Assembly: GCA_009786445.1 (NCBI GenBank) | Contig: WQTE01000005.1 | Coordinates: 1 to 53,005, forward strand | Origin: Oscillospiraceae bacterium | GTDB lineage: Bacteria > Bacillota > Clostridia > Oscillospirales > Oscillospiraceae | Length of the DNA stretch: 53,005 nucleotides | Direction: 5' to 3' | Shown here: one piece after another, positions 1 through 53,005 of the stretch | How the letters are laid out: each line of letters starts with the position of its first letter | How positions within the stretch are numbered: position 1 is the stretch's first letter | Notes under the pieces: model-generated | Told to the model about the DNA's origin: nothing | Databases searched by the model: none | What the model saw: the letters and a program-made list of their open reading frames with translations, nothing else | Translations under genes and position numbers: made by a program

Positions 1-441
1 GCTCTTGAAACGATATTTGCAGATACAGTTCATCAGAATACGAGAAGTCAACATGTTTTGAAAAAATGTGGATTTAGGTTTACCCATGAAGATGAGACTT
101 TCCAATATTATAGGTTGGATAAATCTCATCATTATCGGCAACGTCAACTTGGAATTCCTAACTCTACTTTAGCTGACATACTTAAAGGAAAAACAAATAA
201 TGTCGCAATCAGCAAGCTTTTTGCCATTGCAAAGTATTTTGATTGTTCGGTTGAGTATTTAGCAATTGATGATATTGTAGATGCAAATTACGGAAAAACG
301 TATGGGTTTACTTTGGAGCCTAATGAGATGGAGCTAATCCTAAAATATCGCAGCCTAGATGAGCGCGGTCAAGATGCAGTAGAAAATACGCTTGATTATG
401 AGTATCAATCACACAAAGAAGCGTTAAAAAAAGCGGAATAG
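1..441 (+). CDS. GNAT acetyltransferase tail fused to XRE-type DNA-binding tail (5' end outside window)
   Basis: The frame is open from base 1, so the gene starts outside the window. Its first ~45 codons look like the C-terminal end of a RimJ/RimL-type GNAT N-acetyltransferase (SQHVLKKCGF, then a closing YYRLDKSH). From about base 145 the same frame continues as the last two thirds of an XRE/Cro helix-turn-helix domain (GIPNSTLADILKGKT, then KLFAIAKYFDCSVEYL), lacking helix 1 and most of helix 2, followed by ~45 residues typical of short Clostridial XRE repressors. GNAT and XRE domains do not normally join at this point, so I infer an in-frame deletion between two neighbouring genes. Neither half looks functional alone, although the acetyltransferase part may be complete upstream. 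An internal ATG-like start at base 58 is not supported because the GNAT homology begins before it. The stop is TAG at 439-441. Confidence 0.7.
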   Translation, partial: ALETIFADTVHQNTRSQHVLKKCGFRFTHEDETFQYYRLDKSHHYRQRQLGIPNSTLADILKGKTNNVAISKLFAIAKYFDCSVEYLAIDDIVDANYGKTYGFTLEPNEMELILKYRSLDERGQDAVENTLDYEYQSHKEALKKAE

Positions 442-484
442 TGTATATGGAAGATTATATATAATAGGAAAGGCAAAAAAAATA

Positions 485-726
485 ATGCAAAACACAGATA
501 AAAAAGATGAAGCAACATAAGCGAGCTTGAGCAAATAGTACGAACACTCCCTCTGTACTTGCAAAAGGATATACGCGCCTTTGAAGAAGGCGAAGCGAAT
601 AACGTTTCATATATTGACTGTCTAATCAATGAAGTTCAGGGATCAATCAGCTCTGCGCTGTGGGACAGGGAAATAAGCGAGGAAACCGCAAATAAGTTGT
701 GGGCGCATTATGTATTAGGAGAATAA
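485..726 (+). pseudogene. Small ORF upstream of fic, frameshifted (possible antitoxin-type partner)
   Basis: An AGGAAAGG ribosome site (about 466-473) precedes an ATG at 485 that gives MQNTDKKDEAT and then a stop at 518-520. In the next frame an uninterrupted stretch runs from about 511 to the TAA at 724-726 (ELEQIVRTLPLYLQ ... ISEETANKLWAHYVLGE) with no good start of its own. One base gained or lost near 510-520 would join them into a protein of about 80 residues. Small acidic ORFs directly upstream of Fic genes are common in Firmicutes, and some Fic proteins have antitoxin partners (VbhA type). I do not see a clear VbhA inhibitory motif here, so the antitoxin role is inference. The ORF ends 5 bp before the fic start, so the two are translationally coupled. 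Confidence 0.5.
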
Positions 727-731
727 CTATT

Positions 732-1523
732 ATGAGCATTGAAAGCAAAACGTACATTGATATAGTAAAGTTGTGGAAGAGCTGGAATGTAATCAGCGAG
801 ACTGATTATGACTTGAGGCTTGACAATCATAAAATATTGTTTGCATACAATTCCGGCAAAATTGAAAACCCAAGCATAACATATAATGATACTCGTGAAG
901 TGTTTGCCAACGGAAAAGTGTTAAACTTTACGGGCGACCCCGGAACATTGTTTGATATACAGAATCAAAAACTCTGTTATGAAATGTTAAAGCCCAAACT
1001 GGCAGAAAAAGAGCCGCTGTCGCTTGCTCTGGTTAAAGATACCCACGAAGCAATGATGGGGGGCTCATACACTACGCGCCTATACGTAGAATTAGGAGAA
1101 AGACCCGGAAAATTCAAAATGCACGATTTTGAAGTAGGTTTAGAGGGGGTTGGTTCGTTGCCGGAGGAAGTAGAAGGGCAAATGAGCGAGCTTATAAACG
1201 AAATGGAAACCAGTACAGAGGAAGGCATATTAACTGCGGCGGCATATTTCCACTCGAAGTTTGAGCATATCCACCCCTTTGCCGACGGAAACGGCCGCGT
1301 TGGCAGGGTTTTATTAAATTATTTTCTGATGATTAACAACCATCCACCAGTAATTATATACGAGGTTGATAAACACGAATACTACGATGCTCTAAATAAA
1401 TACGACACCTCAGAAGATATAATGCCGATGAGGCGACTGCTCGAGCAACAACTTTGCAAGACGTGGGAAAAAACACTTGAACGAGCAGAAAGAAGAAAAG
1501 ACAAAAATGAGGTGCAGGTATGA
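732..1523 (+). CDS. Fic family protein adenylyltransferase (class II, self-inhibited)
   Basis: Fic enzymes transfer AMP, or another nucleotide part, onto hydroxyl side chains of target proteins. The signature HPFADGNGRVGR is complete (about residue 184 onward), with the catalytic His, the acidic metal ligand and both Arg residues. An N-terminal SGKIEN near residue 38 fits the (S/T)xxxE(G/N) inhibitory motif, whose Glu blocks productive ATP binding; its place before the Fic core makes this class II, so the protein probably restrains itself. The ATG at 732 is chosen because GGAG at 718-721 lies 10 bp upstream and the family begins here; a GTG at 699 would overlap the preceding ORF. The last codon overlaps an ATG in an ATGA arrangement with the next small ORF. 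Target unknown; likely part of a mobile toxin-type or stress module. Confidence 0.9.
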   Translation: MSIESKTYIDIVKLWKSWNVISETDYDLRLDNHKILFAYNSGKIENPSITYNDTREVFANGKVLNFTGDPGTLFDIQNQKLCYEMLKPKLAEKEPLSLALVKDTHEAMMGGSYTTRLYVELGERPGKFKMHDFEVGLEGVGSLPEEVEGQMSELINEMETSTEEGILTAAAYFHSKFEHIHPFADGNGRVGRVLLNYFLMINNHPPVIIYEVDKHEYYDALNKYDTSEDIMPMRRLLEQQLCKTWEKTLERAERRKDKNEVQV

Positions 1524-1624
1524 TACTAATGTGCAAAGATAGTCCTGTATATTATATAGGCGAGTATATTGACGGGGTGATTTCTGCAATAACTGCTGTG
1601 CTTGCTTTATCTACGGCTGTCTGA
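1520..1624 (+). CDS. Tiny ORF overlapping the end of fic (34 aa, possibly a gene remnant)
   Basis: An ATG at 1520 overlaps the fic stop codon (ATGA), the usual layout of coupled translation, and opens 34 codons to a TGA at 1622-1624. The first residues, MILMCKDSPVYYI, resemble the start of proteins that often follow Fic or HipA-like genes in Clostridia, but the similarity stops after about 15 residues. I read it as the 5' stump of a longer gene cut off by the junction with the minus-strand lipoprotein gene, whose stop lies at 1611. It could also be chance. No function is proposed. Confidence 0.35.
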   Translation: MILMCKDSPVYYIGEYIDGVISAITAVLALSTAV

Positions 1625-2822
1625 TGTAGCTGAAGATTAAATCCGGTGTTTGACGATTTGCTAATGTCAGAACATCGTCATCAATGGTGAATGTCCAGCT
1701 CTCTAGCCCTACCCCCCATAAATACATCAACAAATGGTCGTCACCCTCTGTGCCCCATTCAAAAATATCCATAGCACCTGAAAAACCGCGCTCACCGAAA
1801 CCGTCATCGTAAAAAAGATAAACATAACTCTCATCTTCATCCCAAGCCCATGTGCCGATTAAATCCGGGTTAATAACAATATCCATGAACTCTTCCGCAT
1901 CCAATTCCGGATCAACATGCATTGTGGCTTCCTCGCGGATGTAGCTGAAGCTCATACCTTGCACTAGCAGACTTTCGATGGAAAAGATATCTCCCACTAC
2001 AGAAAACGTCCATCCCTCAGTACCCAAAGCTGTCTCTATAAGTAAAGTATCCTCGTAGGTTCTCCACTGAAAAGACTCCCGCTCTCCGACAAAACCTCGA
2101 ACACCCGTTCCGTCAGCTTGAAACTCGTATGTGTAACTAAGGTCTAAAAGCCAAAACCACGTGCCGAGCAATACATCGGCATGCTCTGCCGGCACAGCCA
2201 CCGGTACGGGGTCGTCGATATCTGAAAACAGATGCAAAATATCGGATAACTCCTCAACACCCGGTACGTAAGTAATAGTTATGGAACGCAGATATCCACC
2301 ATGGGCACTATAAAATTGGCGCATTTGCACGGAAGCCCCCATTACATCCATCTCAATAGATGCAGAGTACCAGTCATGACCGCCAATCCGGGTAGTGCCG
2401 CTGTTTTCGGTAATACGCGCCCCAATAGCTTCAAACTGATTCGTCACATTTTCAAAGATGTCGCTTCTGCTGATACCTAAGACAGCTCGCAGTAAGGGCA
2501 GTCTTTCATAATTAATATTTACATTTGCGCCCGTTGCGGCACTTATCGCTATCATGTAGAGAGAATCGACCGCCGCATCCGCAGACTCCGCTCCGGCATC
2601 ATCCAAAAAGTCCGTTGCCACATCCAAAATCATTAAAACTTGCTCGTCAGTGGGGATATCCCAAAAAGCGGGTAATACAAAGTGAAATCCTAAGTATTCA
2701 CTGGTAAATACACGGTTGTTCCATTCGCCGGGAGTGGGGCTGATAGGAGAAAAACCGGCACAGCCGGTCAAGCTGACGACGAGTAGCAGGGTAAGAATTG
2801 TTACTAATATTATTTTTTTCAT
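1611..2822 (-). CDS. Predicted lipoprotein with duplicated lipocalin-like C-terminal domain
   Basis: The 403-residue product begins with a lipoprotein signal peptide (MKKIILVTILTLLLVVSLTG, Cys at residue 21), so it should be anchored on the outer face of the membrane. Residues ~35-210 form an unknown domain. The C-terminus holds two copies of one ~85-residue unit, each starting with GTW (LLGTWFW near 220, LIGTWAW near 322) and ending in FSYIR, with an internal GxRGF step; this pattern resembles the small lipocalin-like DUF5640 family, which has no known enzyme activity. The start is ATG with GGAGTG six bases upstream. It lies 36 bp after the phosphodiesterase gene and is probably its operon partner. 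Between them is a short run of imperfect TACATCATT repeats. Function unknown. Confidence 0.75.
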   Translation of the reverse strand: MKKIILVTILTLLLVVSLTGCAGFSPISPTPGEWNNRVFTSEYLGFHFVLPAFWDIPTDEQVLMILDVATDFLDDAGAESADAAVDSLYMIAISAATGANVNINYERLPLLRAVLGISRSDIFENVTNQFEAIGARITENSGTTRIGGHDWYSASIEMDVMGASVQMRQFYSAHGGYLRSITITYVPGVEELSDILHLFSDIDDPVPVAVPAEHADVLLGTWFWLLDLSYTYEFQADGTGVRGFVGERESFQWRTYEDTLLIETALGTEGWTFSVVGDIFSIESLLVQGMSFSYIREEATMHVDPELDAEEFMDIVINPDLIGTWAWDEDESYVYLFYDDGFGERGFSGAMDIFEWGTEGDDHLLMYLWGVGLESWTFTIDDDVLTLANRQTPDLIFSYIRQP

Positions 2823-2857
2823 TTTTTCACTCCATACATCATTACATCATTGTTACA

Positions 2858-3697
2858 TCATTTATATCGCGGGCTCGGCGTGAAATACTCAAAGATTATC
2901 ATGTCGTGCTCCCTTTCGGCACGCTCAATATCCTGATCGGGACGAATGGTCCATGCAATCCTCATTACACCCAAAAATCTGCAAAGCTTTACCGTTAAAG
3001 GCCTGTAAGTATTGGAAAAAGCCAGATAATGCGGGCGAGAGATAAAGTTTGTCAAGAGATTTCCGAGGATAAGTGCTGTATATCGCGATAACGGCTCGAG
3101 AAATCTCGGCAGGCTGCTGAGTTGACCTCTCAAAACATCAGGGGCATTTTTTCTAAACCACCCTACGATTCTCGGATCAAAACTCTCCATGCACCATATC
3201 TTTCCGTCTTTGCGAAGAACGTCAAGTGTGTTCTCGCAAAAGAGCTTATTTCTCTTTCTTTCTGTCGGCTTAAGCTCAACAACAACGGGAGCATCTCCCA
3301 AAACGTCAAGGGCTTCAGAAAGCAAAGGGATTTTTTCATCCGTTTCAAACAATGTGTACTCAGATAATTCTGCATATGTCAAGTCATGCACCAGCTTGTC
3401 AATCCCGCAAGTGCGCTTTAAGTCATAATCGTGAAAGACGACTATCTTTTCATCTTTAGTCATTTGCACATCGAGTTCCACGCCGTAACCCGCCTCTCTC
3501 GCCGCGGCAAAAGACGAAAGCGAATTTTCGGGTATCGACTGATCTTCCATGTGAAGACCCCTGTGAGCGCAATACAAACCATAAAATATCCCGGCTGTTT
3601 CCTTAGCGCGCGCCGACATCTTCCCCGGGGCAATACAGAAGATTATCACAATCAAAAGACCTAACAAAATCCCAATAATTAATAAAAATAAATGCAT
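2858..3697 (-). CDS. Glycerophosphodiester phosphodiesterase, membrane-anchored
   Basis: The enzyme hydrolyses glycerophosphodiesters to glycerol-3-phosphate and an alcohol. One hydrophobic helix at residues ~2-25 should anchor it in the membrane. The GDPD TIM-barrel follows with its metal and catalytic signature: CAHRG, PENS.SSF, ELDVQMTKD, VVFHD and VVVELKP, so the active site looks complete. The start is taken as the ATG at 3697 because AGAGGTG lies just upstream; a TTG at 3715 has no ribosome site. The start region lies within 11 bp of the end of the upstream unknown gene, so they probably share a transcript. Likely roles are phospholipid turnover or trimming of lipoteichoic acid-type polymers. 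Confidence 0.9.
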   Translation of the reverse strand: MHLFLLIIGILLGLLIVIIFCIAPGKMSARAKETAGIFYGLYCAHRGLHMEDQSIPENSLSSFAAAREAGYGVELDVQMTKDEKIVVFHDYDLKRTCGIDKLVHDLTYAELSEYTLFETDEKIPLLSEALDVLGDAPVVVELKPTERKRNKLFCENTLDVLRKDGKIWCMESFDPRIVGWFRKNAPDVLRGQLSSLPRFLEPLSRYTALILGNLLTNFISRPHYLAFSNTYRPLTVKLCRFLGVMRIAWTIRPDQDIERAEREHDMIIFEYFTPSPRYK

Positions 3698-3707
3698 TAT
3701 CACACCT

Positions 3708-4841
3708 CTAACCAAAATCGCCTTTCAAGTATCTTTCTTTATCTCTTCCCTTTTCGTGGTAAGCCACTCTGCTTTCAAAATAGTGCTCCCAACCTGTCAA
3801 TTGTGCAAGAGCATTTATCAGCAGAGTGTAGTTGCCCTTGACAGACAGAGCAATTATCTGCAAAATCAGTGCACCAATATCGTCAACACTGTTTTCCACC
3901 GCTAATGAGTCTAACCAGTTATTCATAAAAGCGTTAAAGTCGTGGATATTCAAGGCATCGAAGTCGGTACTCGGTATATCCAAATCCTCAATGTCTTTTT
4001 TCATCAACTTATTTACCATAATGGTAATCGCCATGCCGTAAAGTAAGTCGTCTCCGCTTATGTACCCAAGTTCAGCTTGATAGTATTGCTTGTAAATAGG
4101 CCGGGACTTGCTGATGATTTGATTGATGTTATTAATCGACTCCGTCATATTCCTGATGATACGGTAAAATTCAGAGCTTTCATCTATATTATTGACCACT
4201 CTTTCAACAAAGAGCATCTTTGATATACAGGTGCAAGTCAGCAGTACATCGACAAGATAAATGAGTGCGTCTCGGTAATAGTCACTGAGATGGTCAAGTT
4301 TATAGTTGCGCCTTGAATCAGTAATTTCATCGTTTCCTGAGAGCGCAGAGATAAGCTTAACAGGTTCAAAAATCCCTATAGTTTCGCATATTTTATCTAT
4401 ATAGACTTTATTTGTTTTGTTCGCTTTGCCGACCGGACTACGCTTCGGTAAGGTGTCTTCGATGCCCTTGCGTACAAAAGATTTGGTGCTGCGTAAGTAC
4501 TTATTGATTTTATTTTTATAGTAGTTTTTGTCAAACAGCAGGTTAAACTGGTCTATATCTGTCATTTTATAGGTGTCTTTGCAGAAACTCAGCAGCACAA
4601 CACTAATATCAGCCTTTTTCATCGAGCTGATGTAAGGGGAGTTTGTTTTAGACTTGGTATCACTCAGCATAATTGCAATCGCGCTAATCGTAATCATATC
4701 TAAACTATCAAACTGACCCAGGACTGCGTTGTCGAAGTTCTCATTGTCGTTGCTGTTTAATTTTAACCTTTCAAGCAGCTTCTTCACAGGATTACCGTAA
4801 TCGGACTTTTGCTCCCCATCAACGATTTTACCGGGAGTCAA
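3708..4841 (-). CDS. Conserved-looking protein of unknown function (377 aa)
   Basis: I do not recognise this protein. It is mostly helical, has no signal peptide or obvious membrane segment, is rich in Asn, Asp, Lys and Ile, and ends in a charged tail (ESRVAYHEKGRDKERY). The TTG at 4841 is chosen as start because GGGGAG lies 7 bp before it; the longer TTG start at 4862 has no ribosome site. Downstream, the phosphodiesterase starts within 11 bp of its stop, so it is first in an apparent three-gene operon (unknown, GDPD, lipoprotein). No catalytic motif is visible; a scaffold or regulator is as likely as an enzyme. Confidence 0.7.
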   Translation of the reverse strand: MTPGKIVDGEQKSDYGNPVKKLLERLKLNSNDNENFDNAVLGQFDSLDMITISAIAIMLSDTKSKTNSPYISSMKKADISVVLLSFCKDTYKMTDIDQFNLLFDKNYYKNKINKYLRSTKSFVRKGIEDTLPKRSPVGKANKTNKVYIDKICETIGIFEPVKLISALSGNDEITDSRRNYKLDHLSDYYRDALIYLVDVLLTCTCISKMLFVERVVNNIDESSEFYRIIRNMTESINNINQIISKSRPIYKQYYQAELGYISGDDLLYGMAITIMVNKLMKKDIEDLDIPSTDFDALNIHDFNAFMNNWLDSLAVENSVDDIGALILQIIALSVKGNYTLLINALAQLTGWEHYFESRVAYHEKGRDKERYLKGDFG

Positions 4842-4953
4842 AGTCGTTCTCCCCTTTAACAAGTTATAACGTAAAAATGACTTCCATACATCCCACGCAG
4901 TATATCATATTCTTTTGTCAATTTCTATATAAAATTTTTCAGTTTTTGCAATA

Positions 4954-4982
4954 TTGCATTTATTGATTGTATGCATTATACT
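4954..4982 (+). promoter_or_regulatory. Sigma-A type promoter for the lipoprotein at 5026
   Basis: TTGCAT at 4954-4959 and TATACT at 4977-4982 are separated by 17 bp. Transcription would begin near 4989, about 37 bp before the TTG start. Confidence 0.55.
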
Positions 4983-5025
4983 TTAAATTGTGTAGTAAAA
5001 AAATCATTTAAGAGGTAAAGAGATA

Positions 5026-5937
5026 TTGAAATCATTAAATAAAGCACTGCTGCTGTTCATTTTTATATTTTCTTTTGTGGTCGGGTGCGCCGGAGCACCT
5101 GAGGAAGAACTGCCGGAAGTTACAGCAACCCCCAGACCCACGCCGATTATTACTCCTACTCCGGAAGTTCCCGATTTTGACCAGATAGAATGCTCCCATT
5201 TTTGGAGGCTTCCCGACTGCCACACCCCCAGATACTGCCTTGACTGTGGTGAAATTTCCGCAGGACCTACCCCACATGAGCCGGCCGGAGGCAACTTCCA
5301 ACAACCGCCGGTTTGCATACTCTGCGGAGATATCGTCGGAGAGGTGCTTCCGCCAAATTTCACAACACTTGGGTTTCAAATAAACACCACTTTCGGCAGG
5401 TCGTATGATTTTCTCACCGTGACAAGTGAAGAGCCGACAATTGCCACTACGGGAACAGTTTCACTGTTATTTGTTGATATTTTTGAAACCGAAGAAGGCT
5501 ACCCAAGAGTGCCGGGCCACCAATTCATCCGCGCAAGGATTATGATGCTTTTCGATGATGAGTCTGCTAGGGAGCATGGCTATATGTATATTATCGGGCA
5601 TGTCGATTACTACAGCATGAATCTAAATGACCCGTCCCTGCCCTTTGATGAGCTTGCTGAAAGCGATATTGAAGGCTTTAGGATTTCAAACAGAACTCTC
5701 AATTTAAATGGTGAGGAACGTGAGTATTTTATCAGATACGAAGAAATCATGAGCACCTGGGTCGATGGTGTTGCACACGTGATGCGAGAATACACTTTTA
5801 TAGTCCCCATAGGTTATGACGGCATGGTCATCTACCTTTCCAACGCCGCAAACTGGAGAGCAGGCGGAAACAGAATCCTCTCTGACAACATAGACAATAA
5901 CACCCTATTTTTCAGATTGGTGGGACAGACAGGGTGA
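5026..5937 (+). CDS. Predicted lipoprotein with zinc-ribbon-like Cys pairs
   Basis: The 303-residue product has a lipoprotein signal (basic start, hydrophobic core, FSFVVG before Cys21) and then a Thr/Pro-rich spacer (TATPRPTPIITPTPEVP). Residues ~55-105 carry paired cysteines (CLDCGE and CILCGD, with C and H residues before them) in the pattern of the TCTxPxxCxxCG repeats common in Clostridial surface proteins, which may bind zinc. The rest is a beta-rich domain of unknown type. The start is TTG with AGAGGT about nine bases upstream; no ATG lies near. It ends 8 bp from the convergent P-type ATPase stop. The role is unknown; the position suggests a cell-surface accessory protein. Confidence 0.7.
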   Translation: MKSLNKALLLFIFIFSFVVGCAGAPEEELPEVTATPRPTPIITPTPEVPDFDQIECSHFWRLPDCHTPRYCLDCGEISAGPTPHEPAGGNFQQPPVCILCGDIVGEVLPPNFTTLGFQINTTFGRSYDFLTVTSEEPTIATTGTVSLLFVDIFETEEGYPRVPGHQFIRARIMMLFDDESAREHGYMYIIGHVDYYSMNLNDPSLPFDELAESDIEGFRISNRTLNLNGEEREYFIRYEEIMSTWVDGVAHVMREYTFIVPIGYDGMVIYLSNAANWRAGGNRILSDNIDNNTLFFRLVGQTG

Positions 5938-5945
5938 TCTATCAC

Positions 5946-8648
5946 TTAACCCTGTGAAGAACGCTTTGACAGTTCGTAACCGGCGGTGGTTATGAACGCA
6001 ATCACCAAACAGAGGATTACTTCACCGATGCTGAGCGCAGTTACGGAGAACATAATGCTAATAAACGGAACATACAAAATTACCGCTAAAATGGCGATTA
6101 AAAATAAGAGTGAGACGTTCAGTAACCTGCTGTTAAATAAAACTCTTCCGGATGGGGTAGAGCCCTCGGATTTTGATGGATAGGCAATTAAAACCACCCC
6201 GATAACGAGGGTGAAGAAACACATACTCATGGCGAGAGTTTGCTGACCGCTGTCAGAATTATCTGCAACGACTACGCCGTACAAGTATGCAGCTATAGCA
6301 CCGCCAAAAAGAAACATTGCCCTAGAGATAACGGACGAAAACGTATGCTTACTGAACATAGGTTCTTGCGGATCCCTGGGTTTTCTGTTCATAACACCGG
6401 GTTCCTTCTTCAAAGCCCCTAGAGAAATAGCAGGAAAAGTCACTGCCAACAAGCCTATAAACAAAATCTGTGTGGCAGAAAGCGGTGACGGAAAGCCCAA
6501 AATAACCAAAACGAGATTAATCAATATCAGGCTGAGATTACATCCGAGAATATAACCGATAACCTTTCTGATGTTGTCATAAATTGTCCTGCCTTGCTCA
6601 ATTGCAAACGCAATACTTTCAAAGCTGTCGTCAGTTAAAATCATTTCGGCAGCCTCTTTTGCTGTATCAGTGCCCGTAAGCCCCATAGCTATACCAACGT
6701 CAGACATTTTCATAGAAGGAACATCATGTACACCTTCGCCTGTCATTGCAACAACATTTTTACGTCTCTTGATTGCAGTTATAATACGCACCCTATGCTC
6801 GGGTGAAACCCTTGCAAAAACATTGACATATTCCACCCTCTCCGTAAGGGCATCATCACTCAGAGCATCAATTTCACTACCATCGAGTACCTCGCCGCCA
6901 CTTCCTATTATTCCGAGCTGCCTTGCTGCCGCTGCAGCGGTTAGCTTGTGGTCACCCGTTATCATTTTCACATTGATTCCCGCCGCTTGGCACTTCTCAA
7001 TCGACTCTTTTGCTTCCTCGCGCAGCGGGTCAATGAGGCACATCATCCCTACATATATGAGGTCATCCTCAACGTTGTCAATTGCCTCTGGGCTGCTGTA
7101 TTCTTTATATGCACACGCCAAAACGCGCATAGATTTAGATGCAAATTCCTCGTTTCTGGCTAAGAGCCGCCGCTTAATTGACTCAGACATCGGAACAATC
7201 TCGCCATCTAAGTAAACTCCCGACGAGCGGTTGATAATAGCCTCGGGCGCACCTTTCGTATTCATGATTACCTTGCCCGCTTGCATATTATAGGTTGACA
7301 TCATTTTCCTTGCAGCGTCAAAGGGAATCTCGTGAATACGCTGGTTTGCGGCATTCAGTGCCATCTTTTCCAGACCAAGTTTTGCCCCGAACACAAGCAA
7401 AGCACCTTCTGTCGGGTCGCCTCTTACTTGGGAATTCCTCTTGTCAAAAGTGGCATCGTTACACAAAACAGCAATCTCAGCAATGAGTGCTATGTTTCTT
7501 GACATGATGCCGTCTGATACTACAAGCCCTTTTGCCTTATAACCGACACCTGTCACTTCATAGAGGTTTTCAAAGTCAGCTACCTGTACTACGGTCATCA
7601 TGTTTTGAGTAAGAGTTCCTGTCTTGTTTGAGCAAATTATGGTAGTGCTCCCCAGTGCTTCTACAGCTCTTAGTTTCTTGACCAATACTTTTGACCTTAC
7701 CATTCTCTTTGCACTGGGAGCGAGTATTACCGTTGCTGCAATAGCTAAGCCGCTCGGAACTGCGGCAACCGCAAGCGAGGCAGAAACTAAAAACATATTG
7801 TCAATCTCGCGATAATTGCCGAATCCGAGAAAGTTATACAATAAACCTATCAAAAATACTGCTGCACAAGCGGCAATACACAGTATTCCGAGAGATTTCC
7901 CCATATTGTCCAGTTTGTCTCGGAGCGGTGTATTTTCATCATTCTCTGTCTCGGCAACTGCCCCGCCTCTTGCTGCCTCGGAGTCAATCCCTGTGGCAAA
8001 AACAACACCCGCACCCCTGCCGTAAATGACTGTGCTTCCCATGTATGCAAGGTTTTTTCTATCAGAGAGTGAAGCACCCTCCGGGATTATTGCATTAGCT
8101 TGTTTTCTGACCACAGTATATTCCCCGATAACCGAAGATTCATCAACACGCATATTCACAGTTTCAATCAGCCTGAGATCCGCCGGTATACAATCTCCAC
8201 AATCCAGCATGACTATATCGCCCGGCACTACGTCAGGGGTGTCAATTTTCATGATTTGACCATCTCTTTTAACTTTCACCTTTGGACTTGCCAATTCGTT
8301 GATTTCACGCAAAGCATTATCGGCGTTACTCTTCCGCGATACCCCTATAGCCATATATACCATAAGAATAGCAAATATGATGATAGCTTCAGAAAATCTT
8401 CCAAAACCTTCACCATAACCAAAAATTACTGACACAACAACTGCAACTATCAGTACAATGACAAGAACATCCTTAAACTGACGTATAATATTGATTACAG
8501 ATGGCTTACGTGACGACCGAAGCAGTCTGTTTAGTCCGTAGTCTTTCGCTCGCTCGCTCGCCTGCTCAGAGGTAAGTCCTATAACAACATCTGTATTTAG
8601 CTCGGAAAGAGCCTGATCAATATCCATTGTATAAAAATTCGCGCTCAT
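5946..8648 (-). CDS. P2A-type ATPase homologue with substituted catalytic and ion-binding residues (pseudo-ATPase)
   Basis: The 900-residue product has the full architecture of Ca2+-type P-ATPases: cation N-domain, TM1-2, actuator domain, TM3-4, P and N domains, TM5-10. The key residues are changed. The phosphorylated Asp of DKTGT is Asn341 (codon 7626-7628, AAC). TGES reads IGEY at 174-177 (the Glu is kept). PEGLP in TM4 reads PSGLA from 298. TGDGVND reads TGEGVHD at 636-642. In TM6 the NLVTD ligand set reads GLLAV (732-736), and in TM5 the Glu of N..E is Leu707. Nucleotide-binding motifs are kept: FDAARK 443-448, KGAPE 465-469, DPLR 540, TGDH 564. It should bind ATP but not form the phosphoenzyme or hold Ca2+ in the usual way. 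The start is ATG with GGGAGG upstream. Promoter: TTTACT-17-TATAAT at 8699-8727. I infer a domesticated, non-pumping role. Confidence 0.9.
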   Translation of the reverse strand: MSANFYTMDIDQALSELNTDVVIGLTSEQASERAKDYGLNRLLRSSRKPSVINIIRQFKDVLVIVLIVAVVVSVIFGYGEGFGRFSEAIIIFAILMVYMAIGVSRKSNADNALREINELASPKVKVKRDGQIMKIDTPDVVPGDIVMLDCGDCIPADLRLIETVNMRVDESSVIGEYTVVRKQANAIIPEGASLSDRKNLAYMGSTVIYGRGAGVVFATGIDSEAARGGAVAETENDENTPLRDKLDNMGKSLGILCIAACAAVFLIGLLYNFLGFGNYREIDNMFLVSASLAVAAVPSGLAIAATVILAPSAKRMVRSKVLVKKLRAVEALGSTTIICSNKTGTLTQNMMTVVQVADFENLYEVTGVGYKAKGLVVSDGIMSRNIALIAEIAVLCNDATFDKRNSQVRGDPTEGALLVFGAKLGLEKMALNAANQRIHEIPFDAARKMMSTYNMQAGKVIMNTKGAPEAIINRSSGVYLDGEIVPMSESIKRRLLARNEEFASKSMRVLACAYKEYSSPEAIDNVEDDLIYVGMMCLIDPLREEAKESIEKCQAAGINVKMITGDHKLTAAAAARQLGIIGSGGEVLDGSEIDALSDDALTERVEYVNVFARVSPEHRVRIITAIKRRKNVVAMTGEGVHDVPSMKMSDVGIAMGLTGTDTAKEAAEMILTDDSFESIAFAIEQGRTIYDNIRKVIGYILGCNLSLILINLVLVILGFPSPLSATQILFIGLLAVTFPAISLGALKKEPGVMNRKPRDPQEPMFSKHTFSSVISRAMFLFGGAIAAYLYGVVVADNSDSGQQTLAMSMCFFTLVIGVVLIAYPSKSEGSTPSGRVLFNSRLLNVSLLFLIAILAVILYVPFISIMFSVTALSIGEVILCLVIAFITTAGYELSKRSSQG

Positions 8649-8684
8649 AGTTATGATTTTCCTCCCAAAAACTATGATAACCTC

Positions 8685-8713
8685 TTGAAACTCATTTAAT
8701 TATATGCTATAAT
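8685..8713 (+). promoter_or_regulatory. Promoter for the metalloprotease gene at 8812
   Basis: TTGAAA at 8685-8690 and TATAAT at 8708-8713 are 17 bp apart, near consensus. It lies on top of the opposing ATPase promoter. The leader would be about 90 nt and contains GGACA ... TGTCC, able to pair loosely. Confidence 0.65.
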
Positions 8714-8727
8714 CTACCAATAGTAAA
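8699..8727 (-). promoter_or_regulatory. Promoter for the P-type ATPase homologue
   Basis: On the minus strand TTTACT (8722-8727) and TATAAT (8699-8704) are 17 bp apart. The two facing promoters share the same 43 bp, so RNA polymerase can probably occupy only one at a time. Confidence 0.55.
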
Positions 8728-8811
8728 GTGTAAAAAGGACATCTCCGGAAACTCAGCAATGACTTTTTGGCGTTGTCCCCTATTGCGGTTAACGAAAGTG
8801 AGGTGATTTGT

Positions 8812-9474
8812 GTGGGCGTAGGCAGAATAGGTGGTTTTAATACAGCCGCCAATGCTTATCAGCATACCAGTAATGCTCATAGACTCCTGGGCACTGCAAA
8901 TCGCTCTCTTGGTACTCCCGGGTCACAAAATCCAACACAGACAGCTATACCCGGTATACTTCCCCTCCAAATCGGAAATATGAGTGCCGCCTTAGTTTTT
9001 CAAAGTACCGATGGCGACAGTGTAGAATTATCACACAGAGCCATGGGTATGCAAGGGTTTACCGGAGGTGCGCATGGAGTTCTTGAGCCGCAGGGTGCTT
9101 GCGAGACCTGCGCAAACCGCCGCTATGTCGATGTTTCAGATGATATGTCTGTCTCTTTCCAGACTCCTACGAATATTCATCCAAGTATAGCCGCCGTCAA
9201 AGTCTCTTCACATGAGCAAGAGCATGTTCGCAACGAGCAAGCCAATGCCGAGCGCAATGACCGCACAATCACCCATCAGTCTGTTACCTTCCAATATGCA
9301 ATTTGCCCCGAATGCGGAAGATTTTACGTTGCAGGTGGCACAACCAGAACTCAGAGCGTAGGAAATACCGAGGAAGAAGACCATACTGTAGGCCCCGACC
9401 TCGGCTCAGGCGTAGGCGACCATGAACATCACCATCATCACCACGGCGACGACGAGGATGGTCACTCACATTGA
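8812..9474 (+). CDS. Putative SprA-related metalloprotease with natural histidine-rich tail
   Basis: The 220-residue product matches the layout of the SprA-related putative metalloprotease family: a disordered Gly/Asn/Thr-rich N-terminus, a CETC pair, then VSSHEQEHVRNE with an HExxH-like metal site (HEQEH), and a CPEC pair before FYVAGGTTRTQ. The cysteine pairs probably hold a second zinc. The C-terminus is DHEHHHHHHGDDEDGHSH, a natural run of six His with acidic residues, able to bind divalent metals. The start is GTG at 8812 because GAGGTGA lies just upstream; the TTG at 8767 has none. It is divergent from the inactive-looking P-type ATPase, with overlapping promoters. No signal peptide. 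Proteolysis is presumed from the family and not shown. Confidence 0.7.
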   Translation: MGVGRIGGFNTAANAYQHTSNAHRLLGTANRSLGTPGSQNPTQTAIPGILPLQIGNMSAALVFQSTDGDSVELSHRAMGMQGFTGGAHGVLEPQGACETCANRRYVDVSDDMSVSFQTPTNIHPSIAAVKVSSHEQEHVRNEQANAERNDRTITHQSVTFQYAICPECGRFYVAGGTTRTQSVGNTEEEDHTVGPDLGSGVGDHEHHHHHHGDDEDGHSH

Positions 9475-9505
9475 TGGTTGTCTTTGCTATAGGTTATATA
9501 TAAAC

Positions 9506-10858
9506 CTAAAACTCAGCAGAACCCACTGTCCGTGGAAACGGAACTACATCTCTGATATTCGATACACCTGTCAGGTACATAATTAAGCGCTCAAATCCTA
9601 TGCCAAAACCTGCGTGTTTTGTTCCGCCGAAACGCCTTAAATCCAGATACCAACCATAAGATTCCACCTCTAGACCCATCTCTTCTATGCGCCTGGTCAA
9701 AATATCCATGCGTTCCTCGCGCTGGCTGCCGCCGATTAGTTCTCCAACTCCCGGCACAAGCAAATCCATAGCCGCAACAGTTTTCTCATCATCGCTTAGC
9801 CTCATATAGAAAGCCTTTATATCCTTTGGGTAGTCCGTCACAAAGACGGGCTTTTTAAATTGTTTTTCTGATAAAAACCGCTCATGTTCGGTCTGTAGGT
9901 CACAACCCCAGAAAACCGGAAACTCAAAATTTTCTCCCGCGCTTGACAAAAGCTCAATAGCTTCGGTATAAGTGATGTGTCCAAATTTAGAATTTGCAAC
10001 AGATTTCAGTCTTTCAAGAAGACCTTTGCATACAAAATTATCCAGAAATTCCATTTCGAAGGGACAAGACTCAAGTACTTTCTCAATTATATATTTGAGC
10101 ATATCCTCCGCAAGTTTCATGTCGTCGGCAAGGTCGGCAAAGGCGATTTCAGGCTCTATCATCCAAAACTCGGCAGCATGGCGCGGAGTGTTTGAGTTTT
10201 CCGCACGAAAGGTCGGACCAAACGTGTAGACATCAGAGAATGCTAAAGCGTAAGCTTCGGCATTTAACTGACCCGAAACAGTGAGGCCCGCCGGTTTACC
10301 GAAAAAATCCTCTTTATGGTCGGTAGTGACATGGAACATCTCCCCCGCACCCTCAGCATCGCTACAGGTTATAATCGGGGTATGGACATATACAAAACCA
10401 CGCTCCTGAAAGAAACAGTGAATAGCGTGAGCGGCGACAGAGCGAATCCTAAAAACAGCAGAAAATAAATTTGTGCGAGGTCTCAAATGGGCAATAGTCC
10501 GAAGAAACTCGGGAGAATGTCTTTTCTTCTGAAGCGGATACTCGGGAGTCGATTCACCCTCCACGGCCACATCGGTCGCGAGAATCTCAAACGCCTGTTT
10601 GGCATCCGGAGTCAGCTTAAAAGTGCCCGTAGCAACAAAAGCCGCACCTACATTTTGTGAAACAATATCAGAAAAGTTTAAAAGACGTGTTTCATCCAGA
10701 ACAACCTGCACTCCCTTAAAACAGCTTCCGTCATTTAATTCAATAAACCCAAACGCCTTCATATCTCGAATAGACCGAGCCCACCCGCAAACAGTAATCT
10801 CTTTACCATCAAGGGATTCGCCGTTTTGATAAAGCTCCCGAACCTTAACCACTGACAT
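9506..10858 (-). CDS. asnS: Asparagine--tRNA ligase
   Basis: Class IIb aminoacyl-tRNA synthetase that charges tRNA-Asn. The 450 residues hold an OB-fold anticodon-binding domain (~10-105), motif 2 ([21 protein letters not shown]) and motif 3 ([15 protein letters not shown] near the C-terminus). The PRHAAEF form and the length fit AsnS and not AspS. The ATG at 10858 is preceded by AGGAGG with a 6-bp gap; that Shine-Dalgarno sequence lies inside the end of nrdG's coding region, so the two are closely coupled. It is third in the nrdD-nrdG-asnS run. No T-box leader is present, in keeping with its internal operon position. Confidence 0.96.
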
Positions 10859-10875
10859 AAACAACCTCCTACATA

Positions 10876-11370
10876 TCATTCCAGTAACACAGGCGCACCC
10901 GTGACAAGACTTTGCCGGATATCAAGCACTCGCTGATTTCGGCTCTGACACCATTTCACGCTAAGAGTCCGCTCGGACTCAACATAGGGACCGTCAACGA
11001 GCACGTCAATATTTCCCAGAAACTCTGATATTGAAGCATCGCTCTCTGAGAGCCGACAAAGCTCCTCAAAAACAAATCCTGTAAAAACCCAAACATTCAG
11101 TCCGAAAGACCGTGCGGCGGCGGCAAGCTGTGCAGAGTCAGCCACTTGCTCAAAAGGCTCGCCACCGGAAAGAGTAAGCCCATCTGTAAGGGGATTCGCC
11201 CTCATCTTATCTATCAGCTTCGCGACATCAATATTCTCGCCGCCTGACTCATCCCAAGTGTCCGGATTGTGGCAACCCGCACACCTAAACTGACACCCCT
11301 GTGTAAAAACAACAAACCTCAGACCGGGTCCATCGACAATAGAGTCCTCAACAATACCGGCAATTTGCAT
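10876..11370 (-). CDS. nrdG: Anaerobic ribonucleoside-triphosphate reductase activating enzyme
   Basis: Small radical-SAM enzyme that creates the glycyl radical on NrdD. CQFRCAGC (residues 26-33) is the CX3CX2C cluster motif; SIVDGPGLR at the start and TLSGGEPF (SAM-binding GGE) are typical. The ATG at 11370 matches the family start ([14 protein letters not shown]); upstream candidates at 11385 (ATG) and 11394 (TTG) would add eight residues, and none has a strong ribosome site, so the exact start is uncertain. It follows nrdD by about 50 bp and precedes asnS. Confidence 0.93.
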
Positions 11371-11420
11371 AACGACAACGACCATGCCTTTCAACTACGC
11401 TACAAATCACAAACTTAAAC

Positions 11421-13751
11421 CTATCTCACACCGTGAAGCACACGGTCTTGCTCCTCTGCACGCTTAGCATCGTTAAATCTATCAACAGTACCTACCAAAT
11501 ATCCGGTGATACGCCTTATTCTCTCAAAGGGTACATTGCCGTCCCTCTCGGTTCTGTCGCAGCATGGACACCTGTCTTTGATAAATCCTGTGTAGCCGCA
11601 GACAGGGTCTCTGTCAACAGGGTGATTTATAGACCCGTAACCAACTCCACTCTCTTGCATAAATCTGATTATCTTCTCAAATGCCTCAAGATTATCCAGC
11701 GGATTGCCATCCATTTCTACATAGCTGATATGACCTGCGTTGGTGAGAGCATGGTAAGGAGCTTCAATCCTGATTTTGTCGTAAGCGTTTATTTTGAAAT
11801 CTACAGGAATGTGAAAACTGTTGGTATAGTAATCTTTGTCCGTTATCCCCGGGAGGTCACCGAATCTGTCCCTGTCCATTTTCACAAACCTGCCGGCAAG
11901 CCCCTCTGCCGGTGTGGCAATCAGTGTGATATTAAGACCTCGCGCTTTAGTTTCTTTGTCGCAACGGGTACGCAAATGACTGACAATTTCCACACCTAAA
12001 TTTTGGGCGCGTTCGCTCTGACCGTGATGTTCACCGATAAGCGCCGTGAGAGTCTCAGCAAGTCCGATAAACCCTATAGTCAAAGTACCGTGCTTGAGAA
12101 CATCTCTTATTTCATCGCCACGCTTGAGTTTCTCACTACCAAGCCAAACGCCCTGACCCATCAGAAACGGAAAGTTTTCAACGCGTTTTCTGCACTGAAT
12201 ATCAAATCTTTCAAGAAGCTGCTCAATGACCAAATCGAGTTTATAGTCTAAATCTTCAAAAAACCGCTCCAAATCACCATTTGCTTTTAGAGCAAGTCTT
12301 GGCAGATTAATAGAAGTAAAAGAGAGATTTCCCCTGCCGCTGCCTATTTCGCTGCCTTTGTCGTATTCATTTGCAATAACGCGGGTTCTGCAGCCCATGT
12401 ATGCTATTTCAGTATCGCGGACACCCTCTTTGTAAAATGCGATATTAAATGGTGCATCGACAAAAGCAAAATTTGGAAACAGCCTTTTTGCACTACAGCG
12501 ACAAGCGAGCTTAAACAAATCATAGTTCGGGTCGCCCGGATCAAAGCTGACACCCTTTTTCACTCTGAACACCTGTATCGGGTAGATGGGAGTCTCACCG
12601 TTGCCGAGACCGGCTTCCGTTGCGAGCATGACATTTTTCATCACCATGCGACCCTCGGGGGATGTATCCATGCCGTAATTGATTGTAGAAAACGGTGTCT
12701 GCGCCCCTGCGCGAGAGTGCATTGTGTTTAAGTTGTGTATGAGCGCTTCCATAGCTTGATAAGTGGTGCGGTCGGTTTCCTTATTCGCAAAATAGAGTGC
12801 TGTCTTCTGGATTGCCTTTATCTCATCTTTGTCATACTCATATTTCCTACAAAGTGCTTCAAGCTCCAGTTCCAAGTATTTTTCATTGTTTTCCAAAGTC
12901 GGAAACAGTCCTGTCTCATCGCAGATCTTATCGGAAATATTTTTAAGGTCATCCTCGGGGTCATCAATGTTCTTAGCGAGCATCAGAGCCTTTGCCAAAT
13001 TTTGGCGGTATAATCTGATATACGTCTTTGTAACACCTTCTGCCATACCATAGTCGAAGTTTATGATACTCTGACCGCCGTGTTGGTCGTTTTGGTTTGA
13101 TTGAATCGCAATGCAAGCCAAAGCAGTGTAGGAGGCAATATCGTTTGGCTCGCGCAAATGACCATGACCTGTAGAAAAGCCGCCCTTAAACAGTTTAATT
13201 ATATCTATCTGGCAACATGTGGTGGTGAGTGTGAGGAAATCGAGGTCGTGAATGTGAATGTCCCCCTCCGCGTGAGCCTCTGCATGGTCAGGGTTTAACA
13301 CAAACATATTGTAAAATTGTTTAGCACCCTCAGAGCCGTATTTAAGCATAACACCCATTGCCGTATCGCCGTCAATGTTGGCATTTTCACGCTTTACATC
13401 ACTGTCGCAGGCATCAGCATATGTGATTTCTTCATAAACCCTCATCAGGCGAGTTCTCATTTGCCGTATACGATTGCGCTCGTTACGGTATGTTATGTAT
13501 TCGCGCGCTGTTGTTATGTAGCCATTGTCCATCAAAACTTTTTCAACAACGTCTTGAATATGTTCGACATCCGGGGCTTCTTCTCCCTCGCTCTCTAATG
13601 TAGAAAATACTTCATCTGCAAGTTTATCTGCCAAATCTCCATTTACAGCTCTGTGAGTTTCGGCAAAGGCTTTTGAAATCGCTCCGGAAATTTTAGAAAT
13701 GTTAAACGTTGTGATTCTTCCATCCCTCTTCCTGATGGTTGTAATTGGCAT
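11421..13751 (-). CDS. nrdD: Anaerobic (class III) ribonucleoside-triphosphate reductase
   Basis: Reduces ribonucleoside triphosphates to deoxy forms under anaerobic conditions using a glycyl radical. The 776 residues begin with an ATP-cone allosteric domain (ITTIRKRDGRITTFNISKI), followed by the large barrel (DIHIHDLDF, NQNDQHGGQSI) and a C-terminal zinc site (CGYTG and CPCC) just before the glycyl-radical loop RRITGYLVG, with Gly750 as the radical site. The ATG at 13751 is chosen because GGAGG lies 8 bp upstream; longer starts run through the promoter and NrdR box. A TTGACT-17-TACAAT promoter sits at 13843-13871. It is activated by NrdG from the next gene and probably repressed by NrdR encoded at 19106. 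Confidence 0.96.
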   Translation of the reverse strand: MPITTIRKRDGRITTFNISKISGAISKAFAETHRAVNGDLADKLADEVFSTLESEGEEAPDVEHIQDVVEKVLMDNGYITTAREYITYRNERNRIRQMRTRLMRVYEEITYADACDSDVKRENANIDGDTAMGVMLKYGSEGAKQFYNMFVLNPDHAEAHAEGDIHIHDLDFLTLTTTCCQIDIIKLFKGGFSTGHGHLREPNDIASYTALACIAIQSNQNDQHGGQSIINFDYGMAEGVTKTYIRLYRQNLAKALMLAKNIDDPEDDLKNISDKICDETGLFPTLENNEKYLELELEALCRKYEYDKDEIKAIQKTALYFANKETDRTTYQAMEALIHNLNTMHSRAGAQTPFSTINYGMDTSPEGRMVMKNVMLATEAGLGNGETPIYPIQVFRVKKGVSFDPGDPNYDLFKLACRCSAKRLFPNFAFVDAPFNIAFYKEGVRDTEIAYMGCRTRVIANEYDKGSEIGSGRGNLSFTSINLPRLALKANGDLERFFEDLDYKLDLVIEQLLERFDIQCRKRVENFPFLMGQGVWLGSEKLKRGDEIRDVLKHGTLTIGFIGLAETLTALIGEHHGQSERAQNLGVEIVSHLRTRCDKETKARGLNITLIATPAEGLAGRFVKMDRDRFGDLPGITDKDYYTNSFHIPVDFKINAYDKIRIEAPYHALTNAGHISYVEMDGNPLDNLEAFEKIIRFMQESGVGYGSINHPVDRDPVCGYTGFIKDRCPCCDRTERDGNVPFERIRRITGYLVGTVDRFNDAKRAEEQDRVLHGVR

Positions 13752-13803
13752 CTGTAATTCCTCCATTTGCACAAGAGTGCTAACTGTATGTTTTTCGACC
13801 GAA

Positions 13804-13819
13804 GCACAACATATTGTGC
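13804..13819 (-). promoter_or_regulatory. NrdR box upstream of nrdD
   Basis: GCACAACATATTGTGC is a near-perfect palindrome matching the NrdR box (ACAcWAtATaTWGtgt). It lies about 17 bp downstream of the expected transcription start and 52 bp before the nrdD start codon. A weaker half-match (TTGTAC) lies over the -10 element near 13834-13849. Confidence 0.7.
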
Positions 13820-13842
13820 ACAAAGTCGCTCTCGGGATACTC

Positions 13843-13871
13843 ATTGTACAACTGATAGATATTAAAGTCAA
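13843..13871 (-). promoter_or_regulatory. Promoter of nrdD-nrdG-asnS
   Basis: Minus-strand TTGACT (13866-13871) and TACAAT (13843-13848) with a 17-bp spacer, close to sigma-A consensus. The transcript start would be near 13836, just upstream of the NrdR box. Confidence 0.7.
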
Positions 13872-13919
13872 TAATAATTTTACATTTTTTTCATATTTTT
13901 CTTAATTTCTCTCTTAATC

Positions 13920-13949
13920 TTGGTCAATATTGCAAAAATGTGGTAAAAT
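13920..13949 (+). promoter_or_regulatory. Promoter of DUF975-MATE-yfbR
   Basis: TTGGTC (13920-13925) and TAAAAT (13944-13949), 18-bp spacer, back to back with the nrdD promoter. Confidence 0.45.
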
Positions 13950-13990
13950 AGTTAAAATAAAAGTATCTCTTAAAACTGGGAGTGATTTTT

Positions 13991-14707
13991 TTGTCACCAG
14001 GTTCAGGGCTAAAATCTGATGCACGTCAATTGATGTTTGAAAAAGCACCGCTCCTCTTCCTCATCAGCTTATTGTTCGTGCTCCTAGACACCACATTATC
14101 ACAGCTTGTCTTTCGATTGCCCGGAACAATCGACCTGCCAAATATGTATGAAAGACTTGCTGCGGGAGAAATGCCTTCGTTTATGTTAATGTATTCAAAT
14201 TTCCGCCCGTTTGGTGTGGTGTTAGCTGTGGTAATCTTCTTTATCAGGCGGATACTGAATACCGGATTTATCGGCTACTGTATGAGGGTAAGGCGCAGAC
14301 AAGATACAGAATACAAGGATATTTTCAGCGGCTTCATTATATTCCACAAGGTGGTGCTTATATTTCTGATATCATCAACATTTATCTTTCTATGGAGTCT
14401 GCTGCTGCTTATACCCGGAATCATCGCATCTTACAGATACAGGCTCGCATACTACATATTACTCGATGATCCGAGAAAAGGACCTCTGCAATGCCTCAAT
14501 GAATCCACAACTTTAATGAACGGCGCAAAAGTGGATTTGCTGATAATTGATGTTAGCTTCTTAGGTTGGCATATCTTAAACTTCTTACTGATGATACTAA
14601 TCCGGGCTCCGTTTGCCATCCCTCTGGTTTCCATATGGCTCTCGCCCTACATAGGCATTACGATAGCGGGTTTTTACGAGCAACGAATAAAGGGCATCGC
14701 CGTATAA
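13991..14707 (+). CDS. DUF975 family membrane protein
   Basis: Integral membrane protein with about five hydrophobic segments. The core SYRYRLAYYILLDDP...LNESTTLMNGAKVDL and the preceding LLLLIPGIIA match the DUF975 family of Firmicutes, whose function is unknown. The start is TTG at 13991 because GGGAGTG lies 5 bp upstream; the GTG at 13982 is part of that ribosome site. The MATE transporter starts 15 bp after the stop, so they are cotranscribed. A role in envelope function or in support of the transporter is only suggested by context. Confidence 0.75.
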   Translation: MSPGSGLKSDARQLMFEKAPLLFLISLLFVLLDTTLSQLVFRLPGTIDLPNMYERLAAGEMPSFMLMYSNFRPFGVVLAVVIFFIRRILNTGFIGYCMRVRRRQDTEYKDIFSGFIIFHKVVLIFLISSTFIFLWSLLLLIPGIIASYRYRLAYYILLDDPRKGPLQCLNESTTLMNGAKVDLLIIDVSFLGWHILNFLLMILIRAPFAIPLVSIWLSPYIGITIAGFYEQRIKGIAV

Positions 14708-14721
14708 GATTGGAGAAACAA

Positions 14722-16080
14722 TTGAAGCAAGACATGACGATAGGCAAAGAATGGAAACATATATTGCTTTTCACCCTGCCGATAATACTTGGAAACTTTC
14801 TGCAACAACTCTACAATATAATTGACGGAATCATAGTTGGAAATTTCGTAGGTGAGAGGGCATTTGCAGGGGTCACAACGAGCGGACCGCTGGTGTTGCT
14901 CTATCTTGCACTTGCGATTGGTATGTCGGTCGGTGTCTCAACGACAGTCTCGCAATATTTCGGAGCAGGTAAACAAAAGGAACTGCCGATAGCCATAGAC
15001 ACTGCACTCTTGCTGCTTGGGGGATGCGGACTGCTTTTCACAATACTTGGAGTTGCCCTGTCTCCCGTACTGCTCGAGCATCTTTTGAGTGTACCCGAAG
15101 ACATACTACCCTACGCAGTTGCATATATGCGCATTTACAGCGCAGGACTGTTCTTTCAGTTTATATACAACAGCATAGCGGCGATACTCAGGGGTTTTGG
15201 CGACTCAAAAGCAATTCTCTATTTCCTGTTAGTCACAACAGTACTCAGTGCAGCTCTCACATTTTTGTTTGTGCTGGTAATCCGATGGGGAGTTGCAGGA
15301 GCAGCATTTTCAACAGTGCTTGCACAGGGGGTATGTGCTGTTATCTCCTATATATATCTAAGAAAACGCTACCCCTACGAAAAAGACGGCAAGCACTGGG
15401 ACGGAAAATTGGCAATCACAATGACAAAACTCGGAATACCGATAGCCCTTCAAATGAGCCTCATATCAGTCGGTAACGGTGCAATGCACCGCCTTGTAAA
15501 CAGCTTTGGTCTGACCAGCCCCGACGTAGTCCCCGCTTACGGTGCAGCAATAAGACTTGACTCACTTGTCTTCGTTCCAATGTCAGGATTTCAAGCAGGA
15601 CTCGCAAGCTTCACAGGGCAAAACCTCGGAGCCGGAAAGCTCGACCGTGTACACCGTGGGCTGCGCTATGCAACACTCATGTCCGTATTATGCACAGTTT
15701 TTATAAGCCTTACATATTTCATTTTTGCCGAGCAAATCGTCGCTCTGTTCGGGCTCTCGGAAGGTGCGCTTGTGATAGGAGCAGAAATTGTCAGATATTT
15801 CGCGCTCGTATTCTGGCTACTATGTATAAACATGATGTTTAGCGGCGTATTGCAAGGCGCAGGCGACACATTCATCATTTCAATGGCATCGCTCACCTCA
15901 CTCTCCGTACGAGTAGCCACGGGCTATTTAACCGCACATTTCGGCATCCTCGGCTACGAAGCAGCATGGTTACCCGTCCCGCTTGGCTGGGTTTTCTGGG
16001 CAATAATTATATACACCCGCTTCTTCTCAGGAAAATGGCTATCCAAAGCCGTTGCAGGAAAATACGCAGAAGGGACATGA
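14722..16080 (+). CDS. MATE family efflux transporter
   Basis: Twelve hydrophobic segments in two similar halves, 452 residues, typical of MATE (NorM/DinF-type) drug or metabolite:cation antiporters. The start of the first bundle (LFTLPIILGNFLQQLYN, DGIIVG) and the second-half counterpart (LGIPIALQ) are characteristic, as is GFQAGLASFTGQNLGAGK. The TTG at 14722 has GGAG six bases upstream; a longer frame reaches back into the preceding gene and is not supported. It overlaps the start region of yfbR. The substrate cannot be told from sequence. Confidence 0.9.
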   Translation: MKQDMTIGKEWKHILLFTLPIILGNFLQQLYNIIDGIIVGNFVGERAFAGVTTSGPLVLLYLALAIGMSVGVSTTVSQYFGAGKQKELPIAIDTALLLLGGCGLLFTILGVALSPVLLEHLLSVPEDILPYAVAYMRIYSAGLFFQFIYNSIAAILRGFGDSKAILYFLLVTTVLSAALTFLFVLVIRWGVAGAAFSTVLAQGVCAVISYIYLRKRYPYEKDGKHWDGKLAITMTKLGIPIALQMSLISVGNGAMHRLVNSFGLTSPDVVPAYGAAIRLDSLVFVPMSGFQAGLASFTGQNLGAGKLDRVHRGLRYATLMSVLCTVFISLTYFIFAEQIVALFGLSEGALVIGAEIVRYFALVFWLLCINMMFSGVLQGAGDTFIISMASLTSLSVRVATGYLTAHFGILGYEAAWLPVPLGWVFWAIIIYTRFFSGKWLSKAVAGKYAEGT

Positions 16081-16082
16081 AT

Positions 16083-16679
16083 ATGGATACAAAATACAGT
16101 TTTTACGCCCTGATATCCAGGATGAAGTACATTACCAGATGGTCACTAATGAGAAACTCCGAGTCGGAAAATGTGCAGGAGCACTCCCATATGGTTGCGG
16201 TTTTCGCACATGCGCTTGCCGTCATAAGGCGCGATATATATGGGAGAAAAGCCGACCCCGGGCTTGCGGCACAAATAGCGCTCTTCCATGACTCATCGGA
16301 AATCTTCACAGGCGACCTCCCCACTCCCGTGAAATACTTCGACCCCGAAATAATGGATGCATACAAGAACGTTGAGGCAGTGGCAAGCAAAAAACTAATC
16401 ACAGCACTGCCTTCGGAACTCCGCCTTACATACAAAAAACTGCTCTCACCACAGCAAGACGATGAAATGTACGCCTTGGTAAAAGCCGCAGATAAACTCT
16501 CGGCATATGTGAAGTGCCTTGAAGAGCTCAAAGCAGGTAACCCGGAGTTTAAAAACGCAGCAAAGCAATGTAAGCAAAAACTTGATGCACTGAGTCTCCC
16601 TGAAGTCGTCTATTTCATGGAACATTTTTTACCCGCATTTGAATTAACACTAGACGAACTGGATTTCACATTTGAGTAA
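16083..16679 (+). CDS. yfbR: 5'-deoxynucleotidase, YfbR-type HD hydrolase
   Basis: HD-domain phosphohydrolase that removes phosphate from deoxyribonucleoside 5'-monophosphates. The metal-binding set is complete: RWSLMRN then QEHSHMVAVFAHAL (first His), FHDSSEIFTGDLPTPVKYF (HD pair and substrate loop) and KAADKLSAYVKCLEEL (distal Asp). Length (198 aa) fits YfbR. The ATG at 16083 is preferred over 16077 because AAGGG lies eight bases upstream of it. It starts 2 bp after the MATE stop. With nrdD and nrdR nearby, it would help balance the deoxynucleotide pool. Confidence 0.88.
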   Translation: MDTKYSFYALISRMKYITRWSLMRNSESENVQEHSHMVAVFAHALAVIRRDIYGRKADPGLAAQIALFHDSSEIFTGDLPTPVKYFDPEIMDAYKNVEAVASKKLITALPSELRLTYKKLLSPQQDDEMYALVKAADKLSAYVKCLEELKAGNPEFKNAAKQCKQKLDALSLPEVVYFMEHFLPAFELTLDELDFTFE

Positions 16680-16689
16680 TGTATCCTCG

Positions 16690-16711
16690 GGGACACACTC
16701 CTATGTGTCCC
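16690..16711 (+). terminator. Hairpin after yfbR
   Basis: GGGACACA, six-base loop, TGTGTCCC: a perfect 8-bp stem 10 bp after the yfbR stop. No T-run follows (TTATGATT), so termination may be partial and read into hypD is possible. Confidence 0.4.
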
Positions 16712-16736
16712 TTATGATTAAAAAGGAAGCAAAAAT

Positions 16737-19109
16737 ATGGCTAACACAAAATTAAGCGACCGTGTAAAAAAACTCCGTGAGCAAAGCTTAAGCTCAGCTC
16801 CGCAGCTCAGCTTAGAGCGTGCGTTGCTTGTAACGGAAACCTACGAGTTGTATGAGGGCAGAGTCTCTACACCGGAGCTCAGAGCACGCGCGCTCCACAA
16901 CATTATGAAGAAAAAAAAGCTCTGTATAAACCCGGGCGAACTTATCGTTGGCGAAAAGGGTGAAACCCTGCAAACTGCTCCAACATTTCCTGAGCTTCTC
17001 TGTCACACAGAGGATGACATGAAAACGATGGATGCACGTAAACTTATATCTTTTAAAGTAAATGCCGATGATTATTCCGTTCAGGAGAAAAAAATCAGGC
17101 CCTTCTGGGAAAATAGATGTATGCGGAAAAAGATTACCTCTGCCGTCAGCGATAGCTGGCTTGATTCCTACAGCGCAGGCATTTTTACCGAATTTATGGA
17201 GCAGCGAGGTCCCGGGCACACCGTATGCTCGGAAGTGATTTACGAAAACGGATTTTTGGACTTTAAGAGCAAAATTTCTAAAGCTCTGGAATCCCTTGAT
17301 TTTGCAGAAGATACGGCGGCACTCTCTAAAGCAGAGCAGCTTCGGGCTATGGATATAGCCTGCGATGCAATCATATTGCTGGGCAAGCGATACTTTGAAC
17401 TGGCAACTGAAATGGCTAAAAGTGAACAAGACCCCACAAGAGCGGCAGAGCTACTGCAAATTGCCGAAAACTGCCGCATAGTCCCCGCATTTAAGCCGCA
17501 AACATTTTGGCAGGCCTTGCAACAATATTGGTTTGTGCATATATGTGTCACGACAGAGCTGAATCCTTGGGATGCTTACAGCCCCGGCAGACTTGACCAG
17601 CATCTGTACCCATTTTATAAAAGGGAATCCGAAGCGGAAACGATTGATAATGAGCAAGCCTTGGAGCTGTTGCAATGCCTATGGATAAAGTTTAATAATC
17701 AGCCGGCACCACCCAAGGTAGGCATAACGTTAAAAGAAAGCAGCACCTATACCGACTTTGCAAATATAAACACAGGTGGCATAACGCCGGACGGCTCTGA
17801 CGGGGTGAATGATGTGAGCCGCCTGATACTTGAGTGTATGGATAGTATGCGTCTGCTGCAACCCAGCTCAAATGTACAGATTTCAAAGAAAACTCCACAG
17901 TGGTTCTTAAAAAGAGCTTTGGAAATATCGCGTAAAGGCTGGGGGCAGCCTGCGTTTTATAACACAGATGCAATTGTGGCAGAGCTTTTAAACGCAGGAA
18001 AATCTCTGGACGATGCACGTCGTGGTGGTGCGAGCGGATGTGTCGAAACCGGTGCTTTCGGGCGGGAAGCCTATATATTGACAGGTTATCTCAACTTGCC
18101 TAAAATACTGGAACTCACTCTCAATAACGGATTTGATACACGGACAAATAAACAAGTCGGCCTGCCGCTCGGTTACGGCTCTGACTTTAATAGCTTTGAA
18201 AAACTCATGGAAGCATATAAACAGCAGTTAAACCATTTTGTCAATATTAAGATACAAGGCTCAAACACCATTGAAGCCCTGTATGCAAAGTATATGCCTG
18301 TCCCCTTTTTATCTGTGATAATCGACGATTGCATCGAAAAAGGCAAGGACTATAATGCGGGTGGAGCTCGATATAACACGGCTTATTTGCAAGGAGTAGG
18401 TATCGGGACTGCCGCTGACTCTCTTGCCGCCATAAAGCACTATGTTTTCGATAAAAAAGAGCTCTGCTTCAGTGAGCTTTTAACTGCTTTGGATGCCGAT
18501 TTTGAGGGCTATGATGCTCTGCGGTATAAACTGTTTAACAAAGCTCCGAAATATGGCAACGATGACGACTACGCCGACAATATTATGCGTGAAGTGTTTT
18601 TTGCTTTCCATGACAGCGTGACCGGCAGACCAAACAATCGTGGCGGAACTTATCGCATCAATATGTTATCCACGACTTGCCATGTCTATTTTGGGGAGGT
18701 GTGCAGTGCAAGTGCAAACGGGCGCCGCGCCCGTAAACCTGTCTCTGAGGGTATATCCCCCACACAAGGTGCAGATGAACAAGGTCCGACTGCGGTGCTC
18801 TTATCCGCAGCAAAACTTGACCATCTCAGCACAGGTGGAACTCTGCTAAACCTCAAGTTTAATCCATCATCTGTTGCCGATGACAAAGGACTTGAGGCAG
18901 TCGCAGGGCTTATCCGCAGCTATTTTGCTATGGACGGACACCACATTCAATTTAACGTAGTAGACCGCAAAACGCTGGTAGCTGCTCAGCAAAACCCCGA
19001 AGAATATAAAGATTTAATAGTAAGGGTAGCAGGGTATTCGGATCATTTCCGAAACCTTAGCAAAGCCCTACAAGACGAAATCATAGATAGAACCGAGAAC
19101 GATTTTTAG
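16737..19109 (+). CDS. hypD: Trans-4-hydroxy-L-proline dehydratase, glycyl radical enzyme
   Basis: Glycyl radical enzyme of the HypD type, which dehydrates trans-4-hydroxy-L-proline to 1-pyrroline-5-carboxylate. The product is 790 aa. The active-site loop GASGCVETG gives Cys435 and Glu437, and the C-terminal VRVAGYSDH gives the radical Gly766. Other positions match the C. difficile HypD residues I recall with a constant offset of +1 (Phe153, His161, Asp279, Ser335, Tyr451, Thr646), which favours HypD over PFL or glycerol dehydratase. The start is ATG with AAGGAAGC upstream. No activating enzyme or proC is next to it; NrdG is specific for NrdD, so the activase must be elsewhere. Its last 4 bp overlap the convergent nrdR stop. 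Suggests growth on collagen-derived or plant hydroxyproline. Confidence 0.85.
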
Positions 19110-19561
19110 TCCTCAATAAGAAGCCTGTTCAGCTCATCCATGAATGAGTTGATATCTCTGAACTGACGATAGACTGAGGCAAAGCGAACATAGGCAACCT
19201 CGTCAAGCGATTTGAGTCCTGTCATAATCATCTCACCAACATCAGTGGTTTTAATCTCACGCTCAAGCGAATTTTGGAGTTCCTGTTCTATTTCGTCCGC
19301 AACCAAAGTGAGGTCTGCAAGCGGAACAGGGCGTTTTTCACATGCTCTGAGCATACCGTTGATAAGTTTTTGTTTATCGAAAGTCTGCCTACTGCCATCT
19401 TTTTTGACAACAATGAGCGGCAATCTCTCCATAATCTCATAAGTAGTAAAACGTTTCTGACAACTCAAACACTCACGGCGACGGCGGATAGTCGCACCTT
19501 CCTCAGCAGGACGTGAATCAACAACCTTACTTTCAGCATAAGCGCAAAATGGACATTTCAT
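19106..19561 (-). CDS. nrdR: Transcriptional repressor of ribonucleotide reductase genes
   Basis: The 151-residue product has an N-terminal zinc ribbon (CPFC ... CLSC) followed by an ATP-cone ([20 protein letters not shown]), the domain order of NrdR. It senses ATP/dATP and represses nrd operons. The ATG start has AAAGGA about 12 bp upstream. A strong NrdR box (19623-19638) precedes it, so it is probably autoregulated, and a box also precedes nrdD in this window. It converges on hypD and overlaps it by 4 bp. Confidence 0.96.
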
Positions 19562-19622
19562 TGATAAAATTCATTCCTTTCGGACAATATGTAGAGAACA
19601 CCTCTAAGGAGTATATCACAAA

Positions 19623-19638
19623 ACACTATATATTGTAT
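19623..19638 (-). promoter_or_regulatory. NrdR box upstream of nrdR
   Basis: ACACTATATATTGTAT fits the NrdR box consensus at nearly every position. It sits just upstream of a TATACT -10 (19610-19615, minus) and would cover the -35 region. A weaker second match (GGACAATATGTAGAGA, 19582-19597) lies 41 bp away centre to centre, about four helical turns. Confidence 0.65.
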
Positions 19639-19639
19639 A

Positions 19640-20233
19640 TCATTTTTTTACAAGAAACTCATCGCGCGACACTAAAACATTCAAAACATCAAGCATCGCC
19701 TTAGTCGAAAGCTTCGTTGGCAACCCCAGTTCAGTGAGCAACCGTCGGCGTTTTTGTGCACTGCCGTCTGTACCGGTCAGCCCTGCATCAAACAAATCTG
19801 ACTTTGTAATAAGCCCCTCTTTAGTGCTCATATTGCCGCTATCATCAAATGTAGCACCGGCAATTTCAAGCGACTTGATGATAATATCCGAGTTCATCCC
19901 CTCAACACCGAGCTTCCCCTCTTTTGAAGCAGACACCTTACGGCGTTCCTTGCCGGGCACATCAGGGATATAAGCATGCTTGACGTTTGCACTGCCAAGC
20001 ATACCGTGAAGCCTCCCTCGGATAAAAAAGCCCGCCCTATCACTGTCAGTAAGAATAATCAGCCCGGTTTCCTCTGAAAGCCTCCTGAGCAAAGCAATTT
20101 TATCTCTGTCTTTCAAAAAACCAAAACCCGAAGTCTCAATTACAGTTGCATTAACAGCCCGCAGCACGGTATTTTTATCATAACGCCCCTCAACGACTAT
20201 AAGCTCGCGCACACTTTTTTTATTTGTTTCCAT
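19640..20233 (-). CDS. RNase M5-family TOPRIM protein (DUF4093)
   Basis: The 197-residue product has a TOPRIM fold at the N-terminus (LIVVEGRYD with the catalytic Glu; LIILTDSDRAG with the DxD pair) and a C-terminal DUF4093 region (DLFDAGLTGTDGSAQKRRRLLTE), as in RNase M5, which matures 5S rRNA. KsgA, the usual neighbour of rnmV, is not here, so this may be the shorter paralogue found in many Clostridia; I leave the symbol empty. The ATG at 20233 is chosen because AGGAG lies 10 bp upstream. A 17-bp motif shared with comEC lies just before its likely -35. Confidence 0.75.
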   Translation of the reverse strand: METNKKSVRELIVVEGRYDKNTVLRAVNATVIETSGFGFLKDRDKIALLRRLSEETGLIILTDSDRAGFFIRGRLHGMLGSANVKHAYIPDVPGKERRKVSASKEGKLGVEGMNSDIIIKSLEIAGATFDDSGNMSTKEGLITKSDLFDAGLTGTDGSAQKRRRLLTELGLPTKLSTKAMLDVLNVLVSRDEFLVKK

Positions 20234-20303
20234 AGCTAAGTATCTCCTATTTGATAATTTTAACACAAAACCACGATAACAGATAAAACTTTTGAAATCA
20301 ATG

Positions 20304-20320
20304 CACATTTAAGTGTGAAA
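20304..20320 (-). promoter_or_regulatory. Shared motif upstream of the TOPRIM gene
   Basis: Minus strand TTTCACACTTAAATGTG, an imperfect palindrome (CACActtaAATGTG), ends 2 bp before TTGATT (20296-20301), the likely -35. The same 17 bases occur in the same position before comEC (23957-23973). Confidence 0.4.
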
Positions 20321-20386
20321 TTACAGGTCGAAAGTGTGGATTTTCTACATTTGCTATCAAATGAGAGCGGGCGACATGACCCGCTT

Positions 20387-21412
20387 CTACCCCAAAGCAA
20401 GCTTTGCAAGCAGCTCGACCATTCGGGACTCGGGTTCAGAAGTGCTATTTAGCTCCATTGCAGTCTCAGAACAAGCCAAAACTTTCTTTTTGATATCTTC
20501 AAGTGTGGATTTACTTGCTGTGCTCATGAGCTTACTTGCTTGAAACTCGTGCCGGATCGAGCACATATCCATAAGTTCGCGTTTTGATAGCTTGCTATCC
20601 AGACAAACACGTGCAGCGAGAAGCTGGCGCATTTTAAGGGAAATACTGTAAATCAGCTTATGCGGAGCCTCACGCATCTGGAAAAGCTCATCAAGAAGCC
20701 TTGCCGCCTGCTTATGCTCGCGGTTGACAATCGCATCGGTGAGCTCATAAGAAACCGCATCAAGAGTAGGTGTGACCACAGCATCAATATCCTTCCGTGA
20801 GACTACAGAAGCCCGAGAGAAAGCCGCCACCTTCTCAATCTCGCCATGCAGAGAAGTCATAAGACCACCGGTTATAAACGCAAGATATTCAGCATCAGCC
20901 GGAGAAATATCACGCCCCGCATCCCTGAAATGCCGCATTATCCACTTGACGAGTTTTTGGCTGTCCTGCTGAGCGAATTCAAGAACACACGCATACCCTA
21001 AAATCTCCTTGTTGACCTTAACTCTGCCGTCAGGTTTAAACTCCAAAGTGTCGAAAGAAAACACGGCACACACATAATCAGGCAAATCAGATAAAATATC
21101 CCGCATCCTCTCCCTGTGCCCACTTGCAAAAATATCAAAGTCATGAACCTCAACGAGTGTCTTATCAGCAAACACAGGAAACGTATTCACAGCATCTTCA
21201 AGTTCATCGATAGCGAGACCCCTACCCTCAAATCGCCGATAGTTAAAGCCGGAAGACCCATCAGGACATATGTGAGAGCGTAAATCAACAATACCCCGCT
21301 CAAGCAAGTACCGCTCAGGCCCGTGAAAGATGTAAAACCGCTCCAACTCGCCCGTTTTGATAGCTTCGCGAAGCTTCATATATGAATCTGTTTGAGATTT
21401 TTTCTGAGCCAT
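20387..21412 (-). CDS. holA: DNA polymerase III subunit delta
   Basis: Clamp-loader delta subunit, which opens the beta clamp. The 341 residues show the HolA N-terminal pattern (FYIFHGPERYLLERGI; the P-loop is absent as expected), a middle AAA+ lid and a C-terminal collar (KLIYSISLKMRQLLAAR). The ATG at 21412 has AAAGG eight bases upstream; an ATG at 21433 has no such site. It follows comEC on the minus strand, a common Firmicute order, but is separated from it by 210 bp containing an inverted-repeat element. Confidence 0.9.
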   Translation of the reverse strand: MAQKKSQTDSYMKLREAIKTGELERFYIFHGPERYLLERGIVDLRSHICPDGSSGFNYRRFEGRGLAIDELEDAVNTFPVFADKTLVEVHDFDIFASGHRERMRDILSDLPDYVCAVFSFDTLEFKPDGRVKVNKEILGYACVLEFAQQDSQKLVKWIMRHFRDAGRDISPADAEYLAFITGGLMTSLHGEIEKVAAFSRASVVSRKDIDAVVTPTLDAVSYELTDAIVNREHKQAARLLDELFQMREAPHKLIYSISLKMRQLLAARVCLDSKLSKRELMDMCSIRHEFQASKLMSTASKSTLEDIKKKVLACSETAMELNSTSEPESRMVELLAKLALG

Positions 21413-21448
21413 AACAAAGACCTTTCTTTCCATTTATACTGCAAGCTA

Positions 21449-21597
21449 GAGATACGGAGTATGCTATAAAACTAAAAATTTTTGCGAGTAAGGACAAACT
21501 GAACAGCAGAAGAAAAAAGCTACATGGTGGCACTATATAAAAACACAGCAAAGAGGCGCCTAAAAATTTCTTAGATTTCTAGCATACTCCGTATCTC
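21449..21597. repeat. 149-bp element bounded by perfect 18-bp inverted repeats
   Basis: GAGATACGGAGTATGCTA (21449-21466) and its exact complement (21580-21597) flank ~113 bp; similarity continues inward for about 17 more bases (ending AAATTTTT on both arms). No coding sequence is inside. GCACTATATAAAA occurs both in the element (about 21529) and just outside (about 21607). Size and ends resemble a MITE; a large RNA hairpin upstream of holA is the alternative. Confidence 0.55.
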
Positions 21598-21622
21598 GGA
21601 AGCAAGCACTATATAAAACTAC

Positions 21623-23899
21623 CTACCTGCGAATAGTAACATGACCATTTAGGTCTGTCCGAAACGTAGTAACACCAAATTGAGAAAGCCGCAAAAGCAC
21701 CTCGGAGGTAGGATGCCCAAAACTATTGCGACCAACGGGTATTACAGCAATATCAGGGGACAAAGCGGCAAGCAACTCTTCAGAAGTTGAATGACGTGAA
21801 CCGTGATGCCCAACAACAAGAACATCCAGTTTAGGCAAAACAGCGAAACGAAGCAACGCTCTCTCGCTAGCCATATTCATATCACCCGTGATGAGCGAAG
21901 TAATGCTGCCCACAGTCAAAATACTCAAGCTCCGCTCATTCTCTCCCCTGCCCTCAAACATCGGCGGATATATAAATACATCCAGTTCACCAAGCGTAAA
22001 AGTAAGCGTTTCCGTAACGTAAATTATATCAGTTCCGTGACTATTTGCAAGAGTAATTATTTCATAAGCCACATGAGCGAAGTCGGAACCGCTTGGGTCG
22101 GCTAAAGCAAGAGCAAAGATTGCCATTCTGCTGAAAAGAAATTCCACACCATTGACATGGTCGGCGTGTAAATGGGTCAAAACAAGCATATCGATCGTTG
22201 TTTTACCCATGTTCATCAAAAACTCATGTGTAATTTCCCCCGCATTATTGCGGCTCAAGCTCCCCGAATCTACAACCATAGTATGTCCGCCCGACTCCAC
22301 CACGACACTAAGCCCCTGCCCGACATCCACAACAGAAAACGAATCTCCGGGCATACCCGGAAAAAATGTAAAAATCAGGATTATTACCGACAAAAGCATA
22401 ACCGCAATACACGCAGGTTTAATATACTCCCGTAGCCGCGCTTTCATCAAAGGAAGCAGCGTAAACATGATATACACGTACAAAAGCCAGAGCATAATGT
22501 GAATATTTGACGAATACACAACAGAATACGGCACTCCCGCGAGCATCTGCGCTGTGCGGATTATATATCTTGCCGCATATGTAACGGGAAACGAAAGGAT
22601 TGTGCCGAGTGCAGGATGTAAAAAGCTGAGCAGCGTTACAAGCAGCCCAACCGGAAAAATGATAGAGACTACCCCTATTGTGAGCAGATTCGTCAAAGGA
22701 GCTATGAGTGAAACATAGCCAAAATGCAAGGCAGTCAGCGGCAAAGTAAATATGAGCGCACCAAAAGTGGTGGAAAGCCCTCCCACTATATAGTTAATAA
22801 TTCCTCGAGTAAGTTTAAGCCTAAATACCTTCTTACCTCGAAAAGCATCTGTGACCGTATTATTGATTTTTGTTGAAAACAGGATAATTCCGAGAGTTGC
22901 ACTAAAAGAAAGGTGAAGTCCCACAGAAGCAACAGAGTACGGGTTGCTCGCCAGAATAAAAAACAGAGCCGCCAAAAGCGATGTTATCGAATCCCTTTCG
23001 CGCCTGACCAGCGGTGCAAAAATAAGAAACATTTGCATAATACCCGCACGCGTGACCGCAGGAGTAAACCCTGTCATTGCCATAAAGAGCAGTAAAACAG
23101 GTATGCCGTAAAACGCAAACAGCCTTTCGTTTCTGAGTACAATAGCCAGAAAACCCATAAGAAAAGCAATGTGCATCCCCGAAATAGACACGACATGAAT
23201 TATCCCTGAAGCAGACAGCGAAGCACTCAGTGCTGTGTCTCTGTATAAATCGTCACGGCGACCCATGAGCAGTGCCTGCATGAAATGCGCCACGTCATCG
23301 GGAAAGATTTCACCTATCTGCTCGGCGATGCTGTGTGCAATTCTTCTCGGTACATATCTCAAACTGTCCGAATAATCCTTCAAGACGATATCCCCCGAGA
23401 TATATCCCGAGAGAAAAATCCCTCTTGAACTTAGCGCATCAAATCGCTCACCATCAGCAGTGATGTCCGTCCGTCTCAGCCTTGCATTTGCAAAAATAAT
23501 ATCTCCCGGCTGCAAAGCTGCTTCGGTAAAATAGAAAAGCCGCACATTGGCATTTCTTGCATCTTCCCGTAAAATCTGCGCATCCACCCGATAGCCGCGT
23601 GTTGTGCGCGCGACCGGATAATCCGTTATTACAGCAGTAATTTCGATACTCTCCTCATGCAACTCAAAATGAGGCTGTGCAAAAATAACCGTATATGCAT
23701 AGCTCCAGAGAAAACCAATTGAAACTGCCAAAAGCGAAATTATAACTCTTTGGCGGTTGTTTCCTCTAAAAATCAAGCCTAGCAGCGAAAGCAGAGCTGC
23801 TGTTCCACCCGCGATAAGCAGCCAATCACTCGGCAAAAAATAATGAGACAGAAATAGTGCAAGTGCAAAGAAAAACGAAAAAACAGCAAGTTTACGCAA
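21623..23899 (-). CDS. comEC: DNA internalization competence protein ComEC/Rec2
   Basis: Inner-membrane channel for single-stranded DNA during transformation. The 758 residues contain N-terminal membrane helices and the DUF4131 region, the ComEC/Competence multi-helix domain (SGIIHVVSISGMHIAFLMGF near 225), and a C-terminal metallo-beta-lactamase domain with VLTHLHADHVNGV. All parts look intact. The TTG at 23899 is preferred because GGGGGTG lies six bases upstream; the GTG at 23908 is part of that site. Promoter TTGAAA-18-TACGAT (23925-23954, minus). comEA is also in the window at 44670 in a different locus. Confidence 0.92.
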   Translation of the reverse strand: MRKLAVFSFFFALALFLSHYFLPSDWLLIAGGTAALLSLLGLIFRGNNRQRVIISLLAVSIGFLWSYAYTVIFAQPHFELHEESIEITAVITDYPVARTTRGYRVDAQILREDARNANVRLFYFTEAALQPGDIIFANARLRRTDITADGERFDALSSRGIFLSGYISGDIVLKDYSDSLRYVPRRIAHSIAEQIGEIFPDDVAHFMQALLMGRRDDLYRDTALSASLSASGIIHVVSISGMHIAFLMGFLAIVLRNERLFAFYGIPVLLLFMAMTGFTPAVTRAGIMQMFLIFAPLVRRERDSITSLLAALFFILASNPYSVASVGLHLSFSATLGIILFSTKINNTVTDAFRGKKVFRLKLTRGIINYIVGGLSTTFGALIFTLPLTALHFGYVSLIAPLTNLLTIGVVSIIFPVGLLVTLLSFLHPALGTILSFPVTYAARYIIRTAQMLAGVPYSVVYSSNIHIMLWLLYVYIMFTLLPLMKARLREYIKPACIAVMLLSVIILIFTFFPGMPGDSFSVVDVGQGLSVVVESGGHTMVVDSGSLSRNNAGEITHEFLMNMGKTTIDMLVLTHLHADHVNGVEFLFSRMAIFALALADPSGSDFAHVAYEIITLANSHGTDIIYVTETLTFTLGELDVFIYPPMFEGRGENERSLSILTVGSITSLITGDMNMASERALLRFAVLPKLDVLVVGHHGSRHSTSEELLAALSPDIAVIPVGRNSFGHPTSEVLLRLSQFGVTTFRTDLNGHVTIRR

Positions 23900-23924
23900 A
23901 ATTGTCACCCCCCTTAGACTAACA

Positions 23925-23973
23925 ATCGTAGCACAAACGCTTTCAACATTTCAATACACATTTAAGTGTGAAA
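23925..23973 (-). promoter_or_regulatory. comEC promoter with upstream palindromic motif
   Basis: Minus strand: TTTCACACTTAAATGTG (23957-23973), 2 bp, TTGAAA (23949-23954), 18-bp spacer, TACGAT (23925-23930). The motif is identical to the one before the TOPRIM gene. It does not look like a ComK box (AAAA-N5-TTTT). Confidence 0.45.
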
Positions 23974-24074
23974 ATTCAACATTTGCAGTAGTTGCAGTGC
24001 AATTACGGGCAGCGCTGTATAATTTTCGCCGATTGGACTTTAACTTAAATTCTACCATCCTCTAAAGGATATAC

Positions 24075-24104
24075 TTGTCAAATTGACCATAGTTGTGTTA
24101 TATT
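24075..24104 (+). promoter_or_regulatory. Promoter of the V-ATPase stator-like genes
   Basis: TTGTCA (24075-24080) and TATATT (24099-24104), 18-bp spacer, about 39 bp before the first start codon. The rest of the 243-bp intergenic region holds only the comEC promoter and no gene. Confidence 0.5.
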
Positions 24105-24142
24105 AGGTGATGGCAATCTGGTTTATCGTGGAGGTGTTTACA

Positions 24143-24457
24143 TTGCCCGCTGAGTATTTAAAGTATATCATTGCTGCCGAATATGAGGCAAATCAGGTTA
24201 AGCTTCTGGTAGCAGAGAAGTCAAAAGAGTCATTGCACGAAGCACAGGTTGAGGGAGAAAAACTTGTTTCGGCATCGCTTGTGCGTGCAAAAGCTGAAAT
24301 AGAATCGTTAAAACGGGAATCTGACCGCAAAGCCATGGAAGCAGCAGCCGAGCTTGCCAACTCAACCGCAAATAAGCTCGCCACAATGCGTGCCAGAGCC
24401 GAAAAACGCGCTGAGGTAATAGCCCAGCGCATATTTGAAAGGATAGTGAGCATATAA
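24143..24457 (+). CDS. V-type ATPase subunit G/H-like coiled-coil protein
   Basis: The 104-residue product is one long charged coiled coil (about residues 8-95; EANQVKLLVAEKSKESLHEA, then KRAEVIAQRIFERIVSI), typical of the G/H (AhaH-type) peripheral-stalk subunit of V/A-type ATPases. The TTG at 24143 is the start because GGAGGTG lies just upstream; the longer frame has no ribosome site. Its stop overlaps the next start (TAATG). No A, B, C, D, F or K subunit lies nearby. Confidence 0.6.
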   Translation: MPAEYLKYIIAAEYEANQVKLLVAEKSKESLHEAQVEGEKLVSASLVRAKAEIESLKRESDRKAMEAAAELANSTANKLATMRARAEKRAEVIAQRIFERIVSI

Positions 24458-24882
24458 TGAGCACTATTAGAAAGCTAAATATTATAGTATCACATCCGGA
24501 TATTGTAAACGTAATTTCTGAGCTTATGTATTTATCTTGCTTTGAGCCAATCGTGCCCAATATTGAGCTTGATCCGCCTGATCTTACGACACTTTTTGCG
24601 CATGAAGAAATCGAACTGGAAAATTATTCTGCAAACATGGAAACTCTCACAGTTCTCGCAAGCCAGTATACATACACGCTCGTGGGCTGGGTGCAGTCTC
24701 AGCATGAACCGGAGGTGTCCTCAGTGTTATCAGGCTTCACCTGCTCGTTCAGTTTCTCTGACCCATTACCGGAAGATGGCGATGAAGTACCTATCATACT
24801 CAAATTCCCCCAAATGTTCGGAAAAATGAGAAGCGGAGGAAGCCGTGTTTTTTCCCCGCTTACAAAGAGTAGTACGCTATAA
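24457..24882 (+). CDS. Shortened V-type ATPase subunit I-like protein (cytosolic part only)
   Basis: The 141 residues match in outline the cytosolic N-terminal domain of V/A-type subunit I: an opening RKLNIIVSHPDIVNVISELMYL and, from ~residue 68, TYTLVGWVQSQHEPEV followed by DEVPIILKFPQMF, which in full proteins is the loop before the first membrane helix. The long coiled coil between them and the whole C-terminal membrane domain (normally ~500 residues more) are missing. Start ATG, overlapping the previous stop. The frame is clean, so it is a compact gene and not a random fragment. Homology is judged by eye and needs a profile search. Confidence 0.5.
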   Translation: MSTIRKLNIIVSHPDIVNVISELMYLSCFEPIVPNIELDPPDLTTLFAHEEIELENYSANMETLTVLASQYTYTLVGWVQSQHEPEVSSVLSGFTCSFSFSDPLPEDGDEVPIILKFPQMFGKMRSGGSRVFSPLTKSSTL

Positions 24883-24965
24883 TAGAGCATCTTAAAACCA
24901 ATCGCACTCCATACCTCTACCATCGGAAATGTTAAATAAATTTCTTGAAAGGAATGTATAAATAA

Positions 24966-25382
24966 GTGCAAAGTTTTGACAAAATACTTGAATATATAAA
25001 GTTTGAGTCCGAAAAGGAATGCAAAGAAATCGCACTTAATGCCACGAGGGAGTGCGAACGTATAAAAGCCGAATTTTCAAAAAAAGAGCAGGATGTTTAT
25101 TGGGAATATATAAATCAAGGAACTAAGCAAATTGAGGAAAGAATTTCGCAACTATCAAATCTTGCCGCTGAACAAGCCGGGAAGATGATTAATGCCACCG
25201 AGCAGGATATGCTTGACGAGGTGCTTGACCTGACCACAAAAAAACTCTCATCTCTACCCACGCGAAACTATAACGAGTTGCTCGAAAAACTCGGCATAGA
25301 GGAAGGTTGCAGACCGGAGTTTCTGGTACACCAATACAGAGATGAACTCGCACCCACGGTTATCTCCGCACTATTCGACTAA
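24966..25382 (+). CDS. Shortened V-type ATPase subunit E-like protein
   Basis: The 138-residue product has an E-subunit-type N-terminal coiled coil (KILEYIKFESEKECKEIAL), the segment LTTKKLSSLPTRNYNELLEKLG that normally opens the globular domain, and then directly the E-type C-terminal end (YRDELAPTVISALF). About 60 residues of the globular domain seem to be absent. GTG start with AAAGGA 11 bp upstream; 83 bp after the subunit I-like gene. Together with the G/H-like and I-like proteins it would make a stator without motor. The stop overlaps the convergent PilZ gene by 4 bp. Confidence 0.55.
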   Translation: MQSFDKILEYIKFESEKECKEIALNATRECERIKAEFSKKEQDVYWEYINQGTKQIEERISQLSNLAAEQAGKMINATEQDMLDEVLDLTTKKLSSLPTRNYNELLEKLGIEEGCRPEFLVHQYRDELAPTVISALFD

Positions 25383-26062
25383 TAACCTCTGACCTTTCTG
25401 TTGAGTATCGCAGAAGTCAGTCTCCCCTTTTCTTCAGGCACTGCATCATAGATGAACTGAAAACCGTAGTCATACTTTCCGAGTTTGGTGTGAGGATAAT
25501 TAGAGCGGCGCACAAGCTTTGCCGGCATAAAAAAACTATCCCTGCTTGTGAGGCTGAACTCCAGTATATAGTACGGGTCATATTTTGAATCCAGAATGTT
25601 ATTTGTGATTACACAAAGGCCACCTGAACTGATATCGTACGATATATCTGAAAACTCAGGAGCCGAATCGAGCATACTATAATATACTCTTGTGGAAATC
25701 ATTGATTCCGGCAACCCATAAATTGACACTTTTATACGCATTTCATCTCTTTCAAACTGGCGCCTTTCAGTTGTCACTATTTCAGTGAGCTGTCGGAGCA
25801 CCACTTGGTCGCCGCTACGTAATCTTGCCTGAACTACGGCAAGAAAACTATGCACAACAGCGCCTTGATCAAAGCTGACATTGAATTTTAAATCCGGATT
25901 TAATTTGTCGTAAATACTATAAAGCCAAGGACACGCCACTACAATATGCCTCTCGCTCTCATGGTAACGAACCGTAGCCTCGTGCCCGTCCCCGGCTTCC
26001 TCAGCAGGCTTATCTTCAAATATGAGCAATTTCGTGCCTTTTACAAGATGCATGAGTTTCAT
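25379..26062 (-). CDS. PilZ domain protein (c-di-GMP receptor, YcgR-like)
   Basis: The N-terminal ~100 residues resemble the YcgR N-domain; the C-terminal PilZ domain has RRQFER followed by DISSGGL, the RxxxR and (D/N)xSxxG motifs that bind cyclic di-GMP. Such proteins adjust motility or surface polymer export when c-di-GMP rises. The ATG at 26062 is used; AGAGGAG lies 11 bp upstream. It is 75 bp downstream of the foldase gene on the same strand and converges with the stator-like genes. Confidence 0.82.
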   Translation of the reverse strand: MKLMHLVKGTKLLIFEDKPAEEAGDGHEATVRYHESERHIVVACPWLYSIYDKLNPDLKFNVSFDQGAVVHSFLAVVQARLRSGDQVVLRQLTEIVTTERRQFERDEMRIKVSIYGLPESMISTRVYYSMLDSAPEFSDISYDISSGGLCVITNNILDSKYDPYYILEFSLTSRDSFFMPAKLVRRSNYPHTKLGKYDYGFQFIYDAVPEEKGRLTSAILNRKVRGY

Positions 26063-26137
26063 AGCATTGACAACTCCTCTCTGCGCCAAGGTAGCAATTG
26101 TGGGATCCTTTTTGGATGCCTCTTAGAGATGCCCTTT

Positions 26138-27709
26138 TTACATAGAAACCAGGATAAATGCCCCATGCCTCTGGGGCTCGCCGACACTTAGGTTCTCGAG
26201 CCACTGAGTATGATCTGCAACACGCATTCTATCCTCTGCCATCAATTTTGAAAAATATTCCCCCAGCCCTGTAAAGATGACCAGATGATAGCCGAAAGCG
26301 GCAGTTTCTATCATCTCAAAATCCCCCAGAGCTCTGCTTTCATCAAAAATCCATTCTTCAATTTCAGCCACCAGCCTCATAGACCTAAACGTAGTGCCGT
26401 TATACGAAAATAATGCAATATTTTCATAAAAGCCCTCCGGCGTGGTATCGTCAGAATGTTCATCCATGAGGGCGATAAGAACTTCCACAGAAGTATCTCC
26501 TGCGGTAAAAAGCTCATAAACCACACGAGCACGCTCGCTTGCAACTTGCCTTGCAAGCTCTACCGCCTCCAGATACTCCGGATCTTCTTCACCCAGTTCA
26601 AATCCCATCGGATCAACATTTTCGCGTGAAATGAGAATCTGATTCATAGTGACAGTTCTGTAGTTATTGCTATCTCGTGATATGAAGTATGCAATAGTTG
26701 CCCCTCTCTCAGATGGGGTAACAAGGACATCTCCGTATTCCCTGCTGCTATCCAGCAGCCACGATGACAAATCAGCCTCAAGTGCTTCACCCATTTGCAC
26801 CCGTAATGTGGCAGCTGGGTCAGCAAGCCACTCACTATGCTCTCCTGCCGCAATTATAAAGCTTTCTTCATCGGTTATGCCTTCGGCAATTTGACTGGCA
26901 AGCTCGTTTGCATCATCAAGAGCTTGCGCTGTTGCTGCATCAAAATCCGAGGGATCTTCAAAGTCGTCTTCAAAAGGCATATCCGCAGAAATGTTAAGAA
27001 CTCTATAGAAAAAGACATCCAAAGACTCCGCGTTTTCTGCATAAAACGCTTCAAGCTGCTGGTCTGTGTAGGTAAAGGAGTCTCGTATATGCATATTGAA
27101 AGAATCAGCAGTCATAACGAAATTTAGGATTTCTCTGTACGCCTGCTCGTTAATGCTAAATCCGAACATCCTTTGCAGATAACTGTTTAAGTTTGGCCAT
27201 CCGTGCATATTTGCTTCAAGCTGGCGCATAAACACTTCATTTTCGATTAAATCAAGACTCTCCTGTGAAAGCACAAATCCATACTCTCCGGCCGCATTGT
27301 AGAGACTGACCATTTCCGCCATTCTCCTTAAGGTTCTTTCAGCTATGAAGTCTGCCCATGTTGCGCCTGTCTCTTCGTTTTGAACTTGAGCTGAAAGAGC
27401 CCTGCCGGCATCAGGCACAGGAAACATACCCTGAAACTGACCTGCAAACTCCATGTATTCCATATACTCAATATTAAAGAAATACTCAAATTCGGTGGTG
27501 CTAAAATTAACACCGTCAATTGTGACTACCGGCAGTGCTCTCCGTATGAACGCGGAGTTTAATACCAAAGCCGCCGATAGCAGCAGTACGAAAACTGTGC
27601 ATATAGTCACTGCAACGATTTTTCTTTTTTTTCTTTCTTTCTCTTCTTTTTGCGTCAAAGCTTGTTTTTTCGCTATTTTGTCGGTTTTTTTGTCAAACAT
27701 TCCACTCAT
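26138..27709 (-). CDS. PrsA/SurA-like membrane-anchored foldase, parvulin region degenerate
   Basis: The product is 523 residues from the ATG at 27709. A very basic N-terminus (KKTDKIAKKQALTQKEEKE) leads into one membrane helix (~residues 33-55), putting the rest outside. The following part (VVTIDGVNFSTTEFEYFF, a helical SurA-N-like region) and a C-terminal peptidyl-prolyl isomerase-like region are in the order of PrsA/SurA chaperones, but the parvulin motifs are weak, so chaperone activity is likelier than isomerase activity. The exact start is uncertain: AAGGA lies 14 bp before ATG 27709, and TTG 27739 and ATG 27700 are alternatives. Its leader is an unusual 375-bp structured region. Confidence 0.7.
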   Translation of the reverse strand: MSGMFDKKTDKIAKKQALTQKEEKERKKRKIVAVTICTVFVLLLSAALVLNSAFIRRALPVVTIDGVNFSTTEFEYFFNIEYMEYMEFAGQFQGMFPVPDAGRALSAQVQNEETGATWADFIAERTLRRMAEMVSLYNAAGEYGFVLSQESLDLIENEVFMRQLEANMHGWPNLNSYLQRMFGFSINEQAYREILNFVMTADSFNMHIRDSFTYTDQQLEAFYAENAESLDVFFYRVLNISADMPFEDDFEDPSDFDAATAQALDDANELASQIAEGITDEESFIIAAGEHSEWLADPAATLRVQMGEALEADLSSWLLDSSREYGDVLVTPSERGATIAYFISRDSNNYRTVTMNQILISRENVDPMGFELGEEDPEYLEAVELARQVASERARVVYELFTAGDTSVEVLIALMDEHSDDTTPEGFYENIALFSYNGTTFRSMRLVAEIEEWIFDESRALGDFEMIETAAFGYHLVIFTGLGEYFSKLMAEDRMRVADHTQWLENLSVGEPQRHGAFILVSM

Positions 27710-27764
27710 TTTTTCTTTTTCAATCCTTCGTTTTTTCAAGTTTCATTTCAGGTCGCAACGTATC

Positions 27765-27874
27765 TTCGCCTCGCGTAAATGGGCTCCCCGCAGCTAACGC
27801 TGCTTGCTCCCATTTAGGCGAGCTTTTTATTTGCGTGTCTTGACACTTTTCGCCTCGCGTAAATGGGCTCCCCG
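27765..27874. repeat. 26-bp direct repeat with an inverted block between
   Basis: The same 26 bases (TTCGCCTCGCGTAAATGGGC and six more) occur at 27765-27790 and 27849-27874. Between them, 27809-27822 carries the complementary block CCCATTTAGGCGAG. CCCATTT/AAATGGG blocks alternate at 27777, 27809, 27861 and 27889, so several mutually exclusive stems are possible. Confidence 0.75.
27770..27832 (+). terminator. Long hairpin with T-run on the plus strand
   Basis: CTCGC.TAAATGGG (27770-27783) pairs with CCCATTTA.GCGAG (27809-27822), enclosing GCAGC TAAC GCTGC, and is followed by CTTTTTATTT. This is a good intrinsic terminator for plus-strand transcription, where no gene ends. It may block antisense transcripts coming from the foldase region. 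Confidence 0.5.
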
Positions 27875-27877
27875 CCG

Positions 27878-28040
27878 TGCCGTGTAAACCCATTTATAAC
27901 CTGCACCGTTGGGCAGGTGGGTCGCCTCCTTCCTGCTGCGCGCTTCCTTCTTCCAAACCATGTCAGGCATGATCCGGGAGGCCTGCAATTCACAGGGAGA
28001 GTCCGGCATCCCTTATAAGAAATGTGGGTTTAAAAAGGCT
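27878..28040 (-). ncRNA. Candidate structured RNA, possibly 6S RNA
   Basis: Read on the minus strand the region folds into a long rod: AAACCCA.TTT..ATAA at the 5' side (28032 downward) pairs with TTAT.AAA.TGGGTTT (27886-27899 region); inside are GCCTCC/GGAGGC and, on the 3' side, a small hairpin ACCTGC ... GCAGGT. A closing stem, an open central part with a 3' hairpin and an inner stem are the outline of Firmicute 6S RNAs, which bind RNA polymerase. I cannot match a specific 6S sequence, no clear promoter or terminator is seen, and a cis-acting leader of the foldase gene is the alternative. Confidence 0.4.
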
Positions 28041-28084
28041 TATCACAAACAAGGCAGGGATAAATTACTATTTAACTAATTGAA

Positions 28085-28363
28085 CTACTCCTCCTCATCA
28101 TCTAAAAGACGCTCCATGAACTTTTCAAATAATTCGTCAAGTAACTGCTCATCCTCGATTATGACCAAAATATCTTCCTCATCTTCGGAGACAACCTTAA
28201 GAATTATAAGCCCAAAATCTTCGTCGTCTTCGTCCATATCTGTGGGCAGAAACGCCATATAAAACGTACCGCCATACTCAACTGTATCTACATGCTCCAA
28301 AACAAAGTCATTACCCGACTCGTCTGATATTGTAATTAAGTCGCTTCCGAACTCAACACTCAT
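28085..28363 (-). CDS. DUF1292 (YrzB-like) protein
   Basis: Small acidic protein (92 aa) with the DUF1292 pattern: ITISDESGNDFVLEHVDTVEYGG, YMAFLP and a strongly acidic DEDDED linker, ending EEE. The family is widespread in Firmicutes, often beside yrrK/yrzL genes, and has no known function. The ATG start has GGGGTG seven bases upstream. Its promoter is superimposed on that of the class A PBP. Confidence 0.88.
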   Translation of the reverse strand: MSVEFGSDLITISDESGNDFVLEHVDTVEYGGTFYMAFLPTDMDEDDEDFGLIILKVVSEDEEDILVIIEDEQLLDELFEKFMERLLDDEEE

Positions 28364-28393
28364 ACAAACACCCCATGTAAATTAATTTATACA

Positions 28394-28422
28394 TTGAATA
28401 ATACCGCAAAATGTGCTATAAT
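28394..28422 (+). promoter_or_regulatory. Promoter of the class A PBP gene
   Basis: TTGAAT (28394-28399), 17 bp, TATAAT (28417-28422). The -35 overlaps the -10 of the opposing DUF1292 promoter, and its -10 overlaps the opposing -35. Confidence 0.6.
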
Positions 28423-28426
28423 GCAA
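28398..28426 (-). promoter_or_regulatory. Promoter of the DUF1292 gene
   Basis: Minus strand TTGCAT (28421-28426), 17 bp, TATTAT (28398-28403), face to face with the PBP promoter in the same 33 bp. Confidence 0.55.
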
Positions 28427-28466
28427 TATGTATTTTCTTAAATTATAGTTATCGGATGAGGTGTGT

Positions 28467-30851
28467 ATGGATTCGATTAAAGTAAAAAGGGTTACAAAAA
28501 AGGTGTTGCGCAACGGTTTCTGGCTTGCAAGTGATGTTTTTTTCCTTGCTCTGAAAGTTGTTGGGACAGTCGCTCTAATCGCAGTCACGACAGCAGTAAT
28601 CTTTGGAACTTTCTTCATAATGTACGTCAGAAATGACATTGCCACAGGGCTTGACATAAACCCTGCGGATTTTACAATTGCCAGATCCAGTGTTATCTAT
28701 TACGTTGACCCGGAAACAGGCTGGGAAAGAGAACTTGTTGTCGTGCAAAGTCCCGAGTTTCGCAGATGGGTAAATTTTGATGAATTCCCCGAACACCTGA
28801 TAAACGCAGTTGTGGCAATCGAAGACCACCGTTTTTGGTCACATAGCGGTGTAGATTGGTACAGAACTGCCGGGGCGTTCCTGAATATGTTTTTGAGTAT
28901 GCAGGATACTTTCGGTGGCTCGACCATAACGCAACAGCTCATTAAAAACCTCACACACGAAGATGATGTTACCGTTCAAAGAAAATTGCAGGAAATCTTC
29001 AGAGCATTGGAGTTTGAGCGCCAGTTCAGCAAAGAGGAAATACTCGAGCTGTACTTAAATCTCGTCTATTTTGGTCATGGTTGCTACGGCATAGGAGCGG
29101 CAGCCCACTACTATTTCAATAAAGAAGTTTCAGAGCTGACTTTGCCCGAGGCTGCTGCGATTATTGGCATTACAAATAATCCCTCACTTTTTAGCCCATA
29201 TGCAAACCGGGAGAGGAACAAAAACAGACAAGAATTAATTCTTTTCAGGATGCATCAACTTGGCTACATTTCCGAGCAGGAAATGCGGCAGGCTATTCGT
29301 GCGCCGCTGCACTTCCAGCGTGGTATTGACGACCACGCACAGCAGATTATCTACACATGGTTTGAAGAAGCTGTTATGAGAGATGTAGTAAGAGATTTAG
29401 TTACCCACTTGGGCTTTTCCGAGCAGGTTGCAAGACGTTATTTGATGTCGGGCGGACTTAGAATTATATCAACACTCAACCCTGAGATGCAAGCAATTGT
29501 TGACTATGTGTACCAAAACCCCGAAAATCTCCCGACAGTCACCGGCAGCGCACAAGGTTTGCAGTCAAGCATCATAATTGCCGACCCGTATACCGGAGAA
29601 ATTAGGGCACTATCGGGCGGTGTCGGCAGAAAAGAGCGCAATCTGCTGCTCAATCGTGCTACACAGACACGCCGTCCACCCGGCTCTGCTATCAAACCAA
29701 TTTCTGTATATGCGCCTGCTATGGATATGAACCTGCTCGTACCCGAATCAATTTACAACGACAGCCCTGATATAGAACTTTTAGGCACAACTTGGCTTCC
29801 CCGAAATGCCACTCGCACCTACAGTGGCAGAGTAACTGTACGGACTGCACTACGCCACTCAATAAACACAATAGCAGCAGTGGTGCTCGATCAAGTCACA
29901 CCACATACCTCGTTTCACTTTATGCAAGATATTCTGGGTTTTGAACTCCACTATGCCGATCAGGACTACGCACCCCTTGCTGCCGGTCAGCTCACTTGGG
30001 GAGCGACCGTCCGTGAAATGGCCTCCGCATATACGATGTTTCCTAATGCCGGAATACGTGTTGACCTGCGCACTTTCACCATGATTTATGACCATGACGG
30101 AAATGTACTTTTAGACAATTCAGCACCGATTGAGATACCTGCGATTAGCGACGTTACTGCTTACTGGATGACCGATATGCTTGTTGATGCTGTTGTAGCA
30201 GGCACAGGCGGAGCAGCAATTATCGGAGGTGATATGCCTGTCTCCGGTAAAACAGGAACATCCACAGACCGCCAAGACAGATGGTTTGTTGGTTTTACAC
30301 CTTACTATCTTGCCGCTGTTTGGACAGGGTTCGACCAACCTGCAAGGATGGAATCACAAGGTAATCCCGCCGCCCACATCTTTCGAATGGTCATGCAGCC
30401 AATCCACGAAAACCTGATGCCCAGAGATTTCGGCAGACCTACTGACATAACGCTTGGCAGACCGATTCTCAATCCTTGGGAAATGGAAGAAGTAGAGTAT
30501 ACAGTCATAGCTGTTGACTTTCATGGCAACGTATTATACGAAAGAATCGAACAATCCATAATAGGTGCGGAAATATTTGAAGATGCGCCTCACATAGAAG
30601 GTATGAGGGTTGTCGGTGATTCATTCGGAGCTATTTTGGTTACGGCGGATCCGTCACGTAATGTTATAAGATTCTTGTTTGAGATTAATGTACCTGAACC
30701 TGATTTTACACACCCCGGTGATTTCCCCTATGATACACCCGGTCAAACACCCGGAGATCCGTCTGCTCCCGGTTCCGAGCACCCCGAACAGCCACCGGAT
30801 CATCCCGGAAGCCGGCCACCCGAGCCACCACTCGGCGGAGGATATCCATAG
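28467..30851 (+). CDS. Class A penicillin-binding protein (transglycosylase/transpeptidase, PBP1a-like)
   Basis: Bifunctional peptidoglycan synthase of 794 residues. A membrane helix (~23-53) is followed by the GT51 transglycosylase domain with AIEDHRFWSHSGVD (catalytic Glu119) and GGSTITQQLIKNL, then the transpeptidase with SAIK (Ser407), SIN (465-467) and KTGT (595-598). All catalytic residues are present. The C-terminus ends in ~60 residues rich in Pro, Gly and Asp, a probable disordered wall-spanning tail. The start is ATG 28467 with GGATGAGG five bases upstream. A strong terminator follows. Confidence 0.95.
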   Translation: MDSIKVKRVTKKVLRNGFWLASDVFFLALKVVGTVALIAVTTAVIFGTFFIMYVRNDIATGLDINPADFTIARSSVIYYVDPETGWERELVVVQSPEFRRWVNFDEFPEHLINAVVAIEDHRFWSHSGVDWYRTAGAFLNMFLSMQDTFGGSTITQQLIKNLTHEDDVTVQRKLQEIFRALEFERQFSKEEILELYLNLVYFGHGCYGIGAAAHYYFNKEVSELTLPEAAAIIGITNNPSLFSPYANRERNKNRQELILFRMHQLGYISEQEMRQAIRAPLHFQRGIDDHAQQIIYTWFEEAVMRDVVRDLVTHLGFSEQVARRYLMSGGLRIISTLNPEMQAIVDYVYQNPENLPTVTGSAQGLQSSIIIADPYTGEIRALSGGVGRKERNLLLNRATQTRRPPGSAIKPISVYAPAMDMNLLVPESIYNDSPDIELLGTTWLPRNATRTYSGRVTVRTALRHSINTIAAVVLDQVTPHTSFHFMQDILGFELHYADQDYAPLAAGQLTWGATVREMASAYTMFPNAGIRVDLRTFTMIYDHDGNVLLDNSAPIEIPAISDVTAYWMTDMLVDAVVAGTGGAAIIGGDMPVSGKTGTSTDRQDRWFVGFTPYYLAAVWTGFDQPARMESQGNPAAHIFRMVMQPIHENLMPRDFGRPTDITLGRPILNPWEMEEVEYTVIAVDFHGNVLYERIEQSIIGAEIFEDAPHIEGMRVVGDSFGAILVTADPSRNVIRFLFEINVPEPDFTHPGDFPYDTPGQTPGDPSAPGSEHPEQPPDHPGSRPPEPPLGGGYP

Positions 30852-30878
30852 TCAAAAAACAAAATATCCAAGAATCTC

Positions 30879-30931
30879 AAAGTCGGCTTCAAAACATTAA
30901 AGCCGACTTTGCAAATTTGTTTATTTTTTTG
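30879..30931. terminator. Intrinsic terminator between the PBP gene and eno
   Basis: AAAGTCGGCTT (30879-30889), 10-base loop, AAGCCGACTTT (30900-30910), then a T-rich run with seven T's. It serves the PBP gene and, less strongly, eno from the other side. Confidence 0.75.
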
Positions 30932-30941
30932 TATGTATACC

Positions 30942-32273
<1,332 letters not shown>

Positions 32274-33794
32274 TTATATCAATGACTTACCTGTCATAAC
32301 AGCGGGCTTCTTTAGACCTAAAATATCAAGAATAGTGGGCGTAATGTCTGCAAGAATACCGGGCTTTAACTTTACATCTAAGCCCTCTATAATCAACGGC
32401 ACAGGAAAAGTGCTGTGCGCCGTATGCGGGCTTTTTCCGTCCTCGGCGAGCATAATCTCCGCGTTGCCGTGGTCGGAAGTCACAAGCAAAACACCGCCAA
32501 TCTCAGCCACAGCATCCCTAACCTTACCAACGCAAGTATCCACAGTCTGAACAGCTTTAACAGCCGCATCGTAAACACCCGTATGCCCCACCATATCGCA
32601 GTTTGCAAAGTTAATAATCACCACATCGTGCCTACCGCTGCGAATCTCTTTTACAGCCTCATCGGCAACCTTAAAAGCAGACATCTCAGGAATAAGATCA
32701 TAAGTCGGAAATTCCTTGGGCGAAGGAATCAAAATACGCTCCTCACCCTTAAAAGGCTCCTCAACACCACCATTGAAAAAGAAAGTGACATGAGCATATT
32801 TCTCTGTCTCAGCAATACGAAGCTGGGTAAGCCCATTATTACTGACAATCTCACCAAAAGTCTCTTTCGGAAAGTCTGGAGGATACGCAATCTCCACACC
32901 CGAGATAGTCTCATCATACTGCGTCATGCAGACATAAGTGAGTGGGAAAAAGCCATTTTTCCGCTCAAAACCATTGAAATCCTCATCCACAAAAGCCCTG
33001 GTAATCTCCCTTGCCCTATCAGGTCTGAAGTTGAAGAAAATAACCGAATCATCCGCTTTCAGTAAACCATTCTTATCACAGACCGCAGGCTTAACAAATT
33101 CATCAAGCACCTTCTCATCATAAGAATTTTGCATAACCGCCACAGGGTCAGACTCAAAAACACCCTCGCCCAGCACCATAGCGTTATACGCCTCACTGAC
33201 ACGCTCCCATCTGTTGTCCCTGTCCATAGCATAAAACCGCCCCATAACGGTAGCAATCTTGCCAACTCCAATCTCATTACACTTAGCGGCCAGAGCCTCT
33301 ATAGATGCCTTGCCGGAATCAGGCGGAACATCACGACCATCCATAAAGCAATGGATAAAAACATCTCTCAGACCCCTACGCTTGGCAAGCTCCAAAAGAC
33401 CAAAAAGATGCGTGATATGACTGTGAACCCCCCCCGGCGAAACAAGCCCCATCAAATGAAGAGCCTTCCCGTTTTTAAGCGCACTGTCACAGGCATATAT
33501 GAGAGCTTTGTTATCAAAAAACACACCTGACTTAATATCATTGGTAATCTTTGGCAAATCCTGATAAACAACTCGCCCTGCACCAATATTGGTGTGACCA
33601 ACCTCACTATTACCCATCTGCCCATCCGGCAAACCTACATCTTCACCGGAAGCAGACAGCTTAGTATTGGGGCAAGTGCGGAAAAGCTCATCGAGAACAG
33701 GAGTAGCAGCATTAAACACCGCATTCCCGGGTGAAGGCTCAGTAAGCCCATACCCATCCATAATAATCATAGTAACAGGTTTTTTATTTGTCAT
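32274..33794 (-). CDS. gpmI: 2,3-bisphosphoglycerate-independent phosphoglycerate mutase
   Basis: Interconverts 3- and 2-phosphoglycerate using two Mn2+ ions. The 506 residues show the alkaline-phosphatase-type core: IIMDGYGL at the start, GNSEVGHTNIGAGRVVYQD with the phosphorylated Ser, HCFMDGRDVPP, FRPDRARE, and TSDHGNAE with HTAHS at the end. The ATG at 33794 fits the family start and has GAGGTG just upstream. 142 bp lie between it and tpiA, the largest gap of the operon, holding a short repeat element. Confidence 0.97.
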   Translation of the reverse strand: MTNKKPVTMIIMDGYGLTEPSPGNAVFNAATPVLDELFRTCPNTKLSASGEDVGLPDGQMGNSEVGHTNIGAGRVVYQDLPKITNDIKSGVFFDNKALIYACDSALKNGKALHLMGLVSPGGVHSHITHLFGLLELAKRRGLRDVFIHCFMDGRDVPPDSGKASIEALAAKCNEIGVGKIATVMGRFYAMDRDNRWERVSEAYNAMVLGEGVFESDPVAVMQNSYDEKVLDEFVKPAVCDKNGLLKADDSVIFFNFRPDRAREITRAFVDEDFNGFERKNGFFPLTYVCMTQYDETISGVEIAYPPDFPKETFGEIVSNNGLTQLRIAETEKYAHVTFFFNGGVEEPFKGEERILIPSPKEFPTYDLIPEMSAFKVADEAVKEIRSGRHDVVIINFANCDMVGHTGVYDAAVKAVQTVDTCVGKVRDAVAEIGGVLLVTSDHGNAEIMLAEDGKSPHTAHSTFPVPLIIEGLDVKLKPGILADITPTILDILGLKKPAVMTGKSLI

Positions 33795-33833
33795 ATGCAC
33801 CTCATGTGTAGTTTCACCGTATTTATGTCATTT

Positions 33834-33929
33834 AGAGCACAGCGAAGAATCTTTCGGCCCGAAATACAATACAAAATAAAATTCTTCGACCGCTTCACTG
33901 TAACCCCAAAATAGTGCGTGTTATTTTTA
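33834..33929. repeat. Small interspersed repeat between gpmI and tpiA
   Basis: The unit contains TTTAGAGCACAGCGAAGAAT, a TTTCGGCCCGAAA palindrome (33852-33864), and an opposed arm ATTCTTCGACCGCTTCACTG (33881-33900), then AGTGCGTGTTATTTTTA (33913-33929). The latter recurs with one mismatch at 44652-44668. The first part is of a type often scattered in intergenic regions of bacterial genomes. Confidence 0.45.
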
Positions 33930-33936
33930 AGTTTGC

Positions 33937-34710
33937 TTACTGATTAGCTGCATTTATTATAGCTGCAAAAGAATCAGGCTTGAGCGAAGCACCGCCGATA
34001 AGCCCGCCATCGATATCCGGCTGAGCAAGTAGCTCCTTGGCGTTTTTCTCATTCATGGAACCACCATATTGAATAGTAACAGCATCGGCAGTAGACTTAT
34101 CATATAAAGAAGCGATAACACTGCGAATAGCAGCGCAAACCTCCTGCGCATCCTCGGGAGTAGCCGTCTTGCCCGTACCAATAGCCCAGACAGGCTCATA
34201 AGCAATGACAGTGCGGCGCATATCCGATGCAGAAACACCAACTAGAGCAGCCTTGACCTGCAAAGACACAAGCTCAAAAGTCACACCCGTCTCGCGCTCT
34301 GAAAGAGTCTCACCGACACAAACAATAGGGATAAGCGGACTCTTAAGAGCAGTAGTCAGCTTCTCATTGACAGACTTATCAGTCTCACCAAAATACTGCC
34401 GTCTCTCGCTATGACCTATTATAACATAATCGATGCCGATATCCGAAAGCTGTGCAGCCGAAACCTCACCCGTGTAAGCACCCGAGTCAAACTGGCTCAT
34501 ATTCTGAGCACCAACACCGACACCCGAACCCTTGAATGCATCAGTTGCAGCCGGAAGCAACACAAAAGGTGTGCAAACAGCCGCATCGCACCAAGACTTA
34601 AAACCGGATATCTGGGGAAGAAGCCCGCTTACAAATGACCCAAGGTCAGAAGCAAGCATATTCATCTTCCAATTCCCTGCAATGACTGTTTTTCTAAGTT
34701 CTCTATTCAT
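33937..34710 (-). CDS. tpiA: Triose-phosphate isomerase
   Basis: Interconverts dihydroxyacetone phosphate and glyceraldehyde-3-phosphate. The 257 residues have NWKMN (catalytic Lys), IGHSERR (catalytic His), AYEPVWAIGTGKTAT (catalytic Glu and loop 6) and GGSMNEKNA plus GLIGGASL for phosphate binding. Start ATG with AGGAG 12 bp upstream, 33 bp after pgk. Confidence 0.98.
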   Translation of the reverse strand: MNRELRKTVIAGNWKMNMLASDLGSFVSGLLPQISGFKSWCDAAVCTPFVLLPAATDAFKGSGVGVGAQNMSQFDSGAYTGEVSAAQLSDIGIDYVIIGHSERRQYFGETDKSVNEKLTTALKSPLIPIVCVGETLSERETGVTFELVSLQVKAALVGVSASDMRRTVIAYEPVWAIGTGKTATPEDAQEVCAAIRSVIASLYDKSTADAVTIQYGGSMNEKNAKELLAQPDIDGGLIGGASLKPDSFAAIINAANQ

Positions 34711-34743
34711 ATGTAGTAATATCTCCTAAAATTTAAAATAATA

Positions 34744-35955
34744 TTAAGCATCAAGCAAACAAGCAATACCCGGAAGAACCTTGCCCTCCATGAACTCAAG
34801 GGAAGCACCGCCACCCGTAGAAATATGCGTAATTTTATCTGCAACACCAAACTTGCGCACAGCAGCAGCAGAGTCACCCCCGCCGATTACAGAAATAGCA
34901 CCGCAGCCGGCAACAGCCTCAGAGACAGCCTTAGTACCCTCAGCAAACTTGCTAAACTCAAACACACCCATAGGACCATTCCAGACAATAGTACCGGCAC
35001 AGGAAATTTCCTTAGTAAAAGCAGCAATAGCCTTAGGGCCTATGTCCATTGCCATCATCCCGTCAGGGATAGCATCGCTGTCAAACGTCTTTGCCTCAAC
35101 ATCGTTTGAAAACTCAGCCCCGGCAACAGAATCCTCAGGCAGAAGCAACTTAACACCACGCTCCTCAGCCTCCTTCTTGCAACTGAGAACCGACTCAAAC
35201 TCAGAGTCCTCACAGAGAGAATTGCCGATTTTGCCACCCTCAGCCTTGAAAAACGTATACGCCATACCACCACCGATGATGATAGCATCTGAAATCTTAA
35301 GAAGATTCTTTATAACACCGAGCTTATCCGAAACCTTTGCACCGCCGAGAATTGCAACAAGCGGCCTCTTGGGGTCGGAAATCGCACCACCAATGTGGTC
35401 AAGCTCTTTTTTGAGCAGAAACCCTGAAACCGCAGGTAGATAATGCGACACACCCTCGGTAGAAGCGTGTGCACGATGAACACTGCCAAAAGCATCAGAA
35501 ACAAAAACATCCGCCATATCAGCCAGTTTTTTTGCAAAATCAGGATTATTCTTTTCCTCCTCGGCGTGGAAACGGGTATTTTCGAGGAGCATTATTTCTC
35601 CCGGCTTAAGCTCTGCTGCAAGAGAAGTAGCATCAGGACCAACGACATCCTTTGCCATCTTTACGGGCTTGCCGAGATGCTTAGAAAGACTCTCAGCCAC
35701 CTGCGCTAAAGAAAACTCAGGCTTAAACTCACCTTTTGGTCTGCCAAAGTGCGAACACGCAATGATAGCAGCGCTTTTATCGAGCAAGTAGTTGATTGTA
35801 GGAAGCGCGGCGATAATTCTTCCCTCATCTCTGATTTTACCCGTCTCTTTGTCGATTGGCACGTTGAAATCGCACCTTAGTAAAACCTTTTTCCCCGCCA
35901 CATCAATGTCCGTTACGGATTTTTTATTGTAGCCCTTTGCACCATCAGTACTCAT
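34744..35955 (-). CDS. pgk: Phosphoglycerate kinase
   Basis: Transfers phosphate from 1,3-bisphosphoglycerate to ADP. The 403 residues include KKVLLRCDFNVPID at the start, CSHFGRPKG, LLENTRFH, the hinge and VAILGGAKVSDK, and GGGDSAAA near the C-terminus. The ATG at 35955 has GGAGG just upstream; the longer frame from 36003 has no ribosome site. Third in the hemW-vanW-pgk-tpiA-gpmI-eno run. Confidence 0.98.
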   Translation of the reverse strand: MSTDGAKGYNKKSVTDIDVAGKKVLLRCDFNVPIDKETGKIRDEGRIIAALPTINYLLDKSAAIIACSHFGRPKGEFKPEFSLAQVAESLSKHLGKPVKMAKDVVGPDATSLAAELKPGEIMLLENTRFHAEEEKNNPDFAKKLADMADVFVSDAFGSVHRAHASTEGVSHYLPAVSGFLLKKELDHIGGAISDPKRPLVAILGGAKVSDKLGVIKNLLKISDAIIIGGGMAYTFFKAEGGKIGNSLCEDSEFESVLSCKKEAEERGVKLLLPEDSVAGAEFSNDVEAKTFDSDAIPDGMMAMDIGPKAIAAFTKEISCAGTIVWNGPMGVFEFSKFAEGTKAVSEAVAGCGAISVIGGGDSAAAVRKFGVADKITHISTGGGASLEFMEGKVLPGIACLLDA

Positions 35956-36030
35956 ATTTTCCTCCAAAAAGTTTATTATTTTTATCGGCAAAGCAGATTG
36001 CATATATCTGCGAGAGCAGCATAAATAGAC

Positions 36031-38022
36031 TTAGCCATCGTCTTCCCAGTCATCGCCGGGATACTGATCCTCTCCGCCAGAATAACCTGGTGGATGCTGA
36101 TCCGCCGGTTGGTCGGATTCTTCCGGAACATATGTTCCGACATGAGTGACACGATCCTGCCTGTTGTAAGTATCTCTGGTTACGAGTGTTCTGCTGATAA
36201 GTTCGCCATCTGCGGAATAGAGCCTTTGGAATGTCTCCACGACTTGCCCTCGCTGCCCCGGTGTCCATAAAACCCTTTCGCCGTAGGGAAGCTCGGGATC
36301 CTCACGGTCAAGAGTATAAAATTCGATTGTTCTGATTGGAACCATCTCAACTTCGATGAAATTATCGTTTAGCCCTGTACCTATTATCCGCACATTCATA
36401 TCTCTGCCGTCAACGATTGTCTCAACTTTTATCGGGAAATCAAATGAATTTCTGAACCGCAAATTTATTAAACCCCACGCAATAGCGGCATCCTGACCAT
36501 AAGGCAGATAGGATATAGTCAGACCGTGCGGCCTTCTCTCCACAATTTCAATTTCTTCTCCAATAATAGCTGTTAAAAGCAACGTGGCGTAAATAGTTGA
36601 GGACACCTGGCAGATTCCTCCACCGGGCATATCTACAAGCCTTCCGCCAAGAAATGCACCTGCATAGTGGAAACCTCTGGCACGGGTTCTTATACCAACG
36701 GTTTCGTTAAAGTTGAATACCTCACCGGGCAGAAGAATTGTTTCGTTAATCATATTTGAGGCAAGTATGATATTTTGCAATCTTTCCCAAGAGCCGCCTA
36801 TTGTGGTTGTCAGTTCACCCAACGTATCGCGAAAAACCAATTCGTCGATTTGCTCCTTTGTGTATAGCGGATAAAGATCGTAAATCGGGATAATTACTGT
36901 TTCTCCGCTGGTAGCGGCTGCAAGCCTCTCCTCTGCTTCAATCAGGTCGAAAGTTCTGCCCATGGCACTTGGTGTGCCACCCATGATTAATGTTCTGTTA
37001 TTTACGCCACCGGTGTCTTCAATAACCAGTGTCCCGACTGTATTTCCGCTACCGGCCTCATCGCCGTTTTCAACGACTTCATATACAAACTCGGAAGAAA
37101 TCGGATCGATGTGTATATCTCTGTGCATAGCAGGCAAATCAATGCTCTCATCAACATAGGTCAGAGGGATGTAGTTTGCCGTCAAATGCGAGTTTTCCTC
37201 TACCGCCCGCATGAGGGTGAACAGCGCAAGCTCAAAGACACTGTTTTCCTCAACAGGTAAAAAACCTGTTCCTTTGATGATTGTGATTTGGTTCTCGTCC
37301 ACTTGCATATAACTATCCAGAAGTGTTCCGTTAAAGGCACCGGTATATGAGGTCGCCCTGTTTCTTATGACAGTATCATCAATCGTAGCGGTATTAAGAT
37401 AATGCAGTTCTGTCGGTTCAAGCCGTGCGCGGACATAAGTGAGCGTATTGTCGATGAGCGAGCCGTCCCTGCCAAAATTATACACTAAAAAGGCGGCATC
37501 TCTTGCATCGAGTGACAGCCCGACTTCCGGACCGGTGACAGTGAACTCGGTATCATTGGGAAATACTATGGTCGCCGATATTCCGTCAGCGTTATTTTCA
37601 TAACCAAGATCTATCAGCCTTTGTGTGGCTTCCCCGAGAGTGAGTCCTGCTAAATCAAAGCCTTCGAATATGACATTCGGGAAAACAGTGTCAACGGTGC
37701 TTACATAGAAACCAAGCCCTGCCGCAAGACCGGCAGCACATACCACTAAAACAAGCAGCACTATTAAGACAACCTTAATACGCTTTTTAGCCTTTGATGC
37801 AGTTTTTCTTGCAGGTACATCGGAAGCTCTGCCGATTGGCCGCCTACCGTCGCCTGACACATTTCCGTGGCTGCTCGTGCTGACCCTTGCCAAGCTTGTA
37901 CCCCCACCGGAACTCGCTGCGGCATATTTTATGGGTTGCCTTTCTGTAGGCGGCACTGCCCGAACGCGACCATGCCCGTTGCCTCTTTGTTCCCTATCAT
38001 TATTATTTTCAGTTACTTTCAA
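36031..38022 (-). CDS. VanW family protein with G5 domain, membrane-anchored
   Basis: The 663-residue product has a ~80-residue basic, Gly/Ser-rich cytosolic start, one membrane helix (~83-107), a peptidoglycan-binding-4-like domain (FEGFDLAGLTLGEATQRL), a VanW domain (~430-540; LLPGEVFNFNETVG, GGGICQVSSTIYATLL) and a G5 domain near 565-630, ending in an acidic Pro/Gly/Asp tail. Such proteins act at the cell wall; the function is unknown and the name does not imply vancomycin resistance. TTG start with AGGAGAG six bases upstream. Similar tail composition to the PBP at 28467 suggests shared wall localisation. Confidence 0.9.
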   Translation of the reverse strand: MKVTENNNDREQRGNGHGRVRAVPPTERQPIKYAAASSGGGTSLARVSTSSHGNVSGDGRRPIGRASDVPARKTASKAKKRIKVVLIVLLVLVVCAAGLAAGLGFYVSTVDTVFPNVIFEGFDLAGLTLGEATQRLIDLGYENNADGISATIVFPNDTEFTVTGPEVGLSLDARDAAFLVYNFGRDGSLIDNTLTYVRARLEPTELHYLNTATIDDTVIRNRATSYTGAFNGTLLDSYMQVDENQITIIKGTGFLPVEENSVFELALFTLMRAVEENSHLTANYIPLTYVDESIDLPAMHRDIHIDPISSEFVYEVVENGDEAGSGNTVGTLVIEDTGGVNNRTLIMGGTPSAMGRTFDLIEAEERLAAATSGETVIIPIYDLYPLYTKEQIDELVFRDTLGELTTTIGGSWERLQNIILASNMINETILLPGEVFNFNETVGIRTRARGFHYAGAFLGGRLVDMPGGGICQVSSTIYATLLLTAIIGEEIEIVERRPHGLTISYLPYGQDAAIAWGLINLRFRNSFDFPIKVETIVDGRDMNVRIIGTGLNDNFIEVEMVPIRTIEFYTLDREDPELPYGERVLWTPGQRGQVVETFQRLYSADGELISRTLVTRDTYNRQDRVTHVGTYVPEESDQPADQHPPGYSGGEDQYPGDDWEDDG

Positions 38023-38062
38023 GTTCGACTCTCCTATCGTTAAACGGTTCCATTACAGAAAC

Positions 38063-39349
38063 TCATAGAAACTCATTTCGTCCGACTAACCTTCTGCCGC
38101 CAAACAACCCGGCAGCAACGGGGCGCTTATCAAATAATGTGAGCTGTGTGTCGTCTCCGACCTGATCTGTTTGCCAAGGTTTGCTTATTTGTGTTCTTTG
38201 TCTTGTCTGTGCCTCAAGAATCTCTCCGATGAGTGTATTGGAAACCATGAAACCCTTTGGGGTAAATCTCCAGCGACCGTCTTTGAATGTTGCCCATCCG
38301 TTTTCTTCATATTTATGCATCAACTCAAGCACAAAATCCATCTTTAGTCTGTATATGTTGTAGTACTCTTCTTCGGATATGCCGTGAGTTGTCCTGAGCC
38401 TTAGCATGAGATATTCGCCTGCATTCTCAAAATCGGACATCTGCTCATCGTGCTCAACAATCCTTCTGCCATGTTTAACCTGCTCAACATACTGCATGAC
38501 ATCTTCTGTAAAGCTGTATCTGCATCGGTCAACATATGAGTGTGCCGCCGGCCCGAATCCAATATAGTCGTCGCCCAACCAGTACTTGATATTATGCTTT
38601 GATTCAAAGCCTCGTCTGGCAAAGTTTGAAATTTCGTATTGCTTATATCCAAAACGCGCCAGCATGTCTACTGCATAGAGATACATATCGGATTGAGCTT
38701 CATCATCGGGCAAAAAAGGTGAATCTTTGTATGTATATAAGCCTGTGCCTTCCTCGATTTTCAGGTTATAGCAGGAAATATGTTCCGCCTTGAGTCCGGC
38801 TATAAGCTGAACGGTGTGTTCCCATGAATCTTTTGTCTGAGAAGGCAGACCGTAGATAACATCCACGCTGATATTATTAAACCCTGCTGCTCTGGCATCT
38901 TTTATTGTCTCCTCGGCATCCGCAAAAGTATGTGTCCTGCCAAGGCTTTTAAGCGCCTGATCGTCCGCACACTGAACACCTATCGAGAGTCGGTTAAATC
39001 CTGCTTTTCGGAGTTTTGCGAGACCTTCCTTTGTGATACCGCCGGGATTTACTTCCACAGTTATTTCTGAATCAAGTAAAACATGTCCGCTTTTTTTTAG
39101 TGCGCCGAGTATCGAAATCAGTCTTGCAGCACCAATGTGACTGGGCGTACCACCACCAAAATATACCGTATCAATGAGGTATCCGTCAAGTTGTGCAGAA
39201 TACTCTTCAATATGCTTTATAACGGCACCCTGATATGCATATATAACTTCTTCTCCGCTTGTATTATCGGGTAATGAATAGAAGTTGCAATACGAGCATT
39301 TACTTTTACAAAACGGAACATGAACATAGATTCCGACTTTTTTATCCAT
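38063..39349 (-). CDS. hemW: Radical SAM family heme chaperone HemW
   Basis: Related to oxygen-independent coproporphyrinogen oxidase but acts as heme chaperone. CKSKCSYC gives the CX3CX2C cluster site, followed by YFGGGTPS and EVNPGG; a C-terminal HemW-type domain is present. The extra N-terminal part found in true HemN is missing. The ATG at 39349 is used; GGGAAG is just upstream. Promoter TTGTGT-17-TATAAT at 39392-39420. It heads the run that continues with vanW and the glycolytic genes. Confidence 0.9.
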   Translation of the reverse strand: MDKKVGIYVHVPFCKSKCSYCNFYSLPDNTSGEEVIYAYQGAVIKHIEEYSAQLDGYLIDTVYFGGGTPSHIGAARLISILGALKKSGHVLLDSEITVEVNPGGITKEGLAKLRKAGFNRLSIGVQCADDQALKSLGRTHTFADAEETIKDARAAGFNNISVDVIYGLPSQTKDSWEHTVQLIAGLKAEHISCYNLKIEEGTGLYTYKDSPFLPDDEAQSDMYLYAVDMLARFGYKQYEISNFARRGFESKHNIKYWLGDDYIGFGPAAHSYVDRCRYSFTEDVMQYVEQVKHGRRIVEHDEQMSDFENAGEYLMLRLRTTHGISEEEYYNIYRLKMDFVLELMHKYEENGWATFKDGRWRFTPKGFMVSNTLIGEILEAQTRQRTQISKPWQTDQVGDDTQLTLFDKRPVAAGLFGGRRLVGRNEFL

Positions 39350-39391
39350 CAATCTTCCCACACTAACAAGTATATACTTTCACAAATTGGT

Positions 39392-39420
39392 ATTATATCA
39401 AAAATCTGAGCAAAACACAA
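39392..39420 (-). promoter_or_regulatory. Promoter of hemW and probably the glycolytic run
   Basis: Minus strand TTGTGT (39415-39420), 17 bp, TATAAT (39392-39397). Confidence 0.55.
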
Positions 39421-39456
39421 TACAACAACAAAAAAGAATGTAAAAAAAAGAAATGT

Positions 39457-40533
<1,077 letters not shown>

Positions 40534-40545
40534 GTATTACCTCGT

Positions 40546-40576
40546 AGGGGACGGGCTTACCCGTCCCCTAATAATT
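40546..40576 (+). terminator. Terminator after gap
   Basis: AGGGGACGGG, CTTA, CCCGTCCCCT: a perfect 10-bp stem 12 bp after the gap stop, followed by AATAATTGTTTATTTT. The T-run is broken but the stem is strong. Confidence 0.65.
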
Positions 40577-40578
40577 GT

Positions 40579-40953
40579 TTATTTTCGTCTGCGTTTACTC
40601 AGATACTTGTCCATATCTATCTCATCTTTAATCTCAAGGTCACGTTCGCCGGCAAGCGATTCCCAATGGTGCGTAAGCTCGTGTGTTAGCACATCCTTTA
40701 AATGTTTACGGTATCTTTCCCTTGAGCTATTACCATATACAGCACAAAGCGAGCCATAATAAAGCACTATATACCTGCCCATCTGATCGCGGTGATACTC
40801 ACCGAGCGTAAAGAGATTTCCATTCGGATCTTTAGTGCTTTTTTTGGTTTCATCAAGCAAACCGACCCCGCCGTTTAGATCCTTAAAAATCTCCTCAGGC
40901 AATTCAGATGCAATTTCATCTAATATTTCATTCATTTCACCAATAGTAATCAA
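40579..40953 (-). CDS. Small zincin-like metallopeptidase family protein
   Basis: The 124 residues end with THELTHHWESLAGERDLE, an HExxH zinc site with a further His and distal Glu, as in the minimal zincin family PF06262. No signal peptide, so it is cytosolic. Substrate unknown. The TTG at 40953 has AAAAGGATG about eight bases upstream; ATG 40935 is the alternative. It is divergent from pyk with only 33 bp between starts. Confidence 0.8.
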   Translation of the reverse strand: MITIGEMNEILDEIASELPEEIFKDLNGGVGLLDETKKSTKDPNGNLFTLGEYHRDQMGRYIVLYYGSLCAVYGNSSRERYRKHLKDVLTHELTHHWESLAGERDLEIKDEIDMDKYLSKRRRK

Positions 40954-40986
40954 TTCCTACACATCCTTTTAGGAGGGATTCATCAT

Positions 40987-42429
40987 ATGAGAAAAACAAA
41001 AATTGTTGCGACCTTAGGACCTTCAACCGATAATCCGGAAATACTCGAAGGACTCATCAACGCCGGCTTAGATGTGGCGAGATTCAACTTCTCGCACGGA
41101 AGCCATGAAGAACACATGACTCGCATCGAACTGCTCAGAAACACTGTTGAAAAGACAGGCAAGACCGTTGCATTTCTCGCCGACACAAAAGGTCCCGAAA
41201 TCAGGCTGGGTACATTTGAAGGCGGAAAAGCCGAGTTAACGACGGGAAACACCTTCACACTCACTACAGATGACATAGTAGGCAACAGCCAACACGCATC
41301 TGTCTCCTACTCTGACCTGCCGGACAAAATAAGCACAGGAACCCGCATATTGCTCGATGACGGACTTATAGAGCTAATCGCTGAATCAGTGCAAGGCAGA
41401 AGCATCCACACCAGAGTTGTAAGCGGCGGGCAAATCTCAAACAAAAAAAGCCTAAACGTTCCATCGGTCAGTCTTAATATACCATATATCAACGCAAAAG
41501 ACCGCTCAGATTTGAGATTTTTTGTTGAAAACAATTTTGACATAATCGCAGCATCCTTTGTCCGTAACGCTGAGGACATCAAACAAATACGCGACGAACT
41601 GCGCAGAATAAATACAGTTATCGGCAACAAAATAAAAATTATAGCCAAAATTGAAAATGCTGAAGGACTCAATAACATCGATTCCATTTTAACCACTTGC
41701 GACGGCATAATGGTCGCCCGAGGTGACCTTGGCGTCGAAGTTGAATATGAAGAACTGCCGATTATTCAGAAAAACCTTATAAGTAGAACCCTCAGCCAAG
41801 GAAAGCCGGTTATAACAGCAACGCAAATGCTCGAATCCATGATAAAAAGCCCCAGACCAACACGCGCCGAAACCTCGGACGTGGCAAACGCCATCTTCGA
41901 CGGAACAAGTGCAGTAATGCTCTCGGGCGAAACAGCCGTCGGAAGCCACCCCGTAGAAGCGCTCTCAGCAATGGCAAAAATTGCGGAGCGTATCGAGCAT
42001 TCGATTGATTATCTCAAACGTTTTCGCGGACTCGGGTACACCTCGGAAACCTCACTCACAAATGCTATATCCCACGCAACGGTGACAACAGCACATGAGC
42101 TTAACGCAGCGGCAATACTTACAGTTTCACTCTCAGGAAACACTGCGCAAAATGTGTCAAAATTTCGCCCGTCATGCCCGATTTTAGCTTGCACCCCCGA
42201 CCCTGTCGTTAGACGGCAACTAAAACTAAACTGGGGCATTACGCCACTGTTGACTAAAGAAGAAACCGACACAACAGCGTTGTTCAACCATGCTATTGAT
42301 GCGGCGACAGAGGCAGGTCTAATAAGCGAAGGCGAGCTTGTAGTGCTGACAGCAGGTGTCCCGGTAGGACACTCAGGCACCACAAATATGCTGAAAGTAC
42401 ACGTAGTCGGCGAGAAGATATTAGTATAA
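40987..42429 (+). CDS. pyk: Pyruvate kinase
   Basis: Converts PEP and ADP to pyruvate and ATP. The 480 residues hold the barrel (KTKIVATLGPS, FNFSHG, DTKGPEIR, AKIENAEG, MVARGDLGVE, the TATQMLESM signature) and the C-terminal regulatory domain. The extra PEP-utiliser domain found in Bacillus is absent. ATG with AGGAGG upstream. It completes the pathway from triose phosphate to pyruvate encoded in this window. Confidence 0.97.
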   Translation: MRKTKIVATLGPSTDNPEILEGLINAGLDVARFNFSHGSHEEHMTRIELLRNTVEKTGKTVAFLADTKGPEIRLGTFEGGKAELTTGNTFTLTTDDIVGNSQHASVSYSDLPDKISTGTRILLDDGLIELIAESVQGRSIHTRVVSGGQISNKKSLNVPSVSLNIPYINAKDRSDLRFFVENNFDIIAASFVRNAEDIKQIRDELRRINTVIGNKIKIIAKIENAEGLNNIDSILTTCDGIMVARGDLGVEVEYEELPIIQKNLISRTLSQGKPVITATQMLESMIKSPRPTRAETSDVANAIFDGTSAVMLSGETAVGSHPVEALSAMAKIAERIEHSIDYLKRFRGLGYTSETSLTNAISHATVTTAHELNAAAILTVSLSGNTAQNVSKFRPSCPILACTPDPVVRRQLKLNWGITPLLTKEETDTTALFNHAIDAATEAGLISEGELVVLTAGVPVGHSGTTNMLKVHVVGEKILV

Positions 42430-42461
42430 GGTCTGCTCAATGGCGGTGGCAAGCCCGTCAA

Positions 42462-43892
42462 CTATGGTTCGTCTTTGATTCGCTTAAACATAACTGTAAA
42501 CACCGTACCGCCGCTTTGGCGTTTTCTGACACTCACCTTTCCACCCAGTCTGCGCACTGTATCGCGGACAATTGAAAGGCCGAGACCACTGCCGCCTGCT
42601 TCGCGTGAGCGAGCCTTGTCAACACGATAGAACCTATCGAAAATATGCGGCAGATCTTCGTCCGGAACGCCCATTCCCCTATCCTTAACCTCAAAAACGA
42701 CCTTATCCTCATCTGCAATACTCAGCCTGACGAAAACACTACCGTCGGGCTGATTGTATTTTATAGCGTTTTCAATCAGATTAAAAATAACCTGATGAAC
42801 AGAATCATCCGTAGCACGAATATAGCAACCTTCGGAAATATCATACGACAAACTGATACCCCTGCTGTGTGCAAGAGGTCTGAGCATTCTAAGTGTAGCC
42901 TCAACAGTCTCTTTCATATCCACGCGAGTGAGCTGGATTGGAGCGTGGCTATCCAGTTTAGTGAGTGCCATCAGCTCACCGGTCATGCGTGTAAGCCTCT
43001 CAGCTTCAGCACCAATATCGCCGATAAACTCCTGAACTGTTTCTCTGTCAATATCCTCATTTTGCAAAATGCTGTCCGCAAGAAGCCTGATAGCGGCAAG
43101 CGGAGTCCTAAGTTCGTGTGATGCATCCGCCACAAATCTGCGCCTCACCTCTTCTGTCTCTTTAAGTCTCTCTGTCAAGCTATTAAACTCGTCACCCAGT
43201 ACAGCAAGCTCGTCACGACCGCTCATATCAACCATGTAGCTGTACTCGCCCTCGCGAACAGTCTTAACAGCATTCATGATACTGCTTACGCGGCGCATGA
43301 CGGACACCAGAATAAGCGTAACAAGCACAATTGAAGAAACTGCAACAATAACTGAAATATTCCTGATAGTTTCTTGCATTTCCAGCAATAGAGAACCTTG
43401 AATCGAGTCATCTTCATGAAAGTAGACTGCACCAATCGGCACGCCGCGGCTGACAACAGGTGTAATTGCAGTGCTGGAAAAAATACCCTCAAAAAAATAC
43501 GAGAAGAAAAAATCATTTTCATACATACTGTGCTCCTCAAGAGCACTGTTGATGCTGTACTGAGTTAACGGAAAATAACCATATATCCGCAATGGGTCAT
43601 AGAGTACATCACCGTCTTTGTTAGTTATAACAACATTAGTCCCTGCGGCTATTTCAAGCTGAGAAACAATTGTCTCCACTCTCTCCGTCTCGTAAAGAGT
43701 AAGCTCGTCAAACGCCTCAACCAACTGCCCTGCCACAAGCGAGGCTTGACTTTGCAGAAAAATCTGCTTTGTAGAAAAAATCATACTGCGCGATGTAAAC
43801 AAAAAGTAGGTGTTTATAAGTACAAGCACAACAGCAACAACAGCAAAACACGTAAGAGCGAATTTTGTGCGTATGCTGCTGAAAAAACTCAG
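42462..43892 (-). CDS. Sensor histidine kinase with unclear start codon
   Basis: Partner of the response regulator just upstream. Order: N-terminal membrane helix, extracellular domain of ~130 residues, second helix, HAMP, HisKA with FVADASHELRTPLAAI (phospho-acceptor His), and HATPase with the N box NLIENAIKYN and GSGLGLSIV. The conserved open frame begins before the only canonical start (GTG 43829), because residues needed for the basic start of the first helix (RKLSFFSSIRTKFALT) lie upstream. In that stretch the frame has no ATG, GTG or TTG; a CTG at 43892 is the best candidate, 29 bp past the regulator's stop, but no clear ribosome site exists. Overall it resembles WalK/PhoR-type kinases. 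Confidence 0.88.
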   Translation of the reverse strand: MSFFSSIRTKFALTCFAVVAVVLVLINTYFLFTSRSMIFSTKQIFLQSQASLVAGQLVEAFDELTLYETERVETIVSQLEIAAGTNVVITNKDGDVLYDPLRIYGYFPLTQYSINSALEEHSMYENDFFFSYFFEGIFSSTAITPVVSRGVPIGAVYFHEDDSIQGSLLLEMQETIRNISVIVAVSSIVLVTLILVSVMRRVSSIMNAVKTVREGEYSYMVDMSGRDELAVLGDEFNSLTERLKETEEVRRRFVADASHELRTPLAAIRLLADSILQNEDIDRETVQEFIGDIGAEAERLTRMTGELMALTKLDSHAPIQLTRVDMKETVEATLRMLRPLAHSRGISLSYDISEGCYIRATDDSVHQVIFNLIENAIKYNQPDGSVFVRLSIADEDKVVFEVKDRGMGVPDEDLPHIFDRFYRVDKARSREAGGSGLGLSIVRDTVRRLGGKVSVRKRQSGGTVFTVMFKRIKDEP

Positions 43893-43917
43893 TTTTCTAA
43901 CTGTATGTGTAGCTTTA

Positions 43918-44595
43918 CTAGCCCCTGATATAGTAGCCTACCCCCCACTTAGTCATTACATATTCCGGTTCTGCGGGATTTTCCTCAAGTTTCTCACGCA
44001 GGCGGCGTATGTGAACATCAACCGTCCTGATATCTCCCTGATATTCGTAACCCCAAACGATGTTGAGCAGAGATTCCCTGCTGTAAACTCTGCCGGGGTT
44101 TTTAGCCAAAAGCTCAAACACGTCAAACTCTTTGACCGTTAGCTCAACAGGTGTCTCGTTTTTTAGTGCAATTCGCCTTTCAGTATCAATACGGATGTGC
44201 CCGACCTTTATGACAGCTTCCGTTGCACTGCTCACCAACGCACTGCGGCGCAGTAATGCCCTGATTCTCGCTTTAAGTTCAAGAATGTTAAAAGGCTTTG
44301 TAATATAGTCATCTGCCCCATACTCAAAACCGATTATCTTGTCCATATCTTCGGTTTTTGCTGTAAGCATAATTATGGGAACAGTCGAAAATTCTCGTAT
44401 CCTCATACAGGCTTCAAGTCCGTCAAGCTCAGGCATCATTACATCCAGAATAATTAAATCATACTTTCCGCTTCTGGCAAGTTCCACCGCCTCCAAACCG
44501 TCATATGCTGCATCTATCTGATAACCCTCATTTTCCAGGTTGAATTTTATCCCTTTTACCAGCAATTTCTCATCGTCAACAACCAGAATCCTCAT
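43918..44595 (-). CDS. OmpR-family response regulator
   Basis: 225 residues: receiver domain with VVDDE, the phosphorylated Asp in LIILDVMMPE, conserved Thr (IIMLTAKT) and Lys (YITKPF), then a winged-helix DNA-binding domain ending TVDVHIRRLREKLE...WGVGYYI. The pattern is close to WalR/PhoP-type regulators of wall or phosphate response, but the target is not evident. It precedes its kinase on the same transcript. Start ATG; only a weak ribosome site (GGACGG) is seen. Confidence 0.92.
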   Translation of the reverse strand: MRILVVDDEKLLVKGIKFNLENEGYQIDAAYDGLEAVELARSGKYDLIILDVMMPELDGLEACMRIREFSTVPIIMLTAKTEDMDKIIGFEYGADDYITKPFNILELKARIRALLRRSALVSSATEAVIKVGHIRIDTERRIALKNETPVELTVKEFDVFELLAKNPGRVYSRESLLNIVWGYEYQGDIRTVDVHIRRLREKLEENPAEPEYVMTKWGVGYYIRG

Positions 44596-44669
44596 CTAAA
44601 AAACCGTCCATTTCTTTCATTTAGTATAATGTAAGTTAAAGTCCTGAAAAGAGTGCGTATTATTTTTAC

Positions 44670-45179
44670 TTACCCGCCGACTGTGATTAAGTCTTTGATA
44701 GCTTCAAATCTTCTCTCGCCAATGCCTGAAACATTCATAATATCATCAATATTATTAAACTCGCCATGCTGCTGCCTGTATTCAACTATTCTGGCAGAAA
44801 TTGTATTCCCGACACCGGGCAAGTCTGTGAGCTCAGTTTGTGATGCAGTGTTTATGTTTATCCTACCGTCACCGCTTCTCGGTGTACCTGCGGCAGGTTC
44901 AGTTTGCGGATTTGATTGAGTCCCCGTTTGCGGCGGCTTGAAGCTTGTCTCCTGTTCGGTCTCTCCTAAGTTCGCGCTTGCGGCAATTTGGCCCTGCGTA
45001 TCGTTAGTATCCCCTAATTCAAATTGCACTCCCACATGCATACCGTGCGCCGTGCTGCCGGCATCAACAGAAACAACATTCACGGCACTGAGACTACGCC
45101 CTGTAAAAAATCCTCCCATAAAACATACAAATGCCAGTGTCACGCCAATAATAACGAGTTCTACACGTCTTAACCTCAT
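44670..45179 (-). CDS. comEA: ComEA-like helix-hairpin-helix DNA-binding protein
   Basis: Receptor that binds double-stranded DNA outside the cell and hands it to ComEC. One membrane helix near residues 8-28, a ~70-residue linker rich in Gln, Thr and Pro, then two helix-hairpin-helix motifs (INTASQTELTDLPGVGNTIS and IMNVSGIGERRFEAI). The usual SLBB domain is missing, so it is a short form (169 aa). ATG with AAGGGGG upstream. It is at a different place from comEC (21623). Confidence 0.85.
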   Translation of the reverse strand: MRLRRVELVIIGVTLAFVCFMGGFFTGRSLSAVNVVSVDAGSTAHGMHVGVQFELGDTNDTQGQIAASANLGETEQETSFKPPQTGTQSNPQTEPAAGTPRSGDGRININTASQTELTDLPGVGNTISARIVEYRQQHGEFNNIDDIMNVSGIGERRFEAIKDLITVGG

Positions 45180-45324
45180 AACAATGCCCCCTTATAGGTT
45201 TCCCTACGCAAAAGTGTTGATAATCTACACGGGGGCTGTTTGGGTGTAGAAGTTTCTACATTTTCCGCGGCTCCCGAACAATTGTACCACAGTACAAAGA
45301 AAAATGCCATATCAAAAATCAGGG

Positions 45325-45352
45325 TTTACAGAAAGAATTTTTGTGGTATACT
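45325..45352 (+). promoter_or_regulatory. Promoter of the S11 peptidase homologue
   Basis: TTTACA (45325-45330), 16 bp, TATACT (45347-45352). Confidence 0.5.
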
Positions 45353-45398
45353 AAGGCGTATACTTATTCAAACTGTTTTAATTCGGAGATTATGATAA

Positions 45399-46793
45399 AT
45401 GTCTAAAATTAACAGAGTTTTCAGAACAACCGCAGCTTTGCTGCTAATGGTGTTCTTTTTGCAATTAATCCCGGCTGCACCTGCCACTGCACTCACTCCT
45501 TTCACCAACATCGCCGCCGAGGCAGCTATTCTGGTCGAAAGCGAAACAGGTCAGATACTATTTTCACACAATGCGTTCTCTCGCCACCCGGCAGATGACC
45601 TCACTAAAATCATGACACTCTATCTTGCAGCCAGAGCTGTAGAAAACGACGAAATCAGTGATAGTGAATTTGTGGAAATGACTGAAGCAGCGTGGCTTGA
45701 TATTGACGAGCGCAGCTCGACCCTGGACATTCTTCCGGGCGAAGTTATGACTTTTATCGATCTCATTTACAGCTCTTACGTTGGCAATGCAAATGAGGCA
45801 AGCAACATGATTGCACTCAGGCTTGCAGGCAGCATTGATTCATTTGTCAGGCAGATGAATGCTATGGCGACGGAAATAGGTGCAACAAACACAAATTTCG
45901 TAAACCCGCACGGACAGCACAGCCCTAATCAGTTTACCACTGCTTATGATATGTTTCTTATCTACAGCCACGCTTCCAGAAGTATGCTGTTTAACGAAGT
46001 TTCCTCTACTTTCAGGCATACAACCGAAACTATTGATGAGTTTGAATCTCGTACGTTCACTACATCAAATTCTCTCATAGTGCCCGGCAGTATTTATTTT
46101 TACAGACATGCGCTGTCCGGAAAAGACAGCGCAACCTTTGAAGGCGGTCACAGTTTGGTAGCTTCCGCCGAAGAGAACAATATGTTTTTAATTTCCGTTA
46201 TACTCGGCTCTTATGTAGAAATGTTTGAAGACGGCAGCGCAGATATCAAGAGTTTATCGGAAACACAACGGCTTTTTCACTGGGGTTACAATGAATTTGC
46301 CTGGCGGGAAATTTTGAGAACTACGGATTTGCTTGACCGTGTTCCGGTACTCCACGGCTCCGGCACAGATTTTGTAAATGCCCGACCTTCAGAGTCGCTC
46401 ACCGTGCTTATAGCAAACTCCGTCCATACCGATGCTTTTGAAAGGCGAGTCAGACTATTTTACGATGAGGATAATCCCATTGAAGCTCCTGTTGAGGCAG
46501 GTCACTTGCTGGGCGAAGTCACGATAAGGCGTGATGGGAACGAATATGCCAGAATTTCGCTTGTGGCAAACACTTCAGTTGATCTCAGCGGCATTGAGTA
46601 CATTAGAATACAGGTAATGGAGATGCTTACTTCGACGATGGCGCGCAACATTATCATTATACTCGTATTGCTGGTACTATTGTATATCGCACTGGTCGTA
46701 AGACATAATGTAGTAAGAGCAAAACGTAGGCGCCGCATGAGAAGCGCAAAACAAGACCTAATTCAAGACCGTCAACGAAATTTTAGAGGATAA
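45399..46793 (+). CDS. D-alanyl-D-alanine carboxypeptidase (S11) homologue lacking the catalytic motifs
   Basis: Signal peptide (~1-31), S11 peptidase-type domain (~36-275), a PBP5-C-like beta domain (~300-400) and a C-terminal membrane helix (~407-427) with basic tail, the layout of DacF/DacB. The three active-site motifs are altered: SxxK reads DLTK (Asp67 in place of the nucleophile Ser, Lys70 kept); SGN reads VGN (128-130); KTG reads KDS (242-244). Surrounding sequence still aligns (TKIMTLYLAARAVE, VNPHGQHSPNQFTTAYDM, GGHSLVASA). It should not be a D,D-carboxypeptidase but may bind peptidoglycan or act as a regulator. ATG start, though upstream SD is weak (GGAG at about 45383). Confidence 0.85.
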   Translation: MSKINRVFRTTAALLLMVFFLQLIPAAPATALTPFTNIAAEAAILVESETGQILFSHNAFSRHPADDLTKIMTLYLAARAVENDEISDSEFVEMTEAAWLDIDERSSTLDILPGEVMTFIDLIYSSYVGNANEASNMIALRLAGSIDSFVRQMNAMATEIGATNTNFVNPHGQHSPNQFTTAYDMFLIYSHASRSMLFNEVSSTFRHTTETIDEFESRTFTTSNSLIVPGSIYFYRHALSGKDSATFEGGHSLVASAEENNMFLISVILGSYVEMFEDGSADIKSLSETQRLFHWGYNEFAWREILRTTDLLDRVPVLHGSGTDFVNARPSESLTVLIANSVHTDAFERRVRLFYDEDNPIEAPVEAGHLLGEVTIRRDGNEYARISLVANTSVDLSGIEYIRIQVMEMLTSTMARNIIIILVLLVLLYIALVVRHNVVRAKRRRRMRSAKQDLIQDRQRNFRG

Positions 46794-46818
46794 ACAGAAG
46801 CAACTCACTCGGCATACG

Positions 46819-46998
46819 CTAATTTAAGAGTGACTCATCGTCCTCTTTTTTGCGTTGCTCATTATATTCTTCCAAGATTTTTTTGTTTTCGGGGTCATCG
46901 CTCCTTTCAAGGATTTTCTCATAATTAGTAATAAATTCATACTTTTCCTCACTCGTCATATTGTTGAAATTTTTGCGTAATATTAAAAATTCAGACAC
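46819..46998 (-). CDS. Small charged protein of unknown function (59 aa)
   Basis: GTG at 46998 with GGGAGG eight bases upstream opens 59 codons to TAG at 46819-46821. The sequence is highly charged and helical (MTSEEKYEFITNYEKILERS, EEYNEQRKKEDDES) and has no signal or membrane segment. The ribosome site and helix-rich composition make it a likely real gene. I do not recognise a family. It is convergent with the S11 homologue. Confidence 0.6.
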   Translation of the reverse strand: MSEFLILRKNFNNMTSEEKYEFITNYEKILERSDDPENKKILEEYNEQRKKEDDESLLN

Positions 46999-47129
46999 TG
47001 TTTTTCCTCCCCAATCCTCTTATTAAGACCACACAAGAAATGGCGCAGAAAGGGGGCATATTTGCCTCACCTACTGCGCCAAAAAATATTTAGCGTTTGC
47101 CACGGATAGTCAACAAACCAAAATCGACC

Positions 47130-47158
47130 TTGAAAAATTCACAAAAAATGAGTATACT
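47130..47158 (+). promoter_or_regulatory. Orphan plus-strand promoter
   Basis: TTGAAA (47130-47135), 17 bp, TATACT (47153-47158), one of the best promoter matches in the window but with no gene downstream on that strand. Confidence 0.55.
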
Positions 47159-47164
47159 AAACCA

Positions 47165-47290
47165 AGTCGTGGTGACGGAGAAATCCGTGTTTGTAGGCTA
47201 TAGCGTTAACAAGTTTCCCTACACTCGCCGTGCGGTGCTGCTAACATCTCACGGTCGCTGCGACCACTTTTGTGCGGTCTTGTGAAAATG
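47165..47290 (+). ncRNA. Candidate small RNA downstream of the orphan promoter
   Basis: Starting at the predicted +1, GTGGT (47169-47173) can pair with ACCAC (47263-47267), enclosing ACGGA-GAAA-TCCGT (47175-47188, a perfect stem with GAAA loop), TGTAGG/CCTACA (47192-47197 and 47218-47223) and GGTCG/CGACC. An exact palindrome ATGATACTATCAT follows at 47288. No known RNA family is recognised and no strong terminator is seen. Confidence 0.35.
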
Positions 47291-47429
47291 ATACTATCAT
47301 AAAACAAATTAAAACACAAGCGTTTTATATCGCAATTTCAGCGATTATTCTGAGTATTTTATGTATAAAATTTACTCAAAATTTGTTTTCAAAAAGACAG
47401 TTTAAAACATATGACAGACAGGCTCTAAA

Positions 47430-48617
47430 CTACCTCACAATCACAGGTGATGTTCGCCATTCAGTGCCGCCTGTGCGCTCTGTCGGCTTCCGATAAGCAA
47501 GGTTGTAAAAATCTGTCGCATCGGCTTCGAGCTTAAACATTTTCTCTGCACAGCCGCCTAATTTATACACAGATGCAGGCTTCGTAATGATTGGGAGCTC
47601 TGCTTTTTTGCGCATAGACTTGAGAATACCGATACCGGCCCCTGAAGCTGCCAAAACCCTGATGTATGGCGGCGGATGCTTTGTATAATCTTTTGTGATA
47701 CCAAGAACAGCGCACATGAGAATCCTGCGAAGCCTTGACATCACAAATCGCTTAGACTTAGTGCCGCGAAGTACAGCCTCAATCGTTGACTCGGACTTGG
47801 CGAGCCTCAAAAACCTCTGCTCCAGACCATCCGAAACACCCAAAAACGAGGAAAAATCGTCTATAGCACGCAAGCGAGACAAAACAGCTTGCTCCGCGTT
47901 TTCCATAAAAACAGGTCCGCGCCCTAAGCGGATTTCTTCCTCGCAAACAAAAACGGAAGACTCGGGCAAAAGCGAGACAGGGGGACGGTTCTCACTTTTA
48001 AGCCGCGCCCTAACTGCTGATGCACTGAAACCGGTATCACTGTCATGCTCACCACCGACCCGCTTCATGGTAACCGGCTCTAAGTTTGAAGAAAGTTCTC
48101 TCACAGCTTTTATATACTCAATGCCTAAGACATTATTCGGAGTACTGAAAACACTTGCATCTGCGCCCAAAATGGCATATGCCGCCTTTTGTTGAGCCGC
48201 CGCATAAGACACTCCCTTTTTTAGCCACAATCTCACATTTTTCTGAAATTCATCAGAAGAAGCAACTCTCGCAGCATTTGATAAAGAGTCAATATTCCCC
48301 GATTCACTGCTAAACGAAATATAATCGCAAACTCCGAGTTTATCCAGAATATAGACACCACCCATAGAAAAACCTTCAGCCGAAGAAAGTGCGTAAGGAA
48401 CCGGAAGTTCAAGCACTAAATCAGCCCCCATGAGTACAGCCATTTTTGCCCTTGCATGTTTATTAAAAACCGCAAAATCTCCGCGCTGAACAAAGTTAGG
48501 ACTCATAACACAAACAATACCTACATCACCACCCAGCAAAAGACGTGTATTTTCAATGTGTGCGGCATGACCTAAATGAAAAGGGTTATATTCACATATT
48601 ATCCCGGCAGTTTTCAC
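47430..48617 (-). CDS. tmcAL: tRNA(Met) cytidine acetate ligase
   Basis: Makes N4-acetylcytidine at the wobble base of elongator tRNA-Met using acetate and ATP; formerly the YlbM nucleotidyltransferase family. The 395 residues start with IICEYNPFHLGHAAHIENTR, the HxGH-type nucleotide-binding motif, and include LELPVPYALSSAEGF and GFSASAVRARL. GTG start with AAGGGG five bases upstream. Promoter TTGAAA-17-TACAAT (48658-48686, minus). Divergent from ackA, which fits its use of acetate, although this may be chance. Confidence 0.92.
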   Translation of the reverse strand: MKTAGIICEYNPFHLGHAAHIENTRLLLGGDVGIVCVMSPNFVQRGDFAVFNKHARAKMAVLMGADLVLELPVPYALSSAEGFSMGGVYILDKLGVCDYISFSSESGNIDSLSNAARVASSDEFQKNVRLWLKKGVSYAAAQQKAAYAILGADASVFSTPNNVLGIEYIKAVRELSSNLEPVTMKRVGGEHDSDTGFSASAVRARLKSENRPPVSLLPESSVFVCEEEIRLGRGPVFMENAEQAVLSRLRAIDDFSSFLGVSDGLEQRFLRLAKSESTIEAVLRGTKSKRFVMSRLRRILMCAVLGITKDYTKHPPPYIRVLAASGAGIGILKSMRKKAELPIITKPASVYKLGGCAEKMFKLEADATDFYNLAYRKPTERTGGTEWRTSPVIVR

Positions 48618-48627
48618 TTTGTACCCC

Positions 48628-48656
48628 TTGAAATTTTTTGTGCGATGGTATAGAAT
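48628..48656 (+). promoter_or_regulatory. Promoter of ackA
   Basis: TTGAAA (48628-48633), 17 bp, TAGAAT (48651-48656). Its -10 lies 2 bp from that of the opposing tmcAL promoter. Confidence 0.55.
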
Positions 48657-48657
48657 A

Positions 48658-48686
48658 ATTGTAGCTTAAAAAAAATAACTTTTCAA
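48658..48686 (-). promoter_or_regulatory. Promoter of tmcAL
   Basis: Minus strand TTGAAA (48681-48686), 17 bp, TACAAT (48658-48663), pointing toward the ackA promoter. Confidence 0.6.
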
Positions 48687-48699
48687 GAGGTATGTGTAA

Positions 48700-49938
48700 A
48701 TGAACGTGTTAGTCATCAACGCAGGCAGTTCTTCGCTCAAGTATCAATTGTTTGATATGAAAAACGAAAAAATCCTCGCAAAAGGTCTATGTGACCGAAT
48801 CGGTCTTGATGGGCATCTCAAGCATAAACCCGAAGCAAACGACAAGCCCGTTTACGATGAAGACATCTCCCTCCCCACACACGCAGAGGCAATCAGTGCA
48901 GTCATAGAGAAGCTCACATCAGACGAGTACGGAGTTATTAGCAGTCTCTCCGAAATAAATGCCGTAGGGCATCGCGTAGTCCACGGCGGACGAAAGTTTT
49001 CCAGTAGCGTGCTCATTAATGACGAGGTTGTTGCCGCTATCGAAGATTGTGTCAGGCTCGCTCCGCTACATAATCCTGCTAACCTCATGGGTATCAGAGC
49101 ATGTCAGGAGGGTATGCCGAATGTGCCGCAAGTCGCAGTATTCGACACAGCTTTCCACAACACCATTCCCGAATATGCATACACATACCCCATCCCATAC
49201 AAGTATTATGAAGAAAACGACATTCGCCGCTACGGCTTCCACGGCACATCACACCGTTTTGTCTCCGATGTAGCATTACAGGAACTCGGACTTAAAAACG
49301 GCAAGTCAAGGCTTATCACCTGCCACCTCGGAAACGGCTCATCGCTGGCAGCGATATTCAGCGGCAAAAGCGTTGACACAACAATGGGTGTCACTCCGCT
49401 TGAAGGCATACCCATGGGAACACGCTGCGGCTCAGTTGACCCGTCCCTTGTCGATATCATTGCATCGGTTGACGGCATATCCCTCAAAGAGGCGATGGAT
49501 GTGCTGAACAAAAAATCCGGTGTTCTGGGTATCTACGGAAAATCATCTGATTTCAGGGATATTGAAACGGCTGCCGGTGTGAATATAGACACAGGCTTTA
49601 TGAAAGAAGGCGCTCCGATAGATGCTCGAGCAAAGCTTGCACTTGATGTTTTTTCATATCAGGTGGCAAAATTCATCGGTTCCTATGTCGTAGCTCTCGG
49701 TGGGCTGGATGCTTTGGTTTTCACAGCAGGTATCGGCGAAAACTCTCCATATGTCCGCAGATCAATATGCAAGCACCTCGGCGGTATAGGTCTATACATC
49801 AACGAGAAAGTAAACGCTGTGAGAGTAAGTGAATACCTCGATGTTTCAGGTGAAAAAACAAAACCAAAAGTTCTTGTCATCCCAACAAACGAAGAGCTCG
49901 CCATCGCCAGAGACACAATTGAGATTGTAAAAAAATAA
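48700..49938 (+). CDS. ackA: Acetate kinase
   Basis: Converts acetyl phosphate and ADP to acetate and ATP. The 412 residues hold both halves of the ASKHA fold: NAGSSSLKYQLF, GHRVVHGG, FDTAFHNT, RYGFHGTSHRFV, GNGSSLAAI and TPLEGIPMGTRCGSVDP; catalytic residues are present. ATG with AAGAGG about nine bases upstream. pta is not adjacent. mutS2 follows after 4 bp, so the two are cotranscribed. Confidence 0.97.
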   Translation: MNVLVINAGSSSLKYQLFDMKNEKILAKGLCDRIGLDGHLKHKPEANDKPVYDEDISLPTHAEAISAVIEKLTSDEYGVISSLSEINAVGHRVVHGGRKFSSSVLINDEVVAAIEDCVRLAPLHNPANLMGIRACQEGMPNVPQVAVFDTAFHNTIPEYAYTYPIPYKYYEENDIRRYGFHGTSHRFVSDVALQELGLKNGKSRLITCHLGNGSSLAAIFSGKSVDTTMGVTPLEGIPMGTRCGSVDPSLVDIIASVDGISLKEAMDVLNKKSGVLGIYGKSSDFRDIETAAGVNIDTGFMKEGAPIDARAKLALDVFSYQVAKFIGSYVVALGGLDALVFTAGIGENSPYVRRSICKHLGGIGLYINEKVNAVRVSEYLDVSGEKTKPKVLVIPTNEELAIARDTIEIVKK

Positions 49939-49942
49939 AAAG

Positions 49943-52327
49943 ATGACTTTTTTTGAAAAATCACTTAAAATTTTAGAACTCCCCGACATATTAACCATGC
50001 TTGCCGCCGAGGCAGTCAGTGAGTGCGCAAAGGATGCTGCCGCCGAGTTGCGCCCATATGTCGATGCGGAAACCGTAAAAGCAAACCTCAGTGAAACAAC
50101 CGCCGCAAAAAACATGATGATTTTGCGCCAAAGTCCGCCCTTCTCAAGTGTCAGAAACATAAAAAATGCCGTTAAACGCGCCGACATGGGCGGGGCACTC
50201 AGCACGAAAGAACTCCTGAATATTGCCGGACTGATAAGGGCTTCATCGGCATCAATAGCTTACTACAAAAGTGAAAAAAACGCCGAAAAAACGGCTATAG
50301 ATTACCTTTTCAACTCATTAAATCCCGACAAATTTTTGGAAAATAAAATATCCGCCTCAATTGTATCGGAAGAGGAAATATCAGATAACGCAAGCCCCGA
50401 ACTAGCCACAATCCGGCGCCATATACGCCTTTCGCACGATAAAATCCGTCAAACCTTAAACAAAATTATCACATCATCCGCCTACAGCAAAATGCTCCAG
50501 GAACCCATAATCACTATGCGAAACGACAGATACGTTGTTCCCGTTAAAGCCGAACATAAGTCCGGATTTCCCGGCATGGTGCACGATATCTCATCCTCAG
50601 GCGCCACCCAATTTATTGAGCCAATGAGCGTTGTGAATATAAACAACGAATTGCGCGAACTTTCCGCAAGAGAAAAAACGGAAATTGAACGAATTCTAAT
50701 GGAACTTTCAGCAGATGTGGCAAACTGCGGAGATGACATAATCAGAGACTATGAAGTGCTGACAAAACTCGACTTTGTTTTCGCCAAAGCGAAGTTATCC
50801 TATAAAATGGATGCAATTGAGCCCGAAATTATGGACGACATAAAAGTCAGGATAAACGCAGCACGTCACCCGCTGCTGCCTAAAGAAACTGCCGTTCCGA
50901 TTGATATTCGTCTCGGCGGAGACTTTGATACATTGGTTATAACAGGTCCGAACACAGGCGGAAAAACCGTGTCGCTTAAAACCCTCGGACTATTGTGTGC
51001 AATGTCACAATGCGGACTTCATATCCCTTGCAATCATGGTAGCTACGTGCCCGTTTTTGGCTCGATTTTCTCAGATATCGGCGACGAGCAGTCTATTGAA
51101 CAATCGCTATCCACCTTCTCTTCCCACATGACAAATATCGTCAGCATATTAAAACACGCAGGTCATGATTCCCTGCTTATGTTTGACGAACTGGGCGCAG
51201 GCACAGACCCGATTGAAGGAGCGGCACTTGCTATATCAATAATCGAATACGCCAGAAAAACAGGAGCTTTGATAGCCGCTACAACGCACTATGCGGAGCT
51301 TAAAAGCTATGCTGTCACGTCACAGGGAGTCTCAAATGCATCATGTGAGTTTGACGTAGAAACGCTCAGACCAACCTACAAGCTCATTATAGGCATTCCC
51401 GGAAAGTCAAACGCATTTGCCATCTCAAAACGTCTTGGTCTGTCTGACGACATTATTAACGATGCCAAAAACCGACTCAGCAGTGATAATGCATCCTTTG
51501 AAGATGCTCTGCTCGGACTGGAAGAATCCAGGCTTTCGCTAGAAAAAGAGCGCGACGAAATCACAAAACTCCACAGAGATGCATCCAGCGACAGGAATCA
51601 AGCCGCCGCACTCAAAGCACGTCTCGATAAAGAGCTTGCCGCAGCGACGGACAGAGCCAGAAGCGATGCCTCGAAGATTATCGAAGAAGCACGCCTTGCT
51701 GCAAATTCTGTAATGGACGAGCTAAACAATCTGCGTAAAAAAGCCATAAATGACGTAAATATGCAAAAACTCGGTGAAGATAAGGCAGATCTTCTGCGAA
51801 AGCTCAACGAAGCAGAATATGAAATAAGTGATTCGCCGGATACTCAGGAAGATAGTAATGAAGTACGCACAAGGGATATTGTCCCCGGGGACAGAGTAAA
51901 GCTGCGCAGTATCGGCACCCTTGCCGATGTGGTTTCTGTGGGCAATGACGGAACTTTGTCTCTTCGAGCAGGAATTTTAAATGTAACAGCTCGCCCCAAT
52001 GAGGTTATTTTAGTTCAGTCCGAAAATGTACCCGAACTCAAAAAACAAATAGCAAAATCCGAAGCTAAGTTGAGATCGATATCCGCAAAACCTGAGCTTG
52101 ACATCCGTGGTATGAATGTTGATGAGGCCCTCCCCATTATGGAGCGTTTCATCGACAATGCCAAAATGGCAAAGCTAAACACTGTCTCAATCATACACGG
52201 CAAAGGTACAGGAATTTTGCGTAAAGCTGTCCACAAAAGTCTAAAGCGCGACAATCACGCTATAAAGTCTTTTCGTCTTGGTGTTTATGGCGAAGGCGAG
52301 GATGGTGTTACCATAGTTTCATTGTGA
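49943..52327 (+). CDS. mutS2: Endonuclease MutS2
   Basis: MutS homologue of Gram-positive bacteria, linked to suppression of homologous recombination and to rescue of collided ribosomes. The 794 residues have the N-terminal core and clamp helices, the ATPase with Walker A TGPNTGGKT (~335) and LLMFDELGAGTDPIEGAAL, a long coiled coil (~515-640) and a C-terminal Smr nuclease domain (LDIRGMNVDEAL, IIHGKGTGILR). Starts 4 bp after ackA with almost no ribosome site of its own, so it probably depends on translational coupling. Confidence 0.96.
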   Translation: MTFFEKSLKILELPDILTMLAAEAVSECAKDAAAELRPYVDAETVKANLSETTAAKNMMILRQSPPFSSVRNIKNAVKRADMGGALSTKELLNIAGLIRASSASIAYYKSEKNAEKTAIDYLFNSLNPDKFLENKISASIVSEEEISDNASPELATIRRHIRLSHDKIRQTLNKIITSSAYSKMLQEPIITMRNDRYVVPVKAEHKSGFPGMVHDISSSGATQFIEPMSVVNINNELRELSAREKTEIERILMELSADVANCGDDIIRDYEVLTKLDFVFAKAKLSYKMDAIEPEIMDDIKVRINAARHPLLPKETAVPIDIRLGGDFDTLVITGPNTGGKTVSLKTLGLLCAMSQCGLHIPCNHGSYVPVFGSIFSDIGDEQSIEQSLSTFSSHMTNIVSILKHAGHDSLLMFDELGAGTDPIEGAALAISIIEYARKTGALIAATTHYAELKSYAVTSQGVSNASCEFDVETLRPTYKLIIGIPGKSNAFAISKRLGLSDDIINDAKNRLSSDNASFEDALLGLEESRLSLEKERDEITKLHRDASSDRNQAAALKARLDKELAAATDRARSDASKIIEEARLAANSVMDELNNLRKKAINDVNMQKLGEDKADLLRKLNEAEYEISDSPDTQEDSNEVRTRDIVPGDRVKLRSIGTLADVVSVGNDGTLSLRAGILNVTARPNEVILVQSENVPELKKQIAKSEAKLRSISAKPELDIRGMNVDEALPIMERFIDNAKMAKLNTVSIIHGKGTGILRKAVHKSLKRDNHAIKSFRLGVYGEGEDGVTIVSL

Positions 52328-52363
52328 ATCTCTACAAAATTTCATATATGACAAACATCGTCC

Positions 52364-52392
52364 TTGACGATTACTCGATTATTTGATACAGT
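52364..52392 (+). promoter_or_regulatory. Promoter of the HPr gene
   Basis: TTGACG (52364-52369), 17 bp, TACAGT (52387-52392); AGGAGG precedes the ATG. Confidence 0.55.
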
Positions 52393-52443
52393 GGGGGCAA
52401 TGGGGTTTAGGAACTACCCTAACGACTAGGAGGATGTTCACCG

Positions 52444-52707
52444 ATGTACGAGAAAAAGGCAACCGTTATGATACAGGTTGGTCTGCATGCACGACCCGCA
52501 ACTTTTCTCATTCAAAAGGCAAATGAGTATAGGAGTAGTATTTGGATAGAAAAGGATGAACGCAGAGTCAATGCAAAAAGTCTTTTAGGCGTTCTTTCTC
52601 TCGGCGTTGCACAAGGAGTAACTATCAGTGTCATCGCTGATGGTCCTGACGAGATTGAAGCCGTCGACACCCTATGCCAGCTTATCAATTCTGATTTTGA
52701 AGAGTAA
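52444..52707 (+). CDS. HPr family phosphocarrier protein
   Basis: 87 residues. His15 in VGLHARPAT is the site phosphorylated by enzyme I of the sugar phosphotransferase system, and Ser46 in NAKSLLGVLSLG is the HPr kinase site, so both regulatory residues are present and it may act in sugar uptake and in catabolite control. Its position after mutS2 is common in Clostridia; the symbol is left open because a second HPr (ptsH or crh type) may exist. ATG with AGGAGG ten bases upstream; own promoter and terminator. Confidence 0.88.
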   Translation: MYEKKATVMIQVGLHARPATFLIQKANEYRSSIWIEKDERRVNAKSLLGVLSLGVAQGVTISVIADGPDEIEAVDTLCQLINSDFEE

Positions 52708-52722
52708 AAGTAAAAGAGCATT

Positions 52723-52752
52723 AAAAAATCGACCGAAATCGGTCGATTTTTT
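52723..52752. terminator. Bidirectional terminator between HPr and rpmA
   Basis: AAAAAATCGACCGA and TCGGTCGATTTTTT form a perfect 14-bp stem with a two-base loop (52737-52738); T-runs stand on both sides, so it serves HPr and rpmA. Confidence 0.85.
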
Positions 52753-52774
52753 AATATCTTAATGTTTTTAGTTT

Positions 52775-53005
52775 TTACTGAGCCGCCGCTTCTTCGTAGA
52801 CCGAAACTCTTTTACGTCTCTGTCCGTAGGGCTCAAATCTGACCCTACCGCTCACTTTTGCAAACAGAGTATCGTCACTTCCCTTCCCCACATTGATACC
52901 GGGGTGAATCTTTGTGCCACGCTGGCGAACCAGAATATTGCCTGCGAGAACAAACTGACCGTCAGCGCGTTTTGCGCCGAGGCGTTTTGACATACTCTCG
53001 CGACC
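52775..53005 (-). CDS. rpmA: 50S ribosomal protein L27 (5' end outside window)
   Basis: The frame is open to the right edge and reads [17 protein letters not shown], then [10 protein letters not shown], typical of L27 after its short N-terminal stretch. About 15-20 N-terminal residues are outside the window. The internal ATG at 52993 is not the start, because the homology continues upstream of it. Ends in an Ala/Glu-rich tail (VYEEAAAQ). Confidence 0.95.

Follow-up and report, generated by a model that had tools for sequence, protein, structure and literature searches.

A P2A-type ATPase lacking the phosphorylated aspartate and retaining a constrained nucleotide-binding domain in an Oscillospiraceae bacterium

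The window analyzed here is a 53,005-nucleotide stretch of contig WQTE01000005.1 from an Oscillospiraceae bacterium. It contains a full-length ATPase gene in which the phosphorylated residue and most ion ligands of a working pump are replaced. The question raised by this locus is whether such a gene is decaying, is still active by some other route, or is kept for a role other than transport.

Sequence and predicted fold of the ATPase

The ATPase ORF (5946..8648, minus strand) begins with ATG and encodes 900 amino acids with no internal stop, as an earlier note on this DNA had claimed. The product contains the five domains of P2-type ATPases (Pfam), and its top match among solved structures is LMCA1 (E 1e-169). 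Its homology and domain order are those of a P2A pump, and trees place it within a clade of live pumps. It scores below the cut-off of the NCBIfam SERCA-type and PMR1-type models (530 of 703 and 584 of 798, respectively), as does the live relative in genome G006 (648 and 670). A Shine-Dalgarno sequence, GGGAGG, lies 12 bases 5’ of the ATG (8661..8666, minus strand). Upstream of it is a promoter-like site, TTTACT-17-TATAAT (8699..8727, minus strand), recognized by consensus match only (10 of 12 positions); sites of this kind number 19 against 13.4 (sd 3.8) in shuffles, a modest excess. Divergent from the ATPase, a near-consensus promoter, TTGAAA-17-TATAAT with a TG extension (8685-8713, plus strand), faces the gene at 8767-9474.

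The altered sites were identified by comparison with live relatives, and the roles of motifs and ion ligands are presumed to be those of SERCA. Codon 341 (7626..7628, minus strand), which was also read directly, is AAC and places Asn341 where the phosphorylated Asp is expected, so that DKTGT reads NKTGT. In the actuator domain, TGES reads IGEY beginning at I174 (8118..8129, minus strand), with the Glu retained. The TM4 Glu ion ligand is replaced by Ser299 (7752..7754, minus strand). TGDGVND reads TGEGVHD, with E638 and H641 (6723..6743, minus strand). The TM5 Glu ligand is replaced by Leu707 (6528..6530, minus strand), and Asn704 of TM5 is retained. Residues 732-736 of TM6 (6441..6455, minus strand) read G-L-L-A-V in place of N-L-L-T-D, with Asn, Thr, and Asp exchanged for G732, A735, and V736. 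The earlier note had listed the loss of the defining Asp and the changes in TGES, TGDGVND, TM5, and TM6, all of which are borne out here. Its claim of an altered PEGLP stands for the TM4 Glu and falls for the rest of the motif, as live subfamily genes themselves read PEGI, PEGV, or PEGA. Three further changes absent from that note are TM8 Glu to V818, Lys350 to Met, and DPPR to DPLR. The protein is thus without the phosphorylatable Asp, the TGES loop, and most of the TM4, TM5, and TM6 Ca2+ ligands of a working pump.

Unchanged are GDPTEGA, PFD..RK, KGAPE, and RVLA, which are the motifs of the nucleotide-binding (N) domain, as well as TGDH and Asp642. The note was therefore right that the nucleotide-binding motifs are retained (PFD..RK, KGAPE, and TGDH).

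An Asp-to-Asn exchange at the phosphorylation site is described as preventing formation of the phosphoenzyme in SERCA, Na,K-ATPase, and H,K-ATPase (PMC13322241). The exchanges support the view that the window ATPase is catalytically dead. With no acceptor Asp and with most ion ligands gone, it would therefore have no Post-Albers cycle.

An AlphaFold model of the window ATPase built with 33 sequences has a pLDDT of 82.4 and a P2-pump-like fold; a first model was poor (63.6). Foldseek gave TM-scores of 0.87 to SPCA1 in the CaE1-ATP state (8iwr), 0.88 to SERCA in both the E1.Mg and E2.ATP states, and approximately 0.62-0.70 to most E2P-like states. The model is built mostly on live relatives and does not prove a conformation.

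Live and dead relatives at one locus

Among 60 related genomes, all matches with E <= 1e-150 and more than 50% identity belong to the window’s genus. At E <= 1e-180 the genus set contains 12 subfamily genes in 11 of 19 genomes. When the C-terminal region of the ATPase was used to scan named genomes, 18 loci were returned, 10 of which were already in the set and eight of which were new. Four of the eight come from records labeled Defluviitaleaceae and one from a record labeled Clostridiales, so members of the subfamily may exist outside the genus. Sixteen of the 18 named loci carry sample codes (Co191, Emb289, Lab288, and Th196) given as higher-termite guts in PMC7024585, and the remaining two carry another code (Pal332), which is not one of these.

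The 20 distinct subfamily genes can be sorted by motif into 17 live and three dead copies (window, G010, and G013), the dead ones altered at the same sites. All 17 live genes retain TGES, PEG, DKTGT, TGDGVND, N..E of TM5, N..TD of TM6, and the TM8 Glu; L070, which is counted among the live genes, is truncated by the end of its contig. The three dead genes are unlike each other at most catalytic sites. In the order window, G010, and G013, D341 is replaced by N, Y, and N; E299 by S, M, and S; E707 by L, L, and R; N732 by G, C, and S; D736 by V, S, and E; and N641 by H, R, and R. Basic residues are found at some ion-ligand positions in G010 and G013. The earlier note had proposed conservation of Asn341 among homologues as a check, and the residues found (N, Y, and N) make it no family mark. 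It had also named a normal DKTGT in sister genomes, combined with broken frames here, as evidence against its reading; sister genomes do have the normal motif, but the frame here is unbroken.

The frame of the G010 gene is open, as is the 830-codon frame of the G013 gene (L041). In the latter, the main actuator segment is for the most part missing or unalignable, having shrunk to a short, partly alanine-rich stretch near the gene start, and the Pfam E1-E2 ATPase model scores under its cut-off (23.8 of 28.1). Further dead pumps in the order were sought with a DNA pattern for C-[S/T]-N-K-T-G-T, which is blind to the Tyr form and to the form in G013. It has five matches in 394 genomes, of which only the one in the window is a P-type ATPase by its flanking translation, and the other four were rejected as apparent chance matches. 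The Asp version of the same pattern is present in 300 of the 394 genomes.

The locus shared by dead and live genomes is marked by an asnS-type gene (9506..10879, minus strand; 9 of 12 loci), which we take from its sequence to be asparagine-tRNA ligase. It neighbors the ATPase in all three dead loci and in six of nine live loci (G006, G009, G002, G005, G007, and G008), a single small gene intervening in some genomes. The ATPase lies elsewhere in three loci (the second copy of G002, G016, and G004). This comparison covers 12 loci, and the eight live genes added later are outside it. Because the asnS-linked locus is common to both, the dead gene and the live pump are orthologues by position. The dead copies occupy the locus at which six sister genomes carry live pumps, so the resident pump itself was converted in place. 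These live orthologues resemble the window ATPase in locus and in sequence (56-58% identity) and differ from it in that their catalytic and ion-binding motifs are intact. A duplicate beside a live copy was considered and rejected, as each dead genome (90-95% complete) has one subfamily gene and the locus is orthologous.

On the other side of the ATPase, neighborhood comparison identified two gene families. The lipoprotein-like fam11 (5026..5937, plus strand) is convergent with the ATPase and is also found in G010 and G002. Beyond it lies fam2 (3708..4862, minus strand), a conserved gene with a domain of approximately 340 residues (for example, in L048, 1429-4884). No Pfam match above cut-off was found in six of eight fam2 copies tested, the G010 copy giving a weak sub-threshold match (E 0.022), and the window copy has no NCBIfam match. 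The fam2 proteins of G006, G002, and G005 are extended by a membrane-like segment at the N terminus and by a linker, reaching 543, 713, and 1151 amino acids, respectively.

The evidence on one versus more conversions conflicts. The dead genes form one clade in a 36-gene tree (SH-aLRT 98) and in a FastTree run (98), the latter subject to a long-branch warning. In the 20-gene tree the dead clade has support of 71/89, and a grouping of G013 with G006 is also not rejected (AU p 0.355). The N-domain tree places G013 with G006 (93/92), with an AU p of 0.158 for a single dead clade. The genome markers rpoB, IF-2, asnS, and fam2 combined give the same grouping (98/97; one-clade AU p 0.044), as do rpoB and IF-2 alone (86/86; one-clade AU p 0.286); for asnS alone the AU p is 0.163. 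Derived residues shared by the dead genes are highly homoplasious (nine in all three; 24, 19, and 15 in pairs). The genome tree leans toward two conversions.

Selection on the N domain and on the whole gene

Selection was estimated with our own Python script of an MG94-type codon model (F3x4) in place of PAML or HyPhy. The tests cover only three dead genes, and synonymous sites are near saturation.

The N domain (residues 353-530; 7059..7592, minus strand) is constrained in the dead genes about as it is in live pumps. Across the 20 genes, the ratio of omega on dead branches to omega on the others is 0.9 for N, while it is 2.0 for the actuator, 4.5 for TM1-2, 3.4 for TM3-4, 3.5 for P, 6.1 for TM5-6, and 1.8 for TM7-10. 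When N is compared with the rest of the protein on dead branches, the ratios are 0.87 and 2.64 (2dlnL 124.5), and the difference is found in each dead gene singly (2dlnL of 36.9 for the window, 48.0 for G010, and 60.3 for G013). The 12-gene genus set shows N slightly relaxed (x1.23, 2dlnL 3.95) and the rest at x2.95. Sliding windows have their minimum at 361-540. Among the 17 live tips the rest ranges from x0.83 to x1.36 and N from x0.23 to x1.75. Five of these tips exceed a 2dlnL of 3.84 (G007, 12.0; G008, 14.7; L071, 16.5; G009, 5.1; G005, 4.3) because N is slow or fast there; their rest is at x0.91-1.17, with no relaxation like that of the dead genes.

N-domain end branches in the amino-acid tree are 0.12 for the window, 0.20 for G010, and 0.39 for G013. 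The window and G010 proteins differ at 25% of amino acids in N and at 49% elsewhere, while fourfold sites differ by 64% and 63%, respectively. Gene conversion or a slowly changing stretch is not favored as the source of N-domain conservation, given the equal fourfold divergence and an N-domain tree that follows the genome trees.

Residues T413, E414, F443, M450, K465, and R508, presumably part of the ATP pocket as in SERCA, are identical in all 12 genes compared. Lys448 is lost in G010 only. This pattern fits an ATP-binding role for the constrained domain, although the constraint could serve protein contact instead. An unlikely but still serious alternative is that the N domain is retained as a protein-protein interaction module that contacts, for example, a live pump or fam2 and has lost ATP binding. 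The constraint does span the whole N domain, where 41 sites are invariant among 16 live genes and only five, five, and eight of these are changed in the three dead genes, and fam2 is conserved beside the ATPase in eight of nine asnS-linked loci. However, the universally kept residues include those of the ATP pocket, and fam2, being found next to live pumps as well, is not specific to the dead state.

For the whole gene, omega in the 20-gene set is 0.187 on dead branches and 0.087 on the others, and omega = 1 on dead branches is rejected (2dlnL 470). In the 12-gene set it is 0.069 on live and 0.174 on dead branches, and forcing 1 on the latter costs a 2dlnL of 595. The low dN/dS that the note had suggested looking for is therefore present. 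With each dead branch free, omega = 1 is only weakly excluded at the window tip (2dlnL 6.3), and the estimate for one short stem branch is poor. A copy evolving neutrally to 20% divergence is expected to contain approximately 14 stops (fewest, 6 in 500 trials), and none is seen. Codon positions 1, 2, and 3 of the window and G010 genes differ by 34, 20, and 58%, respectively. These results support purifying selection on the dead genes rather than plain decay. The note’s argument for selection and against recent decay is upheld by the rejection of neutrality and by two more dead orthologues with open frames, with the restriction that live pumps are under stronger selection than the dead genes in the parts other than the N domain.

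That the gene is slowly decaying and merely still unbroken is improbable. Such decay would be consistent with the doubled overall omega, with whole-protein end branches of 0.54 (window), 0.79 (G010), and 1.72 (G013) against 0.09-0.24 in live genus genes, and with the mutual differences of the dead genes at most catalytic sites. Against it are the rejection of neutrality, the lack of stops in three diverged genes, the concentration of constraint in one domain, and the gene’s own promoter-like site and Shine-Dalgarno sequence.

We consider it very improbable that the protein still transports, hydrolyzes ATP by another route, or is an uncoupled ion channel. The intact predicted fold and the retention of D642, T343, and R613 would allow for such activity, but the window ATPase has other residues at six ion-ligand positions, G010 and G013 have basic residues at some of these, G013 is without most of its actuator segment, and the phosphorylation site of G010 is Tyr. 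An assembly or base-calling artefact can practically be dismissed even though the source is a draft genome of 201 contigs, since the changes are coherent at functional sites, are matched in two other genomes, and show a normal synonymous-change pattern.

Proposed role and comparison with known P-type ATPases

The window ATPase would be a pseudo-enzyme form of a P2A pump, in that its catalytic residues are gone, its gene is selected, and its fold is retained by prediction only. It is probably a pseudo-pump that neither phosphorylates nor holds an ion and has been retained as a membrane sensor or scaffold that binds ATP. In this proposal, the resident Ca2+-type P2A pump of the lineage would have been turned into a pseudo-enzyme in place, and the export of Ca2+ would have passed to another P2A pump, either earlier than or during the loss of activity by the resident one. 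The N domain may still bind ATP without turnover. In Na,K-ATPase, the Asp-to-Asn change raises ATP affinity. The protein may serve in the membrane as a scaffold or regulator that responds to nucleotide, perhaps acting on other transporters. SPCA2 acts on Orai1 without pumping. The note’s suggestion of an ATP-sensing or scaffold protein is a plausible conjecture.

All three dead genomes have a live P2A pump that belongs neither to the window subfamily nor to the genus’s common second pump (G000:C14 and G010:C13, which are 86% identical, and G013:C33). G010 and G013 have no further P2A match at E <= 1e-100 apart from the dead gene; the common pump is also present in G000 (C38). A pump of such a type is absent from all eight genomes whose window-type pump is live and is present in seven of the 11 others (Fisher p 0.013), a test that ignores kinship and uses a post hoc grouping and incomplete genomes; a distant P-type ATPase of the live genome G005 (C4, 34%) and those of G011 and G017 are uncounted. 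An orthologue of C38, L159 (G009:C27), reads CSEKTGT, with Asp changed to Glu and the other checked motifs intact. This change is a point mutation or a sequence error.

A broader proposal, put forward tentatively and as less likely than the role suggested for this protein, is that the conversion of P-type pumps into ATP-binding receptors has happened repeatedly in bacteria. Another Ca2+ pump would take over, catalysis and transport (and once even the actuator segment) would be lost, and the N domain would stay under full selection as a membrane energy-charge sensor. Sister species with a live or a dead orthologue at a shared locus offer a natural experiment on what is worth retaining of a pump once pumping stops. 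The answer here is the N domain, and non-transport roles of P-type ATPases become directly testable.

Compared with LMCA1 (lmo0841), SPCA, and SERCA, the window ATPase is alike in its full-length homology, modeled fold, and kept N-domain motifs, and differs in lacking the phosphorylatable Asp, TGES, and most TM4, TM5, TM6, and TM8 ligands. No bacterial pseudo-P-type ATPase was found described in the open-licence literature searched. TMEM94/ERMA is a P-type-like protein without TGES for which one study reports micromolar AMPPCP affinity and no detected ATPase activity (PMC12134183). Its GDGVND is replaced by GSSANL, yet its Asp is kept (DKQGIL), and Mg2+ transport requiring that Asp has been reported (PMC13322241). 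TMEM94/ERMA is an animal protein, whereas the window ATPase derives from a bacterial P2A pump that was converted while its sisters stayed live, with a site that reads NKTGT and with P2A pumps as its best solved relatives. TMEM94 is the nearest precedent for the proposed role, and a disputed one.
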